Positions 1-64,000 of a stretch of 64,000 nucleotides of DNA are shown one piece after another. Both the position numbers and the translations under genes were made by a program. The notes under the pieces are model-generated. The model had not been told where the DNA came from. It made no database searches and saw only the letters and a list, made by a program, of their open reading frames with translations. Within the stretch, counting starts at the first letter, position 1. Each line of letters begins with the position of its first letter. Origin of the DNA: a bacterium BMS3Bbin08 (GTDB lineage Bacteria > Nitrospirota > Thermodesulfovibrionia > UBA6902 > BMS3Bbin08); NCBI GenBank assembly GCA_002897775.1, contig BDTR01000045.1, forward strand, positions 62,001 to 126,000, in the 5' to 3' direction.

Positions 1-1947
1 GTCTGGCTAAGCGACAGCGAGGTTGAGAACTATTATCACGGCTATTCGAACCGCGTGCTCTGGCCCCTGTGCCACATAGCGCTGGACAAGCTTTATTTCA
101 GAAAAAAATACTGGGATGATTATAAAAAGGCCAATGCCGCTTTCGCGCGTTCCGTGCTTGAGGAGGCCGATGAAAGATCGCTGATATGGATACACGATTA
201 TCACCTCTGTCTGGTCCCGAAAAAGCTGAAAGAAGCAAGGCCCGGGCTTACTATCGCCCAGTTCTGGCATATACCGTGGCCTGACCACAGTGTTTTTAGA
301 ATATGCCCCCAATCCAGGGAGATCCTTGAGGCCCTTCTAAGCAACGACCTGCTCGGTTTTCAATTGCCTCTGTTTGTGAAGAATTTCATGGATTGCGTTA
401 ACGAAAGTCTGGATGACGCAGCTATTGATTACCGGAGTTCCACGATCAGTTATAAGGGGCACAAGACAAAGCTGGAGGCGTTTCCCATAAGCGTTGACTA
501 TAACAAATTTCGCGACCTTGCTCTTAATACAAAAACATTTACCGCCATGAACCAATTGAAGGACAGATACGATCTCACGCAAAAATTTATCGGCCTGGGA
601 GTTGACAGGCTTGAATATACAAAGGGCCTGATTAAAAGACTCCAGGCCATTGACCTGTTCTTTGACAGGTACCCGAGGTTTAAGGATAGATTCACTTTCT
701 TCCAGATAGCTGTGCCAACAAGGATGAAAGAGCCTTACATCAGCTATAAGGCGATGGTTGAGGGACTTGTAAGGAAAATAAATAAAAAATACTCCTCTGA
801 GAACTGGAACCCCATCGTGTACAGGGACGTCAAGGCTGAACACGAGGACCTCGCAGTTTATTACAGGATGGCTGATATAGCGGTCATAAGTTCGGTTTAC
901 GACGGAATGAACCTGGTGGCCAAGGAGTTTGTCTCCGCGCAGGTCGATGGCAAAGGGGTGCTGCTGCTCAGTGAGTTCGCCGGCGCCGCGGAAGAACTTG
1001 AAGGGGCCATACTGGTAAACCCCTATGACATAGAGGAGTTCTCCGACTCAATAAAAAAAGCGCTGGAAATGTCTGTGAGAGAAAAAAAGAGCCGGATGAA
1101 GACCCTTCAGAGACAGGTAAAAGAAAAGGATGTGTACACATGGATATACGATGTTTTGGGTCAGATGCTGCTGATCTCCGGGAAGAAAGTGCGCCGGTGC
1201 AGTTACCTTTTTGAAAATATCGGGACAATACCAAGGAACAGGATATTCCTTTTCCTGGATTATGACGGCACTGTAACGCCTATCGTCAAGACACCTGATA
1301 AGGCTGTCATGTCCGAAGAGATGCGGTCCCTTATAATAAAGCTCCAGCAGACTGTTCCGGTCGCGATCATTAGCGGAAGAGCGCTTAATGACCTGAAGCA
1401 GATGGTAAATATCGAGAATATGATATACGCCGGTAATCATGGCGCGGAAATATGGGACGGGACCCGGCTTGTAAAAGGGAAGCGGGCGTCCTCCAGTCAG
1501 AAGGCCATGAAGCAGATAATCCATGAACTAAGGACCTCTCTGTCAGCCATCTCAGGTGTGGTTATTGAGGATAAAGGCATTACAGCCAGTATACACTTCA
1601 GAATGGTCAGTGAGCGGAATACAGGCAGGGTATTGGATATCTTCTGGTCGATCGCGGATAAATACAAGGATTCATTTATGGTGACAACGGGTAAAAAGGT
1701 CCTTGAGATCAGGCCGCGCGGGATATGGAACAAAGGTGATGCCGTCAAATGGATATGCAAAAATTTCGGCAGGAAAAGGATTCCGGTCTATGTTGGCGAT
1801 GACACAACAGACGAGGACGCGTTCAGGGCGATCAAGGGCAAAGGTATCGGGATATGTGTCGGCTGGAACCCTGAATCAGACTATTATTTAAAAACCCAGG
1901 ACGAGGTCAAACAGCTCATTAAGGTAATTGGGAACTTTAAGTCGTGA
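1..1947 (+). CDS. otsAB: Bifunctional trehalose-6-phosphate synthase / trehalose-6-phosphatase (5' end outside window)
   Basis: Frame 1 is open from base 1 (VWLSDSEVENYYHGYSNRVLWPLCH). GT20 motifs (WIHDYHLCLVP, GVDRLEYTKGL) are followed by a HAD phosphatase domain (FLDYDGTVTPI, VYVGDDTTDEDAF). Confidence 0.92.
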   Translation, partial: VWLSDSEVENYYHGYSNRVLWPLCHIALDKLYFRKKYWDDYKKANAAFARSVLEEADERSLIWIHDYHLCLVPKKLKEARPGLTIAQFWHIPWPDHSVFRICPQSREILEALLSNDLLGFQLPLFVKNFMDCVNESLDDAAIDYRSSTISYKGHKTKLEAFPISVDYNKFRDLALNTKTFTAMNQLKDRYDLTQKFIGLGVDRLEYTKGLIKRLQAIDLFFDRYPRFKDRFTFFQIAVPTRMKEPYISYKAMVEGLVRKINKKYSSENWNPIVYRDVKAEHEDLAVYYRMADIAVISSVYDGMNLVAKEFVSAQVDGKGVLLLSEFAGAAEELEGAILVNPYDIEEFSDSIKKALEMSVREKKSRMKTLQRQVKEKDVYTWIYDVLGQMLLISGKKVRRCSYLFENIGTIPRNRIFLFLDYDGTVTPIVKTPDKAVMSEEMRSLIIKLQQTVPVAIISGRALNDLKQMVNIENMIYAGNHGAEIWDGTRLVKGKRASSSQKAMKQIIHELRTSLSAISGVVIEDKGITASIHFRMVSERNTGRVLDIFWSIADKYKDSFMVTTGKKVLEIRPRGIWNKGDAVKWICKNFGRKRIPVYVGDDTTDEDAFRAIKGKGIGICVGWNPESDYYLKTQDEVKQLIKVIGNFKS

Positions 1948-3206
1948 GTCCCCAGACGGTCAGCGAAGATATCCAGGGACTGTTATCCGGTATAAGCGAA
2001 GCTGATATACTTGTCGGCATACCAAGCTTCAATAACGCGAAGACCATAGGCCATGTCGTCAGGGCCGTCCAGGCGGGCCTGGCAAGGTATTTCCCTGATA
2101 AAAAAGCGGTCCTGATCAATTCTGACGGCGGTTCCACGGACGGAACAATGGAAGTTGTTCAGAAGACCGCGATAGAGGACTTTCACTCCATTTTTGTATC
2201 CCATCAGATAAACCTCATGAAGATAACAACGCCTTATCACGGCGTACCGGGCAAAGGCAGCGCGTTCAGGGCTGTCTTCGAGATCGCGAAGAACCTTAAT
2301 GTAAAGGCCTGCGCTGTTGTGGACTCGGACTTAAGAAGTATAACCCCCGAGTGGATAGATCTGCTGTTAAGGCCGGTGATCGACATGGGATATGACTATG
2401 TGGCGCCTTACTACCTGAGGCATAAATATGACGGGACCATAACCAACAGTGTTATTTATCCGATGACAAGGGCCCTTTACGGCAAAAGGATCAGACAGCC
2501 CATCGGCGGAGATTTTGCCTTCTCAGGACAGCTCGCGTCCTTTTATCTTTCAAAGGACGTATGGGAAACGGACGTCGCGAGATACGGGATCGATATCTGG
2601 ATGACAACGACTGCCATCGCGAACAATTTCAGGGTATGCCAGTCATTCCTCGGCGCCAAGATCCATGACCCAAAGGACCCGGGCGCTGACCTGAGCGCCA
2701 TGCTGTACCAGGTCGTGGGGTCTACCTTTGATCTCATGGAAACATACTATGACGTATGGAAGGACATAAAGGCGTCTGAGCCGGTGAACACCTTTGGTTT
2801 CAGATACGCCGTAGGGCTTGAACCGATCGAAGTGCACATTGACAAAATGATCGACAGGTTCAGGCTCGGCACAAAGGAACTTTCAGGCATATGGGGGACC
2901 TTCATGCCGGTTGACCTTCGAGGTTTCATATGTAATGATCTAAGCGTTGTCCCTAATGAAAAATTTAATCTTCAGGACGATATATGGGTTGATATTATTA
3001 ATGCCTTTGCGCTCGCTTATCATACCAAAAAAATAAACAGACAGCATCTATTGAAATCCCTGACCCCGCTCTATATCGGCCGTGTAGCGTCCTTTGTTAT
3101 TGACACATGGCACAGCAACGCGGATGAAGTCGAAGAAAAGATCGAGAACCTGTGCCTGAGTTTTGAAAAGAAAAAAAACGCGTTGATCGATGAATGGGAT
3201 AAATAG
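1944..3206 (+). CDS. GT2-like glycosyltransferase, possibly glucosylglycerate/glucosyl-phosphoglycerate synthase-like
   Basis: GTG start overlaps the upstream stop (GTGA). Motifs VGIPSFNNAKTIGHVV, NSDGGSTDGT and VVDSDLRSITPEWI. Confidence 0.7.
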   Translation: MSPQTVSEDIQGLLSGISEADILVGIPSFNNAKTIGHVVRAVQAGLARYFPDKKAVLINSDGGSTDGTMEVVQKTAIEDFHSIFVSHQINLMKITTPYHGVPGKGSAFRAVFEIAKNLNVKACAVVDSDLRSITPEWIDLLLRPVIDMGYDYVAPYYLRHKYDGTITNSVIYPMTRALYGKRIRQPIGGDFAFSGQLASFYLSKDVWETDVARYGIDIWMTTTAIANNFRVCQSFLGAKIHDPKDPGADLSAMLYQVVGSTFDLMETYYDVWKDIKASEPVNTFGFRYAVGLEPIEVHIDKMIDRFRLGTKELSGIWGTFMPVDLRGFICNDLSVVPNEKFNLQDDIWVDIINAFALAYHTKKINRQHLLKSLTPLYIGRVASFVIDTWHSNADEVEEKIENLCLSFEKKKNALIDEWDK

Positions 3207-3207
3207 G

Positions 3208-3325
3208 GCGGGCATTCGACCGAGCTCAGCCGAAGTCCGAACTTGTTTCATTTGTCCGGACGGGTTGATACTTCGGCAGTGCTCAGTATAGACCCTGAGT
3301 TAAGTCGAAGGGTTGATTTTATGGA
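3208..3325. repeat. Intergenic repeat, copy 1 (copy 2 at 39545-39632)
   Basis: Shared GGGTTGATACTTCG, CTCAG..ATAGACCCTGAG and CGAAGGGTTGATT blocks; resembles the widespread TTCGACAAGCTCAG-type repeat. Confidence 0.65.
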
Positions 3326-3397
3326 TAAAAGGACGTAGATTACAGCGACAGATAAATGAAAAAATGTGAATAATATAGATCATGGAAAGGGGGAAGA

Positions 3398-4096
3398 ATG
3401 AGGAATTCATTTAAGGAAACGATCATAGAGCCTCTTCAGGAGTTTTATAAAAATGTACTTGATTTTTTGCCGGACCTCCTGACCTCAATTTTAATTCTTG
3501 CGCTCGGGGTCCTGATGGCCGCTGTCTTTAAAAAAGCGTCAGCCAGGTTGTTCAGGATCATTAACCTTGACAAGCTGTCAGAGAAATACGGTATTTCCGG
3601 CATACTGAAGAAATGGGGGCTGAAAGATTCTGTGTCAGGGCTTTTATCCAAAATAATCGGCGGGCTTATAATGTTCGCCTTCCTGATAATTTCCTTAAGG
3701 ACTCTCAATGTGCCCACAATAGAAGGATTTCTCGGTGACCTCTTTCTTTATCTCCCCAATGTATTTGTGGCGGTATTAATACTTTTTGCCGGGTATTTTT
3801 TAAGCGATTTTCTTGGCCGCACGGCATTGATAGCCTCTGTGAACGCCGGACTTAAAATATCCGGCAGTATAGGAAAATTCGTTAAGCTGACTGTTTTTTT
3901 CCTTTCAGTAACAATGGCCCTGGAGCAGCTGGGCATCGGGAAGGAAACAGTTCTGATAGCTTTCGCGGTGATATTCGGCGGCGTCGTGCTCGCGCTTGCT
4001 ATCGCGTTCGGCCTCGGCGGGCAGGACGCAGCAAGGGACTATATAGATAAAAGGCTCAAGGGAGAGGAAGATAAAGACGATATACAGCACCTTTAG
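3398..4096 (+). CDS. Mechanosensitive-channel-like small membrane protein (conserved TM helix family)
   Basis: Several TM segments; the C-terminal AFAVIFGGVVLALAIAFGLGGQDAARDYIDKRL resembles the MscS TM-helix domain. GGGGGAA-type RBS. Confidence 0.65.
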   Translation: MRNSFKETIIEPLQEFYKNVLDFLPDLLTSILILALGVLMAAVFKKASARLFRIINLDKLSEKYGISGILKKWGLKDSVSGLLSKIIGGLIMFAFLIISLRTLNVPTIEGFLGDLFLYLPNVFVAVLILFAGYFLSDFLGRTALIASVNAGLKISGSIGKFVKLTVFFLSVTMALEQLGIGKETVLIAFAVIFGGVVLALAIAFGLGGQDAARDYIDKRLKGEEDKDDIQHL

Positions 4097-4163
4097 AGAT
4101 TCGAGCCTTGCCCTGCCCGCCACACTACAAGGCGGGTAAACCGGCAGGCGAGGTTTAGAATTT

Positions 4164-5528
4164 ATGAAAAGAACGCTATTAGAAGAATCAGTCCTGTTTA
4201 TCAGCATTTTCAAGTGGTTTTTTCTTGCCACTGTTGTAGGGATCTTTGTCGGATCTTCTACAGCGATATTCCTTAAGGCGCTTGAGATAGGCACACTGCT
4301 GACAGGACAGTATACATACTATTTTATCATGCTGCCGGCAGCCTTTTTCTTAAGCAGTCTCACAATAAAATATCTTGCTCCCGAGGCTGAAGGACACGGC
4401 ACGGAAAAAGTGATCGAAGCAGTACATAAACGCTCAGGCAAAATAAATCCCATGGTTGTTCCGATAAAACTGGTGGCCACGATAATAACCATCTCCTTTG
4501 GCGGTTCAGCGGGTAAAGAAGGTCCGTGCGCGCAGATAGGCGCGGGTATTTCATCTGTTATTTCCGGACTTCTCAAATTTAACAATCAGGACAGAAAGAA
4601 GCTGGTCATCTGCGGCATAAGCGCCGGGTTTGCGACTGTTTTTGGAACACCGATAGCAGGAGCTATTTTCGGTGTGGAGGTGTTGTTTGTAGGCGGTCTG
4701 CTTTATGACGTACTTTTTCCATCATTCGTTGCCGGAATTGTGGGGTATCAGGCCGCGACTATGCTCGGTATTACTTATTTTCATCAACCGCTGCAATTTG
4801 TTCCCATGTTCAGCAGTTTGCTGTTCGTAAAAGTATGTCTGAGCGGGATCTTCTTTGGCCTCTGCGCGTTTGTATTTATACAGCTAATGAAAAAGATGGA
4901 GCAGTTAAAGAAGAAACTGAAGATGTGGGAGCCTTATAAAGGGTTGATAGGCGGCGCGGCGCTGGTAATGCTGGTTTTTTTATTTTCCGAGCGCTTTCTG
5001 GGGCTGGGCCTGGACACTATTAGCTCGGCACTTGAGGGTCGTGACTTGAACCCATTGATTTTCCTGGGGAAAATGCTGTTTACCTCAATTACCCTGAGCT
5101 TTGGAGGCAGCGGCGGAATAGTGACTCCGATATTCTTTATCGGCGCTACGTCAGGGAATGCCTTTGCGAATATATTCGGCCTGGATGTGGCAATGTTCTC
5201 AGCCATAGGTATGGTCGCCGTGCTCGCCGGAGCAGCGAATACGCCTATATCAGCAAGCATTATGGCTGTAGAGCTTTTCGGACCTGCTGTCGCGCCGTAC
5301 GCCGCAGTTGCCTGTGTCATCAGCTATCTTATGACCGGACACCGGAGCGTATATCCGAGCCAGGTGCTTGCTGTTACCAAATCACCGTCGATCTTTGTGG
5401 AAAAAGGCGTTGAAATGGAACAAATGGACTCACTGCAGATCAAACCCAGGCCCCGGAGTATCATAGGCCTAATACTTAATATCTTCCGGAAGCTGGAAAG
5501 CCTGATGTCAAAAGACAAGACAAAATGA
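4164..5528 (+). CDS. Voltage-gated chloride channel (ClC) family protein
   Basis: GSAGKEGPCAQIGAG and GGSGGIVTPIFFIGATSG motifs, multi-TM protein. Confidence 0.88.
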   Translation: MKRTLLEESVLFISIFKWFFLATVVGIFVGSSTAIFLKALEIGTLLTGQYTYYFIMLPAAFFLSSLTIKYLAPEAEGHGTEKVIEAVHKRSGKINPMVVPIKLVATIITISFGGSAGKEGPCAQIGAGISSVISGLLKFNNQDRKKLVICGISAGFATVFGTPIAGAIFGVEVLFVGGLLYDVLFPSFVAGIVGYQAATMLGITYFHQPLQFVPMFSSLLFVKVCLSGIFFGLCAFVFIQLMKKMEQLKKKLKMWEPYKGLIGGAALVMLVFLFSERFLGLGLDTISSALEGRDLNPLIFLGKMLFTSITLSFGGSGGIVTPIFFIGATSGNAFANIFGLDVAMFSAIGMVAVLAGAANTPISASIMAVELFGPAVAPYAAVACVISYLMTGHRSVYPSQVLAVTKSPSIFVEKGVEMEQMDSLQIKPRPRSIIGLILNIFRKLESLMSKDKTK

Positions 5529-6589
5529 ACCTCATACTGTTGTGGCTCGCGTTTTTTGTGTGTACTCTGGCAATTTTTTATTCCGGCGCCAAACTCTCCA
5601 GATACGGAGATATCATAGCGGAGAAAACCGGTCTTGGAGGAGTATGGATAGGCGTCATCCTGCTGGCATTTATCACCTCACTGCCTGAACTGGTTACAGG
5701 AATAAGTTCGGTTGTCATATTTCAGGTCCCTGATATCGCTGCAGGTGATATCTTTGGAAGCTGTGTTTTTAATATGCTGATCCTCGCGATACTGGATATT
5801 TTTGACCGGGCGTCTCCAATATCTTCGAGGGTACATCAGAGACATACGCTTTCAGCCGGTTTCGGCATACTCTTCCTGACCGTTGCCGCTGTGAGTATTT
5901 TTTTGAGCAATTCACAGGCGGTTGTACCGGGCCCGTTAGAGGGAAGCTCCACTCCCCGCTTTCTGACAGGGGTCACTGTTTTTGGATGGATAGGGCTGTA
6001 TACGCCGTTTATACTTTTATTATATCTTGTCACAGTACGCCTTATCTTTGTCCATGAAAAAAGGGCCATGAACGCGTTTGTGAAAGAAAAAATAGAGGAG
6101 CTTAAATACGGTGACATTGCGAAAAAACATGTTTATATCAATTTCGCGGTTAATGCCGCGGTAGTCGTACTCGCGGCAATTCTTTTACCTGAAGTGGGCG
6201 CTTCCATAGCTGAAATAACAGGCCTTGGCCAGACATTTGTCGGCAGTATACTGATCGCGGTATCTACGTCGCTTCCGGAGATCGTAGTGTCTATTACAGC
6301 TCTTAAGATCGGGGCGAGTGATATGGCAATAGGCAATTTGTTTGGAAGCAATATCTTTAATATCGGTATCCTTGCCGTTGACGACCTGTTTTTCATAAAA
6401 GGCCCGCTTCTCTCTTATATTGACACAACACACATTGTATCCGCCCTTGCCGCCGTGATCATGACGACCGTGGCAATTATCGGCCTTACTTACAGGGCCA
6501 GGAAGAAAGCGCTTTTTATCTCCTGGGATGCCGCCGGCATAGTGGCAGTGTATATTTTCAATGTGATCACGCTCTATGTATTGCGATAA
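5525..6589 (+). CDS. Sodium/calcium exchanger family protein
   Basis: Two inverted alpha-repeat signatures (TSLPELVTGISSV...DIFGSCVFN; STSLPEIVVSITALKIGASDMAIGNLFGSNIFN). ATGA overlap with upstream gene. Confidence 0.87.
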   Translation: MNLILLWLAFFVCTLAIFYSGAKLSRYGDIIAEKTGLGGVWIGVILLAFITSLPELVTGISSVVIFQVPDIAAGDIFGSCVFNMLILAILDIFDRASPISSRVHQRHTLSAGFGILFLTVAAVSIFLSNSQAVVPGPLEGSSTPRFLTGVTVFGWIGLYTPFILLLYLVTVRLIFVHEKRAMNAFVKEKIEELKYGDIAKKHVYINFAVNAAVVVLAAILLPEVGASIAEITGLGQTFVGSILIAVSTSLPEIVVSITALKIGASDMAIGNLFGSNIFNIGILAVDDLFFIKGPLLSYIDTTHIVSALAAVIMTTVAIIGLTYRARKKALFISWDAAGIVAVYIFNVITLYVLR

Positions 6590-6699
6590 CCGCGGCAAAA
6601 AATAAAATGCCCGATCTGTCAAAAAATATCGTTCCGGGCATTAAACTCTTGCATCTTGTGCCGGGTGTTTAGTATCCTGTATCTTGTTAAGGAGACCAC

Positions 6700-7434
6700 A
6701 TGCCGGAAACCGGATTAAAAGTAATTCTTCTGCGACATACGCCAAACCCCGAGGAAACCGTGGCAATGGCGGCAAAGCTGTGCTATAGCCCGTCTGACAT
6801 CGAGTCCCTGAAGAACAAGATAGAAAAAAAGGACCAGAAGGCATTTGTTGAAAAGCTTGTAAAAATGGGGCATATGACCCCTATTGAGCACCCGGCCTTC
6901 ACTTTTGCGATAGAAGGGATATCCCGGGCATGTTCCCACCAGCTTGTAAGGCACAGGCTCGCGTCCTACAGCCAGCAGTCACAGCGATATGTAAGTGAGG
7001 AGGCCGGCTTTGATTACCTGATCCCTCCAAGCATTAAGGAAGACAAGGCGCTGTCAGACCTGTTCGTGTCATTTATGGATAAAGCGCAAAAGGCATATAA
7101 CGCTATGGTGGGAAAACTGAATGAAAAAGGGATAAAAGGGGAATCAGCCAATCAGGACGCCCGCTTCCTGCTGCCGAACGCGGCCGAGACCAAGATCATG
7201 GTTACAATGAACGCGAGGGAGCTTCTTCATTTCTTCAGGCAGAGATGTTGTAATCGCGCGCAATGGGAAATAAGGCATATGTCTGAAGAGATGCTCAAAC
7301 TTGTCAAGGACACAGCGCCCACGATCTTCTCTAAAGCAGGACCCGGATGCCTTTATGCCCCCTGCCCTGAAGGTGATTATTCCTGCGGCAAGATAAAAGA
7401 CGTCAGGAATAAATACGGGATTAAATCAAAGTAA
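6700..7434 (+). CDS. thyX: FAD-dependent thymidylate synthase
   Basis: ThyX motif RHRLASYSQQSQRY and FRQRCCNRAQWEIR. Confidence 0.93.
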   Translation: MPETGLKVILLRHTPNPEETVAMAAKLCYSPSDIESLKNKIEKKDQKAFVEKLVKMGHMTPIEHPAFTFAIEGISRACSHQLVRHRLASYSQQSQRYVSEEAGFDYLIPPSIKEDKALSDLFVSFMDKAQKAYNAMVGKLNEKGIKGESANQDARFLLPNAAETKIMVTMNARELLHFFRQRCCNRAQWEIRHMSEEMLKLVKDTAPTIFSKAGPGCLYAPCPEGDYSCGKIKDVRNKYGIKSK

Positions 7435-7578
7435 TAATTTATAATTCAAAATTAACAATTAACATTGCAAAATGCCTCCCCTCTCCTCATTGCTAAATGA
7501 TAATTTTACATTGATCATTTTGCATTGAATTAGAACTTCCCTTGATTCCTCAATGTTCAAAAAGTTATCCTAAAAATT

Positions 7579-8346
7579 ATGGCCTATGTTATAGCTCTCG
7601 CGGGCAAAGGCGGCACGGGCAAGACCACCATTGCGGCGCTTACTATCAGATATCTGATAGAGAAAAAGAAGAAAGCCGTTCTTGCTGTGGACGCGGACAG
7701 CAATTCCTGTCTCAATGAAGCCCTTGGCGCTGCTGTACACGCAACGATCGGACATTTAAGGGAGGATTCTCTTGCCCTGGTACGCAGCGGCGCCGAACGT
7801 CCCGGCGGCATGAGCATGGAACAGCTTTTTGACTACCAGGTCCAGCAGGCGGTCGTTGAGGCAAAGGGGTTTGACCTGCTGGTCATGGGCAGGCCTGAAG
7901 GTCCCGGCTGTTACTGCGCCGCAAATAACATAATCAGAAAGTACAGTGATATACTTTCCGAAAAATATGCTTACGTTGTCATTGACAACGAAGCCGGCAT
8001 GGAACACCTGAGCAGGCGGACCACACACAAGGTGGATCTTATTCTCGCGGTAAGTGACCCGTCACGCAAAGGTGTCAGCACAGCAAAGAGGATAAACGAC
8101 CTTATTGACGAGCTCTCTCTTGAAATTGACAGACGTGTACTGATCATTAACAAGGCGTCCGAATCCGAATTCATAAAGCTGAAGGAAGCTGTCGGTGACA
8201 TGAAATTTGACTCTCTTGCCTTCCTGCCTGAGGACAAAAATGTTTTTCAGTTTGACCTGGAGGGAAAGCCCGTTGTACAGCTCCCTCATGATTCGAGCCT
8301 TGTGAAGTCTTTCTTTGACCTGCTGGATTCCCTGAATATCCCTTAA
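7579..8346 (+). CDS. cooC: CO dehydrogenase maturation ATPase (CooC-like)
   Basis: Deviant Walker A GKGGTGKTT, CYC motif (GPGCYCAANN), position beside the CODH/ACS genes. Confidence 0.85.
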   Translation: MAYVIALAGKGGTGKTTIAALTIRYLIEKKKKAVLAVDADSNSCLNEALGAAVHATIGHLREDSLALVRSGAERPGGMSMEQLFDYQVQQAVVEAKGFDLLVMGRPEGPGCYCAANNIIRKYSDILSEKYAYVVIDNEAGMEHLSRRTTHKVDLILAVSDPSRKGVSTAKRINDLIDELSLEIDRRVLIINKASESEFIKLKEAVGDMKFDSLAFLPEDKNVFQFDLEGKPVVQLPHDSSLVKSFFDLLDSLNIP

Positions 8347-8521
8347 GTTTTCCCTTGTCCGGCAAAACATATTTGAAATTCTTATTACTGAATAAATGTG
8401 TAAAGAACTCTTTACCGCAATCCTATACATATGCTATATTTAAAGACTTATCTTTTGAGCGGTATTTTTGTTGGTTTAAGAAATATGTAAGAATAAGATC
8501 CGCGAAAGGAGAGACACTCGG

Positions 8522-9310
8522 ATGCTAATCATAGGTGAAAAAATCAGCGTCATTGCCAAAAAGGTCAGGGAGGCGATGAATGCGCGTGATCCTAAGCCCA
8601 TACAGGAACTTGCTGAAGCTCAGTGGAAAGCCGGAGCTCACTTCATAGATGTCAACATAGGTCCGGCTGAAGAAAAAGGCGAAGACCTGATGAAATGGAT
8701 GGTCGAAAGCATTCAGAAAGTGGTCAAGGCGCCGCTTTGTCTTGATACAACGAACGCGTCCGCTCTTGAGGCAGGCCTGCAGGTGTATAACAGCGAGTGG
8801 GGAAGAGCGCTTATTAACTCAACGTCAAACGATCCTGAAAGATTTGGAATGCTGGAACTGGCGGCAAAGCATAACGCGGAGATCATCGCGTTGACCATTG
8901 GCAAAGGCGGATTGCCGGCGGACGCGGAAGAGAGGTGCGCCATCGCGGCGGAGATCATGGCCAGGGCCGCGGAATACGGCGTTCCTCTTGAGGACATTTA
9001 TCTTGATCCGCTTATTCTGCAGGTCTGTACCACTCAGGATCAGGCCATGCATTCCATAAAGGCGGTCAAAATGTTCCAGGAGCTGAATGACCCGCCGATG
9101 AAAACCGTTGTCGGGCTCAGCAACATATCCAACGGCGTTCCGAAACAGATGAGAAGCCTTATAGACAGGGTCTATCTGACGTTATTAATGTATGAGGGAT
9201 TGACCGCCGCGATCGCGAACCCCCTTGATAAAGAACTTATGGATGCGGTCAAGACAACAGATGTATTTCTCGGAAACACACTTTACGCGCATTCATATCT
9301 GGAAATGTGA
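8522..9310 (+). CDS. acsE: Methyltetrahydrofolate:corrinoid/iron-sulfur protein methyltransferase
   Basis: Pterin-binding fold motifs (FIDVNIGPAEEKGEDLMKWM, LCLDTTNASALEAGL); upstream of acsD/acsC. Confidence 0.88.
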   Translation: MLIIGEKISVIAKKVREAMNARDPKPIQELAEAQWKAGAHFIDVNIGPAEEKGEDLMKWMVESIQKVVKAPLCLDTTNASALEAGLQVYNSEWGRALINSTSNDPERFGMLELAAKHNAEIIALTIGKGGLPADAEERCAIAAEIMARAAEYGVPLEDIYLDPLILQVCTTQDQAMHSIKAVKMFQELNDPPMKTVVGLSNISNGVPKQMRSLIDRVYLTLLMYEGLTAAIANPLDKELMDAVKTTDVFLGNTLYAHSYLEM

Positions 9311-9314
9311 AATT

Positions 9315-9411
9315 AGCTGATAGCTCCCCGTAAAGTCTAAACAGACTTAAACCACGGGGTAACTACATGGCTGATAGCTGATAGTAATTACTAAGAGCTA
9401 TGAGCTAAATT
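9315..9411 (+). repeat. Structured intergenic element A, copy 1
   Basis: CCCCGTAAAGTCTAAACAGACTTAAACCACGGGG nested palindrome with TAG.../...CTACAT flanks; nearly identical to 14685-14771. Confidence 0.85.
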
Positions 9412-9420
9412 ATGGAGGTT

Positions 9421-10365
9421 GATATGTCATTTGTTGTTCCAAAGGAATCTTTCAATGGAAAGGTCTTGGCCGTTGATTTTGGGAAGGATGAGAAGGCCCT
9501 TGCTGTCGGAGGAGAGAACTGCCTTCCCTTTTTGTCTTTTGAAGGTTCGATACCTAACAGACCGGTAATAGCATATGAGGTCCAGGACTGCGCGCCTGAT
9601 GACTGGCCTGACACCGTTAGGAATATATATAAAGACGTAAGCGGTGATCCGGTGGCCTGGGCAAAATACTGCCAGGACGAATTAAAAGCCGGGGCAATAG
9701 CGCTCAGGCTGGTGAGCACGCACCCTGATAGAGATGACCGCTCCGCGGAGGACGCGGCCGGGACGATCAGGGATGTACTGGCCGCCATTAATGTGCCTTT
9801 GATCATACTGGGGTCCAACCATATAGAAAAGGACGCCCTGGTTCTCGTTGCCGCTGCCGAGGCCGGCGGCGGATACAACTGTGTTATCGGGAAGGCGCAG
9901 GAGGGCAATTACAAAACCATAGTAGCTGCCGCGCTTGCTCATAATCATAAATTGATCGCGATGTCAGAGCTGGATATAAATCTGGCAAAGCAATTGAACA
10001 TATTAATTACTCAGATGGGCTTTGATAAGGAGAAGCTTATCACTGATCCCATGTGTTCGGCGCTTGGCTACGGCCTGGAATACACATATTCGGTTATGGA
10101 AAGGATCAGGCTCGCGGGTCTTGCCCAGAACGACGCGACCATGCAGCCCCCGATCCTGGGTGATGTCGGCATGTATGTATGGAAGATAAAGGAAACAGTT
10201 GCTTCTGATACAGATATGCCGGAATGGGGCGCGCTTGAGGAAAGAGGTATAACCTGGGAGGCGGTGACAGCAACATCATTGATCCTGGCCGGAGCGAACC
10301 TGTTGATAATGAGGCACCCCAGGGCTATTCAGACCGTTAATAAAACCATTGATGAACTTGTTTAA
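9421..10365 (+). CDS. acsD: Corrinoid iron-sulfur protein small subunit (CODH/ACS delta)
   Basis: TIM-barrel CdhD/AcsD-type protein adjacent to acsC. The listed ORF starts at 9412; ATG(9424)/TTG codons near there are also possible. Confidence 0.84.
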   Translation, partial: DMSFVVPKESFNGKVLAVDFGKDEKALAVGGENCLPFLSFEGSIPNRPVIAYEVQDCAPDDWPDTVRNIYKDVSGDPVAWAKYCQDELKAGAIALRLVSTHPDRDDRSAEDAAGTIRDVLAAINVPLIILGSNHIEKDALVLVAAAEAGGGYNCVIGKAQEGNYKTIVAAALAHNHKLIAMSELDINLAKQLNILITQMGFDKEKLITDPMCSALGYGLEYTYSVMERIRLAGLAQNDATMQPPILGDVGMYVWKIKETVASDTDMPEWGALEERGITWEAVTATSLILAGANLLIMRHPRAIQTVNKTIDELV

Positions 10366-10476
10366 CTTAAATATTAAGTTATTAAGAAATTAAGTAATTA
10401 AGTCATTGAGAAAAAGGATCCAATATCTGTTTAATAACTTAGTGACTAAATGACTAAATGACTTGGAGGTTTTAGA

Positions 10477-11814
10477 ATGGCGTTAACCGGAGTTCAGATA
10501 TTCAAACTGCTTCCAAAGACAAACTGCAAAAAGTGCGGTTTCCCTACATGTCTGGCATTTGCCATGAAGCTTGCTCAGGGTGGTGTTGAGCTTTCGGCGT
10601 GCCCTGATGTTTCTGAAGAGGCGAAGAATACACTGGGTGCGGCGTCTGCCCCGCCCATAAGGTCTTTCGCGCTTGGCACAGGCGAGAAGGCGGTAAAAAT
10701 AGGCGGAGAAACTGTTCTTTTCAGGCATGAAAAGAAATTCATTAATCCATGCGCTATTGCGGTGAACATCAAGGACAATGATGACAACATTGCTGCAACC
10801 GCCGAGAAAGTCGCTGGCTCGGAGATCGACCGCGTTGGCCAAAAACTGAGAGTTGACGCAGTTTCAATCGAGTGCGCTTCCAATGACAGCGCCAAATACG
10901 GGGAAGCAGTGAAGCTTGTGGCTGAAAAAGCGCCTGAGGCCGCTCTTATATTAAATTGTAAAGACGCTGCTGCGGCCGAAGCCGCGGTAAAGGCGGTTGC
11001 CGGCAGAAAACCTCTTCTGTATTGCGCGACCGGTGAAAATGCCGAGGCAATGGCGGGTATCGCGAAGGCCGGCGGCGTCCCCCTTGCCGTATGCGCGGAG
11101 GGACCTGAGGCCCTAAGCGCGCTGACAGAAAAGATCAAGGGCCTTGGGGTGGAAGATATTGTGCTTGATTCGGGCGCTAAAAACGCGAAAGATATCATCG
11201 AGAATAATACGCAAATCAGGAGAGCAGCCCTTAAGAAGAGCTTCAAACCGCTTGGTTACCCAATTATTAATTATGTATTAAGGGATGACCCCGTGTTTGA
11301 GGCTTCCATTGCTTCCGTCGCGATAGCCAGGTACGCATCAATAGTTGTGGTAAGCACCATTGAAAAGTGGAAAAATCTGGCTCTCTTTACTCTCAGACAG
11401 AACATATACACTGATCCGCAGGTTCCTATGCAGGTCGAGCAAAAAGTATATAAGATAGGGGAACCCGTGACCGGGTCGCCTTTAATGATCACAACAAATT
11501 TTTCCCTTACGTACTTTATCGTCTCAGGAGAGGTGGAGAACAGCAAAGTACCGAGTTGGCTGGCTGTTATGGATTGTGAGGGGCTTTCAGTGCTGACCGC
11601 GTGGGCGGCCGGAAAATTTACCGCGGCCAAGATTTCCCAGTTCATTAAAGAAAGCGGAATTGAAGACAGTGTCTCGAGCAGGGAGCTTATTATCCCCGGA
11701 CAGGTCGCCATACTGAGCGGTGCTCTGGAAGATAAGCTCGATGGATGGAAGATAACTGTTGGGCCGAGGGAAGCCAACGCGATCCCTACTTTTCTGAAGT
11801 CGAGAGTCAACTGA
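10477..11814 (+). CDS. acsC: Corrinoid iron-sulfur protein large subunit (CODH/ACS gamma)
   Basis: N-terminal 4Fe-4S motif (LPKTNCKKCGFPTCLAFAMKLAQGGVELSACP) plus TIM-barrel/cobamide domain. GGAGG RBS. Confidence 0.92.
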   Translation: MALTGVQIFKLLPKTNCKKCGFPTCLAFAMKLAQGGVELSACPDVSEEAKNTLGAASAPPIRSFALGTGEKAVKIGGETVLFRHEKKFINPCAIAVNIKDNDDNIAATAEKVAGSEIDRVGQKLRVDAVSIECASNDSAKYGEAVKLVAEKAPEAALILNCKDAAAAEAAVKAVAGRKPLLYCATGENAEAMAGIAKAGGVPLAVCAEGPEALSALTEKIKGLGVEDIVLDSGAKNAKDIIENNTQIRRAALKKSFKPLGYPIINYVLRDDPVFEASIASVAIARYASIVVVSTIEKWKNLALFTLRQNIYTDPQVPMQVEQKVYKIGEPVTGSPLMITTNFSLTYFIVSGEVENSKVPSWLAVMDCEGLSVLTAWAAGKFTAAKISQFIKESGIEDSVSSRELIIPGQVAILSGALEDKLDGWKITVGPREANAIPTFLKSRVN

Positions 11815-11914
11815 TTTTTTTTGTTATAGCTTTAATTTTGTGCCGGCGTCGTGTCACAAAATTGAAGAAGCTGATTGACAAGAATTATTCCTGGTTGATA
11901 AACTTTATTAAGCG

Positions 11915-12322
11915 ATGCGGATTTCAGATAAATACAGGTATCTGGGAATCAAACTGACGCCTCAGAGACTGGCAATATTAAGCTATCTTGACGGCAACAG
12001 GTCGCACCCGTCAGCCGAAGACATTTACAGGTCTGTCAGAAAGGAGTTTCCGACGATGTCCGTTTCTACGGTCTATAATACGCTTGACGTGTTAAAGGAA
12101 AAGGGAGACGTACAGGAACTTACTATAGACCCGAGGAAAAAGCGTTACGGTCCGGTAAATACTCCGCATAATCATCTGATGTGTAATAAATGCCGGCATA
12201 TAGTTGATATCAATAAAGAATTTAAGTTTACCCTTCCGTCAAGTATGACCGAGGGTTTTGAACTGACAGGAAATCATGTGGAGTTTTTCGGATTTTGTTC
12301 AAACTGCAGGAAAAAACAATGA
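11915..12322 (+). CDS. Fur/PerR-family metalloregulator
   Basis: LTPQRLAILSYLDGNRSHPSAEDIYRSV...TVYNTLDVL and two CxxC zinc motifs (MCNKCRH, GFCSNCRK). Confidence 0.9.
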   Translation: MRISDKYRYLGIKLTPQRLAILSYLDGNRSHPSAEDIYRSVRKEFPTMSVSTVYNTLDVLKEKGDVQELTIDPRKKRYGPVNTPHNHLMCNKCRHIVDINKEFKFTLPSSMTEGFELTGNHVEFFGFCSNCRKKQ

Positions 12323-12459
12323 TACATACTACAACAAAGAAGAAATTAAGATGTTGGGGAGTTAAAAAATTAAGCGAATGGGATTTTTTTATCTCATCCC
12401 CTCATCTTCTCAATTTCTCATCTTCTTCATCTTAATCTTATTAAATACAGGAGGTTGAA

Positions 12460-14673
12460 ATGTCAAAATTAATTGCCTCTGCCGCGATAAGGGCATCGCA
12501 CAGTCTGTTTAAACAGGCAGAGGAAATGCTCGAAAAGGCCATTGCAGAGAAAGGGAAAGATCATATCTTCGAATTTCCGGACACCGCGTTTTATCTTCCG
12601 CAGATATACGCGCTGACGGCATTCCCAGTGAAAACACTGGCTGACATGAAGGTCGCTCTGGAAATGGCAAGGGAAATGCTGCACGACGAGCCTGAAGAAA
12701 AGTTATGGAAACCCTATCTTGGAGAGGCCCTCGATTCCGGAATGGCCACCCTGTTCTGCGAAGAGATCATACTGGCGTTAAGGTATCTGAACGGTCAGGA
12801 GCCGGTCACTGATCCTGAAACAGGTTATGTTTATAACGGCTTTATAACTGATACCATTCAAAGGAACCTCGGCATTCAGCTTGTTGACGGCAGGATGCCC
12901 GGGTTCGCGGCCATAATCGGCGCCGCGCCTGATGATGACACCGCGGTAAAGATCGTCAGGGAACTGCAGGAAAAAAATATCCTCACTTTCCTTTCAGGCA
13001 CCGCGAAAGACAAGAGCGGCAAAGTAACCAATGTTACGCAGCAGCTGCTTAGGAAAAATGTTGAGCTGGGGTGGGACACCTACATAGTCCCTCTCGGGCC
13101 TGATACTGAACACACACTTTATGCCCTTGACTGGTCCATAAGGGCGTCTATGATATTCGGCGGAAATAAGCCCGGCGACTATAAGGCGCATCTTAAATAT
13201 ACCAGGGACAGGGTCTTCGCGTTCGCAATGGTCCTGGGCGAGCTTGATGACGTTAAATGGTCAACAGGCGCGGGGGCCATCAATATGGGATACCCTGCCA
13301 TAGCTGATACTGATGTCCCGGTCATACATCCTACCGGCGTATGTACTTACGAAGAGGTCGAGAAGGAGCTTGATCATGACAAGATCGTTCAGAGGGCCTT
13401 TGAGGTCAGGGGCCTTAAGGTCACTGTTGAGAAGCCCCCTATCCCGGTTTCATACGGCCCGGCTTTCGAAGGTGAGAGGATCAGAAAAGAAGACATGTTC
13501 ATCGAGTTCGGCGGAAACCGCACGCCCGCGTTTGAATGGGTTAGAACAAAAGAACTTGATGAAATCGAAGACGGCAAGGTGACTATTGTCGGAACCGATG
13601 TTGAGGAAAGGTTCAAGGCGGGCGGGCAGATGCCTCTTGCTGTTGTTGTTGATGTAGCCGGCAGAAAAATGCAGAAGGATTTTGAATCCATAATCGAGAG
13701 AAAATTCCATCACAATATAAACGAGGCCCAGGGCCTGTGGCATATGGGTCAGCGGGACATCGTCTGGATGCGTATAAGCAATCAGGCATATAAAGACGGT
13801 GTTACACTTGAGCACATCGGGACCATACAGGCTACCATGTCAAAAAAGAGGTTCAATGCCATAGTCGACAAGGTCCAGGTGACACTGTATTTTGACGAAA
13901 AAGACATACTTGAACTTCAGGATCAGGCACGGGCTGTATATAAAGAGAGGGACCACAGGCTTGGAGGCCTGACTGATGAATCAGTAGATACATACTACTC
14001 CTGCCTCTTGTGCCAGTCTTTTGCACCGTCTCATGTATGTGTTATCAGCCCCGAACGTCTGGGTCTTTGCGGGGCATATAACTGGCTTGACTGTAAGGCG
14101 GCATTTGAAATAGACCCGACCGGCGGTAACCAGCCGATTGAAAAAGGTGAGGAGCTGGACGCAAAACAGGGAAGATGGGCCGGCGTGGATGAATACCTGA
14201 AAAGCAATTCTGCCGGAGCGGTTGAGTCATTAAACCTTTATACGATCATGGACAACCCTATGACGTCCTGCGGGTGTTTTGAATGCATTGTCGCGATCGT
14301 GCCCGAAGCAAACGGTATAATGCTTGTGCAGAGAGGTCATACGGGAATGACGCCTGTCGGTATGAAGTTTTCCACTCTGGCTGGCACTGTCGGAGGCGGA
14401 ACACAGAACCCCGGTTTTATGGGGATCGGTGTTATCTTTATTACAAGCAAAAAATTCCTCTTTGCCGATGGAGGTATCAAGAGGATAGTCTGGATGACAA
14501 AAAGCCTGAAAGAAAGACTTGGTGAGGAGTTCAAACAGAGATGTGAGGAAGAAGGCGTACCCGATCTGATTGACAAGATAGCAGATGAAACAATCGCGGA
14601 GGATTCTGAAAAATTAATGGAGTACCTCGCAAACGTCGGGCATCCGGCGCTTGAAATGGACCCTATGTTCTGA
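12460..14673 (+). CDS. acsB: Acetyl-CoA synthase (CODH/ACS ACS subunit)
   Basis: A-cluster region SCLLCQSFAPSHVCVISPERLGLCGAYNW and SCGCFECIVAIVPEANGIMLVQRGHTGMTPVGMKFSTLAG. Confidence 0.95.
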   Translation: MSKLIASAAIRASHSLFKQAEEMLEKAIAEKGKDHIFEFPDTAFYLPQIYALTAFPVKTLADMKVALEMAREMLHDEPEEKLWKPYLGEALDSGMATLFCEEIILALRYLNGQEPVTDPETGYVYNGFITDTIQRNLGIQLVDGRMPGFAAIIGAAPDDDTAVKIVRELQEKNILTFLSGTAKDKSGKVTNVTQQLLRKNVELGWDTYIVPLGPDTEHTLYALDWSIRASMIFGGNKPGDYKAHLKYTRDRVFAFAMVLGELDDVKWSTGAGAINMGYPAIADTDVPVIHPTGVCTYEEVEKELDHDKIVQRAFEVRGLKVTVEKPPIPVSYGPAFEGERIRKEDMFIEFGGNRTPAFEWVRTKELDEIEDGKVTIVGTDVEERFKAGGQMPLAVVVDVAGRKMQKDFESIIERKFHHNINEAQGLWHMGQRDIVWMRISNQAYKDGVTLEHIGTIQATMSKKRFNAIVDKVQVTLYFDEKDILELQDQARAVYKERDHRLGGLTDESVDTYYSCLLCQSFAPSHVCVISPERLGLCGAYNWLDCKAAFEIDPTGGNQPIEKGEELDAKQGRWAGVDEYLKSNSAGAVESLNLYTIMDNPMTSCGCFECIVAIVPEANGIMLVQRGHTGMTPVGMKFSTLAGTVGGGTQNPGFMGIGVIFITSKKFLFADGGIKRIVWMTKSLKERLGEEFKQRCEEEGVPDLIDKIADETIAEDSEKLMEYLANVGHPALEMDPMF

Positions 14674-14684
14674 TCTGGCGATCA

Positions 14685-14771
14685 GCTGATAGCTCCCCGT
14701 AAAGTCTAATCAGACTTAAACCACGGGGTAACTACATAGTTGATAGTAATTACTAAGAACTATGAGCTAAT
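14685..14771 (+). repeat. Structured intergenic element A, copy 2
   Basis: CCCCGTAAAGTCTAATCAGACTTAAACCACGGGG with the same flanks. Confidence 0.85.
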
Positions 14772-14784
14772 AACGGGAGGATAT

Positions 14785-16791
14785 ATGAGTAATAACAAAC
14801 CAGTTAAAAGCGCCGGGACTTCAGCTGAAGAAATAATCAGCTGGGGTAAATCTCATAACATTGAGACCTGCTTTGACCGCGCGGAAAAGCTTAAGCCCTG
14901 CCCTATCGGTGAGACCGGCGCGTGCTGTCGAGTTTGCCACATGGGACCTTGCAGACTTATCGGTAAAAACGCTGAAGAAGAAGCAAAGGGCGTCTGCGGC
15001 GCCGGAGTGGCTACTGTAGCGGCAAGAAACTTCTTGCGCATGATCGCCGCCGGAACATCCGCTCACTCTGACCACGCCAGAGACATGGCGAATACCCTCC
15101 TGGAGGTCGCAACCGGCGAAACAAAAGACTTCCGGATCAAGGATGTAGAGAAACTCTATAAGGTCGCCGGTATTCTCGGTATTGAGTTCGAAGGCAGACC
15201 TGTTAATGATGTTGCGAAAGACGTTGCCGAGAGTTTTCTCCAGGACTTCGGCCGCCAGAACGGTGAGCTGAATTACTGCAAAAGGGCTCCCAGGAAGACT
15301 CAGGAGAGGTGGAAGAAGTACGGCATCACTCCTCGCGGTATAGACAGAGAAGTCGTTGAGACAATGCACCGTACAGCAATAGGTGTCGACCATGAAGCCG
15401 ACCATCTCCTCACACACGGACTGAGAACGGCGCTCGCGGACGGCTGGGGCGGATGCATGATCTCTACTGATATCTCTGATATCCTTTTTGGAACTCCTAA
15501 GCCCATCAAGGCCGAAGCCAGCTTTGGTATCTTCAGGGAAGATGAGGTCAACATGGTAGTGCATGGCCATGAGCCGACCCTCGCGGAAGCTATAGTTGAC
15601 GTTGCCTCCAAACCTGAAATGATCGAATATGCAAAATCAAAAGGGGCCAAAGGCATCAACATCGGCGGTATGTGCTGTACTGCAAATGAAGTACTTATGA
15701 GACACGGTATTCCTACAGCCGGCGGCTTTACCAATCAGGAATTAGGCATTATGACTGGACTGATCGACGCGCTTTCAGTAGATGTGCAGTGCATCATGCC
15801 TGCCATCACTGAAGTAGCGAAAAAATTCCATACAAAGATCATTACCACCAGTCCTAAAGCCAAGCTGTATGGCGCGACACACATTGAACATGACGAACAC
15901 CATCCGAATAAAACCGCGGAAGAGATCCTGAAGCTGGCATGTGATAATTTCCCGAACAGGACAACAAAGGGAAGCCACATAACAAAGAAGTCCCCGCTGA
16001 TCGGCGGTTTTTCCGATGAATATATTGAATATATGCAGGGCGGAAAATGGCGCGGTTCATACAGACCTTTAAATGACGCCATTATGGCCGGGAGAGTGCG
16101 CGGTGTTGTCGGCATAGTCGGTTGTGACAACCCGAGGGTCACCGCGACAGGCATACATAAATACCTTGTAAGAGAACTCATCAGGAACGATGTCCTTGTT
16201 CTCTCAACAGGCTGCAGTTCCGCGGCATGCGCAACTGAAGGTTATCTCACGCCCGAAATGGCACTGGAAAACGCCGGCCCCGGATTAAGAGAAGTGTGTG
16301 AGGCCATAGGCATACCCCCTATCCTCCATCTTGGTTCATGCGTTGACAACTCAAGGATACTGACAATTGCAACCAACATGGCGGCTGAAGGCGGCCTGTC
16401 TGATGAGATCGCGGGCATGCCTGCTGTAGGAATAGCGCCTGAATGGATGTCTGAGAAGGCAATTGCTATCGGCTGTTACTTTGCGGCCTCAGGCGTACCG
16501 GTCATCATGGGTGGTGAATCCCCTGTTGGAGCAAGCAGGGAAGTAACAAAGATCATGACAGAGGTCTGGATGGAACGTTACATGGGAGCGCTCCATTTTG
16601 AGCAGGACCCTGAAAAGATACTCGACATGGCGCTGGACTACATCGACAATGCGAGAAAATATCTCAAGCTCAGAAAATACGAACCCGGCAAATTCGGCAC
16701 GGAGCGGGTCCTTATGGATATGGCCGCCAGAAGAGAAATTAAAGCGGCGGCTCATGCCGGAGTCGGAGGTATCGATGAGTCTGAAAGCTGA
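14785..16791 (+). CDS. acsA: Anaerobic Ni-CO dehydrogenase catalytic subunit
   Basis: CooS-type Cys motifs (CPIGETGACCRVCHMGPCRL, GVCGAG) and C-cluster region (VLSTGCSSAACATEGYLTP, HLGSCVDNSRI). RBS GGGAGG supports ATG at 14785 rather than 14740. Confidence 0.94.
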   Translation: MSNNKPVKSAGTSAEEIISWGKSHNIETCFDRAEKLKPCPIGETGACCRVCHMGPCRLIGKNAEEEAKGVCGAGVATVAARNFLRMIAAGTSAHSDHARDMANTLLEVATGETKDFRIKDVEKLYKVAGILGIEFEGRPVNDVAKDVAESFLQDFGRQNGELNYCKRAPRKTQERWKKYGITPRGIDREVVETMHRTAIGVDHEADHLLTHGLRTALADGWGGCMISTDISDILFGTPKPIKAEASFGIFREDEVNMVVHGHEPTLAEAIVDVASKPEMIEYAKSKGAKGINIGGMCCTANEVLMRHGIPTAGGFTNQELGIMTGLIDALSVDVQCIMPAITEVAKKFHTKIITTSPKAKLYGATHIEHDEHHPNKTAEEILKLACDNFPNRTTKGSHITKKSPLIGGFSDEYIEYMQGGKWRGSYRPLNDAIMAGRVRGVVGIVGCDNPRVTATGIHKYLVRELIRNDVLVLSTGCSSAACATEGYLTPEMALENAGPGLREVCEAIGIPPILHLGSCVDNSRILTIATNMAAEGGLSDEIAGMPAVGIAPEWMSEKAIAIGCYFAASGVPVIMGGESPVGASREVTKIMTEVWMERYMGALHFEQDPEKILDMALDYIDNARKYLKLRKYEPGKFGTERVLMDMAARREIKAAAHAGVGGIDESES

Positions 16792-16892
16792 AAAAGGCCG
16801 TTATCAGTTAATAGTTATAAGTTATATGATAAAAAGCCTCACAACTAATAACGGATAACGTATAACGAATAACTAAAATCAGGGAGTTTTTT

Positions 16893-17399
16893 ATGGAAAT
16901 AAAATCAGATGAAATACTGGGCCCTATTGGTGAAGTACTCACTGAAGCCGAAAAAAATCGCGGCATACTGATCCATTCCTTCCAGCAGATACAGGAAGAA
17001 CACAATTATCTCCCTGAGGAAGAGCTGGCAAAACTATCAAAAGATCTTGGCATATCGATGTCTGACGTCTACAGCACGGCCACATTCTACAAGCAGTTCT
17101 ATTTTACCCCTCGCGGCGAGAAAATAGTCAGGGTGTGTACAGGCACCGCGTGTCATGTCCGGGGGGCTGACAAGGTGCTTGACAGGATGAAGGATGAATT
17201 TGGAATAGACGAAGGCGAGACCACGCCCGATCTTGCGATGACCCTTGAGACCGTTGGATGTATCGGCTGCTGCGGCCTGGCGCCTGTGGCAACCATAAAC
17301 GAAGATATAATCGGTGAGATCGACATGAAAAAGCTTGACAGTGTCGTTGACAGCATAAAAAAGGGTGAAGACATTACCTCTACGGCGGACGAGGATTGA
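16893..17399 (+). CDS. NuoE/HydC-like thioredoxin-fold [2Fe-2S] subunit
   Basis: VCTGTACHVRGA...TVGCIGCCGLAPVATIN 2Fe-2S pattern. Confidence 0.9.
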   Translation: MEIKSDEILGPIGEVLTEAEKNRGILIHSFQQIQEEHNYLPEEELAKLSKDLGISMSDVYSTATFYKQFYFTPRGEKIVRVCTGTACHVRGADKVLDRMKDEFGIDEGETTPDLAMTLETVGCIGCCGLAPVATINEDIIGEIDMKKLDSVVDSIKKGEDITSTADED

Positions 17400-17511
17400 C
17401 AGATAAAGGCAGAGAATAGCTGATAGCTCATAGTAAATAGAGAGAATTGAGAATCGATTAAAAACAGTAACTGCAGACTATCAGCTATCAACTATGAGCT
17501 ATGAGCTATGT

Positions 17512-17608
17512 ATTTACCCCTGCCTGTCCCGTGGTCCAAGTCCGATCGGACTTTACGGGATGGTTTTAGGTTCGCCCTTTCAAGAAGAACCTTACGGGGA
17601 ACTATATT
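17512..17608 (-). repeat. Structured intergenic element A, long form, copy 3 (inverted)
   Basis: TACCCC...TCCCGTGGTCCAAGTCCGATCGGACTTTACGGGA...AGGTTC(N13)GAACCT...ACGGGGAACTA. Confidence 0.8.
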
Positions 17609-17622
17609 AAACAGGTGATGGA

Positions 17623-19962
17623 ATGGCGAAACTTAAAAATGTAAACGAATTAAGAGAGCTCAGGGAAAAACTCAAGGCAGAGACCTTTAAGCCGGACACC
17701 CTGAGGGCGCGGGTCTGCTGTGGAACCGCCTGTACCGCGACCGGGGCCCATAAGCTCATTGACAGGTTCAAAAAGGAAGCATCCGGCAGTGGCGTTGATC
17801 TTGAGATAGTATCAACTGGATGTCAGGGGATATGCCAGAAGGGCCCAGTTCTGAAAGTAGAGCCCATGGACATTTTCTACCAGAGGACAAAACCCAAACA
17901 CGTTCCCTGGATCATGAGTTATTCAATGCTGGGCAACATGCCATACAGGCAGGGGCTGTACCGGGACAATTTCTTAAGCGAACCTGTCACGGAGATTACA
18001 GAAATTCCATTTTATAAGAAGCAGAAGCGGATAGCCCTCAGGAACAATGGAATTATTGATCCGCGCAATATAAATCACTTCATTGCGGTAGGCGGTTACG
18101 CGGGCCTTGAAAAGGCCCTATTCTCAATGACTCCAGATCAGGTCCTTGAGGAAGTCGACAAGGCTAATCTCAGAGGAAGAGGAGGCGCCGGTTTTCCTGC
18201 CGGAAAGAAATGGGCGCATACCCAAAAGGCGCCGGGTGATATAAAGCTTGTGATTGCCAATGGTGACGAAGGAGACCCCGGAGCCTTTATGGACAGATCT
18301 ATTATGGAGGGTGACCCTCACAGTCTTTTAGAAGGCATGCTCATTAATGCCTACGCGATAGGAGCGCGGTACGGGATCGTTTATGTAAGACATGAATATC
18401 CTCTGGCTGTCAAGAACCTGCAGACAGCCATAGACCAGGCTGAGGAACTGGGGTTGCTTGGAAAAAACATACTTGGCACGGATTTTAGTCTTACCATAAA
18501 TATCAGAGAAGGCGCCGGAGCCTTTGTATGCGGTGAGTCCACAGCGCTTGTCGCGTCTATTGAAGGTGAAAGAGGTTTTCCAAGGCCAAGGCCTCCCAGA
18601 CTTTCAGAACCGGGCGGAGGCCCCTGGGGATACCCGAGCAGCCTTAACAATATAGAAACGTTTGCCAATGTCCCTGTCATTATTGAGAAGGGTTCGGACT
18701 ATTTCCTCTCGATCGGGACAAAGAATTCATCAGGAACAAAGGTCTTTGCTCTTACAGGCAAAGTAAAAAATACCGGTCTGGTTGAAGTCCCAATGGGAAT
18801 CACCCTTAGAGAGATTATTTTTGATATAGGCGGAGGAATACTGGGAGACAAAGAATTTAAGGCCGTACAGACAGGCGGGCCTTCCGGAGGCTGTATTCCT
18901 GCCGAACACCTGGACCTGCCTGTTGATTTTGATTCACTCTGGTCTGTTGGATCAATGATGGGTTCAGGCGGTATGGTCGTTATGGATGAAGATACGTGTA
19001 TGGTTGACGTAGCCAAATTCTTCCTCTCATTTACACAGTCGGAATCGTGCGGTAAATGCCCGCCGTGCAGGATCGGGACGTACCAGATGCTTCAGATACT
19101 CGAAAGGATTACCTCGGGACAGGGCAGGAAGGGTGATGTAAGGAGACTTGTTGACCTGGGGACATATATTCAACGAGGTTCTCTCTGCGGACTTGGAAAC
19201 AGCGCGCCGAATCCTGTGCTAAGCACTATAAAATACTTCCGGGAAGAATACGAAGAGCATATTTATGAAAAGTACTGCAAAGCTAATGTTTGCAAAGGAA
19301 TGGGGGCTTTTGTAATAGATCAGAACGCGTGTATACGCTGCGGTTTGTGCGAAGAGGCCTGTGCCTTTGGCGCTGTAACCGAAACAAGGGAAAGATATAA
19401 GATAGATCGCACAGCCTGCACCCAGTGCAAAGCGTGTTATACCGCGTGTCCGGTCAATGCCGTACTGATCAAGAAACCAAGGCATGTAGCTCTTGAAGCT
19501 ATATTGAAAGTACCGACGGCAGATATTGAAATTATAGATAGGAGGGCCAAAATGATTTTAAGGGATATTGTAAGCAAAAAACCGTCTGAAATATTCACCG
19601 TTACTCAGGACCAGCAGGCTGACGCAGCCGTAAAACTGATGACCGAGAAAAAGATCAGTAACGTTCTGGTTATCGACGAAGGCGGAAAATTGACAGGGAT
19701 CGTTACTGAAAGAGATATCGTTCGATGCATTCATAATAAAGTTTCCATTGATAAAGTCCAAATCAAGGATGTAATGACCAAAAATGTAATTACTTTTGAT
19801 CCTTCTTTGGGGATCGGCGCGGCACTGCAGATCGTTGCCAAAGAAAAAATTCGCCATCTGCCTATAGTTGAGAAAGACAAACTGTTGGGAATCATTACAT
19901 ACAGGGATTTAATCTCACATGTACTTCCTGAAATAATATACATGGCAGAGGAAGTTTACTGA
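17623..19962 (+). CDS. HydB/NuoF-like FMN/NAD-binding subunit with N-terminal [2Fe-2S], C-terminal 2x[4Fe-4S] and fused tandem CBS domains
   Basis: CCGTACTATGAHK...STGCQGICQKGP; LRGRGGAGFPAGKKW; SCGKCPPCRIGTYQ; CIRCGLCEEACAFGAV and CTQCKACYTACPVNAV; then two CBS motifs (KISNVLVIDEGGKLTGIVTERDIVR, KIRHLPIVEKDKLLGIITYRDLIS). Confidence 0.9.
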   Translation: MAKLKNVNELRELREKLKAETFKPDTLRARVCCGTACTATGAHKLIDRFKKEASGSGVDLEIVSTGCQGICQKGPVLKVEPMDIFYQRTKPKHVPWIMSYSMLGNMPYRQGLYRDNFLSEPVTEITEIPFYKKQKRIALRNNGIIDPRNINHFIAVGGYAGLEKALFSMTPDQVLEEVDKANLRGRGGAGFPAGKKWAHTQKAPGDIKLVIANGDEGDPGAFMDRSIMEGDPHSLLEGMLINAYAIGARYGIVYVRHEYPLAVKNLQTAIDQAEELGLLGKNILGTDFSLTINIREGAGAFVCGESTALVASIEGERGFPRPRPPRLSEPGGGPWGYPSSLNNIETFANVPVIIEKGSDYFLSIGTKNSSGTKVFALTGKVKNTGLVEVPMGITLREIIFDIGGGILGDKEFKAVQTGGPSGGCIPAEHLDLPVDFDSLWSVGSMMGSGGMVVMDEDTCMVDVAKFFLSFTQSESCGKCPPCRIGTYQMLQILERITSGQGRKGDVRRLVDLGTYIQRGSLCGLGNSAPNPVLSTIKYFREEYEEHIYEKYCKANVCKGMGAFVIDQNACIRCGLCEEACAFGAVTETRERYKIDRTACTQCKACYTACPVNAVLIKKPRHVALEAILKVPTADIEIIDRRAKMILRDIVSKKPSEIFTVTQDQQADAAVKLMTEKKISNVLVIDEGGKLTGIVTERDIVRCIHNKVSIDKVQIKDVMTKNVITFDPSLGIGAALQIVAKEKIRHLPIVEKDKLLGIITYRDLISHVLPEIIYMAEEVY
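19552..19962 (+). CDS. Possible independently translated CBS-pair protein (internal in-frame start)
   Basis: GGAGGG at 19541-19546 lies 5 nt before an in-frame ATG at 19552, exactly at the Fe-S/CBS domain junction; 136 aa. Confidence 0.4.
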   Translation: MILRDIVSKKPSEIFTVTQDQQADAAVKLMTEKKISNVLVIDEGGKLTGIVTERDIVRCIHNKVSIDKVQIKDVMTKNVITFDPSLGIGAALQIVAKEKIRHLPIVEKDKLLGIITYRDLISHVLPEIIYMAEEVY

Positions 19963-19970
19963 GGTTGAAA

Positions 19971-20567
19971 ATGAGTGAAAAGAAAATAATTAAAGTAGAC
20001 GACATAAAGAATGAAGCAGATAAAAGGGACTGCCCTGTTGAGCGGGCGGTGTATTATGTTGAAGAGTTTTTGGCGGGCCCTATGTGCGGCAAGTGTTTTC
20101 CGTGCGCTCTGGGTAGTTATGAGGCAAGGATCATTTTATACAATATTATAGAAAACAAGGGCTCTGAAGCGGATATGATTAACCTTAACGAAATCGCTAA
20201 AGAGATGCTTATCAGCTCAAGATGCAAGAAAGGTAAAGACACTGCCCGATATATTCTGGAATGGATGGGGACCGATGTGTTTGATAAACATATAAAAGGT
20301 GTATGCCCTTCGAGAACATGCGCTGCTTTTATTGAGTACAGGATCATAAATGAAAATTGCACTGCGTGTGGGATCTGCAAGGATATATGTGATTACAAAG
20401 CGATTTATGGAGAAAAGGTAAAGCCTTTTATAAACAGATTTCAGCCTTTTGAGATCAGGCAGCAAAAGTGTGTTAAGTGCGGTGAATGTATGAAAGTCTG
20501 CCCTACAGGGACAATAAAACTGCTGTCAGTCAAAGAAACGGCTGAAAAAGTAAAAATAGGAGCTTAA
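19971..20567 (+). CDS. Stand-alone NuoF C-terminal-like Fe-S domain plus 2x[4Fe-4S] ferredoxin domain
   Basis: MCGKCFPCALGSYEARIIL...RCKKGKDTARYIL followed by CTACGICKDIC and CVKCGECMKVCPTG. No FMN/NAD domain. Confidence 0.75.
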   Translation: MSEKKIIKVDDIKNEADKRDCPVERAVYYVEEFLAGPMCGKCFPCALGSYEARIILYNIIENKGSEADMINLNEIAKEMLISSRCKKGKDTARYILEWMGTDVFDKHIKGVCPSRTCAAFIEYRIINENCTACGICKDICDYKAIYGEKVKPFINRFQPFEIRQQKCVKCGECMKVCPTGTIKLLSVKETAEKVKIGA

Positions 20568-20656
20568 TAACAATTTTAGATTGCAGATCGCAAATTTTAG
20601 ATCGTGAAGTTATAAATCATAAATCATAAATCTGAAATTTACCGGGGGGTTTTTAA

Positions 20657-22681
20657 ATGTCTAAAAAAGTTACTCTAAAAATAGATGGTAAAGAGGTAAA
20701 TGTTCCCGGGGAGGCAAATCTTATTGAAGCCGCCGGGTCAGTCGGCATTCATATCCCTAATTTGTGCTACCTGAAGGGCATGAGAGGTATTGGCGCGTGC
20801 AGACTCTGCCTCGTGGAGATTGAGGGGCTGAAGGCGCCCATGATAGCCTGTACGACAAGAGCAAAAGATGGGATGGTTGTTAATACCAAAACTGAAAAGG
20901 TTGAAGAAGTCAGAAAATTCGTGATAGACCTTATCCTTTCTATGCACCCCCTTGACTGTATGACCTGCACAAAGGCGGGCGTATGCAACCTTCAGCAGTA
21001 CGCGTATGATTTTGAACTGCAGGAATCCAATTTCACAAGAAAGAAGTTCGGTTACCCCACTGATGAGGCCAACCCGTTCATAAAGAGAGATCCTGATTAT
21101 TGCATACTCTGCGGCAGATGCGTAAGACTCTGTAAGGAACAGGGAACAAATGTCCTTGATTTCATGGGCAGGGGCGTTGGCGCGAAGATCGTTACAGCGC
21201 AGGACAAGCCTCTTCAGGAATCGGAGTGTACATTTTGCGGAAGCTGTGTTGACGCCTGCCCTGTTAACGCGCTTCTTGAGGCCGACAGGTGGAGAAAAGG
21301 CCGTGAGTGGGAGTATACGAAAACAAGGTCCGCGTGCCTTTTATGCGGCAATGGATGCGACATTACAGTAAGCACAAATGACGGCGGTATAGTCAAAATA
21401 AATGCGGAAGCTGATGAAGGCTCTGTTGAAAAATATATCTGTTCCAGGGGAAGGTTTGGTTTTGATTCAATTACGTCGGACGCACGGGTCACAGTTCCAA
21501 TGAAAAAGGTCGGCAATGAGCTTCAGGAAACCACATGGAAGGACGCTTTGAAGATAGTCGCCGACACGCTGAAAAAATCCGGGAAGAACACCGGTTTCAT
21601 AAGCACCGGCGGCATACTTAATCAGGACGCGTTCATACTGTCGAAGCTGACCTCAGATGTTATTAAAACAAAGAATGTCGACACAACTGTCAGTCTTTAC
21701 GCGGACGCGGATTCCATGAAACATTCGGATTCAGTGGATATGGACGGTGCGGATGTGATCGTGATTGCGGGGCTCGATCCCTCGCAGTGGAAAAAGGTCC
21801 ACCCCGCGCTTGACGCGGTATTAAGGAAAAGAGCTGCAAGGGGAGCCAGGCTTATCGTGATAAATTCCGGCGAGACAGCGGTCTCATCAATCGCCGGCGT
21901 AAATATGCGGGCTGACGAGGCATCAGCGCTGAGCCAGATAGCAAAGGCCCTGATCAATAAAGGAAGCAAACCGGGTAAGGACCTGGCTTCAGCCGTTTCA
22001 AAGGTAAAGGCGTCAGAAGAGGCTGACAAGGCCGCTGACATGATCGCCGGGGCGGGCTCTCCAATTATATTTACAGCCCCTTCCCTTTTTAGGGCCGCAA
22101 AGAACATATCATTGCTGATAAAGGACCTGAAGGTTGTTGCGGTTCCTCTTGAGGCGAACGCGCGCGGCGTTGTCGCGATGGGTCTTAATACCGGGGGCAA
22201 GACTTATGCTGAAATGACCGGGGGAACGGTTGACGTTCTCTACGCGGTTGGAGAAGTGCCTGTGTCCAAGAGGCCGCCAAAGGTGAAGTTCCTGGTCGCC
22301 CAGACGCCGTATATGACCGAGCTCGCGAAACAGGCTGATGTTGTGCTGCCCGCCGCGACTTATCTTGAGTCCAGGGGGACCATAACAAACTACCTCGGCA
22401 AGGTAAAGGACGTTTCCAGAGTGACTGATTTGCCCGGTGTGTCCAAACAGCACAAGGACATATTTATTGAGCTTTCCAAAATGATCGGCAAGGCCCTGAA
22501 GGAGTCTGCCTCCACCATAAAAAGCGCGTTTGAGGTGAGCGCGAAGCCAGGGTTCAGCCCGTTCGAGAAAAAGAAAGGGCTTGATATTGACCCGTCAGGA
22601 TTTGTGGACGCGATCAACGCATCCGTCACCAACAATTCAAGACTGCTGTGGCTTAAAGAAACAGAAAAGACCGCGGTCTGA
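20657..22681 (+). CDS. NuoG/FdhA-like Fe-S large subunit with truncated molybdopterin-oxidoreductase-like domain
   Basis: [2Fe-2S] (CYLKGMRGIGACRLCLVEIEG), NuoG-type HPLDCMTCTKAGVCNLQ, CILCGRCVRLC, CTFCGSCVDACP, ACLLCGNGCDI. Confidence 0.85.
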   Translation: MSKKVTLKIDGKEVNVPGEANLIEAAGSVGIHIPNLCYLKGMRGIGACRLCLVEIEGLKAPMIACTTRAKDGMVVNTKTEKVEEVRKFVIDLILSMHPLDCMTCTKAGVCNLQQYAYDFELQESNFTRKKFGYPTDEANPFIKRDPDYCILCGRCVRLCKEQGTNVLDFMGRGVGAKIVTAQDKPLQESECTFCGSCVDACPVNALLEADRWRKGREWEYTKTRSACLLCGNGCDITVSTNDGGIVKINAEADEGSVEKYICSRGRFGFDSITSDARVTVPMKKVGNELQETTWKDALKIVADTLKKSGKNTGFISTGGILNQDAFILSKLTSDVIKTKNVDTTVSLYADADSMKHSDSVDMDGADVIVIAGLDPSQWKKVHPALDAVLRKRAARGARLIVINSGETAVSSIAGVNMRADEASALSQIAKALINKGSKPGKDLASAVSKVKASEEADKAADMIAGAGSPIIFTAPSLFRAAKNISLLIKDLKVVAVPLEANARGVVAMGLNTGGKTYAEMTGGTVDVLYAVGEVPVSKRPPKVKFLVAQTPYMTELAKQADVVLPAATYLESRGTITNYLGKVKDVSRVTDLPGVSKQHKDIFIELSKMIGKALKESASTIKSAFEVSAKPGFSPFEKKKGLDIDPSGFVDAINASVTNNSRLLWLKETEKTAV

Positions 22682-22732
22682 GAATTTAATATGTACTATG
22701 AGCCATGAGCTACGAGCTATGAGCTGATCAGA

Positions 22733-23245
22733 ATGGCTTATCTTCTCATTGACGGCTATAACCTCATCGGCACAGCCCACCATGACCTTGAAGCCGCGCG
22801 CAATGACCTCGTAGAAAAACTCTGCAGGTATTCCGGGCTCAGGGGACATGACATTACAGTGGTGTTTGACGGCTGGAAGAACGGCCTGCCGGTCGAGAAC
22901 AGTCACAGGATCGGCAGAACCACTGTTATATATTCAAAGCTCGGAGAAAAAGCGGATTCAGTTATTAAAAGAATCCTGTCTGATGGAGAAAGTCCGTGGA
23001 TCGTTGTAAGTTCGGACAGGGAGATATCAGACTTTGCCGACAGAAAAGACTACAGTCCGGTCACTGCGGATGAGTTTGAGAGCAGACTTTATGCGGGCCT
23101 GCGTGCGATAACAGACGAGGATACAGCCGGGGAGCCTGATGTTTATGATAACGGTGCCCCGGATCTGCCTGCGAGGCGGAAAGGCAATCCAAGGAAGAGA
23201 TCAAAAAAACAGACGAAGAAGCTCCGCGCCCTGCGTAAACTCTAG
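22733..23245 (+). CDS. YacP-like NYN domain protein
   Basis: YLLIDGYNLIG...TVVFDGWKNG...VVSSDREISDFA. Confidence 0.85.
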   Translation: MAYLLIDGYNLIGTAHHDLEAARNDLVEKLCRYSGLRGHDITVVFDGWKNGLPVENSHRIGRTTVIYSKLGEKADSVIKRILSDGESPWIVVSSDREISDFADRKDYSPVTADEFESRLYAGLRAITDEDTAGEPDVYDNGAPDLPARRKGNPRKRSKKQTKKLRALRKL

Positions 23246-23501
23246 GATATTTTAAATACAACCTGAAATCTCTGATTGCACAGATAACATTTGGATTATA
23301 CAGATGTTGTTTTCTTTCTACTTTTCGCTTACTTTGATGGTTAGTTCAAAAATTCAGTGTTTTCAGTGTACTCAGTGGTTTAATGTCAGTAGTCTGTAGA
23401 CCGTTGTCAGTAGATATTTTTTTCAGCGTATTCAGTGGTTACGATTCTCTATTCACTATTCACTATTCACTATTCACGGTAATTTATTCAGTAGTTAGCG
23501 G

Positions 23502-24197
23502 TTAGTTCCGGAGGAATTTTTTCAGACCGTCGACGTTTATCAATATCCTGTTTTTAGATGATCTTACCATGCCCTGCTTCTGGAACTTGCTCATCGTCCT
23601 TATACACGTTTCCACGGTCGTTCCCACCATTTCTGATATTTCCTGCCTGGTAAGCGGGAAGTTGATCTTTGAGTAATCCCCTTCCCTGGAGCCTACCTTT
23701 TCAGAGAGCTTAAGAAGCAGTGACGCGACCCTTCTCTCAACACGCTCGGTCGCCATATTCTTTAACATCTCATGGGCATCCCTGAGTTTGTCGCTGAAAT
23801 ATTTAACCGTCTCAAGTTTGAGAATGGGGTATTCTTCCATGATCGACAAAAGGTCCTTTCTGCTTATCCTGATGGCTGTCACCTTTTCCATAGCCTGTGC
23901 GGTCGCCGGAAAAGGCCTGTTATCAAGCACGGCCACACCACCGAATATATCTCCAGGGGACATAAGCTCAAGGATTATATCCTTGCCCATTACAGTATGT
24001 TTCAGCACCTTGACCTGTCCTTTAGCAACAATGTAGAACCAGTCAGAAGGGTCACCCTCCATAAATATATGGTCATTGTTCTTAAATTCGAGCTTTTCAA
24101 AGAAAGCACTTACTTTTTCCACTTCCGCCTGTGTCAGACAGGAGAAAACACGGCTTTTCTTCAGGGTCGCGATTACTTCAGGATCCTTTTTGCTCAT
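23502..24197 (-). CDS. Crp/Fnr family transcriptional regulator
   Basis: cNMP-binding domain (IFMEGDPSDWFYIVAKGQVKVL) and HTH (LTRQEISEMVGTTVETCIRTMSKFQKQGMV). Confidence 0.92.
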   Translation of the reverse strand: MSKKDPEVIATLKKSRVFSCLTQAEVEKVSAFFEKLEFKNNDHIFMEGDPSDWFYIVAKGQVKVLKHTVMGKDIILELMSPGDIFGGVAVLDNRPFPATAQAMEKVTAIRISRKDLLSIMEEYPILKLETVKYFSDKLRDAHEMLKNMATERVERRVASLLLKLSEKVGSREGDYSKINFPLTRQEISEMVGTTVETCIRTMSKFQKQGMVRSSKNRILINVDGLKKFLRN

Positions 24198-24414
24198 CTG
24201 TTCCTTTCATGATGTTTAACAGTTCCTTTGCCCTGTTAAGATCCTTTTTTTTGACAAGAATCTTTACCTCCCCCATCCTGCCTATACTTACGGGGTACGG
24301 CCTGACCTTTAATGAATTAACTACAAGATCAATACCTTCTGCTTCCAGAATATTCCTGATTATTTCAACTTCTGTATCATCGTACGTTACAAGGAGCTCA
24401 ACCCATTCGTTCAT
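24178..24414 (-). CDS. DUF2007-like small protein
   Basis: VELLVTYDDTEVEIIRNILEAEGIDLVVNS pattern. Overlaps the start of the Crp/Fnr gene. Confidence 0.7.
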   Translation of the reverse strand: MNEWVELLVTYDDTEVEIIRNILEAEGIDLVVNSLKVRPYPVSIGRMGEVKILVKKKDLNRAKELLNIMKGTDEQKGS

Positions 24415-24419
24415 ATGCG

Positions 24420-24525
24420 ATTTACCCCGTTAAAAGAAAGCCTTCAATGAAACCGGAGGTTAAAAAATCTGCTGAAGTCGGTGGTCTAAAGCCACCGACA
24501 CGCGACACTTTTTTAACGGGGTTTA
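24420..24525. repeat. Nested hairpin repeat; shorter copy at 32974-33012
   Basis: Outer ACCCCGTTAAAA/TTTTAACGGGGT, inner GTCGGTGG/CCACCGAC; second copy TTTACCCCGTTAGAGAAAGCCGCCGACAAAGTCGGTGG. Confidence 0.7.
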
Positions 24526-24738
24526 GTTTCGACGTCCTTAAATTACAAAAATTATAGCATATTTCAAATAAATACAGAATTTACAATATTTCAGGAGTTC
24601 TCTATCCAGTAAATCTCCGGGTGAACATTGCCTGACATCCCCTTCTTATCTAGTAACGAATTGAAAAAATTATAAGCTTATTTTCTGATAATAGATTGAA
24701 CAATAAAGTTTTTTAATTATAATATTATCAATATTACC

Positions 24739-24769
24739 TTGACAGGGAGAGCATTAATTGGTTTATAAT
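24739..24769 (+). promoter_or_regulatory. Sigma70-like promoter for the multiheme cytochrome
   Basis: TTGACA (24739-24744) with TTTATA 17 nt downstream (24762-24767), overlapping TATAAT. Confidence 0.4.
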
Positions 24770-24866
24770 GTTTGTAGTTTTTAATAACTACTGAAAAAAC
24801 TCCCGGTTTGTTTAATTTTCATTAGGTTCAACACCTTAAACAAAAGTCATAAAAAAAGGAGGTTAT

Positions 24867-26081
24867 ATGAGGTTATTCATCGCATTAGTTTTTCTCGCCT
24901 CAATGCTCATTGTTCCTCAACTTGCAGCCGCTGACCAGGTCACAACAATTGACGAGTTAGCAGCGATGTACAACGTGGAATCATGCGCAGACTGTCATGA
25001 AGACATTCATAACGAATGGAAAGAGTCGTGGCACAGTAAAAGCATTACGGATCCGCGCGTTTTAAGAACGTGGAGAACCTTTATCCTGAGAGGGCTTGAC
25101 AAATCGGATAAAGCCAAGAGAAGTGATCTCAGAATGTGTCTTAATTGCCATATTCCTCAAATTAAGGATGCTTCAGACGATCTTGTTGTCCAGATTGCCG
25201 GCTTGGTGGTAACATCTGTTGATGACAAAAATAAGGCAAAAAGAGAAGCCGCGGAAAAGGAACTCTCAAAACTGAATATTAACTGTCTTGTCTGCCACAA
25301 GCTGAAAGGAGCGCCTGACGGCAATCCCAAGCCGGGAGAACTTTACGGGCCTAACGGGCTGGATGATGAAGATTCCCCGCACATGGAGGAACTGGGGATT
25401 AAGACAGTAAAGTCCGACATTATAAAAACTGCTGATTTCTGTGCGCGGTGTCATAACGGCTGCCAGGGACTGCCTTCATCCATATGCTCTTCAGTGGTTA
25501 CAAGCTACAATGAGCAATATGTGGCGCACGGCGGGGAAAAGACATGCCAGGACTGCCACATGCCGCAGGGTGAGGATACAAAGAGCCATAAATTCCCCGG
25601 TATCTTTGACGTGGATTTTGCGAAAACAGGAGTTGACCTTAAAATTATCGCCAATCCAACACGATATATCTACCACCTGGAGAACAGGGTCGTCCCTGCT
25701 GTGGCTATAAAAGTCGACCTGACTAACATTGCGGGGCATGAATGGCCGCATGGTTGAGTATACATACCTAAAGCGGCACTGGATGTGACCGTGAAAGACC
25801 AGAACGGCAAGATTGTTTTTTCCAAAGAAAAAGAGTACGCGCTCTATGACCTGCATTTTGCTCAAAACAAAGAAGGCTATCTCGGGCTCAATGACTGGGA
25901 TATAACCTCCATGTACCGCTCAAACTTTGGAGTTGAACCATTTGAAACCGACTCTCAGACATTTATAATTCCCCTGCCTGAGGGCACAAAATCCGTTGAT
26001 ATTAAAGCAAGTTTCAGGTTTCTATATGAGAAAGATAAGGAAGCCATATGGACCAGCGTAACTAAAAAGATCGAGTTCTAA
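24867..26081 (+). CDS. Pentaheme c-type cytochrome with C-terminal beta domain, read through an in-frame UGA (putative Sec)
   Basis: Signal peptide; five CxxCH motifs (CADCH, CLNCH, CLVCH, CARCH, CQDCH). ORF 24867-25757 and ORF 25785-26081 are in the same frame, separated only by TGA 25755-25757 and 9 sense codons. Confidence 0.72.
25773..25792 (+). promoter_or_regulatory. bSECIS-like hairpin downstream of UGA 25755
   Basis: GCGGCAC-UGGAU-GUG(A)CCGU: 7-bp stem with one bulged A and a 5-nt loop with G at loop position 2; loop begins 22 nt after the UGA. Confidence 0.5.
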
Positions 26082-26104
26082 AGATATCAGGCTTATAGCA
26101 TGAA

Positions 26105-26150
26105 GACAGGGCCTTATTCTTAAATTTCGGAATAAGGCCCTGTCTTTTTT
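26105..26150 (+). terminator. Intrinsic terminator
   Basis: GACAGGGCCTTATTC-ttaaatttcg-GAATAAGGCCCTGTC followed by TTTTTT. Lies 23 nt after the cytochrome stop. Confidence 0.92.
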
Positions 26151-26241
26151 GAGGTTCCCTGTCCCGCGGCAAATATCCAACCGCTTGAGATTGTTTCATC
26201 GGAATGGAAATCGGAAGGCAAAAAGATCAAGTCCCGGCAAA

Positions 26242-27627
26242 TTATCTTCTGGTAAATATTTCGGAGAACTCTATATATTTAAGCTTGGTAAAATAACACC
26301 AGGATTTATGAAGAACGAACATTAATCGATAAAATCTGTTTAGCGGTAATTTTATCATGATTTTAATAAGCGGAATGAGCTTTGGAAATGCGACTCCCAA
26401 AGAAAACAGATGGTGCAATCTTTCAATCTGTGCTATGTCTTTCAACTTTAAAGCGCTTTTTTTATAGAATGATCCGTCAAGTGAATCAAGATCGCCGTTA
26501 AAATACCCTTTTTCTACAGAATAGTCGCTCAACTCGGTTCTCGGAAAAGGCTGGAAAATTGACACCCACGCGTATGTCGGTTTACATTTAATGTTAAAAT
26601 CCAGGGTCTCAAACGCCATGTCCAGAGTTTCATCAGGCAATCCAAGCATATTACCCATTAAAATATGAATTCCATACTTGTTGAATAAATTACAGACATC
26701 TATTGTCTGCTTCTCTGAAATATTCCTTTTAAGCAGCTTGTTTCGTAAATACTCATTACCGCTTTCTACAGAGGTCCCGATTGTAACGCACCCGGCATTT
26801 TTTAGCGCTTTAACCATGGGTTCATCCACCAGATTGACTCGTGGGGTAATGCTGAAAGGAATGTCGATCTCTTTTTTATATTCCTCGCAAAAATCTAATG
26901 TCCACTTGTAATCAATATTAAAAGTATCATCCCAGAACTGAAATCTCCTGAGGTTATATGACCTGAGTAAATACTTCAGCTCCTCAATAACATTATCTAT
27001 GCTCCTTTTTCTGACGATCTTGCCCTTTTTATGATAAAGCTTGTTATACGAATGATTAAAGCAGTAAGTGCACTTGAACGGGCATCCCCTTCCGGTCATC
27101 ACGGTCTTTCGCGGCATCTTCCTGAAAATCCGGTACTTATCGAGCATTTCCCTGTCGGGAAACGGCAGCGCATCAAGATCTTCAATCAGGTTTCTTACTT
27201 CATTTTTATAGACCTTGCCCCCGGCTTTTACCCATAGATTATCTATCTTCGTTATATCCTTCTTTTGTTCAAGATTGGTTATAAGGTCCAATAAAGCATA
27301 TTCGCCCTCACCTCTGCAAATAGCGTCAACACCCTCTTCATAAACGTATTCAGGGAAAAAAGTACAATGCGGGCCGCCGAAAACAGAAAAGAATTTAAAC
27401 TGTTTTTTCAAATCAAGGTTTAGTTTCTGATAAAATTTGCGCTGGCCTGTAGTTATTGAATACGCGATAATATCAGGAGATATCCGCCTTATCGCCCCTG
27501 TGAGATCTTTCTCAAATTTAATATCCAGATAATAACAATCAACACCCTGTTGCTTTAAAAAACTCGACAAATACATTGTACCGAGCGGTTCATAATATTC
27601 GAATTTGGAGACAAAAAGAATTTTCAT
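26242..27627 (-). CDS. B12-binding domain radical SAM protein
   Basis: Cobalamin-binding-type N-terminus and radical SAM motif GRGCPFKCTYCFN. Confidence 0.9.
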   Translation of the reverse strand: MKILFVSKFEYYEPLGTMYLSSFLKQQGVDCYYLDIKFEKDLTGAIRRISPDIIAYSITTGQRKFYQKLNLDLKKQFKFFSVFGGPHCTFFPEYVYEEGVDAICRGEGEYALLDLITNLEQKKDITKIDNLWVKAGGKVYKNEVRNLIEDLDALPFPDREMLDKYRIFRKMPRKTVMTGRGCPFKCTYCFNHSYNKLYHKKGKIVRKRSIDNVIEELKYLLRSYNLRRFQFWDDTFNIDYKWTLDFCEEYKKEIDIPFSITPRVNLVDEPMVKALKNAGCVTIGTSVESGNEYLRNKLLKRNISEKQTIDVCNLFNKYGIHILMGNMLGLPDETLDMAFETLDFNIKCKPTYAWVSIFQPFPRTELSDYSVEKGYFNGDLDSLDGSFYKKSALKLKDIAQIERLHHLFSLGVAFPKLIPLIKIMIKLPLNRFYRLMFVLHKSWCYFTKLKYIEFSEIFTRR

Positions 27628-27668
27628 GGTTAAACTTCCCAATATATTTTAGTATCTTTAATTCATCC

Positions 27669-27963
27669 GGGCAAGCCCGTGGTATCATTACGCCCCCATC
27701 CCATACCAGAGAATCAATTCATCCACGACCAAGACCGTGGTCCTCGCGGTACCGGGATAGAAGAAACTGCTTTTAAATCGTTTCCTGGCATAGATATCTT
27801 ATCAATGTCATGCCTCTTTTATCAATAGGGCTGTTCTCGATCTATTTTTGGAGTTTATGAAGCACCACAAGCTCACCCATGGTACCATCATTACACCCAC
27901 ATCCCGTACCAGAGGAGCAATTCACCCACAGTCATGGCCGCGGTCCTCCTGGTACCGGGATAG
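27669..27963. repeat. Two imperfect copies of a dyad repeat (27669-27760, 27866-27963); third partial copy at 37289-37342
   Basis: Shared blocks GGTAYCATYATTACRCCC, CATCCCRTACCAGAG, CAATTCAYCCAC, GGTCCTCSYGGTACCGGGATAG. Confidence 0.75.
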
Positions 27964-28121
27964 CTTTATAGTAAAAAATAAGAAACAAGCTGACATAAAT
28001 TAGAGGAAATTCCCTCGTAACGGTCATCTCCTGTTGTAACATCCTGATAATTTGTGAATAATAAGAGTAATGGATCTTTCTCTTGCATTGGACATACGAT
28101 ACTAACTCTTAAGGGCATAAA

Positions 28122-28631
28122 ATGAAAAAAAATTATTTCCTTTTGGCAGTCATGATTTTTACCATCGGATTGTATCTGACAAATAATAAGAAACCGGCAC
28201 ATTATGATCTGCCCGATATTCCCGGTATTAAAATTGAGGAGATTACCGGGATCGTGATTACAAAGGCGGATTCAAACCTTTCTTTAGAAAAAAACAGCAG
28301 CCTGTGGCAGATATCGCCCAATGGCTATCCCGCTGATCAGGAGAAAATGGCTGGTATAATTGATACTATTAAAAACCTGCATATTGTCATGTTGATTTCT
28401 GAACTAAAAAATGACGTAATCTTCGGCCTTGATAACAGGAACAAGATCACTGTCACAGCATATAACGGGGATTCTATCCTGAGAGAGTTTGAAGTAGGCA
28501 ATACAGGACCTTCCCGATCGCACACCTTTGTGAAACTGAGGGATGATGACAGGGTTTATTATGCGAATAACAGTTTTCGCGGCATTTTCGAGATTACTGC
28601 CGACCAGTTGAGAGATAACGGGCCAGGATGA
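28122..28631 (+). CDS. DUF4340-like protein
   Basis: SLEKNSSLWQISPNGYPADQEKMAGIIDTIKNL...VEVGNTGPSRSHTFVKLRDDDRVYYA-type pattern. Confidence 0.6.
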   Translation: MKKNYFLLAVMIFTIGLYLTNNKKPAHYDLPDIPGIKIEEITGIVITKADSNLSLEKNSSLWQISPNGYPADQEKMAGIIDTIKNLHIVMLISELKNDVIFGLDNRNKITVTAYNGDSILREFEVGNTGPSRSHTFVKLRDDDRVYYANNSFRGIFEITADQLRDNGPG

Positions 28632-28673
28632 GATCAGAGAATCGGTGACTAAAAAAGTCAGGAGTATAGGTCT

Positions 28674-29486
28674 TTGAAAAAGACTGTTTTTCTACTCATT
28701 ATTTCTTTAATTATTTTCTTTGCCGGCATTGTTGACGCAGGCAATTTCGGCATCGGGGTACACAGCGGCTACGGTGTTATTAAATATGAGGAGCAAAGTT
28801 CGGCATTTGGAAATAAATTCGAGTCGGCATCTACTCAAGACATGGTTATTTTCGGAGTATCAGGTGAGTATTCTTTTCCCGGAACCCAAAATTTTTATGC
28901 CAATATTACAACTGACTGGGTATTCGGATTAGAAGGCGTTGAGATATGGAAAGAGAATAATATACAGATTCAAACAACTGACATTAGTGTTTTCTTCCAG
29001 TTCTATGACTTCAGGTTTGGTTATAAAAATGCCCGGGACAATCTTTACTACAGTTTTTATGTGTCCGGAGGATTGGATGGTATGCATTTCAAAAGAGATA
29101 AATTTCTCTGGCGGGGGACCCCGGTAACAGGCAGTATCACTGAAGATATTTATTTATGGCGAACCGGCATGGGGACTGGTGTAGGATATAAAGCGGGCAA
29201 ATGGGCTCTGGACGGAAGGTTTGCTTATGCCTGCTATCCTGTTGTTAAAGTAAATAACAGCTCACTGCCTCAATTTACTTTTAATACAAACGGCGCTGTC
29301 CTGGACACGGGACTGGGCCTGTCAAGAGAGGTTGCAGAAAATGTAAATTTTTATTTTGGCGGCAGCTACAGTCTCCTTAAACTTGAACAGAGCGATATAA
29401 TGCAAAAGGGTTCAATCCAGGCTGTCTATCCGGGAAGCAAAACAGAGATTATGGCAGGAATGGTTAATCTGACATTTGGATTTTGA
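28674..29486 (+). CDS. Putative outer-membrane beta-barrel protein
   Basis: Signal peptide, alternating amphipathic strands, C-terminal aromatic residue (MVNLTFGF). Confidence 0.55.
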   Translation: MKKTVFLLIISLIIFFAGIVDAGNFGIGVHSGYGVIKYEEQSSAFGNKFESASTQDMVIFGVSGEYSFPGTQNFYANITTDWVFGLEGVEIWKENNIQIQTTDISVFFQFYDFRFGYKNARDNLYYSFYVSGGLDGMHFKRDKFLWRGTPVTGSITEDIYLWRTGMGTGVGYKAGKWALDGRFAYACYPVVKVNNSSLPQFTFNTNGAVLDTGLGLSREVAENVNFYFGGSYSLLKLEQSDIMQKGSIQAVYPGSKTEIMAGMVNLTFGF

Positions 29487-29582
29487 GCGGCTTGAATACG
29501 CTGATCTGTTAAAGCTTGCGCGGAAATTGTATGTACTTTTTATGCAGGCGCTGTTATCACCCTCTGTTGTATTCTTGCCTCT

Positions 29583-31616
29583 TCACTGGCCAAACCTCAT
29601 TATCTTATAGTTTTCATCCGCATATACAACTTTAAACTTCTCCTTTATCGCGGTTACCCACCAGAGACCTGAAAGAAGTCTCTTTTCTTTTTTAATCCAT
29701 CCATCCTCCATCGAATTTGTTCTGATCAATACATGGGTTACATTGTTCATCTTCAATTCGTTCGTCCATACATTATAAGCGTCACTCCTGATATAAACTA
29801 TCCTGTTTGAAAATTCCCTGTTCCATAAAGGAGCAAGAAATAACGGTTCAAAGGTAAAAGCAAGGGTATCTCTTTCAGATATATTATCGCTTATCCATAT
29901 CCAATAGCCGTACTCCTGCCGCGCGTGCAGATCTATGTTAAAAGGAGCAAGCCTTGCTACTGTACGCTCACCCGGGGACAGAAGAATAAACTCCCTGATT
30001 TTACCGGGCATAATGGACGGCGAATTTGCGGAAAAAAATACGTATCCTGCGATCAATAATGCAATAACCTTCAGTATCCCTGCCCTTCTGTTAAAATTCT
30101 CAAGTACAAGCCCGAAAGACAATGCGCCCAGTCCAACTATAAAGATAACATACCTCGTATTCCAGTTCCTCGGATAGAGAAGAAATGTAACGATCAGTAT
30201 CGCGCCTATAAACAGGAAATTATACCTCTTCCACTTTATTGCATAAACAATGGAAAATACCAGGCTGGGTAAATACAGGATAAACCACATAGGGCCAAAC
30301 CCGCTCAACCCCGAATCATAAAGGTAATATTCAACCCTTTCCAGCCATACATAAAATAGACCTTGTAACCACGGCAATTTATCCAAAATCCCGGGAGCCG
30401 AGTCTATTATCCCGCCATACAACCCTTTAAATAAGGTGATATTGAAAAAAGAGACTTCCATTGGATATACCGGATTGCCATATAACATCCAGTTCTTTAT
30501 ATACCAGTAACCACCTAACAGTAAGACCGCGGGCATAAAATTGACCATGTAAGTTATGAGACTATCTTTAACAAATCCGTTCCTGCATTTTTTATCCGGG
30601 ATATTGGACGATAAATTGCTACGTGGTTTAACCAGGTTAAAGTATCCTGTTAACTCATGAATCAGGATTGCAGCCGATAACACGATAAGAAAAATGGGCC
30701 CCGATCCCTTTGAACCAAGTAATATCCCGGTTGCCAGTCCGGACAGGAGAACGGGGGTTGTCCTTTTCTCACGGTCATCGCGCATCAGGAAGTTTATGGC
30801 AATGAGAAAAAGCACGGAAACAGCAATATCTACATAGTTCATTGTTGATTGCAGGATTATGACAGGCGTAAAGAAGAAGAGTAGTGAAGAATAAATCGCG
30901 TACTCTTCTTTTATTTTCAGTTTAACCGCAATGCTGTATATTGTAAGAACACCGGTTATCGTAAAAAAAAGCTGACTCATGTCCATTATAATGTCACTGT
31001 TAAGAAAGATGGTATTCCAGAGGAAAAAGAGTTCAATATTCTTGGGAAAGATATTAATGAATAAGTTAATAGAAAAAGATACGGCTTCTTCTTCAATAGC
31101 GCCTCTTTGCAGAATATTGCCCACTATTGGAAGATGATACCAGAGCGCGTCCCATCCATATGATGGAAAGAGATAAGCAAGAAATATAAGCCAGAAAAAA
31201 ACAGTTATAAAAAGGCAAAAGATACAGAATAATATCCTGTCTCTTTTAATTATTCCAAATATCCGGACAGTTTCATCTTTAATCTCATGGCTGACCCGGT
31301 TTGAGATGTTTTTTCCGGCAGGATAAATTTTCGTTCCCATTTTTTCTTGTAGAAGAACGAAAATCAGAATACTTGATGAAATGAAAATGTTGGATAAGAA
31401 AAGAGGTACTGCAAAGAGTTTCTTAAATACAACACCAAGAAGCATTTCTGTCGCGATTATCTGAGTTAGTCCAAGGACAAAGGCGCCGATCAACCTGTCC
31501 GCGAATGAGAGATAATTTTTCTTTTTATAAAGAAGGATATACCACGAGGAGAACAAAAGAAGATTAACAGATATATACATTGCGATATTTAAGAAAGCAA
31601 TATCCATGGAGTTCAC
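29583..31616 (-). CDS. Multi-TM glycosyltransferase-like membrane protein (paralogue 1)
   Basis: Long multi-TM protein with ArnT/PMT-like layout; strongly similar to ORF 34000-36045. Confidence 0.65.
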   Translation of the reverse strand: MNSMDIAFLNIAMYISVNLLLFSSWYILLYKKKNYLSFADRLIGAFVLGLTQIIATEMLLGVVFKKLFAVPLFLSNIFISSSILIFVLLQEKMGTKIYPAGKNISNRVSHEIKDETVRIFGIIKRDRILFCIFCLFITVFFWLIFLAYLFPSYGWDALWYHLPIVGNILQRGAIEEEAVSFSINLFINIFPKNIELFFLWNTIFLNSDIIMDMSQLFFTITGVLTIYSIAVKLKIKEEYAIYSSLLFFFTPVIILQSTMNYVDIAVSVLFLIAINFLMRDDREKRTTPVLLSGLATGILLGSKGSGPIFLIVLSAAILIHELTGYFNLVKPRSNLSSNIPDKKCRNGFVKDSLITYMVNFMPAVLLLGGYWYIKNWMLYGNPVYPMEVSFFNITLFKGLYGGIIDSAPGILDKLPWLQGLFYVWLERVEYYLYDSGLSGFGPMWFILYLPSLVFSIVYAIKWKRYNFLFIGAILIVTFLLYPRNWNTRYVIFIVGLGALSFGLVLENFNRRAGILKVIALLIAGYVFFSANSPSIMPGKIREFILLSPGERTVARLAPFNIDLHARQEYGYWIWISDNISERDTLAFTFEPLFLAPLWNREFSNRIVYIRSDAYNVWTNELKMNNVTHVLIRTNSMEDGWIKKEKRLLSGLWWVTAIKEKFKVVYADENYKIMRFGQ

Positions 31617-31893
31617 TTATTATAGAGCATTTAATGATCGATGTGTCACAGGCGGAATCTCAAAAAAACTCTTCTGTTGCATTACGTATAAAACTATACG
31701 AAATGACTATACTTGACTTTTTGGATTTAAACGTTTATAAATAATTCGCATAGGGTTTGCGCAATAATAACTGATTGTAGAGAAATTTTCATGCCGGCGA
31801 AAAACCCGGAACCGTAATTGAGCGGGGCAAATGGTTCGCGTCTTTACCGGGACCGAAAGAGTGTGAACCTAAAAAAAGAAAGGGGAATAAAAC

Positions 31894-32898
31894 ATGAAGA
31901 TGAAGAGTGTGTTTTCTTATGTGCTGTCTGTTATTACCTTTACAGTTTTGATATCAGCTTTATGCGGAGGCAATGAATTATATGCCTCATCCAGGCGGGT
32001 CTATGTAACAAATGCCGGCAACAATATGGTTTCAGTCATCGACACATCAACAAATGAAATAGTGATGACCGTGAGAGTCGGTGTATGGCCTGCCGGAATA
32101 GCAATTGACAGGGCTGCCGGCAGGGCGTATATTGCTAATTCCAGCCAGGGAGATAACACTGTCTCAGTTATTGACCTTAAGAGTAATTCTACGGTTGCGA
32201 CAATAAAGGTTGGCATCGGCCCCATGAATATAGCGCTTGATCCTTCTGCCAAACTGGCATATGTAACTAATACTGAAGATGTAAAGCAAATTGTCTCTAT
32301 AATCGACCTTACGGAAAATACCGTGAAGGGCTCAATACGAGTCGGTGCCGGACCATTTGGTCTGGGTATAGCCGGCAAGAAACTTTATGTAAGTAACGCG
32401 GGTGAAAATACAGTCTCGGTTGTTGACCTTGCGGAAAACAGGATTATAGATACCATAAAGGTTGCTGCTATACCGCTTGCTATAACTGTCAACCCCGCCA
32501 ATCAAAGAGTGTATTTGACCAACCACGGCGACAATGTCGTCACAGTTATTGATGCCGCAAACAATAAAGTAATAGCAACTGTAAAAGTCGGTAATAAACC
32601 CTGGGACCTGACGGTTGACCCTGATAATAAGAGGCTGTATGTAACCAACAGATATGGTGACAGTGTTTCGGTTATTGATACCGAAAGCAATAAGGTGGTA
32701 GATACTGTAAAGGTGGGCAAAGAACCGATCGGCATAGCAGTTGACCCTGATAACAGGAGGCTGTATGTTGTTAACCACGCGGACATCTCTGTCTCAATAA
32801 TTGATACCGCAAGCAATAAAATTATAGGGACAGTGAAACTGACTCCTTCTGCCGACACTACTTATACAGGCTCACCATGGGGTATTGCAGTTTATTAA
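31894..32898 (+). CDS. YVTN-family beta-propeller repeat protein
   Basis: Signal peptide and about seven repeats such as RRVYVTNAGNNMVSVIDTSTNE and KRLYVTNRYGDSVSVIDTESNK. Confidence 0.9.
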   Translation: MKMKSVFSYVLSVITFTVLISALCGGNELYASSRRVYVTNAGNNMVSVIDTSTNEIVMTVRVGVWPAGIAIDRAAGRAYIANSSQGDNTVSVIDLKSNSTVATIKVGIGPMNIALDPSAKLAYVTNTEDVKQIVSIIDLTENTVKGSIRVGAGPFGLGIAGKKLYVSNAGENTVSVVDLAENRIIDTIKVAAIPLAITVNPANQRVYLTNHGDNVVTVIDAANNKVIATVKVGNKPWDLTVDPDNKRLYVTNRYGDSVSVIDTESNKVVDTVKVGKEPIGIAVDPDNRRLYVVNHADISVSIIDTASNKIIGTVKLTPSADTTYTGSPWGIAVY

Positions 32899-33083
32899 CC
32901 TCACAGATGTCAGCTACTCAGTGCGCGGCTGTCGGAGAATATTAAGACCGGGCACGAACAACCGGTAACTGTTTTTTACCCCGTTAGAGAAAGCCGCCGA
33001 CAAAGTCGGTGGTAATTACCTTTACATAACACATCCCGCAATGCCAAAGGAAAGCGCGCCAATCCGGGGAGCAAGTCACTAGA

Positions 33084-33836
33084 ATGGAAAAATTACACAA
33101 AAAATACAGGAAACTCTGGGGTAATGAAGCAGAAATGCTCGTTTTACAACGAAAAATAATTGACTCCAAACCTGTCCTTCAATCCATGTATAAAAATTTT
33201 TATTCAGAAATAGAGAGATTTTTCCCAAATGATGGTTTAAATGTTGAGATCGGCACAGGACATGGATATACCAGTATGTATTTTAAAAATTTGATCCAGA
33301 CTGACAGGGTGCTCACACCGCATATTGCCGTATGCAATGACGCACAGGCCTTGCCGTATAAGGACGGCACCCTGGATACCATAATGGTGCTCGGGGTTTT
33401 GCACCATATGAAAACCCCTGATAAATTTTTTAACGAGGCAGGGAGAGTTCTGAAAAAAGGCGGGAAAATACTAATGGTTGAACCTTATGTCAGTATTTTA
33501 TCATACCCGGTCTACAAACTTGCTCACCATGAAGGTCTGGATCTGAGAACAAAGACATGCGGTTCGGACAAACATCATCTTCTGGACGCGAATATCGCCA
33601 TACCTACAATCTTCTTCAAAAAAGGGAAAAAAGAGTTTGAGAACAAATATCCTGATCTGAAAATTATTTATCAAAGCTATCACACAGCCTTTCTGTTCTT
33701 TGTATCCGGCGGATATCTCTATCCGAACCTCCTGCCGGTATTCCTGCTCCCGATGCTATTATGGATTGAGAAAGTTTTGCGACCATTAGGGAAGTGGATC
33801 GGTTCAATGATGACAGTAGTTATTCAGAAAAACTAA
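33084..33836 (+). CDS. SAM-dependent methyltransferase
   Basis: VEIGTGHGYTS...DAQALPYKDGTLDTIMVLGVLHHM...GRVLKKGGKILMVEP. Confidence 0.85.
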   Translation: MEKLHKKYRKLWGNEAEMLVLQRKIIDSKPVLQSMYKNFYSEIERFFPNDGLNVEIGTGHGYTSMYFKNLIQTDRVLTPHIAVCNDAQALPYKDGTLDTIMVLGVLHHMKTPDKFFNEAGRVLKKGGKILMVEPYVSILSYPVYKLAHHEGLDLRTKTCGSDKHHLLDANIAIPTIFFKKGKKEFENKYPDLKIIYQSYHTAFLFFVSGGYLYPNLLPVFLLPMLLWIEKVLRPLGKWIGSMMTVVIQKN

Positions 33837-33999
33837 GTCTGGATAAATGTTTTTATCATTTCCCGGAATTCTCGCCACCACTTTATCTGATTTTCCAGGA
33901 ACAGAGTCCTCTCGGGCACGGAAAAGTATATTACCGCTAATATTAACACAGTCAAAATATACAAAATAAAAACAACGTCTTTCCTCCGTTCCTCCTTTT

Positions 34000-36045
34000 T
34001 CATCGGCCAACCCTCATTATCTTATAGTTTTTGTCCGCATATACCACTTTAAACTTCTCTTTTGACCGGCCTATCCACCAGAGACCTGAAACAAGTCTCT
34101 TCTCTTTTTCGATCCATCTGTCCTCCATCGAATTTGTTCTGATCAATACATGGGTTACATTGTTCATCTTCAATTCTTTCGTCCATTCATTATAAGCGTC
34201 ACTCCTGATATAAACTATCCTGTTTGAAAACCCACTGTTCCATAAAGGAGAAAGAAATAACGGTTCAAAGGTAAAAGCAAGCGTATCTCCTTCAGATATA
34301 TTATCGCTTATCCATATCCAATAGCCGTACTCCTGCCGCGCATACAGGTCTATGTTGAAAGGAGCAAGCCTCGCTACTGTCCGCTCACCGGGGGAGAACA
34401 GAATGAACTCCCTGATCTTGCCGGGCATAATAGCCGGCGAATTTGCCGTAAGGAACGTGTAAAAGACGAGTATGAGAGCAATAATTTTCAGCGCCTTTTC
34501 TCTTTTATGGAAACAGTCTATAAGAAGGCCGAATGAGAGAGCGCCCAGTCCAATTATAAATATAACATATCTCGTATTCCAGTTCCTCGGATAGAGAAGG
34601 AATGTAACGGTCAGTATCGCGCCGACGAACAGGAAATTATACCTCTTCCGCTTTACGGCATAAACAATGGAAAATACCATGCCGGGTAAATACAGGATAA
34701 ACCACAGAGGACCAAACCCGCTCAACCTTGAGTCATAAAGATAATATCCAACCCTTTCCAGCCATACATAAAACAGCTTTTTCATAAGCGGTAAATTAGC
34801 AATCACATCCGGGGCCGGTTCTATTATTCCCTTGAATACCCCTTTAAATATCGTGATATTAAACAGCGTGATATCTGTGTTATAAATAGGATTGTTGTAC
34901 ATTACCCAATTTTTTATATACCAGTAACCTCCCATAAAAAGAACCGGCACGAAAAAATAGATCAGATAATGCAGGAATCTGTCTTTCAAAAAATACTCTT
35001 CATGTTTGGATGAAGCGATCCTTGCTGAATTGAAATGCTTTATCAGTTCCGGGATCAGAATTGCGCCTGATAAAACAACAACAAATAAAGGCCCTGATGC
35101 CTTTGAGCCGAGCAGAATGCCAGTCGACAATCCGGACAAAAGGATTAAAATCTTTTTATCTTTCATCTCTGTTGCCGCAGAACAGCCGGTATACTCTTCC
35201 GGGAAATCATACATCATGAAATTTATTGCGACAAGAAAAATTACAGATACAGCAATATCTACATAGTTGGTTGTGGCTTGTTGAATTATTACCGGAGTAA
35301 AGAAGAATAGTAAAGAAGCGCAGATCGCGTATTTTTCCCGAATTTTAAATTTTAAGGCAAGACTATATATTGTCAAAACTCCAATGATGACAAAAACCAG
35401 CTGACTTAAGTCCACTATAATGTCGCTCTTCAGGAAGATAGTGTTCCAGAGAAAAAAAAGATCAACATTTTTAGGCAGGACATTGATAACCAGATCAATA
35501 AAGGAATACATGGGAGTATCCTGGATCGCGCCGCTTTGCAGAATGTATCCCATGGAAGGGAGATGATACCAGAGCGAATCCCATGCATAAGATGGAAAAA
35601 GATAACTCAAAAAGATCAGCCGGCAAATTGAGACAAAGAAGAGACTGAAAATAGAGAATAATACCAGGTCTTTCCTGATTACGCTGAAAATCCTTATAGT
35701 TTCATCTTTGATCTCATAAAGAATATCTTTAAGATAATGGAGACTACTGTTTTTATTCTTTCCCGGACAGGTTTCACGCCTGTATAAAGTAATCGCCAGC
35801 GCTAATACAATTAGTGACATTGAGATGTTAACTAAAAAAAGCGGGAGCGCAAAGAGCTTCCTGAATAACACCCCCAGTAACATTTCGGTAATTATTATCT
35901 GGCTTAATCCCAGTATGAAGACGCCAATCAGTCTGTCTGTAAATGATAAGCAGTATTTTTTTCTAAAAAGAAGGACATACCATGAAAAAAACAGAAAGAG
36001 ATTTACAGACACATACATCGCGAAATTTTGAAAAGCAATATTCAT
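34000..36045 (-). CDS. Multi-TM glycosyltransferase-like membrane protein (paralogue 2)
   Basis: Paralogue of 29583-31616; C-terminal ~200 aa nearly identical. Confidence 0.65.
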   Translation of the reverse strand: MNIAFQNFAMYVSVNLFLFFSWYVLLFRKKYCLSFTDRLIGVFILGLSQIIITEMLLGVLFRKLFALPLFLVNISMSLIVLALAITLYRRETCPGKNKNSSLHYLKDILYEIKDETIRIFSVIRKDLVLFSIFSLFFVSICRLIFLSYLFPSYAWDSLWYHLPSMGYILQSGAIQDTPMYSFIDLVINVLPKNVDLFFLWNTIFLKSDIIVDLSQLVFVIIGVLTIYSLALKFKIREKYAICASLLFFFTPVIIQQATTNYVDIAVSVIFLVAINFMMYDFPEEYTGCSAATEMKDKKILILLSGLSTGILLGSKASGPLFVVVLSGAILIPELIKHFNSARIASSKHEEYFLKDRFLHYLIYFFVPVLFMGGYWYIKNWVMYNNPIYNTDITLFNITIFKGVFKGIIEPAPDVIANLPLMKKLFYVWLERVGYYLYDSRLSGFGPLWFILYLPGMVFSIVYAVKRKRYNFLFVGAILTVTFLLYPRNWNTRYVIFIIGLGALSFGLLIDCFHKREKALKIIALILVFYTFLTANSPAIMPGKIREFILFSPGERTVARLAPFNIDLYARQEYGYWIWISDNISEGDTLAFTFEPLFLSPLWNSGFSNRIVYIRSDAYNEWTKELKMNNVTHVLIRTNSMEDRWIEKEKRLVSGLWWIGRSKEKFKVVYADKNYKIMRVGR

Positions 36046-36237
36046 GAGATATGGTAATTATAGACGTTTTGGCGCAATACTACGTTTTTAACCAGTAAAG
36101 GCGGGTATGTCTTTTTTTCTATTATTGCACTGGAATCCATTTCTTCTTAAGCATAAAGGAAACTTTTCTTTGAAGACACCATAAAATTTCATATTTACCC
36201 TAATTGAAGAATTTTAATACTTTTTACAATTTTTTTC

Positions 36238-36266
36238 TTGACATAGACATTTTAATATAATAATAT
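36238..36266 (+). promoter_or_regulatory. Sigma70-type promoter of the ArsR-family gene
   Basis: TTGACA (36238-36243)-N17-TAATAT (36261-36266). Confidence 0.65.
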
Positions 36267-36274
36267 TTGAATAT

Positions 36275-36622
36275 ATGAATGTTTTAATATCAAGGGTTGA
36301 GATTTTAAAATTAGTAGCCCATCCCGCAAGGATAACGATCCTGGGAGAACTATCTAAAGGTGTGAAGTGTGTAAGTGACCTTGAAGGATTCCTTGAACTG
36401 AGCCAGCCAAACATATCCCAGCATCTCGCTGCTCTCAGGCGAGCGGGGATAATCGATTATTTCATAGATGGAAAGCTAAGATGCTACTTTCTGAAAAATC
36501 CCATTGTTGTAGACATTCTCGAGATCCTCAGTAAAGAATACTCTGGTGACCTTCCAGGGCCTGAATGCTGTCCAACTACAAAAAAAGGCACCTATCCGGG
36601 GAAAAGAGACGGTAATGTTTAA
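36275..36622 (+). CDS. ArsR/SmtB-family transcriptional regulator
   Basis: LVAHPARITILGELSKGVKCVSDLEGFLELSQPNISQHLAALRRAGII winged-helix signature. Confidence 0.92.
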   Translation: MNVLISRVEILKLVAHPARITILGELSKGVKCVSDLEGFLELSQPNISQHLAALRRAGIIDYFIDGKLRCYFLKNPIVVDILEILSKEYSGDLPGPECCPTTKKGTYPGKRDGNV

Positions 36623-36801
36623 ATTCTAATATCGAAATACGAAACAAATCCGAATGCTCAAATGTTCAAAATTCAAAACATGCAACGTTGTCGACAGTAT
36701 TTGTTGTTTTGGTTCATTAGAATTTTGGTCATTTTATATTGTTTCGTATTTCGTACTTCGAATTTCGGATTTTAATTACTATTAGAGAAAGGGAGGATAA
36801 A

Positions 36802-37230
36802 ATGGCGGAAGGGAAAATAAAAAAAAGCGTCTCAATAATGTGTTTTCATGATGAGCTGATTCAGGTTTATAACGCGCTTATGACAGCGCTAAGTCTTTTA
36901 AGGGCAGGCGCAAGGGTAACGATATATTTTGGCGCGAAAGGCATTAATGTTGTTCACAGGGACAAGATAGGCGAACTCGCGTGCCTGCCTGATGAGGGTG
37001 ATAAGGCAGGTAAGTCAGTGCTTGATAAAATGGAAGAGATGAATCTTCCCGAGGTTGAAGACCTTTTTATTATGTTAACTGCTGAAGGGGCAACGATCCT
37101 GGCCTGTCCTTTAAATATGCCGCTATTCGGCATGAAAAAAAGCGACCTGATTGATGGTGTGGAGGTCGCTGATCCAGCCACCTACTATAAAGACGTTGTG
37201 ATGAAGGCTGAGATAAATATGACGTTCTGA
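36802..37230 (+). CDS. DsrE/DsrF-like family protein
   Basis: SVSIMCFHDELIQVYNALMTALSLLRAGARVTIYFGAKGI...ILACPLNMPLFGMKKSDLIDGVEVAD. RBS GGGAGG supports ATG at 36802. Confidence 0.75.
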   Translation: MAEGKIKKSVSIMCFHDELIQVYNALMTALSLLRAGARVTIYFGAKGINVVHRDKIGELACLPDEGDKAGKSVLDKMEEMNLPEVEDLFIMLTAEGATILACPLNMPLFGMKKSDLIDGVEVADPATYYKDVVMKAEINMTF

Positions 37231-37355
37231 TTATCAAAAAAAAATGTGATCATTGTCGCGCGAAAAGCGTGTTATTCAGCTGATTGTTTATCCCAATACC
37301 AATTCACCCACGGGCTTGCCAGTGGGGTACCATAAGCGGGATTTTTTTGAGCTTT

Positions 37356-37383
37356 ATATTCAAATATAGCGATATATGAATAT
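37356..37383 (+). promoter_or_regulatory. Candidate ArsR operator (12-4-12 inverted repeat)
   Basis: ATATTCAAATAT-AGCG-ATATATGAATAT; 11/12 arm positions complementary. Related site overlaps the arsR start (36255-36282). Confidence 0.55.
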
Positions 37384-37411
37384 TTTAGCGGGTTAAAAGG
37401 GGGCTGTCAAT

Positions 37412-37714
37412 ATGCCTGATATACTGAAGCTTATAAATAAGAATTACCCCGGCAAAAGATGCAAGATCAATATGGCTGCGGCAGAAGAGGCGGCAAAGAT
37501 CTATTCTTTTGTAGTTGAAACGATCCCGAAAAAAGATGCTGGTCCTGGCGCAAAGGCCCCTGCTGTTTATCTAAATGACAAGCTTCTTGCGGAGACCGGT
37601 GGTTTAAGGAACGGCAAGGTAACTCATGAAGAGCTGGTTAAAGAACTTGCTGAAGCTAATGTGCCAAAAAAATCGGCAGGTCGCTCAAGCTGCGCGGTTT
37701 TTCTGGATGATTAG
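37412..37714 (+). CDS. Small conserved protein, possibly thioredoxin-fold related
   Basis: ORF with the PAVYLNDKLLAETGG segment resembling a thioredoxin-like fold; located between DsrE-like and TauE genes. Confidence 0.45.
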   Translation: MPDILKLINKNYPGKRCKINMAAAEEAAKIYSFVVETIPKKDAGPGAKAPAVYLNDKLLAETGGLRNGKVTHEELVKELAEANVPKKSAGRSSCAVFLDD

Positions 37715-37728
37715 AAGGGATTAAAGAT

Positions 37729-38901
37729 ATGATAGACACCGGCAGAAAAAACTACTCAGCACTGATCCCCCTGTTCGTACTTGCTTTGTCAGTGGTTCTG
37801 GCTGATACGCCGGCATGGGCAGACGCTCTCTCAGACGCGATAGCCAGGACACCACATGGCGCTGGAAAAGGCATGATCGATCCTTCTGCTGAAAGCGGTT
37901 TTCTCAATATTCCCGGAGCTCCTGACGTTAACCTTATTATTGCTTTTTTATGGGCCATATGGGTCGGGTGGATATTTTCGACTGTCGGCGCCTTTGGAGG
38001 CATTATGGCTGGTGTCGGTCATATCACTATATTCGGCCTTGGAGACTACGCGAAAGGCTTTAAAAGCACAAATCCCGCGCTGAACAAAATGCTTACTGAC
38101 AGCATCAGGGTATCAAACCAGTGGATGGTGAGTTTAAGCGCCATGATCTCATCGATAAATTATTACAAAATGGGCAGACTGGTCCTGCCGCTTGGAATAG
38201 CCCTTGCCCTGGGCTCTGTAACAGGCAGCATCATAGTGCCGGTCATTACAGCCGGCAAGATAAAACTCAGCCAGTATATCGGATATTTCGGCCTTTGCGT
38301 ATTTGTCATCGGCGGATTTCTGTTTTATGAGACCACATCAAAAGGACAATCAAAAAAGAAAAACGCAAAGGCGGCTTCAAAAGCGTTTGAAGAAGCCCAT
38401 ATAAAGCTGAAACAAAACGAGGCAGTCGATACAACACACCACGGCGTAAAAATAATCGAGTGGAGCCTTGCGAGAGTAAGGTTTACGTTCTATGCGGTTG
38501 AGTTCAGTTTCAGGCCTGTTTTTCCGATCATCGGAGGTTTTTTTATAGCTGCTCTGGCCTCTTTTCTGGGCATAGGCGGCGGATTTTTGTTCGTGCCGTT
38601 TCTGACCAGCATCGCGGGCCTGCCCATGTTCCTTGTCGCAGGGACATCGGCCCTGACAGTTCTTGTAGGCATGATAGTAAGCATTTTTTCCTATATGGTG
38701 ATCAAGGGCGTTGTTGTTTACTGGCCTTTGATCGGGCTTGAACTTTTTGGTATATTTGTCGGCTCCATGATCGGGCCCCGCACATCCAGATACATCCCGG
38801 ATATCTGGCTGAAAAGGCTTTTTGTCGTACTTGCCATATATGTCGGGATCAGATATACGTCAAAAGGGTTCCTTGGATTCAGCATAGTACCGCCATTTTA
38901 A
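37729..38901 (+). CDS. TauE/SafE-family sulfite/anion exporter-like permease
   Basis: FLGIGGGFLFVPFLTSIAGLPMFLVAGTSALTVLVGM and duplicated FSTVGAFGGIMAGVGH. Confidence 0.88.
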   Translation: MIDTGRKNYSALIPLFVLALSVVLADTPAWADALSDAIARTPHGAGKGMIDPSAESGFLNIPGAPDVNLIIAFLWAIWVGWIFSTVGAFGGIMAGVGHITIFGLGDYAKGFKSTNPALNKMLTDSIRVSNQWMVSLSAMISSINYYKMGRLVLPLGIALALGSVTGSIIVPVITAGKIKLSQYIGYFGLCVFVIGGFLFYETTSKGQSKKKNAKAASKAFEEAHIKLKQNEAVDTTHHGVKIIEWSLARVRFTFYAVEFSFRPVFPIIGGFFIAALASFLGIGGGFLFVPFLTSIAGLPMFLVAGTSALTVLVGMIVSIFSYMVIKGVVVYWPLIGLELFGIFVGSMIGPRTSRYIPDIWLKRLFVVLAIYVGIRYTSKGFLGFSIVPPF

Positions 38902-39005
38902 ATAATAGTCACTGAGTTATTGAGTAACTTAGTCATTTCAATGACTTAATAACTAAATTACTTAATGACTTTGTTTGTAAACGATTTACCAGGCACAGAT
39001 AAAAA

Positions 39006-39527
39006 ATGGACCTTTTCACTTTTTTATATATGCAGATGGATAAGGTTCTAATGCCGTTTTACAGGCTTCCGGACCATAGTGTCGCCGGATACTTTTCAGG
39101 CACATTTATTCTCTGCCTTGCCTGTGTGATCATAGGGGAATATTCCATCTCCGCAGCCTTCCGGATAAACAGAAAAAAAATAGCCGGTGACAATGAGGAA
39201 ATGGCCCGTTTCCATGACCTCTCCATAAAGGCGCTGAAGGCCGGGAACAAGGCTGCGTATAAGGCATGCAACAGCAGGGCAAATGACGCGTTTGGAAAGT
39301 CGTTTTTTACGCGGATATCACTTTCCGCCGCTTCCTTATGGCCTTTGTTCATAGCGCTTGGCTGGATGCAGTACCGCTTTTCAGGGGTGCGCTTCAGCCT
39401 GCTGTTATTACCGGGCAAATGGATTACGGTCGGATATATGTTCACGTTTGTTCTCTGCTACATAACGGCACGCGTACTCTTCGCGAAGTTCAGGAAAACA
39501 ATACTGCTGAGCCGGCGGCCGTCATAA
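39006..39527 (+). CDS. Small 3-TM membrane protein, unknown
   Basis: TM1, charged helical segment, TM2-TM3. Confidence 0.55.
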   Translation: MDLFTFLYMQMDKVLMPFYRLPDHSVAGYFSGTFILCLACVIIGEYSISAAFRINRKKIAGDNEEMARFHDLSIKALKAGNKAAYKACNSRANDAFGKSFFTRISLSAASLWPLFIALGWMQYRFSGVRFSLLLLPGKWITVGYMFTFVLCYITARVLFAKFRKTILLSRRPS

Positions 39528-39664
39528 ATTTAGCCTCAGACAGCCAGAAGGGTTGATACTTCGATTACACTCAGAGCATAGACCCTGAGGACATTCGACA
39601 AGCTCAGCCCAGGCAACGCCGAAGGGTTGATTATAGACGCCCTTCCGTTCTATAATTTCATGTT

Positions 39665-39916
39665 ATGCTTGCCGGATTCAACAATAATATTGTCTACAGG
39701 AACGACACCTATCATGTTCAGACAGAGAACGGCGGACCGACAAATCCCGTGATCTCTACGGTGATCTACCGTAAGGGCGCTGTTGTCGCGTCGAAGAAAC
39801 TGCCCTACGCGGACATCATGAAAGACGAGAGCGCTGATGATACAGTCAAACAGCTTATGGAAAACCAGCACAAGAACATGATAAAGGCGTTGATGAGCGG
39901 AAGGCTGAATGTATAA
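39665..39916 (+). CDS. Hypothetical protein
   Basis: 83-aa ORF immediately upstream of the transketolase genes. Confidence 0.55.
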   Translation: MLAGFNNNIVYRNDTYHVQTENGGPTNPVISTVIYRKGAVVASKKLPYADIMKDESADDTVKQLMENQHKNMIKALMSGRLNV

Positions 39917-39937
39917 CAGGGACAAGGAAAATCTTAA

Positions 39938-40780
39938 ATGGATGTAGCCAGAACCGGCGGAATCAATGATATCCGCGAACTCGAAAATATATCCCGGGAG
40001 ATCCGAATTGATATCCTGAAGATGCTGCATGAGTCGGGCTCCGGCCATACCGGCGGCTCGCTTTCTGCCGCGGATGTCGCCGTGGCCATCTATTTTTCCA
40101 GGATGAACTTTGACGTCAATGACCCCGGGATGAAAGAAAGAGACAGGTTTATTCTTTCAAAGGGCCATGCCGCTCCCCTGCTCTACGCGATCCTTGCCAG
40201 GGCCGGCTATATCGCGCCTGACGTTCTTGCCAGCCTGAGAAAGATCGACAGTCCCCTTCAGGGCCACCCATGCTGCGAACTCCTGCCTGGAGTTGAGGTC
40301 TCGACAGGTTCCCTTGGACAGGGCCTTTCAGTTGCCAACGGTATAGCTATGGGCCTGAAACTCGACAACATTCCGTCAAGGGTGTTCTGCATTATGGGCG
40401 ACGGCGAGGTCCAGGAGGGGCAGATATGGGAAGCGGCCATGACAGCGGCTCACTATAAACTTGATAACATATGCGGCGTTGTCGATAATAACGGGCTCCA
40501 GATAGACGGGCCTGTGGAGGAAGTAATGGGGGTCGCGCCTTTACCGGATAAGTGGGAGGCGTTCGGCTGGAACGTAATTGAGGTCAACGGCCATAAAATG
40601 GATGAAATACTCGGCGCGCTTGATGACGCCGGGAACACAAAAGGCAGGCCGACAGTAATAATCGCGCACACTGTCAAGGGCAAGGGAGTTTCGATCTTTG
40701 AGGGCAAGGTTGAATATCATGGCGTCGCGCCTACTGCTGATGAGCTGGAGCAGGCAATGAAGGAATTAAACAGTGAGTAA
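39938..40780 (+). CDS. Transketolase N-terminal (TPP-binding) subunit
   Basis: SGHTGGSLSAADVAVAIYF, GHPCCELLPGVEVSTGSLGQGLSVANGIA, GDGEVQEGQIWEA. Confidence 0.93.
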   Translation: MDVARTGGINDIRELENISREIRIDILKMLHESGSGHTGGSLSAADVAVAIYFSRMNFDVNDPGMKERDRFILSKGHAAPLLYAILARAGYIAPDVLASLRKIDSPLQGHPCCELLPGVEVSTGSLGQGLSVANGIAMGLKLDNIPSRVFCIMGDGEVQEGQIWEAAMTAAHYKLDNICGVVDNNGLQIDGPVEEVMGVAPLPDKWEAFGWNVIEVNGHKMDEILGALDDAGNTKGRPTVIIAHTVKGKGVSIFEGKVEYHGVAPTADELEQAMKELNSE

Positions 40781-41780
40781 CTTAAATCAGAGCACAGAGC
40801 ACCCCGAAAAACTTCGCAACGGGGCAGGCACAACACAGAACATAGATAAGAAGCCAAAGGCGACCAGGGAGGCTTACGGGGAGGCCCTGTTGGAATTAGG
40901 AGAAAAGCGTCCGGATATTGTTGTGCTTGACGCGGACCTTTCCGGCTCGACTAAGACTGGTAAATTTGCCAGGGCGTTCCCAGACAGGTTTTTCAATCTT
41001 GGTGTGTCAGAGCAGGACATGATTGGAACGGCCGCCGGGTTGAGCCTTGCCGGTAAAGTGCCGTTCGCGTCCACATTCGCCGTGTTCGGAACAGGCAGGG
41101 CATGGGACCAGATCAGGCTTGTTATGTGCTATTCGAACACAAACGTAAAACTTGTCACAACACACGGCGGTATAACCGTCGGTGAGGACGGCGCGTCTCA
41201 CCAGGCCCTTGAAGATATCGCTTTAATGAGGGTACTGCCCAACATGACCGTGATAGTGCCTGCCGACGCCACGGAGACAACCCAGGTCATTCACGCGGTC
41301 GCTGAACATACCGGCCCGGTTTATGTAAGGCTCGGCAGGGCTAAAGTCCCCTATGTAATGCCTGACGATTACAAGTTTCAGATCGGAAAGTCCTTTGTCT
41401 TTCATATGGGTTCTGACGTAAATATCATAGCCGCAGGCCTGATGGTTGACGCGGCAAGGTCTGCCGCGGCAGACCTCAGGGAACAGGGTATAGACACCGG
41501 AGTGATCAACATGTCCACCATAAAGCCCCTTGACGAAGATATCCTGCTTGCGGCTGCCAAGAGGTCACAAATCATTATTACCGCTGAGGAACATTCTGTG
41601 ATCGGAGGCCTGGGCGGCGCTGTATGCGAGTTTCTGGCTGAAAAACACCCGGTTCTTGTCAGGCGCATCGGTGTCAACGACGTCTTCGGCTGTTCCGGCA
41701 GTCCGGACAAGCTTTTAAAACTTTTCGGCCTTACTTCTGAAAATATTATAGAAACGGTCAAAAAGGCGCTTAAAGCATGA
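40773..41780 (+). CDS. Transketolase C-terminal (pyrimidine-binding) subunit
   Basis: VLDADLSGSTKTGKFA...FNLGVSEQDMIGTAAGLSLAGKVPF. Confidence 0.93.
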   Translation: MSNLNQSTEHPEKLRNGAGTTQNIDKKPKATREAYGEALLELGEKRPDIVVLDADLSGSTKTGKFARAFPDRFFNLGVSEQDMIGTAAGLSLAGKVPFASTFAVFGTGRAWDQIRLVMCYSNTNVKLVTTHGGITVGEDGASHQALEDIALMRVLPNMTVIVPADATETTQVIHAVAEHTGPVYVRLGRAKVPYVMPDDYKFQIGKSFVFHMGSDVNIIAAGLMVDAARSAAADLREQGIDTGVINMSTIKPLDEDILLAAAKRSQIIITAEEHSVIGGLGGAVCEFLAEKHPVLVRRIGVNDVFGCSGSPDKLLKLFGLTSENIIETVKKALKA

Positions 41781-42439
41781 TCCAGTTCTCTGAAGTGTCA
41801 AAATACTATGACAATGAGATCGCGCTCAAAGATATTACCTTTTCAGTTGAGAAAGGCGATATGGTGTTTATTACAGGGCCGAGCGGCGCCGGCAAGACCA
41901 CACTTCTCAAGCTTATTTACAGGGCGGAAAGGCCTGACGAAGGGCACATAATCGTCGCCGGATGGGATGTGGACAAACTGAGGCAGGGCACTATCCCTTA
42001 TTTAAGAAAGAACGTCGGAGTTGTGTTCCAGGACTTCAGGCTGTTGACCAACAGGACCGTATTTGAGAATATCGCCCTTGCCCTGAGGATCCACGGGGTT
42101 CACCCCAGGGTGATAAAAGAAGACGTAAGCGAAGTGCTCAAAGACGTGGGCCTGAAGCACAAGGCGCACGAATATCCCCAGCATCTTTCCGGCGGAGAGC
42201 AGCAGAGAGTAGTGATCGCGAGGGCCATGGTATCAAAGCCCACTGTTTTGCTTGCCGACGAGCCGACCGGAAACCTGGACCCCGATACCTCGCAGTTAGT
42301 CATGAAGCTCTTCAGAGAAATCAATGCCCGGGGAACGACCATACTTATCGCGACCCACAGCAGGGAACTTTTTTCAGGGTCAGGCTGCAGGGTCATACAT
42401 CTGGAAAAGGCTGAGTTGGCAGAGGACTATGTGGCATGA
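41777..42439 (+). CDS. ftsE: Cell division ATP-binding protein FtsE
   Basis: ABC motifs GPSGAGKTTLLKLIYRAERPDEG and LSGGEQQRVVIARAM; followed by ftsX. Confidence 0.93.
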   Translation: MIQFSEVSKYYDNEIALKDITFSVEKGDMVFITGPSGAGKTTLLKLIYRAERPDEGHIIVAGWDVDKLRQGTIPYLRKNVGVVFQDFRLLTNRTVFENIALALRIHGVHPRVIKEDVSEVLKDVGLKHKAHEYPQHLSGGEQQRVVIARAMVSKPTVLLADEPTGNLDPDTSQLVMKLFREINARGTTILIATHSRELFSGSGCRVIHLEKAELAEDYVA

Positions 42440-43320
42440 GAACATTCATTTATTCTCTTCAAACCGCCGCAAAAAATCTATGGTATGAAAAATGGATAAA
42501 TATCCTTACTGTAATGACCGTGGCGGTCGGACTGTTGCTGCTCGGCACATTTGTTCTGATATCGTTAAACATGGATTCCGCGCTTAAGCGCTGGTCCAGA
42601 GGTTTCGGGCTCATTGTATATCTCGATGACGGTATAAGCAGTAACGAGGTTGGGACATTACGTGACCTCCTGCAGAAAGACCCTGATGTTACAGGTATAA
42701 CATATGTATCCCAGGCAACTGCCATCAGGGAGCTCAGGCAGACCCTCGGTGAAAGGAGCTCGATACTTGACGGGTTTGAGAAAAACCCCCTGCCCGCATC
42801 CTTTGAACTCAAGCTTAAAAGTGAGGCGCTGGATCCCGACAGAATAAAGCAAAAGGCCTCAAAATTTAAAAAACTTGCCGGTGTGGAAGACGTGCAGTAC
42901 GGAAAAAAATGGCTTGCCTCGCTCGACAGGCTAACAAAAGGGATAAAGACAATGGTCCTTATCTTCGGCGCGGTCATCCTCATTACCATTGCGTTTGTCA
43001 GCTACAGCACGATCAAGATCCTGTTTTACAGAAGAAAGGAAGAGATTGAGACTCTGAAGCTCCTTGGAGCTTCGAGGACATTTATAAGGGCCCCTTTTCT
43101 TCTGGAGGGGCTGTTCATTGGACTGTCAGGCGGTATCGCCGGTTTCCTCGGTCTGTCGTCAATGTTCTACTTTATATCAGCCGAGGTCATCGAGTTCATG
43201 CCATCAATTAAATCAGTGATGCTGTTCCTCCCGTCTGAGGCATATCCGGCCGCTCCGTTGGCAGGCGCTGTAATGAGCCTTATTGGAAGTTTTATCGCTA
43301 TCGGGAAGATCAGGTATTAA
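42436..43320 (+). CDS. ftsX: Cell division permease FtsX
   Basis: FtsX-like TM/extracellular domain layout; overlaps ftsE. Confidence 0.92.
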   Translation: MRTFIYSLQTAAKNLWYEKWINILTVMTVAVGLLLLGTFVLISLNMDSALKRWSRGFGLIVYLDDGISSNEVGTLRDLLQKDPDVTGITYVSQATAIRELRQTLGERSSILDGFEKNPLPASFELKLKSEALDPDRIKQKASKFKKLAGVEDVQYGKKWLASLDRLTKGIKTMVLIFGAVILITIAFVSYSTIKILFYRRKEEIETLKLLGASRTFIRAPFLLEGLFIGLSGGIAGFLGLSSMFYFISAEVIEFMPSIKSVMLFLPSEAYPAAPLAGAVMSLIGSFIAIGKIRY

Positions 43321-43321
43321 C

Positions 43322-44506
43322 TTGAAAAGCCGTAAATGTGGAACAAAAAGAGCATTATGCGGCATTTTGGCTTTTTCTTTTTGTTTGTTTCTTCTCAGCG
43401 CTCACTTCTCACCCTCCTTTGCCTCTAAAAACCCCAAGCGGGAGCTCAAGAAAATCGAAAAAAGACTTCGCACAGAAAAGCGCAAGATCGAGCAGGCGAT
43501 CGAAAAGGAGAAATCAATACTTACGGAGATAGAAAACACGAACAAGGCCCTCCGGAAAAAACATGAAGAATTAAAACACTACAATAAGCGTTTGACAAAC
43601 ACGAATTCAGAGATCGATAAGCTTAACGAAGAAATCTTACTGCTCGACAAAAAGCTTGGCGACAGAAAGGACATTCTAAAAACACGGCTCCGGAGTCTGT
43701 ACAAACAGCAGCACGGGATCATTGCGGACGTGCTGATTTCCGCGAGGGATTATCATGACCTCATCAAAAAGATCAGGTATATCAGCTTTATAGCTGATCA
43801 CGACAACCGGCTGATAGAGAGTTACAACAGCGGCATGGAAGAGCTCAGCGGCAAGATGGCCCGGCTTGAAGGACTGCGAAAAGACCTCGAATCCAGCAGG
43901 AAGAAAATCCGGATAAAGACCGTTGAGATGAAGAAAGAGCGCGAAAAAAAAGATCAGCTCCTTGCCTCTATAAAAAGCAAACGCGGCTCGTACGAAAAAA
44001 TGGTCAAAGAACTTGAAGAATCATCAAAGAACCTGCGCGAGCTTATCAAAAAGATCGAGATACGGAAAAAGGCCGCCCGGTATGCAGGAAAAGGCTTCGG
44101 CAAACAGCGGGGCCGTCTGCCCTGGCCTGTTGTGGGCAAAGTGCTGGTCCCTTTTGGCAGGCATAATGACCCTGAGTACAACATTCCCACTTTCAGAAAG
44201 GGGATTGAAATTAAGGCTGATCTTGGCACCGCTGTTCTGGCTGTTGCCGGGGGACGCGTTGTCTACGCGGACTGGTTTAAGGGCTACGGCCTGCTGGTCA
44301 TTGTTGATCACGGAGACGGGTATCACACGCTTTACGCCAACCTGTCCGAGATTTTTCATAAGACAGGTGATATAATCAAAAGGAGGCAGGCAGTCGGCAA
44401 GGCGGGAGAATCCGGGGTTCTTAACGTGCCGAGTCTTTATTTTGAGATCAGGCATAAAGGCAAGCCTGTTGATCCGCTTAAGTGGTTAAGAAACATGAAG
44501 AACTAA
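43322..44506 (+). CDS. envC: EnvC-like murein hydrolase activator (coiled coil + M23 domain)
   Basis: Long coiled coil then LytM/M23-like domain (GIEIKADLGTAVLAVAGGRVVYADWFKGYGLLVIVDHGDGYHTLYANLSEI). TTG start near 43322 preferred to 43283. Confidence 0.86.
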   Translation: MKSRKCGTKRALCGILAFSFCLFLLSAHFSPSFASKNPKRELKKIEKRLRTEKRKIEQAIEKEKSILTEIENTNKALRKKHEELKHYNKRLTNTNSEIDKLNEEILLLDKKLGDRKDILKTRLRSLYKQQHGIIADVLISARDYHDLIKKIRYISFIADHDNRLIESYNSGMEELSGKMARLEGLRKDLESSRKKIRIKTVEMKKEREKKDQLLASIKSKRGSYEKMVKELEESSKNLRELIKKIEIRKKAARYAGKGFGKQRGRLPWPVVGKVLVPFGRHNDPEYNIPTFRKGIEIKADLGTAVLAVAGGRVVYADWFKGYGLLVIVDHGDGYHTLYANLSEIFHKTGDIIKRRQAVGKAGESGVLNVPSLYFEIRHKGKPVDPLKWLRNMKN

Positions 44507-44527
44507 TCAGATGGAGGAAAACAGATA

Positions 44528-45859
44528 ATGTCCAAAAACAAACAGCTTGTCCTCTGGATAATGGTTATTGCCATAGCCTTTGCCGGAGTCTTTATAGCCA
44601 GGTTCACCGTTGAGAGCGTTAGTGCCGAAGGCGAACCTTACAAAGAGGTCAAAACATTCGCGGAGGTTCTTTCACTGGTCAAAAAGAACTATGTTGATGA
44701 GGTCGACAACAAGGAAATGATATACGGCGCCATAAAGGGCATGCTCAACGCGCTGGACCCTCATTCATCTTTTATGCCGCCTGAAATGTTCAAGGAAATG
44801 CAGATAAGCACCAAAGGGGAGTTTGGCGGCCTTGGAATACAGATTTCCATAAAAGACGGCATATTGACCATAATCGCGCCCATAGAGGACACACCGGCTT
44901 ACAGGGCCGGGGTCAAGGCCGGTGATAAGATCATTAAGATAGACGGCGAGTCAACCAAGGACATGAGTCTTAATGACGCGGTGACAAAACTGCGTGGTAA
45001 AAAGGGAACATCAGTCACAATAACAATATCAAGAAAGGACCTCCAAAAACCAAAGGACATAACGATAGTAAGAGACATAATCAAGATCAAAAGTGTAAAA
45101 AGCAGGGTCATTGATGAAACAATAGGCTATGTGAAGCTCACGCAGTTCCAGGAAAGGACCGCGGCAGACCTTAAAAAGGTCATGAGAGAACTCAGGAAGC
45201 AGGAGTTGGAGGGCTTTATCCTTGACCTCAGAAACAACCCTGGCGGGCTTTTGAATGTTTCAATTGACGTCGCCAGCCAGTTCCTGCCGCCGGATACCCT
45301 TGTTGTATATATCAAGGATAAAAGCGGTGAAAGGCTGGAATACCGCACCCGGAACAGGTCTCTGGAGTTCGATTATCCAATGATAGTGCTCGTGAACGGG
45401 GGGAGCGCGAGCGCGTCAGAGATCGTGGCCGGAGCGCTTCAGGACTGGGGCAAAGCAGTGATCCTTGGAACTCAGACATTTGGCAAAGGCTCGGTCCAGA
45501 CGGTTATCCCGCTGAGCGACGGCTCGGGCCTCAGGCTTACTACAGCCCGGTATTACACACCTAAAGACAGGTCTATTCAGGCGACAGGAATCGAACCTGA
45601 TATAGTTGTTTCGCAGGGTCCCAATGGAAAGGGAAAATTTCATCCGACGATCAGGGAAAAAGACCTTAAAGGACACCTTGAAAATGAGCACGAAAAAGAG
45701 TCTGTTAAAGAAGAAAAAGAAATAAAAGAGGGAAAAGCAGAAGAAGAGAGCGGGAAAGTTTCAGACGGAGCAGCGGAAGACATTGACATACAGCTTCAGC
45801 GCGCGATCGACCTTTTGAAGACTTGGAAGGTATTTAAGAAACTGCCAAAAGCGGCTTAA
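44528..45859 (+). CDS. ctpA: C-terminal processing protease (S41)
   Basis: PDZ domain, VNGGSASASEIVAGALQD, GTQTFGKGSVQT. Confidence 0.94.
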   Translation: MSKNKQLVLWIMVIAIAFAGVFIARFTVESVSAEGEPYKEVKTFAEVLSLVKKNYVDEVDNKEMIYGAIKGMLNALDPHSSFMPPEMFKEMQISTKGEFGGLGIQISIKDGILTIIAPIEDTPAYRAGVKAGDKIIKIDGESTKDMSLNDAVTKLRGKKGTSVTITISRKDLQKPKDITIVRDIIKIKSVKSRVIDETIGYVKLTQFQERTAADLKKVMRELRKQELEGFILDLRNNPGGLLNVSIDVASQFLPPDTLVVYIKDKSGERLEYRTRNRSLEFDYPMIVLVNGGSASASEIVAGALQDWGKAVILGTQTFGKGSVQTVIPLSDGSGLRLTTARYYTPKDRSIQATGIEPDIVVSQGPNGKGKFHPTIREKDLKGHLENEHEKESVKEEKEIKEGKAEEESGKVSDGAAEDIDIQLQRAIDLLKTWKVFKKLPKAA

Positions 45860-45953
45860 GCCCGTTAAAAGTTACAGGTTATTTGTTATATGCTATTCTC
45901 TGAGGCATGTAAACGGATAACTAATAACCAGCAGCTAACAACATTAATTCAGA

Positions 45954-45993
45954 GCCCCCTTAGCTCAGCAGGATAGAGCACAGGTTTCCTAAA
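45954..45993 (+). other. 5' half of tRNA-Arg(CCU) (attachment-site remnant)
   Basis: 40 nt identical to bases 1-40 of the intact tRNA at 46582; diverges after TTTCCTAAA. Confidence 0.9.
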
Positions 45994-46074
45994 TCCCCCC
46001 TTTTCTTTAAGTGTATATTTTGCTATAGTATACTCTTTCTTGTGTTACATATTATCTTTAAAAGGATGTATTAA

Positions 46075-46275
46075 ATGAAATTTAGTGAGCTAATAAGATT
46101 GCTTGAAGAAAAGGGTTTTGAAATTGTTAAAGAAAAAGGTTCTATCAGATACTACGGGAAACCTGATTGGGACAAGCTGGTGCGAGTTGACTATCATGGT
46201 TCAAAGGAAGTACCAACAGGAACCTGTTATGCTATACTGAAGGCTGCAGGGATTAGAAAGAAGAAAAGGGGGTAA
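46075..46275 (+). CDS. hicA: HicA-like mRNA interferase toxin
   Basis: MKFSELIRLLEEKGFEIVKEKGSIRYYG...PTGTCYAILKAAGI. Confidence 0.85.
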   Translation: MKFSELIRLLEEKGFEIVKEKGSIRYYGKPDWDKLVRVDYHGSKEVPTGTCYAILKAAGIRKKKRG

Positions 46276-46276
46276 C

Positions 46277-46522
46277 ATGATCGATATAGAATATTCTTTA
46301 ATAATAGAAGCCACGGATGACCCTAATTTTTTTGGATTTTACTCTCCTGAATTAGAGGGGTTTACCGGAACAGGACACTCCATAGAAGATTGCATCTATA
46401 AGGCAAAATGGGGAATGAAAGAGCACGTAGCTCTATTAAAAGAAAGAAAAATGCCAGTTCCATCGAGAGATCCTAACCCTAAGATCACCATTCAAAATGT
46501 TCATGAGAAAGCAACAGTTTAG
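46277..46522 (+). CDS. hicB: HicB-like antitoxin
   Basis: FFGFYSPELEGFTGTGHSIEDCIYKAKWGMKEHVALLKERKMPVPSR; directly follows hicA. Confidence 0.85.
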   Translation: MIDIEYSLIIEATDDPNFFGFYSPELEGFTGTGHSIEDCIYKAKWGMKEHVALLKERKMPVPSRDPNPKITIQNVHEKATV

Positions 46523-46581
46523 ACTTACTATTTATGACGTCTGCCTTAATTATTAATCTGCTATTTGCTATTATCAAGCAT

Positions 46582-46658
46582 GCCCCCTTAGCTCAGCAGG
46601 ATAGAGCACAGGTTTCCTAAACCTGGTGTCGCACGTTCGAGTCGTGCAGGGGGCGCCA
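46582..46658 (+). tRNA. tRNA-Arg(CCU), CCA encoded
   Basis: GCCCCCT/AGGGGGC acceptor stem; CAGGT-TTCCTAA-ACCTG anticodon arm; GTTCGAG T-loop; terminal GCCA. Confidence 0.95.
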
Positions 46659-46818
46659 TCTTTTAATGCAGAAGTCAGCTTATTGAAAGGTGTATCCTGA
46701 GGTATGTATCAGAGAAGGGTACGTTGAAGTGATTCAGTGACTATAAAGACTTAGCAAATGGAAATGCAGAATCCGAAACTACTACAAACAAAAAAGTCAC
46801 TGATGATGCACACTCCAT

Positions 46819-48799
46819 TCATAGCAACTTATTAAGTGTCAAGAACGCTTTCTCAAACCTATCGACAGCATTTTTTGGTAAATCTCCAACAAGTTTGTCA
46901 AAATTCTCAACGAAATATCTTGCTGGTCTATAGTGGCTGAAGCTAGCCTTTTTTAGCAATGGGTATTCTTGCAGGTATTCTTCAATTTTTACTAACACCC
47001 GAGGATGATTTGATTTGAGTGATGTGGCAGTTATCGCCTTTTTAAGTTCACTTTCATATTCTCCGTTCACCAACTTAAGATAAAAATCCGTCCCAAACAT
47101 ATCTTCTATGTCCGCTTCCTTTCCTTCTGTAAAATCAGCAAACGTCAAGACATTTTTCTTTTGGAGTAGCTTTTTCTTAAATAAGTTCTCAATCGTCTGA
47201 GCGTCCTTTTTCTGATAGTCAATCAAAGTAGCCACATTTAGTCCCCTTTGACTGCCCAAAAGTGGGCACCTTATCACTGCCACCTACTGGAGTAATCGTC
47301 CAATCTGTACTTAAACCTGTACGCCCACTCCTTTCGAGGAATGTAGATACTGTCTGGATAAACAGAAGGTCAGACACTCCTTCAACAACTAAGCAGTTTT
47401 TGCCCACAAACAGAGTTTGATAAATTTCATAGCCAAGAGCCCCTTGCAACGGAAAGAGACTGTCTTCGTGAGCTTCCAAAACATCAGTAAACACCTTGGT
47501 TCCGTCATTCTCTTTAGGCATTTTATCCTCGTGCTCAATGCCACTGTCTTGCACGATACGAACTCTTTCAAAATGCCGAGAATCGACCATAAAAGGCGAA
47601 TGTGTTGTGTAGATTGTTTGGTGTTTGTCTTTCAATTCTTGCTCAAAATAGTTCAATAGATCCTCTTGAGCTTTCCCATGCAAAAAAAGTCCAGGTTCAT
47701 CAAGGAGGAGGATTACGTTGCTTCCTTTGTAATCTTTTTCGATTTGTGAATACCAAGCAAGAAAAGAAAAAAACCAAACAAAACCTCTTGAACGAGTTCC
47801 CAAATTCGTCGAGACCATATGTCTTGAATCGTAAACATTAGCCCAGATATTTGTACCGGAAGTTAGCCCGGGTGGGTCATTCGGCCTAGCGGGTCTCACG
47901 TCAAATCGCATCTGCACGTGCTTATTCTGGGACCAGTACTGAAGGACTTTTTTGCTTAGACGGTTTCCAGCACCCTCTAATTTATTAACCAGATCTTGAG
48001 TGCGAGCCGATTCTAATAGTTGATCAAGGTCAAGTCTCGCCAAACCTATTAGGCCCAACATAGGATAATCAGATTGCTCTAAGTCAGCACTTTCCTGCCT
48101 GCTTTTCAATGCTTCGATGTTCTCGTGACCCTTCATCTGGTAATATTCATCGAAATATAAAAACTTTGGTACGCGAGAGGAAAGTAATTTATTATAAATG
48201 TACCAACTGACATCATGTTCCTGAATGACCTTTAGAATCTTTGTCAAGCGTTTAGTGTCTTCGGTTGCTTCTACTGTTGCTATCAAATCGAGCATAGCAG
48301 CGACATCATCCATGGCTTCAGTAAGTTTCTTTTGAAGGTCTGCTGGAATATTCGCTTTTTGAATTAGGTATTTTATAGACTCATCTTTGTTAGCTTCTAA
48401 ACTAAATGTGCGTGTTGAAGTCACGCTGCCCCGTGAATCGGGATACTTCCGAGAAAGTGTTAATTTTTTATTTTTCAGCGCCTTTTTACCAAACAAGCTT
48501 GTAATAGCTTCCATATCATCGCCTTGAAGCTCAAATGTTCCCTCAACAACAGTTGCAGGTTCGCGATTTTCTTCTGAAACATCTTCTTCATAATCTGAAA
48601 CTTCAGCTCGCGGGTAATCGTTTGTTACATCAAACTCTGAATCAGTGGATATTATAGGATTCAACTTATACAGTGCTTCTAGCAAAGCAGTTTTGCCTGC
48701 CTCATTTTTTCCAACAAGGCATGTGATGTCGCCAATTTCAAAATCATTGGAGTCCCAAATTGATTTATATTCTTTTACCCGGGTCGCGATAAGCTTCAT
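46819..48799 (-). pseudogene. OLD-family ATP-dependent endonuclease (AAA ATPase + TOPRIM), frameshifted
   Basis: ORF 47219-48799 (CLVGKNEAGKTALLEAL, LLLDEPGLFLHGKAQEDLL, CLVVEGVSDLLFI) ends at GGSDKVPTFGQSKG*; ORF 46819-47283 continues the protein in another frame (LLGSQRGLNVATLIDYQ). Confidence 0.75.
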
Positions 48800-49033
48800 A
48801 ATTTACTCCTTATATCTTTTGTCTTAGTGAAGATACAATCACCTTTGTGTTAGATTGAAAGCATGCCATTCTCTTATATGTTTATTCTATCTTTTTATCA
48901 GTCTATCGACTGAAATAGTGCATGTCAAGCAAAAATAGCAGGAAAATGACAACAAATTCTGTTCCATCTTATTTTGGTCTTTTTGTTTTGAGTTCCGAGA
49001 CCAGCGCGTACGTTGACATAGAACAGCACAAAA

Positions 49034-49276
49034 TTAAGGAGATATTATAACTATGGCATACCAGGCAGCGGCCGCGCTTAAAACAGATGCGATAGCAGAA
49101 ATGAGTGCGATCAGCCACAGCCGAGCCTCGCGCTGGGAGCGTTCAACCTCCATAACTCGTCTTTGTAATTCAGGCTCAACAAGATGACCTCTTCCGGTAT
49201 AGACTTCGTGTAGAGATACACCTAACTCATTCGCTCTCTCTTCTAGTTTTTTTCCTGACAATAATTTCTTAGCCAT
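49034..49276 (-). CDS. Small hypothetical protein with C-terminal TM helix
   Basis: 80-aa ORF; C-terminal LWLIALISAIASVLSAAAAWYAIVII. Confidence 0.5.
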   Translation of the reverse strand: MAKKLLSGKKLEERANELGVSLHEVYTGRGHLVEPELQRRVMEVERSQREARLWLIALISAIASVLSAAAAWYAIVIISP

Positions 49277-49433
49277 CTTACGTCATTGTAGCAGAATTGT
49301 AGCAGAATATAGCGGAATGGACAGAAAATACAGGAAATAGCAGGAACAAGCAGAACCCTGTTTTCTTTTTTAAATCAGCAAATTGGCTAAAAACTCAGGC
49401 CAGAGGCCAACTTACGAAAATACCCTATTTTGT

Positions 49434-49479
49434 TTTCCTAAACCTGGTGTCGCACGTTCGAATCGTGCAGGGGGCGCCA
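49434..49479 (+). other. 3' half of tRNA-Arg(CCU) (attachment-site remnant)
   Basis: TTTCCTAAACCTGGTGTCGCACGTTCGAATCGTGCAGGGGGCGCCA; one mismatch to the intact tRNA 3' half. Confidence 0.9.
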
Positions 49480-49488
49480 TTATCTTCC

Positions 49489-51129
49489 TCAGGGTTCGAT
49501 AACATAAAAAGGGACCTTCCTGAATGTTAACTCATAGTCTTTAATAAAGCGCGGTTTTCTCCTGCTCATATCATGATGCCGCACCTGCTTACCTTTTTCA
49601 AGGACATAATGGACAGGAACCAGAGAACCGCTTTTGGGGGCGATAAATCCAAGCTGTACTATCCTGTAGTTTTTCTCTATATAATCCCACGACTCAAAAG
49701 ACCTCGCCTGTTTCATAAAATCCGCGTTAATGTAAATATACCTGGAGTTGAACCTTTTCTCGTATTTTTCGATCGCCTGCGTTTTTTTCGGGATATTCGC
49801 GCAGAACCGTTCGGCAAAAAAACAGACGCCCGCGTGCTGAGAAGCCCCAAGTCTTAAAAAACGGTCTGTTTCACCGGTATTGTTCTTTATTATTTCGCCT
49901 GCTATGTCAATGCCGTAGAATTGGGTATCAAATGCCAAATTAATACTTTCCTGGACCGTACCCATGCTAAAAACCAGCACCAGAAAAGCCCCGGCCTTGA
50001 GATACTCGAATTTAAACAGCCGGGACAAAAAGGAAAAAAAAGCGAGCAAAGCGTTTGCTATACAAAAAGCAACCAGATAGACATAAGGCATTTGGTAATA
50101 GTTGTGTCCCTTAAAAAAACTGCTGAACACCATCAGGTAGATCACAATGGAAAAAAGATAAACCGTAAAAAACTTTCTGAACGTGCTTTTTTTGATGAAC
50201 AGAACCATGACGCCCAGGACAAAGATAAGTCCAAGAAAGGATGTGTAGTTCCCAATCCAGAAGTTCTCAAAGAACGGATAATTTGTTCTCCAGTAGGCAG
50301 GATCAAGAAACTCCAGGAACCTGATCCTGTGCGCGGTCCCCTTAAGTAGTGAGGCATGTACGTTCGACAGGGCTACAAGCAGTATGAACACCGGTAGAAC
50401 AAGAAAGGATAAATAGCCGATATAAGGCATAAAATTCTTTGTCTTTATGTCTTCGAACAATTGCCTGTACGGGAAAATTGCCAGTACCGCGACACAGGGG
50501 ACCAGGAAGGAGACCTTATACAGACCTATGACAGCCAGTGTGAGCCCGGCAAAAAAAGATTTCCTGAAGCTTGGTGATTCCTTCCACCTGAGAAAAAGCA
50601 GGAAAAAGAGCATCATAAAAAACAGCGCGGGGCTTTCAGGCTGGATGTTTCTACCATAAAAAACATTGATCGGCAGTATGGTCATAACGCCCGCGGTTAA
50701 CAATGACAGATTGGGTTCCTGCGTAAGCCTTTTGGTCAGAAAAAACGCGAGAACAACGGTCCCAAGGGAAAAAAGTATTATTTGCAGCCGCATGATCCAA
50801 AAACTGACGCCAAATACATTCCACAAAAAATATCCGACGTAAGGTATTATTGGAAGCTGGGGATATTCCTCATGGTACGGCGGATCTTCACTGCCGTAGA
50901 AAAAGACCTCGCGGTGAATGGAAAGACCTTTTTTGTAGTAATTCGTCGTGATGCTTAAATAATTGTTCTCCTTCATATTGTGATATCCGACACTGGGATA
51001 GTCGATGTGATACGCCCTCAGATAAAATCCGAACAAAAGGAAAAAAATAAGGAGAAATTTGATATAGTGGCGTCTTAAAAAAAGCAGTCTTTGACCATCT
51101 GGATGGGGGGCTGTTATTTCTTCTTTCAT
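49489..51129 (-). CDS. GT39/ArnT-like membrane glycosyltransferase
   Basis: N-terminal PxVGYHNMKENNYLSI region, multi-TM, TAGVMTILPINVFYGRNIQPESPALFFMML. Confidence 0.75.
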   Translation of the reverse strand: MKEEITAPHPDGQRLLFLRRHYIKFLLIFFLLFGFYLRAYHIDYPSVGYHNMKENNYLSITTNYYKKGLSIHREVFFYGSEDPPYHEEYPQLPIIPYVGYFLWNVFGVSFWIMRLQIILFSLGTVVLAFFLTKRLTQEPNLSLLTAGVMTILPINVFYGRNIQPESPALFFMMLFFLLFLRWKESPSFRKSFFAGLTLAVIGLYKVSFLVPCVAVLAIFPYRQLFEDIKTKNFMPYIGYLSFLVLPVFILLVALSNVHASLLKGTAHRIRFLEFLDPAYWRTNYPFFENFWIGNYTSFLGLIFVLGVMVLFIKKSTFRKFFTVYLFSIVIYLMVFSSFFKGHNYYQMPYVYLVAFCIANALLAFFSFLSRLFKFEYLKAGAFLVLVFSMGTVQESINLAFDTQFYGIDIAGEIIKNNTGETDRFLRLGASQHAGVCFFAERFCANIPKKTQAIEKYEKRFNSRYIYINADFMKQARSFESWDYIEKNYRIVQLGFIAPKSGSLVPVHYVLEKGKQVRHHDMSRRKPRFIKDYELTFRKVPFYVIEP

Positions 51130-51257
51130 CGTTAACGGTTAATTAATGCAACACCTTAATATCCAAAAGCTTTAATAATGAAGCACTGCTTATATATTGC
51201 TCCGACCAATTATGATGCAAGGTGGTCGGGGCGATCCCGACACAAAACATAAGAAAT

Positions 51258-51330
51258 CGGGATGGGGGGATTTGAACCCCCGGCCCCTGCGTCCCGAACG
51301 CAGTGCGCTACCAGTCTGCGCTACATCCCG
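51258..51330 (-). tRNA. tRNA-Pro(CGG)
   Basis: Reverse complement CGGGATG...CTGCG-TTCGGGA-CGCAG...GGGGGTTCAAATCCCCCCATCCCG. Confidence 0.92.
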
Positions 51331-51576
51331 AATTTATGTTCTCTTCAATAATTTATACTTTGATCTTCACTTCAACATTTCGAAGCACGAAACCTGCCTG
51401 CCGGTCTACGACTCATAAAGCAGACAGGTACAAAACTCGGTGCGAGTCTTAGAGGATGTTTCCCTTGAAATGATACCATAATTCTAAGACAAATTCTAAA
51501 TTCAAAATCCTAAGCACTAAACAGATTTTTTATAAAAATAGGATTTGTTTAGGATTTAGACATTAGTATTTAGAAA

Positions 51577-51927
51577 TTAATCATTTAATTCAAAAGCGTC
51601 TTTTATCAGCTCCAATTGCGGTATTCCTTTCTCATAATGGATGCTTACAACATCGAACCTGCAGGGCGGCAATACCTTGTATTTTTTTAGATACAGAAGA
51701 GCTACATTGCCGATCTTGCGGCGTTTTATCCTGTTCACCGCTTCGGACGGCAGGCCATAATCAAGGGCCTGCCTTGTTTTTACCTCGATAAAAACCAGGA
51801 TCTCGCCGTCACCGGCTATTATATCGATCTCTCCGATCGGGGTCCTGTAATTCTGTTTTATTATCCGATACCCGTTTTGCCTGAGGAACTCTGCCGCGAG
51901 TTCTTCTCCTTTTGCGCCCAGGCTCAC
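51577..51927 (-). CDS. yraN: UPF0102/YraN family nuclease-like protein
   Basis: [49 protein letters not shown]. Confidence 0.92.
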
Positions 51928-52256
51928 TCATTCTCCTCAATATCAATGACCCTGTAAAAACATGAACTGTTGCCCGTATGGCAGGCTCCGGCGCCAAGCT
52001 GTTCAACCTTCACAAGAAGAGCGTCCCTGTCGCAGTCATAGCGGATCTCCCTTACAAGCTGAAAGTTCCCGGAGGTCTCGCCCTTTAACCAGTACTCCTG
52101 GCGCGACCTGCTCCAGAAATGGGTCTTCCCCGTCTTGATCGTTCTTTCAAGCGATGTCTTGTTCATGTAGGCAAGCATCAGGACCTCATCACTGGTAATG
52201 TCCTGTATAATTGCCGGGATCAGTCCTTTATCATCGTATTTCAGCTCTCCAAACAT
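51924..52256 (-). CDS. hisI: Phosphoribosyl-AMP cyclohydrolase
   Basis: [40 protein letters not shown]...[27 protein letters not shown]. Confidence 0.95.
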
Positions 52257-52429
52257 ACGCCCTCCTTTATGCCATGGGAAATGTTATTATTATGGTGTAA
52301 AATATATATGTTTTATTTACCCCGTCTGGAAACAGGAGGCTTCTAAAGGGGCAGATTAACTGGACATACCTTATCTCAAACAGATTCGGGTGTCAATAAT
52401 TTTCAGACATTATCAGGAACAGCAGGATC

Positions 52430-53170
52430 ATGAAACATATCAGATGGCAGATCGTTCTTGGGTTAGCCCTGATTTTACTATCAGCCCTGCTCTATTATTG
52501 CCATTACCTGCTCTTCAGGGACGCGCACCATATATTTATCTACATGGTCGGAGATATCGCTTTTGTTCCAATTGAAGTGTTGCTGGTCACCCTGATAATC
52601 CACAAAGTGCTGAGCATCAGGGAGAAGAAAAACAGGCTTGAAAAGCTGAACATGGTCATAGGGGCGTTCTTCAGTGAACTCGGCACAACACTGCTGGCGC
52701 GTTTATCCGATGCCGACCCGCAGCTTGAGGACATCAAAAAGGACCTGGTCATTACAACTAAATGTTCTGACAGGGAATTCGCGGGCTTCAGAAAAAAACT
52801 TAAGACATACGCGTATGACATAAACTCCGGAAAGATAGACCTTGAAAGCCTGCGCGCGCTTCTTCTGGGGAAAAGGGAGTTTCTGCTGAGGCTGCTTGAG
52901 AACCCTACCCTGCTTGAACATGAATCGTTCACTGACCTGCTGAGGGCGGTCTTTCACGCGGTAGAGGAACTGGGCAGCCGCGGTGACATAAAGCAGCTGC
53001 CTGGAAAGGATATTGAACATCTGGCAGGCGACGTAAAAAGGGCTTATTCAAGACTTGTTTTTGAATGGGTCGACTACATGAAGCATCTGAAAGACAATTA
53101 TCCCTATCTTTTCTCTCTTGCCATGAGGATGAACCCGTTTGATCAGGATCCCTCGCCGGTAGTCAGATAA
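52430..53170 (+). CDS. Hypothetical membrane protein
   Basis: Two N-terminal TM segments followed by a helical cytosolic domain. Confidence 0.6.
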   Translation: MKHIRWQIVLGLALILLSALLYYCHYLLFRDAHHIFIYMVGDIAFVPIEVLLVTLIIHKVLSIREKKNRLEKLNMVIGAFFSELGTTLLARLSDADPQLEDIKKDLVITTKCSDREFAGFRKKLKTYAYDINSGKIDLESLRALLLGKREFLLRLLENPTLLEHESFTDLLRAVFHAVEELGSRGDIKQLPGKDIEHLAGDVKRAYSRLVFEWVDYMKHLKDNYPYLFSLAMRMNPFDQDPSPVVR

Positions 53171-53295
53171 TTATTGCGCCTGAACCGGGGGTCGGGTCAG
53201 CAGTATCTTTCCGCGCGCCCGACCCTCACTCGCCTGCTACTTGAAGTTTCTGTATGTTATAATCAAAATAAATCCGGTGCTTTATTCAGTGCTAC

Positions 53296-53862
53296 ATGGC
53301 TAAATTTCTTCTTACTACAGCTTTACTCGCTTGCTTAGCTCTTTCTTTTGTCCCTGCGGCGTCATTTGCGGCTGATATTTTAGGGCCTAAAATAAGAATT
53401 ATTAACAATGACATTCTGATAAACACCGGGCTGATCGATATTAAAGAAATAGCATCCGCCATAAATTCAGGCATCGAAAAAGAGATCGTATTTACAATAG
53501 AGCTGTTCCGGGTGTGGAAGTTCTGGCCGGACGAGTTCGTGGTTTCAAAGCGCATTGAACGCGTCATTAAGCATGACAGGCTCAGGGGGCAATACCGTAC
53601 GGTCTCCACTTATGGGAATGTGCAGTCTGAAAGAAAATTCAGGGATTTTGACACGATGAAGTCGTGGACATTTACATTTAATGATATTAACGTGGCAAAT
53701 ATCAGAGAACTGGAGCCCGGAAGCTATTACGTGAGAGTCGTGGCTGAATCCAGGAGCAGGGAACTTCCGCCCATAATTGGAATGCTGATGTTCTTTATAC
53801 CGGAAGTAGAGATGAGTCTGGCAAAAGAGTCGTACCCGTTCACCGTGGGAGACGGCGAATGA
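53296..53862 (+). CDS. DUF4390-like protein
   Basis: Signal peptide; INTGLIDIKEIASAINSGIEKEIVFTIELFR...; upstream of the NtrY-like kinase. Confidence 0.7.
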   Translation: MAKFLLTTALLACLALSFVPAASFAADILGPKIRIINNDILINTGLIDIKEIASAINSGIEKEIVFTIELFRVWKFWPDEFVVSKRIERVIKHDRLRGQYRTVSTYGNVQSERKFRDFDTMKSWTFTFNDINVANIRELEPGSYYVRVVAESRSRELPPIIGMLMFFIPEVEMSLAKESYPFTVGDGE

Positions 53863-55907
53863 GAAACCTCAAAATAGTCCTTGGTCTTTTTGTCCTCAGT
53901 ATCCTTGCTATCATCATTACCGGCGTGGTGCTTAGTTACCTTGGAGTTGAGCACGGACCGCTTCTCATAAAGATAGGCTATGTGTTCATCCTTGTAAATA
54001 TAGTCCTGTATCTGCTGATCCTTATATTTTTCGTCATAAGAAACCTTATTAACCTTTATAGTGAAAAAAAGCAAAAGGTCATAGGCGCGAAATTCAGGAC
54101 CAAGCTCGTTGTCGCGTTTGTCGGTCTTACACTGATACCTTCCACCCTTCTTTTTATACTATCGAACCAGCTTATCAACAGCTCCATTGACAAGTGGTTC
54201 TCGCTGGAAATTCAAAGACCGATCAGTGATTCCATGGAAATAGCCATGCTCTTTTATTCAAAGCAGCGGCAGGACGTGAAAAGTCACGCGCTTTACATTG
54301 CCTCCGGCAAAAAACTTCCGGACGGCGCGTCAACAGACACCGACAGTTCATTCAGGTCATATGTCTTAACAGGGCCCGACGGCTCCGAGCTGATCAGTAA
54401 CGCGTTCGAGGGTAAAGGGGACACAGAAATAATATCTACTGAAAAAGGAGACATTATCAGGGCCGCAGCCCCTGTCAGCGGTGGAAGCCGGATCTCACGG
54501 GTCATTGTCGTTGAGACCCTCATCCCGCTGGAAGCTGTCGCCAAAATGGAATCGATCAAAAAGGCGAATACCGAATATAACCAGATCAAGATGCGGCAAA
54601 ACCCCATCAGATTTCTGTACTTCTTCATGCTTACGATCGCTACCCTGCTTATAGTCTTCCTTGCCCAGTGGTTTTCACTGCGCATCGCCAGGGGCATAAC
54701 AGTTCCGATCCAGTCGCTTGCCGAAGCCACGAACACCGTTGCCCACGGTAACCTTGATTTCAGAATAGACATAAACAGGGATGACGAGATCGGCCTGCTT
54801 ATTAACTCGTTCAACAAAATGCTCGATGATCTGCGGGACGGAAAAGTCTCTCTTGAAAAAGCCTATATGGAATCCGATCAGCGGAGACTGAGCATGGAGG
54901 CGATACTCGAGAACATAACCGCCGGGGTTATGTTCCTTGAACGCTCGGGCAAGATAGCCGCGCTAAACAACGCTGCCTGTTCCATGCTGAACCTGGACCG
55001 CGACAGCATTCTCGGAAAGAGCCATAAAGAACTGCTTTCAAAGATCAAATCCGACGAACTGGACGTAATGGTGAAAAAACTGGACGAAAAAGACTTTAAA
55101 GCGACGAAAAAGGAAATACACGTGCGCATAGACGGAAGACCGGTGACACTAAGGGTTTACATTACGATACTGAAAGACTCTAAAGGGAACTTCATGGGTA
55201 TCCTTGTTGTTTTTGACGACCTGACCGAGATCATAACCGCGCAGAGGGCCCTGGCATGGCAGGAGGTCGCGAAGAGAATCACTCACGAGATAAAAAATCC
55301 CCTTACGCCGATCAAGCTCTCTGCCGAAAGACTTATGAAGAAATGGAACGAGAACGCGGATGATTTCGGGGACGTTCTGGAAAGATCGACAAAGATCATC
55401 ATCACCGCTGTAGAGAGCCTCAGGAACCTGGTGGACGCCTTTTTAAGGTTCGGAAAGATGCCCAGGTTCAGCCTGGAGCCGATCAATATCAACTCAATCA
55501 TGGAAGAGGCCATAAATCTCTACAGTGACAGGAAAGATATAGATCTCGTTCACAACCTGCGGGAGATCCCGAAGGCTGACGCGGACAGGGAACAGTTAAA
55601 ACGGGCTATCATAAACCTGCTGGACAACGCTATCCAGGCGCAGGCCCGGAAGATATGGCTGAACACGTCTTATGACCCGGCCCGGGAGATGATAAGAATA
55701 GATGTGATCGATGACGGAAAAGGCATTGAAGAGCAAAACCGGGACAAGCTGTTCCTGCCGTATTTTTCAACGAAAAAAGACGGCATGGGACTTGGCCTTG
55801 CCATAGTCAGTACGATCATATCAAAACACAGGGGCTATGTAAGGGTCAAAGATAACGAACCGAAAGGTTCGCGCTTTATAATCGAATTACCCGTTATAAA
55901 TACATAG
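53859..55907 (+). CDS. NtrY-like sensor histidine kinase (HAMP, PAS, HATPase)
   Basis: KRITHEIKNPLTPIKLSAERL H-box; GMGLGLAIVSTIISKHRG; HAMP and PAS segments. Confidence 0.92.
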   Translation: MRNLKIVLGLFVLSILAIIITGVVLSYLGVEHGPLLIKIGYVFILVNIVLYLLILIFFVIRNLINLYSEKKQKVIGAKFRTKLVVAFVGLTLIPSTLLFILSNQLINSSIDKWFSLEIQRPISDSMEIAMLFYSKQRQDVKSHALYIASGKKLPDGASTDTDSSFRSYVLTGPDGSELISNAFEGKGDTEIISTEKGDIIRAAAPVSGGSRISRVIVVETLIPLEAVAKMESIKKANTEYNQIKMRQNPIRFLYFFMLTIATLLIVFLAQWFSLRIARGITVPIQSLAEATNTVAHGNLDFRIDINRDDEIGLLINSFNKMLDDLRDGKVSLEKAYMESDQRRLSMEAILENITAGVMFLERSGKIAALNNAACSMLNLDRDSILGKSHKELLSKIKSDELDVMVKKLDEKDFKATKKEIHVRIDGRPVTLRVYITILKDSKGNFMGILVVFDDLTEIITAQRALAWQEVAKRITHEIKNPLTPIKLSAERLMKKWNENADDFGDVLERSTKIIITAVESLRNLVDAFLRFGKMPRFSLEPININSIMEEAINLYSDRKDIDLVHNLREIPKADADREQLKRAIINLLDNAIQAQARKIWLNTSYDPAREMIRIDVIDDGKGIEEQNRDKLFLPYFSTKKDGMGLGLAIVSTIISKHRGYVRVKDNEPKGSRFIIELPVINT

Positions 55908-56037
55908 CTAATATCGAACAGACTATAACAGATAATTCGCAGCGAAAAGACTATGCTATTAATTATGAACTGTTTTGTTTTTTTACTATGAACTATCGGC
56001 TATCAGCTTTTTTATGTGTTTGTACTATAAACTATGT

Positions 56038-56163
56038 ATTTACCCCTGCTTGCCCTGTACCCTTGTGGTAAATGGACCTGTCCCGTGGTCCAGGTCCGAT
56101 TTGGACTTTATGGGATAGTTTTAGGTTCGCCCTTTCAAGAAGGACCTTGAGGGGAACTATGTA
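56038..56163 (-). repeat. Structured intergenic element A, long form, copy 4 (inverted)
   Basis: TCCCGTGGTCCAGGTCCGATTTGGACTTTATGGGATAGTTTTAGGTTCGCCCTTTCAAGAAGGACCTTGAGGGGAACTA; matches copy 3 with substitutions. Confidence 0.8.
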
Positions 56164-56255
56164 CTATGAGCTAAGAGCTTGCCCGCCGCTGGCGCGGCTA
56201 ACAACTCTTGAATCATGAATCATGAATCCTGTAGATTAGAAAGGATGAACACGAT

Positions 56256-57614
56256 ATGACAGTTGCTGCAAAGACCACGGTCATGGTTGTTGATGATGAA
56301 ACGGGCATATTGGAAACCCTTTCCGGCATCCTGGACGATGAAGGATATGAGGTGGCCACTGCCGGTTCAGGCGAGCAGGCATTAACTCTGCTTAAGGAGC
56401 TCTCCCCTGAGGTCATACTGCTTGATGTATGGATGCCCGACGGCATTGACGGCCTGGAAACCCTGAAGCGTATCAGGAAATCAAGTCCTGAGACAGCGGT
56501 TATCATGATCTCGGGCCACGCCAGTATCGACATAGCCATCCAGGCGACAAAGCTTGGGGCGTACGACTTTCTGGAAAAGCCGCTTTCACTTGACAGGGTC
56601 CTCCTGCAAATAAAAAGGGCTTTGGAACGGCATGCGCTTGAAAAGGAGAACAGGGAGTTAAAGAGCACCCTTTCCGGCAGGTACGAACTCATAGGTGAAA
56701 GCCCTCAGATGAAGACGCTTAAACAGGAGATCGCGCAGGCAGCAGCTTCCCAAAGCCGTGTGTTCATATTCGGCGAAAGCGGAACAGGCAAGGAGCTCGT
56801 GGCAATGGCCCTGCATGAAACCAGCGACAGGAGAAACAGGAATTTTGTTGAGGTAAACTGCGCCGCCATACCCCAGGAACTGATCGAAAGCGAGCTCTTC
56901 GGACATGAAAAAGGCTCGTTTACAGGAGCCTTTGAACGTAAAAAGGGAAAGTTCGAAATGGCCGACAGAGGGACCCTGTTCCTTGACGAGATCGGCGATA
57001 TGGCGCTTGTGACTCAGGCTAAAGTTCTGCGGGTAATTGAGTCTCAGGAATTCGAAAGAGTCGGCGGGAACATGAGGGTCCAGGTCGATACCAGGATAAT
57101 TTCTGCTACAAACAAGGACCTGCAGGAGGAAATAAAAAAAGGGGCCTTCAGGGCAGACCTGCACTTCAGGTTAAACGTTATCCCAATAACCGTTCCGCCT
57201 CTGAGGGAAAGAAAAAGCGATATACCCCTTCTGGTTGACCATTTTCTAAACAGCTTTGCTCTGCAGTACGGTCAGAAGCCGAAAAAATTAACAAAATCAA
57301 CGCGTAGAGCCCTGATCAACCACGATTGGCCGGGGAACGTCAGAGAGCTCAAAAATATGATAGAGAGGCTTGTTATAATGAACCCTTCTGAGGTCATTGA
57401 CATAAAGTACATCCCTGCCCTCAAGGAAAAAACCGGAACAGATTATTTCAGCCGCAGGACCCTCAGGGAAGCAAGAGAACAGTTTGAAAAAGATTTTATC
57501 TCAAAAAAGCTCCGCGAGAACAACGGCAACATTTCCAGGACAGCAGAGGAGCTTGAGATCGAAAGAAGTAATCTTCACAAGAAGATCAAGGCCCTTGGAA
57601 TAGAGACCCCGTAA
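56256..57614 (+). CDS. NtrC/NtrX-family sigma54-dependent response regulator
   Basis: Receiver domain, GESGTGKE Walker A, ESELFGHEKGSFTGAF, Fis-type C-terminal HTH. Confidence 0.94.
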   Translation: MTVAAKTTVMVVDDETGILETLSGILDDEGYEVATAGSGEQALTLLKELSPEVILLDVWMPDGIDGLETLKRIRKSSPETAVIMISGHASIDIAIQATKLGAYDFLEKPLSLDRVLLQIKRALERHALEKENRELKSTLSGRYELIGESPQMKTLKQEIAQAAASQSRVFIFGESGTGKELVAMALHETSDRRNRNFVEVNCAAIPQELIESELFGHEKGSFTGAFERKKGKFEMADRGTLFLDEIGDMALVTQAKVLRVIESQEFERVGGNMRVQVDTRIISATNKDLQEEIKKGAFRADLHFRLNVIPITVPPLRERKSDIPLLVDHFLNSFALQYGQKPKKLTKSTRRALINHDWPGNVRELKNMIERLVIMNPSEVIDIKYIPALKEKTGTDYFSRRTLREAREQFEKDFISKKLRENNGNISRTAEELEIERSNLHKKIKALGIETP

Positions 57615-57634
57615 CTATGAACTATGAGCTATAA

Positions 57635-58321
57635 TCACTGCGCTTCAAAAGGATGCTGCTCACTCTCCGCCTCAGGAAACCCGGGCATTTCTGTACCCGG
57701 TTGAATCCGCGGCTGCTGTGGCCGCGTTCGTGTCACAGGGGTCCTTCGGGTTGTTCTGCGAACAGGCAGCTTCCGGCGGCTTGCCGGCGCCTTCTTTACA
57801 ACAGGCCGGCTTCGCTGGACCGGGGCTTTGAAGGTCTTTAAGTCTCTCAGCTTGACCTCCACAGTCTCCGCGCCCCTTAAAAGCACAACTCTGTCCTGCT
57901 GAATGTCATTGACAACGTACCCGGCAACAGAATCGTTAATACCATAGAGCTTGGTGGTCCTGGTAATTGGATCTTCAAGGATCGCGAATTTTTTGTCGCT
58001 CTTGATAATAGTCCCGAAAAGCTTTGGCGTATCCTGTGAAATAACACCGGCTGATGCGCCGGCGTCTGAGACCTTCAAAGCGGTCCGGGACGGCCTGAAC
58101 AGGTCCTTCTCAGAGATCACGTTATAAGCAGCCCTGTCCAGCGGCCTCTCTTTCCTTTCATCGGACAGCTCATCTTCAGCCCGAACCTGCTGCCGGTCTG
58201 CGGCGGCAGGCAGGTCCAAAGGCCTGACCCAGACCTTGTAGAACCATACACCCAATAGCACGATCGCCGAGAAAAGGATCACATTTATAAAGAAAAAATT
58301 ACGGCGCATCCGGCTCCTCAC
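57635..58321 (-). CDS. gspC: GspC-like type II secretion protein
   Basis: N-terminal TM and KLFGTIIKSDKKFAILEDPITRTTKLYGINDSVAGYVVNDI homology-region-like domain; in a gsp operon. Confidence 0.7.
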   Translation of the reverse strand: MRSRMRRNFFFINVILFSAIVLLGVWFYKVWVRPLDLPAAADRQQVRAEDELSDERKERPLDRAAYNVISEKDLFRPSRTALKVSDAGASAGVISQDTPKLFGTIIKSDKKFAILEDPITRTTKLYGINDSVAGYVVNDIQQDRVVLLRGAETVEVKLRDLKTFKAPVQRSRPVVKKAPASRRKLPVRRTTRRTPVTRTRPQQPRIQPGTEMPGFPEAESEQHPFEAQ

Positions 58322-58883
58322 TTTGCTCCTTTTTAATAAAGCCTGTTACAACAAGGGTGGTATAGGCATTTCTCGGGTTGTTTAAATTAGTGACTCGCGT
58401 CTTCATTTCCTGGACCGTAAGCAGCTGCCTGAAGGTCTTTATTCTGTACAGAAAGTTCTTTAAATTTTCAGTTGTCGCGGTAAAGCCTATTTCAACCGGA
58501 ATTCCAGGATATGACCCTGTCTCAACAGGACTCAGGGTCTTTTCTACCTTAATATCAATATTAAGCGCGACAGCCATCTGTTTTAGGGACCTCTGGATAG
58601 ACGCCGCCGCGACAGGCGGTTTTCTGTCGGTCAGGAGTCCTGATTCAAGTTCTGCGAGTTCTGCGGCAAGGGCCATACTCCTTTGCCGCATGCTCTCTTT
58701 CCCGGATATTTTTTTCAGCTGTTTTTGAAGGGTCATCTGTCTGGCTTCCGCGTACTCTCTGGTAGCGGACATGGTATCACCGTACCAGGCTGTCAGCCTG
58801 TAGACTATGATTAAAACCACGATAATGAAGCCTATCAATAAAAATTTCTTTTCTCTTGGGTTAACCCTTTGCAGCAGGTTCAT
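58299..58883 (-). CDS. gspM: GspM-like type II secretion protein
   Basis: Short N-terminal TM and ferredoxin-like fold pattern; between gspL and gspC. Confidence 0.7.
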   Translation of the reverse strand: MNLLQRVNPREKKFLLIGFIIVVLIIVYRLTAWYGDTMSATREYAEARQMTLQKQLKKISGKESMRQRSMALAAELAELESGLLTDRKPPVAAASIQRSLKQMAVALNIDIKVEKTLSPVETGSYPGIPVEIGFTATTENLKNFLYRIKTFRQLLTVQEMKTRVTNLNNPRNAYTTLVVTGFIKKEQSEEPDAP

Positions 58884-60442
58884 TCCGGCTCCACCCTTCC
58901 CTTTATGTCCTTTTTTACACCCGCCCGGCTGACATTGCCGGGCGCCTTCTCCTGAAGAGTTCCGATGTTTACTGTTACGGCCTTAATTTTGAAGCCTTCC
59001 CTGTCCCTTTTCTTTGTGATCGGCCCTACGAACTCCACCTGGGCAAAATAAGGGGAGTCTTCAAGTATTGATATCAGCTGGGACGATGATGCGGCAAGAC
59101 CGCGGATTATCAGTTCACCGTTTGCCGGTCCTTCCTTTTCATCAGTTAATTGTTTGAATTCAAAGTTCGTAAGCCACGTGTCCGATGGTATTATGTTCGA
59201 CAGTTCTGAAAGCACGTCAAGGACAATATGGGCCTTTTTAACCCGCGTCAGGAATTCCCTCTCGTGTTCAAGCCTGTTAAGGCTGGAAGTTAGTGCCTCA
59301 ATGACCTTGATCTCCTGTTCGTTCTCTTTTAGTTGGTCGTCGATCTTCGTCAGAAGCCTCTTATCGTGGAAGGCTTCTCCCGCGAATACTCCGACTATCA
59401 GGATTAGCAGAACAAGCGCTGATATTTTTGTTATTAGTGATCCGGCCCCGGCCGTGCCCGTATCCCTTTCATGGGGCAGCAGATTGATCCTGGAAGCGCC
59501 TATTCCAAGACCTGAATAACACGCGCCTACTGAAGGCACGAGTTCCCAGTCTTCCACATCCTGCCCGCCTTTAACGACATTTTCAACAGGGTTGACCACC
59601 TTCACGGATAACCCAAGTTTTTCGCCCAGCTTATCAGGCAGTTCCCGCGGTGACGGAACATTCCCGCTCAGTATCATTCTGTCAAACTTTTCCATTGAGA
59701 TCTCATCCAGGACGCCGGATAATCCGGCAGCGATATCATCAGCCAGAGAATCAACGGGCTTGCTCATGTCGACCTTCGTGGATCTGAAGTACACCAATAT
59801 CCCGTCCTTCAGAGCGGCAAAATGGGCGCTGTCCCTGTCAACAAAAAGCTCGACACACCTTTCGCCCTTTTGGCCGAGTATTCCGGTCTTTCCTGAGACG
59901 CCAAGAAACTCTTTTATCCCGCCAACAGACCTGCCGCTGAATTCAACGGCATTTAAAACCGCGAACGGCGAAAGAGTAATAAGACCCGGCTGAAGGGAAA
60001 CCTTTTCGAGAAAATCTTTCAGAAAATCTATCCTTTCCTTATGAACGGCAACAAGCAGCACGCTGTAAACAGACCCTGTTTTCCCAACGACCTGAAAGTC
60101 ATAAAACACATCCGCGGTCTCATATGGTATATGTCTCTGGATCTCGAACTGCATCATCTGCGAAAGCGCGTCCTTTCCCTTCGCGGGAGGGACCTCAATG
60201 AACTTGATGAGCGCCCACTTATCCGGAATGCTTACAAAGACGTTCGCCTTGTCCCTGACGCACCGCGATATCATCTCTTTCATTTCCGCTGTTGTTTCGT
60301 CGTCTTCTCTTAGCGGAAAGACGGAAGAAGACAACAGCTTCAGGCCTGACATATCGTTCTTCAGGCAGGTGACGACAACTGAGTCATCCCTGAACTCCAG
60401 ACCGATCAGTGTTCTGGAAAAACTATCCAATGAAGTTGTCAT
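58880..60442 (-). CDS. gspL: GspL/PilM-PilN-like type II secretion protein
   Basis: Actin-like PilM-type N-terminus and PilN-like C-terminus (LLPHERDT...TWLTNFEFKQL). Confidence 0.78.
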   Translation of the reverse strand: MTTSLDSFSRTLIGLEFRDDSVVVTCLKNDMSGLKLLSSSVFPLREDDETTAEMKEMISRCVRDKANVFVSIPDKWALIKFIEVPPAKGKDALSQMMQFEIQRHIPYETADVFYDFQVVGKTGSVYSVLLVAVHKERIDFLKDFLEKVSLQPGLITLSPFAVLNAVEFSGRSVGGIKEFLGVSGKTGILGQKGERCVELFVDRDSAHFAALKDGILVYFRSTKVDMSKPVDSLADDIAAGLSGVLDEISMEKFDRMILSGNVPSPRELPDKLGEKLGLSVKVVNPVENVVKGGQDVEDWELVPSVGACYSGLGIGASRINLLPHERDTGTAGAGSLITKISALVLLILIVGVFAGEAFHDKRLLTKIDDQLKENEQEIKVIEALTSSLNRLEHEREFLTRVKKAHIVLDVLSELSNIIPSDTWLTNFEFKQLTDEKEGPANGELIIRGLAASSSQLISILEDSPYFAQVEFVGPITKKRDREGFKIKAVTVNIGTLQEKAPGNVSRAGVKKDIKGRVEPE

Positions 60443-61400
60443 TCCAGTAGATTACCTCATATTTCTCGCCGCTTTTTTTGATAGCGGCTTTTATTGTCCT
60501 CGTGATTGTACCATCCCGGGAAGAGCCGGTTGATATCACGGTAAAATAAGAGGACATTATCGAACCTCCGGTCACTGCCGAAAGAATGGGGCCGGATTCC
60601 CTCTGCGCGATAATGTTCTGTGCCGCGTCGATACCAAAAACAGCCTCCAGCACCTCTACCGGCGCCGTATTGATATTAACTGTCTTTGAACTCCACGGTG
60701 TCAGGTAATTAACAAGACCCTTATACGATTCCTCACCGTCTTTTTCATCCGGTCCGCCGGAATAGATCTCAGGCGTGACGCCCTTTACAAGCAGCAGCTC
60801 GCTTATGGCGTCAAACGGTCCGTCCTTACAGCTGTAAGGCCTGGGAAGCGACCGGTAATAGTCTTCCTCCGCGCCGTTCAGCATATGCAGGTCGTTCGGG
60901 TCGCGCCAGTCAGCAATTGAATCTGCTATTGTATCGACATCCGTAATATCAACGCCTGAGCTTTCGACAATGTATTTTATCTGAGCCAGCGACGCGGTAT
61001 TGATATTCAGTTTGCCGTCCTCGTCAGTCATAGTGTATGTAAAATTCCCGGTATCCAGTTCCGCTTCACGGAGCGGCGCCTCATTCTCCTCTGCTTCTGC
61101 CTCTCCAAAGATCAGCATGCCCTCTTCATTCACGTATACATATGATGACTCTTTTGCCGAAAGTATTTCAAGTTTTGCGCTTTCAATGCCGGCAAGGGCC
61201 AGCTGATAAGCCTCTTCTTCCTCTTTAAAATTTGTTGTTATCTGGATCTCGCTTCTCATGGAATAAGAGAATGCCCCGACAATCGCTATAAGAATGACAA
61301 GAATCCAGATCACGAGTATAAGCGCTATGCCGCTGCTGCCGTCCCTGAGAAAACAGGGCGCAAGACGGCTCATTTTATAACCGCGTCTACAGGTGTCCAT
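60423..61400 (-). CDS. gspK: Type II secretion minor pseudopilin GspK
   Basis: GIALILVIWILVILIAIVGAFSYSMRSE; DEDGKLNINTA; NINTAPVEVLEAV. Confidence 0.9.
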   Translation of the reverse strand: MDTCRRGYKMSRLAPCFLRDGSSGIALILVIWILVILIAIVGAFSYSMRSEIQITTNFKEEEEAYQLALAGIESAKLEILSAKESSYVYVNEEGMLIFGEAEAEENEAPLREAELDTGNFTYTMTDEDGKLNINTASLAQIKYIVESSGVDITDVDTIADSIADWRDPNDLHMLNGAEEDYYRSLPRPYSCKDGPFDAISELLLVKGVTPEIYSGGPDEKDGEESYKGLVNYLTPWSSKTVNINTAPVEVLEAVFGIDAAQNIIAQRESGPILSAVTGGSIMSSYFTVISTGSSRDGTITRTIKAAIKKSGEKYEVIYWNDNFIG

Positions 61401-61989
61401 GTTCCTCCTGCCCTGCCAGGCCCAGAGGCAGTGTTATGAGAAACGGCTGGAAATATGCTATCTTGACCCTGACGGCAACGGGAAGCTTATCCCCAAACTC
61501 CCACGATTCCTCCCACTCGTCATCAGGGCCGGCCAGATATTCGAACCTGATCTCTTCAGTATCCGGATCAATGACCTCCTCATCTTCAGGGTCAGCGTCC
61601 CGGAACTCTTTGTCAGGAAGAACGCCGTCAGCAAACCGAAGGGCCCCTTCACTGTAAGACAGCATCACCCACTTAAACCCTCCGAACGAGGGGTCGACCA
61701 GCGCTGTGGCAAAAATAATTGAATGCTCATCACCTTCGAACAGGACCGTCTCTTCCCCGTCTATTTCCATTTTGTAAGGGTATGCCGATTTTATGCTTTG
61801 CGATATCAGGCCTGACAGCGCCCTTAATTTTTGGGTTTCAAATGTCTCGGCGTCTCCTTTCTCCCATGCCTTGATGCCAAGGCGGAAACCGGCGCCGATT
61901 ATAAGCGCGACAAGGCTGAATAAAGTGATCGCGAGGATCAGCTCAAGAAGCGTAAAACCTTTTTTGCCTGTTCTAATCATTTTCCTCAC
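61387..61989 (-). CDS. gspJ: Type II secretion minor pseudopilin GspJ
   Basis: GFTLLELILAITLFSLVALIIGAG. Confidence 0.88.
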   Translation of the reverse strand: MRKMIRTGKKGFTLLELILAITLFSLVALIIGAGFRLGIKAWEKGDAETFETQKLRALSGLISQSIKSAYPYKMEIDGEETVLFEGDEHSIIFATALVDPSFGGFKWVMLSYSEGALRFADGVLPDKEFRDADPEDEEVIDPDTEEIRFEYLAGPDDEWEESWEFGDKLPVAVRVKIAYFQPFLITLPLGLAGQEEHGHL

Positions 61990-62383
61990 TAATTATCCTG
62001 AGACTTGTAAGCTCAACTGACCTGTCCTTTTTTGGCTTGCTGACCCACAATATTTTTACCTTTATTTTCATCAAGTTAAAGTCAGATGACTCAAGAAAAA
62101 CATTAAGTTTATCTCCCGGCCCTTCATAAGGCTGCACATCTGTCTCCCATTTAAAACCATCCTCGAATTCTCCGCTGCCTGACACTGGATCGAGAGATAA
62201 TTCTTCCATCTTGCCCTTTGCGTGAACTATGGCCCTTGTAAAATCGCACGCGGTCCTGCTTGCCTGCAGTCCGCCTGAAAATAACTGCATGATAAGAACA
62301 AGGCTTACTGACAGTATCACAAGCGATACTATTACCTCGATCAAAGTAAATCCGTTTTGACTTCTAAAATGCTGATAGCTCAT
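61973..62383 (-). CDS. gspI: Type II secretion minor pseudopilin GspI
   Basis: GFTLIEVIVSLVILSVSLVLIMQLF. Confidence 0.85.
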   Translation of the reverse strand: MSYQHFRSQNGFTLIEVIVSLVILSVSLVLIMQLFSGGLQASRTACDFTRAIVHAKGKMEELSLDPVSGSGEFEDGFKWETDVQPYEGPGDKLNVFLESSDFNLMKIKVKILWVSKPKKDRSVELTSLRIISEEND

Positions 62384-62522
62384 AGCATATAGCTCTTAGC
62401 TGATAGTTCGTAGTTCATGGGTTAAAAATCATAACAAATAGTTCAGTGTCTTTAGTGGTTCTGTTTTTTACGATTCTCAATTCTCCATTCACCATTCTCG
62501 GTCCTTACGGGATTGACGATTG

Positions 62523-63062
62523 TCATTTGAGTTTCCCGACACCTGACCGGCCGGTGATCCTGTTTATTGTTATGACGAACGAATTCCCCTTCTCATTGGA
62601 AATGACAAGACGGCCTCCGCTGGAATTTCCCTGTGGATAGAAATCTATCCGGAACTGGTCTTCTACGCCGTCAATATAGATCTTCAGAGATTCAGGCACT
62701 GCCTTATGAACAACAGGGGGTACATCTTCAATGTCCTCATTCGGACCGATCCCCGCGTACAGACCATACCCGGTCCTGTCTTCAGGCACAATAAAGGAAT
62801 AGACCTGTTTTTTTGAGATCGCAAAATTTCGCGCGGTTCTCAGCGTGGTTGAAACCTGCCGGGTAAAGGTCTTCAGCTCAGAATTGCCTGAACCGCGATA
62901 AATAAGCACTCCGGTAAGCGCTGACACCACGCTGATAATTATCAATACAATGACAAGCTCTATAAGGGTGAACCCGTTAAGACCGTGAATCGTGCCTGCC
63001 CGCCGGCCGTTTGGAGGGAATCGTGAATCGTGAATCGAGTTCCTTAATTTAGCGATTTGCAT
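62523..63062 (-). CDS. gspH: Type II secretion minor pseudopilin GspH
   Basis: GFTLIELVIVLIIISVVSALTGVL. Confidence 0.85.
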   Translation of the reverse strand: MQIAKLRNSIHDSRFPPNGRRAGTIHGLNGFTLIELVIVLIIISVVSALTGVLIYRGSGNSELKTFTRQVSTTLRTARNFAISKKQVYSFIVPEDRTGYGLYAGIGPNEDIEDVPPVVHKAVPESLKIYIDGVEDQFRIDFYPQGNSSGGRLVISNEKGNSFVITINRITGRSGVGKLK

Positions 63063-63071
63063 TTTTAATTG

Positions 63072-63536
63072 TTAGTCAAGCCCCCGCCAGCTTACAATAT
63101 CCTTGTTCTCACCCTCCCCTCCCTGCGCGTTGTCCTTTCCGTATGAATAGAGATCATAGTCCCCGTAACTGCCGGGAGACTCATAGTGATACGGGTTTCC
63201 CCACGGGTCAAGGGGTATTTCGATCTTTTTCAGGTAGGGCCCGTCCCAGCTCCCGGCGCCGGAAGGCTGTGACAACAGGGCCTGAAGGCCTTCTGACGCG
63301 GAGGGATAATCCCCTACATCAAGACGGTACGTGTCAAGCGCTGTGCCGAGCAGTTCTATCTGGGCGAACGCGGCCTGACGTTTGGCCTTGCCGACCTTTC
63401 CGAACATTTTCGGCACGACGAGCGCTGCCAGAAGGCTGATGATTATCATCACGACCATCAGCTCGATCAGAGTAAAACCCTTTTTGTTACCAAAATATTG
63501 CCTTTTCTTTTTATTTCTCATGTAGTCCTCCATCAA
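63072..63536 (-). CDS. gspG: Type II secretion major pseudopilin GspG
   Basis: KKGFTLIELMVVMIIISLLAALVVPKMFGKV; LDTYRLDVGDYPSASEGLQALL; GPYLKKIEIPLDPWGNPYHYESPG. Confidence 0.95.
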   Translation of the reverse strand: MMEDYMRNKKKRQYFGNKKGFTLIELMVVMIIISLLAALVVPKMFGKVGKAKRQAAFAQIELLGTALDTYRLDVGDYPSASEGLQALLSQPSGAGSWDGPYLKKIEIPLDPWGNPYHYESPGSYGDYDLYSYGKDNAQGGEGENKDIVSWRGLD

Positions 63537-63724
63537 TTAACAATCGTCAATTAAAATCGCTTTTCCTTTTTATCGTTCATAATACCCCCCCCCATAGTTC
63601 ATAGCTAATTATAGATCACTGTGAATGGAGAATCGTGAATCGAGAATGGATAAACATAACTGACAGCTAATTGTCAGTTTTTTGGTAGTTACCATTCACT
63701 ATTCTCTTTTCACTGTTCACGATA

Positions 63725-64000
63725 TTAAAACGGCAGTTCATTAATGCTGAATATCGCCATAAGCATGGCTATCACGATAAATCCGACTACAACAGCCATA
63801 AGCAGTATCAGGGCAGGCTCGAGCAATGAGAGCATTCTCTTTACCGTGGTCCTTACTTCCAGGTCAAACCTGTCGGCAACCTTGAGCAGCATCTCGTCAA
63901 GCCTTCCTGTTTCCTCACCGACCGTCACCATATGCACGGCTATCGGTGGAAATATGTCGTTGTTCTTCAGAGGTCCTGAAATGCTCCTTCCCTTTCTTAC
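63725..64000 (-). CDS. gspF: Type II secretion inner membrane protein GspF (partial, runs off window)
   Basis: SGPLKNNDIFPPIAVHMVTVGEETGRLDEMLLKVADRFDLEVRTTVKRMLSLLEPALIL; frame open to base 64000. Confidence 0.9.
   Translation of the reverse strand, partial: VRKGRSISGPLKNNDIFPPIAVHMVTVGEETGRLDEMLLKVADRFDLEVRTTVKRMLSLLEPALILLMAVVVGFIVIAMLMAIFSINELPF

Follow-up and report, generated by a model that had tools for sequence, protein, structure and literature searches.

The 64,000-nt stretch of DNA analysed here (the window) contains a multiheme cytochrome gene with an in-frame TGA, raising the question of whether this codon ends the protein or is read as an amino acid. In particular, an ORF comprising five CxxCH motifs extends from 24867 to 25754 on the forward strand and is followed by TGA at 25755–25757, after which the same frame remains open up to a TAA at 26079–26081. 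Read-through of the TGA yields 404 residues, with U297 at the TGA position. An earlier note had joined the two parts into a continuous 404-aa protein, had proposed that it is probably a selenoprotein, and had described a downstream part without its own ribosome binding site and a terminator right after the gene. The sequence confirms the continuous frame and both flanking features: no Shine-Dalgarno-like sequence is present upstream of the GTG at 25785 that starts the downstream ORF, and the TAA is closely followed by an inverted repeat (22 nt, 91% complementary, 26103–26146) and then a T run, although a simple terminator scan reported no terminator 3′ of the gene. As judged from its sequence, the product of 24867–26081 is a pentaheme c-type cytochrome that is secreted by way of a putative signal peptide (Table 1).

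Table 1. Features of the selenocytochrome locus, in window coordinates.
Feature	Position	Strand	Basis or remark
Shine-Dalgarno sequence AGGAGG	24857..24862	+	4 nt upstream of ATG 24867; sequence
extKL-type gene	24867..26081	+	404 codons including predicted Sec297, TAA stop; NF040886 match
Putative N-terminal signal peptide MRLFIALVFLASMLIVPQLAAA	24867..24932	+	about residues 1–22; inferred from sequence
Heme 1 site CADCH (C40–H44)	24984..24998	+	sequence; invariant in 46 homologues
Heme 2 site CLNCH (C91–H95)	25137..25151	+	sequence; invariant in 46 homologues
Heme 3 site CLVCH (C140–H144)	25284..25298	+	sequence; invariant in 46 homologues
Heme 4 site CARCH (C192–H196)	25440..25454	+	C192 and C195 invariant; H196 in 44/46, other two gapped
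Cys207, outside the heme motifs	25485..25487	+	46/46 homologues; possible Sec297 partner
Heme 5 site CQDCH (C227–H231)	25545..25559	+	sequence; invariant in 46 homologues
Predicted C-terminal all-beta (immunoglobulin-like) domain	25632..26078	+	about residues 256–404; AlphaFold2
H291-x-x-P-x-G-U297 motif (HEWPHGU), carrying the predicted Sec	25737..25757	+	H291, G296 and residue 297 (Sec/Cys) invariant in 46
UGA codon, near certainly decoded as selenocysteine 297	25755..25757	+	homologous codon in relatives; Sec/Cys alternation
Predicted bSECIS hairpin GCGGCAC-UGGAU-GUGACCGU	25773..25792	+	G in loop; fold and third-codon constraint
Intrinsic terminator, inverted repeat and T run	26103..26150	+	inverted-repeat search

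The read-through protein matches NCBIfam NF040886, "multiheme c-type cytochrome (seleno)protein ExtKL", with 313.5 bits (cut-off 250) over residues 6–404 of 404, a match that spans the UGA; in the genome search with NF040886 the gene scores 306.6 bits. On this match, the protein is assigned to the ExtKL (MccSep) selenoprotein family. The family is already catalogued: a 2026 review (PMC13188914) counts it among the selenoprotein families known in prokaryotes, and ExtKL of Geobacter sulfurreducens has been described as a putative Sec cytochrome (PMC5877670), which identifies the Geobacter seleno-cytochrome tied to selenite and tellurite that the earlier note had mentioned. The score of about 307–313 bits is far under those of other Nitrospirota members (up to 595), indicating a divergent branch; by these scores, the window protein adds a divergent member to a selenoprotein family that is already known. 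It shares with ExtKL (NF040886; G. sulfurreducens gsu2937-2936) the five hemes, the predicted Sec at the same H-x-x-P-x-G-U site, and the C-terminal Ig-like domain. Specifically, the AlphaFold2 model (mean pLDDT 88.3) has a helical heme domain and an all-beta C-terminal domain from about residue 256, so that five CxxCH hemes are followed by a predicted beta domain, as in the ExtKL layout.

Two proteins of known structure are related to the window protein. MccSep (multiheme cytochrome c selenoprotein, PDB 9wt8/9wt9) aligns over residues 20–349, including the Sec (E 6e-42); it is distant, at roughly 30% identity by an estimate made by eye from the alignment, and is represented by PDB entries 9wt8–9wtc, including a U325A mutant that likewise aligns through this site. 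A literature search on MccSep found no paper on its function. In the PDB library searched with Foldseek, Thermochromatium tepidum pentaheme cytochrome c552 (5ze8) is the top match, and MccSep is not among the matches. Cytochrome c552 shares the overall fold of the window protein (E 4e-16, TM 0.58–0.60) but is 19% identical to it and lacks both Sec and Cys at the site, where the phmmer alignment places Ala.

Comparison with relatives reveals that residue 297 alternates between Sec and Cys. All close relatives and UGA forms that were read have TGA at the homologous codon, dozens of independent assemblies among them, and TGC or TGT is present at the site in all readable stop-free members (26/26). 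The latter count is the unbiased figure, as it includes loci L135–L137, L154, L163, and L171–L176, which were read by alignment and all have Cys or UGA; genome G038 reads N at the site. In the 46-homologue alignment, invariance of residue 297 is partly by construction, the selecting pattern having demanded Pro294 and Sec/Cys297; P294 is replaced by Thr in L135–L137. In multiheme cytochromes further removed, the site is occupied by Ser, Ala, Thr, Leu, or other residues, so that Sec or Cys there marks the family. The check for Cys or UGA in homologues that had been suggested for this residue thus returns only these two among readable members. Codons after the UGA are constrained (the earlier note had named a loss of constraint there as part of a refutation of its reading): in the comparison of the window with L009, the 107 codons after the UGA have dN 0.115 and dS 1.35, and the codons before it are similar, with dN 0.189 and dS 1.18. 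The resulting dN/dS of about 0.09 after the UGA (Nei-Gojobori) indicates purifying selection downstream, with the proviso that dS near or above 1 approaches saturation and only the direction of the dN and dS comparison is trustworthy. This recurrence of the TGA among the close relatives, together with the strong constraint on later codons, indicates that the codon is not there by chance.

The genome encodes the machinery for Sec insertion, namely SelA (622 bits), a single SelB above the family cut-off (376 bits), two SelD proteins, each with an in-frame UGA and hence Sec-containing, and a tRNA-Sec with anticodon UCA and discriminator G73. A genome search for selA, selB, selC, and selD, proposed at the outset, accordingly found all four functions. 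The selenocytochrome family is common in the phylum: 115 of the 396 Nitrospirota genomes searched hold it, and 101 have at least one UGA form (Desulfobacterota members come from a separate set of loci and are outside this count). SelA is present in 95/101 genomes with a UGA form vs 67/281 genomes without the family (214 lacking SelA), with a Fisher p of 1.6e-37 that is overstated because the genomes are related. The six UGA-form genomes without a detected SelA, all of which have SelD and three of which have SelB, fit incomplete draft assemblies. In Nitrospirota genome G246, no SelA, SelB, or SelD was detected, and both copies of the cytochrome gene have Cys codons.

By sequence comparison, the RNA immediately 3′ of the UGA is constrained beyond protein coding, and is so in UGA forms only. 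Third-codon positions at 20, 26, 32, and 35 nt from the UGA are almost invariant among 63 distinct Sec forms (2.0, 1.88, 1.77, and 1.68 bits, respectively) but vary freely among 17 Cys forms (0.01, 0.29, 0.10, and 0.08 bits). The 33-nt segment 3′ of the UGA has a mean fold energy of −8.7 kcal/mol in Sec forms vs −3.4 kcal/mol in Cys forms. The predicted bSECIS hairpin takes one of two registers. Most lineages have GGUCC...GUGACC, in which a U is bulged, and the clade of the window has GGCAC...GUGACC, in which an A is bulged. Taking the better register for each sequence, 93% of hairpin pairs are formed in Sec sequences vs 67% in Cys sequences. In the window, the short apical loop (UGGAU) starts 22 nt after the UGA and contains a G, and the single-sequence fold reaches a z of only −1.42.

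Taken with a curated family, a solved homologue, the Sec machinery, Sec/Cys alternation at the site, and a bSECIS constraint confined to UGA forms, these comparisons make it near certain that UGA 25755–25757 is read as selenocysteine 297, and the proposal of a selenoprotein is upheld. A true stop would leave a 296-residue cytochrome followed by a separate small downstream gene, or else a decaying pseudogene. A conventional ORF list indeed shows two ORFs, and comparable Geobacter genes are annotated as two, gsu2937 and gsu2936 (PMC5877670). However, the frame is kept in UGA relatives (the exception, L011, being one draft contig with a frameshift further on), Cys forms read straight through, NF040886 covers both halves, the GTG at 25785 is without a Shine-Dalgarno sequence, and Sec/Cys alternation combined with purifying selection after the UGA refutes this reading, which we consider very improbable. 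Misreading of a TGG or TGC codon during sequencing has a negligible probability and is refuted by the identical TGA in the independent assemblies.

Read-through of the UGA as cysteine deserves mention, since a selC* tRNA-Cys is known from anaerobes, has been reported from Nitrospirae, and in some other bacteria has a UCA anticodon (PMC7609411). The genome does contain a SelC-like tRNA-Cys beside its second selD (C32:15830-15922). This candidate, initially an apparent second tRNA-Sec (56.7 bits), was rejected as such: its anticodon is GCA and its discriminator is U73, which makes it a reader of Cys codons. A UCA anticodon was found in one tRNA only, which has G73 and scores as tRNA-Sec; SelA is present and just one SelB exceeds the family cut-off, leaving decoding as cysteine highly unlikely. 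Decoding as selenocysteine restores a gene that routine annotation would divide in two or cut short. Mechanistically, the hairpin directly 3′ of the codon would guide SelB to deliver Sec-tRNA(UCA) to UGA 297, the ribosome would then proceed into the C-terminal beta domain rather than stopping, and the protein would be exported and have its five hemes attached.

Residues conserved across the 46 homologues bear on what Sec297 may do. Those invariant outside the heme motifs include H172, C207, H241, H291, G296, and residue 297. At position 56, probably a heme ligand, 39 of the 46 have His and 6 have Met, five of the latter being Cys forms. Conserved candidate heme ligands outside CxxCH thus number only four (H56 or Met, H172, H241, and H291) vs five hemes. 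Sec is usually located at catalytic sites. Sec297 is predicted to sit in the invariant H-x-x-P-x-G-U loop at the junction of the heme and beta domains, where it would be redox-active, near the heme chain, and possibly paired with invariant Cys207. It would most likely participate in the reduction of a periplasmic or surface substrate, with the hemes supplying electrons; the substrate may be an oxyanion, such as selenite or tellurite. We give a catalytic role for Sec297 close to, but not above, an even chance, and oxyanion reduction at an open heme is our leading guess for the chemistry.

The analogy comes from Geobacter, in which cells lacking the porin ExtI are impaired in reducing selenite and tellurite and ExtKL is said, from preliminary work, to take part in selenite reduction (PMC5877670), and from structural modelling in cable bacteria, which grouped ExtKL-like pentaheme cytochromes with those having an open-site heme (PMC11976967). 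By this analogy, we favour a redox-active Sec beside the heme chain, with the reservation that the selenite link comes from a knockout of the neighbouring gene extI in Geobacter and that the ext cluster is absent here. A serious rival, somewhat less likely than not, is that Sec297 is non-catalytic, tuning or ligating a heme or forming a selenosulfide with Cys207, in a pure electron carrier that acts, for example, in extracellular electron transfer. Such a role is consistent with four conserved ligand candidates for five hemes, with the invariance of both C207 and residue 297, with the link of the ExtKL-containing ext cluster to extracellular electron transfer (PMC6148476), and with strong expression of an ExtKL homologue in syntrophic sulfate reducers (PMC10553843); the open heme site predicted for the ExtKL group (PMC11976967) argues against it. 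Our literature search found no answer to why a multiheme cytochrome needs selenium, a question that the cleanly separated Sec and Cys homologues, some of them paired within one genome, make practical to test.

Unlike ExtKL of Geobacter, the window gene stands alone. Upstream are a divergent gene for a DUF2007 protein and a Crp/Fnr regulator gene, downstream is a convergent gene for a B12-binding radical SAM protein, and the extHIJ and extMNOPQS neighbours of the Geobacter extHIJKLMNOPQS cluster (porin, Rieske, cytochrome b, and other cytochromes) were not found around it. In the related loci compared from the same order, neighbouring multiheme genes are uncommon and a conserved cytochrome cluster was not seen. 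A divergent LysR gene directly upstream of the cytochrome gene occurs at nine loci of the order (L009, L011, L013, L148, L153, L156, L157, L164, and L166, of which L009 and L153 are one contig); the L164 gene, the single copy analysed, belongs to the curated family of selenium metabolism-associated LysR regulators, NF040786 (283 bits against a cut-off of 250). In the genome of the window, NF040786-type LysR genes occur elsewhere, once beside selD, and do not adjoin the window cytochrome. Eleven loci, among them L156:6381-7343 and L164:6368-6778, have a small, conserved, lipoprotein-like gene directly downstream of the cytochrome gene; the one copy tested has no Pfam or NCBIfam match. The order of the window genome could hold a separate branch of stand-alone ExtKL selenocytochromes, partly beside a selenium-linked LysR gene and in some genomes with Cys paralogues, that form a selenium-responsive isozyme pair, a reading that we put forward as speculative and rather unlikely. 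If it is true, the Sec form would serve in the presence of selenium and the Cys form in its absence.

Several further observations concern the same genomes. Six genomes of the order (G330, G370, G160, G236, G272, and G178; loci L142–L147) have a Cys paralogue besides the Sec form, and L176 (G252:C114:10245-13900) has Sec and Cys cytochrome copies in tandem, with the Cys copy seemingly interrupted by an unaligned stretch. The region of the SelC-like tRNA (G000:C32:15830-18172; L093, L090, L168, and L170) comprises an NF040786 LysR gene, the second Sec-containing SelD gene, a YedF-like ORF, and an apparent broken start of a formate dehydrogenase gene. Within the window, two long membrane-protein ORFs on the reverse strand (29586–31616 and 34003–36045) have alike starts and look paralogous. 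On the forward strand, 14740–22678, possibly one electron-transfer operon, encodes the catalytic subunit of an anaerobic CO dehydrogenase (TIGR01702, 578.6 bits) and, after it, iron-sulfur proteins resembling NuoF and NuoG.
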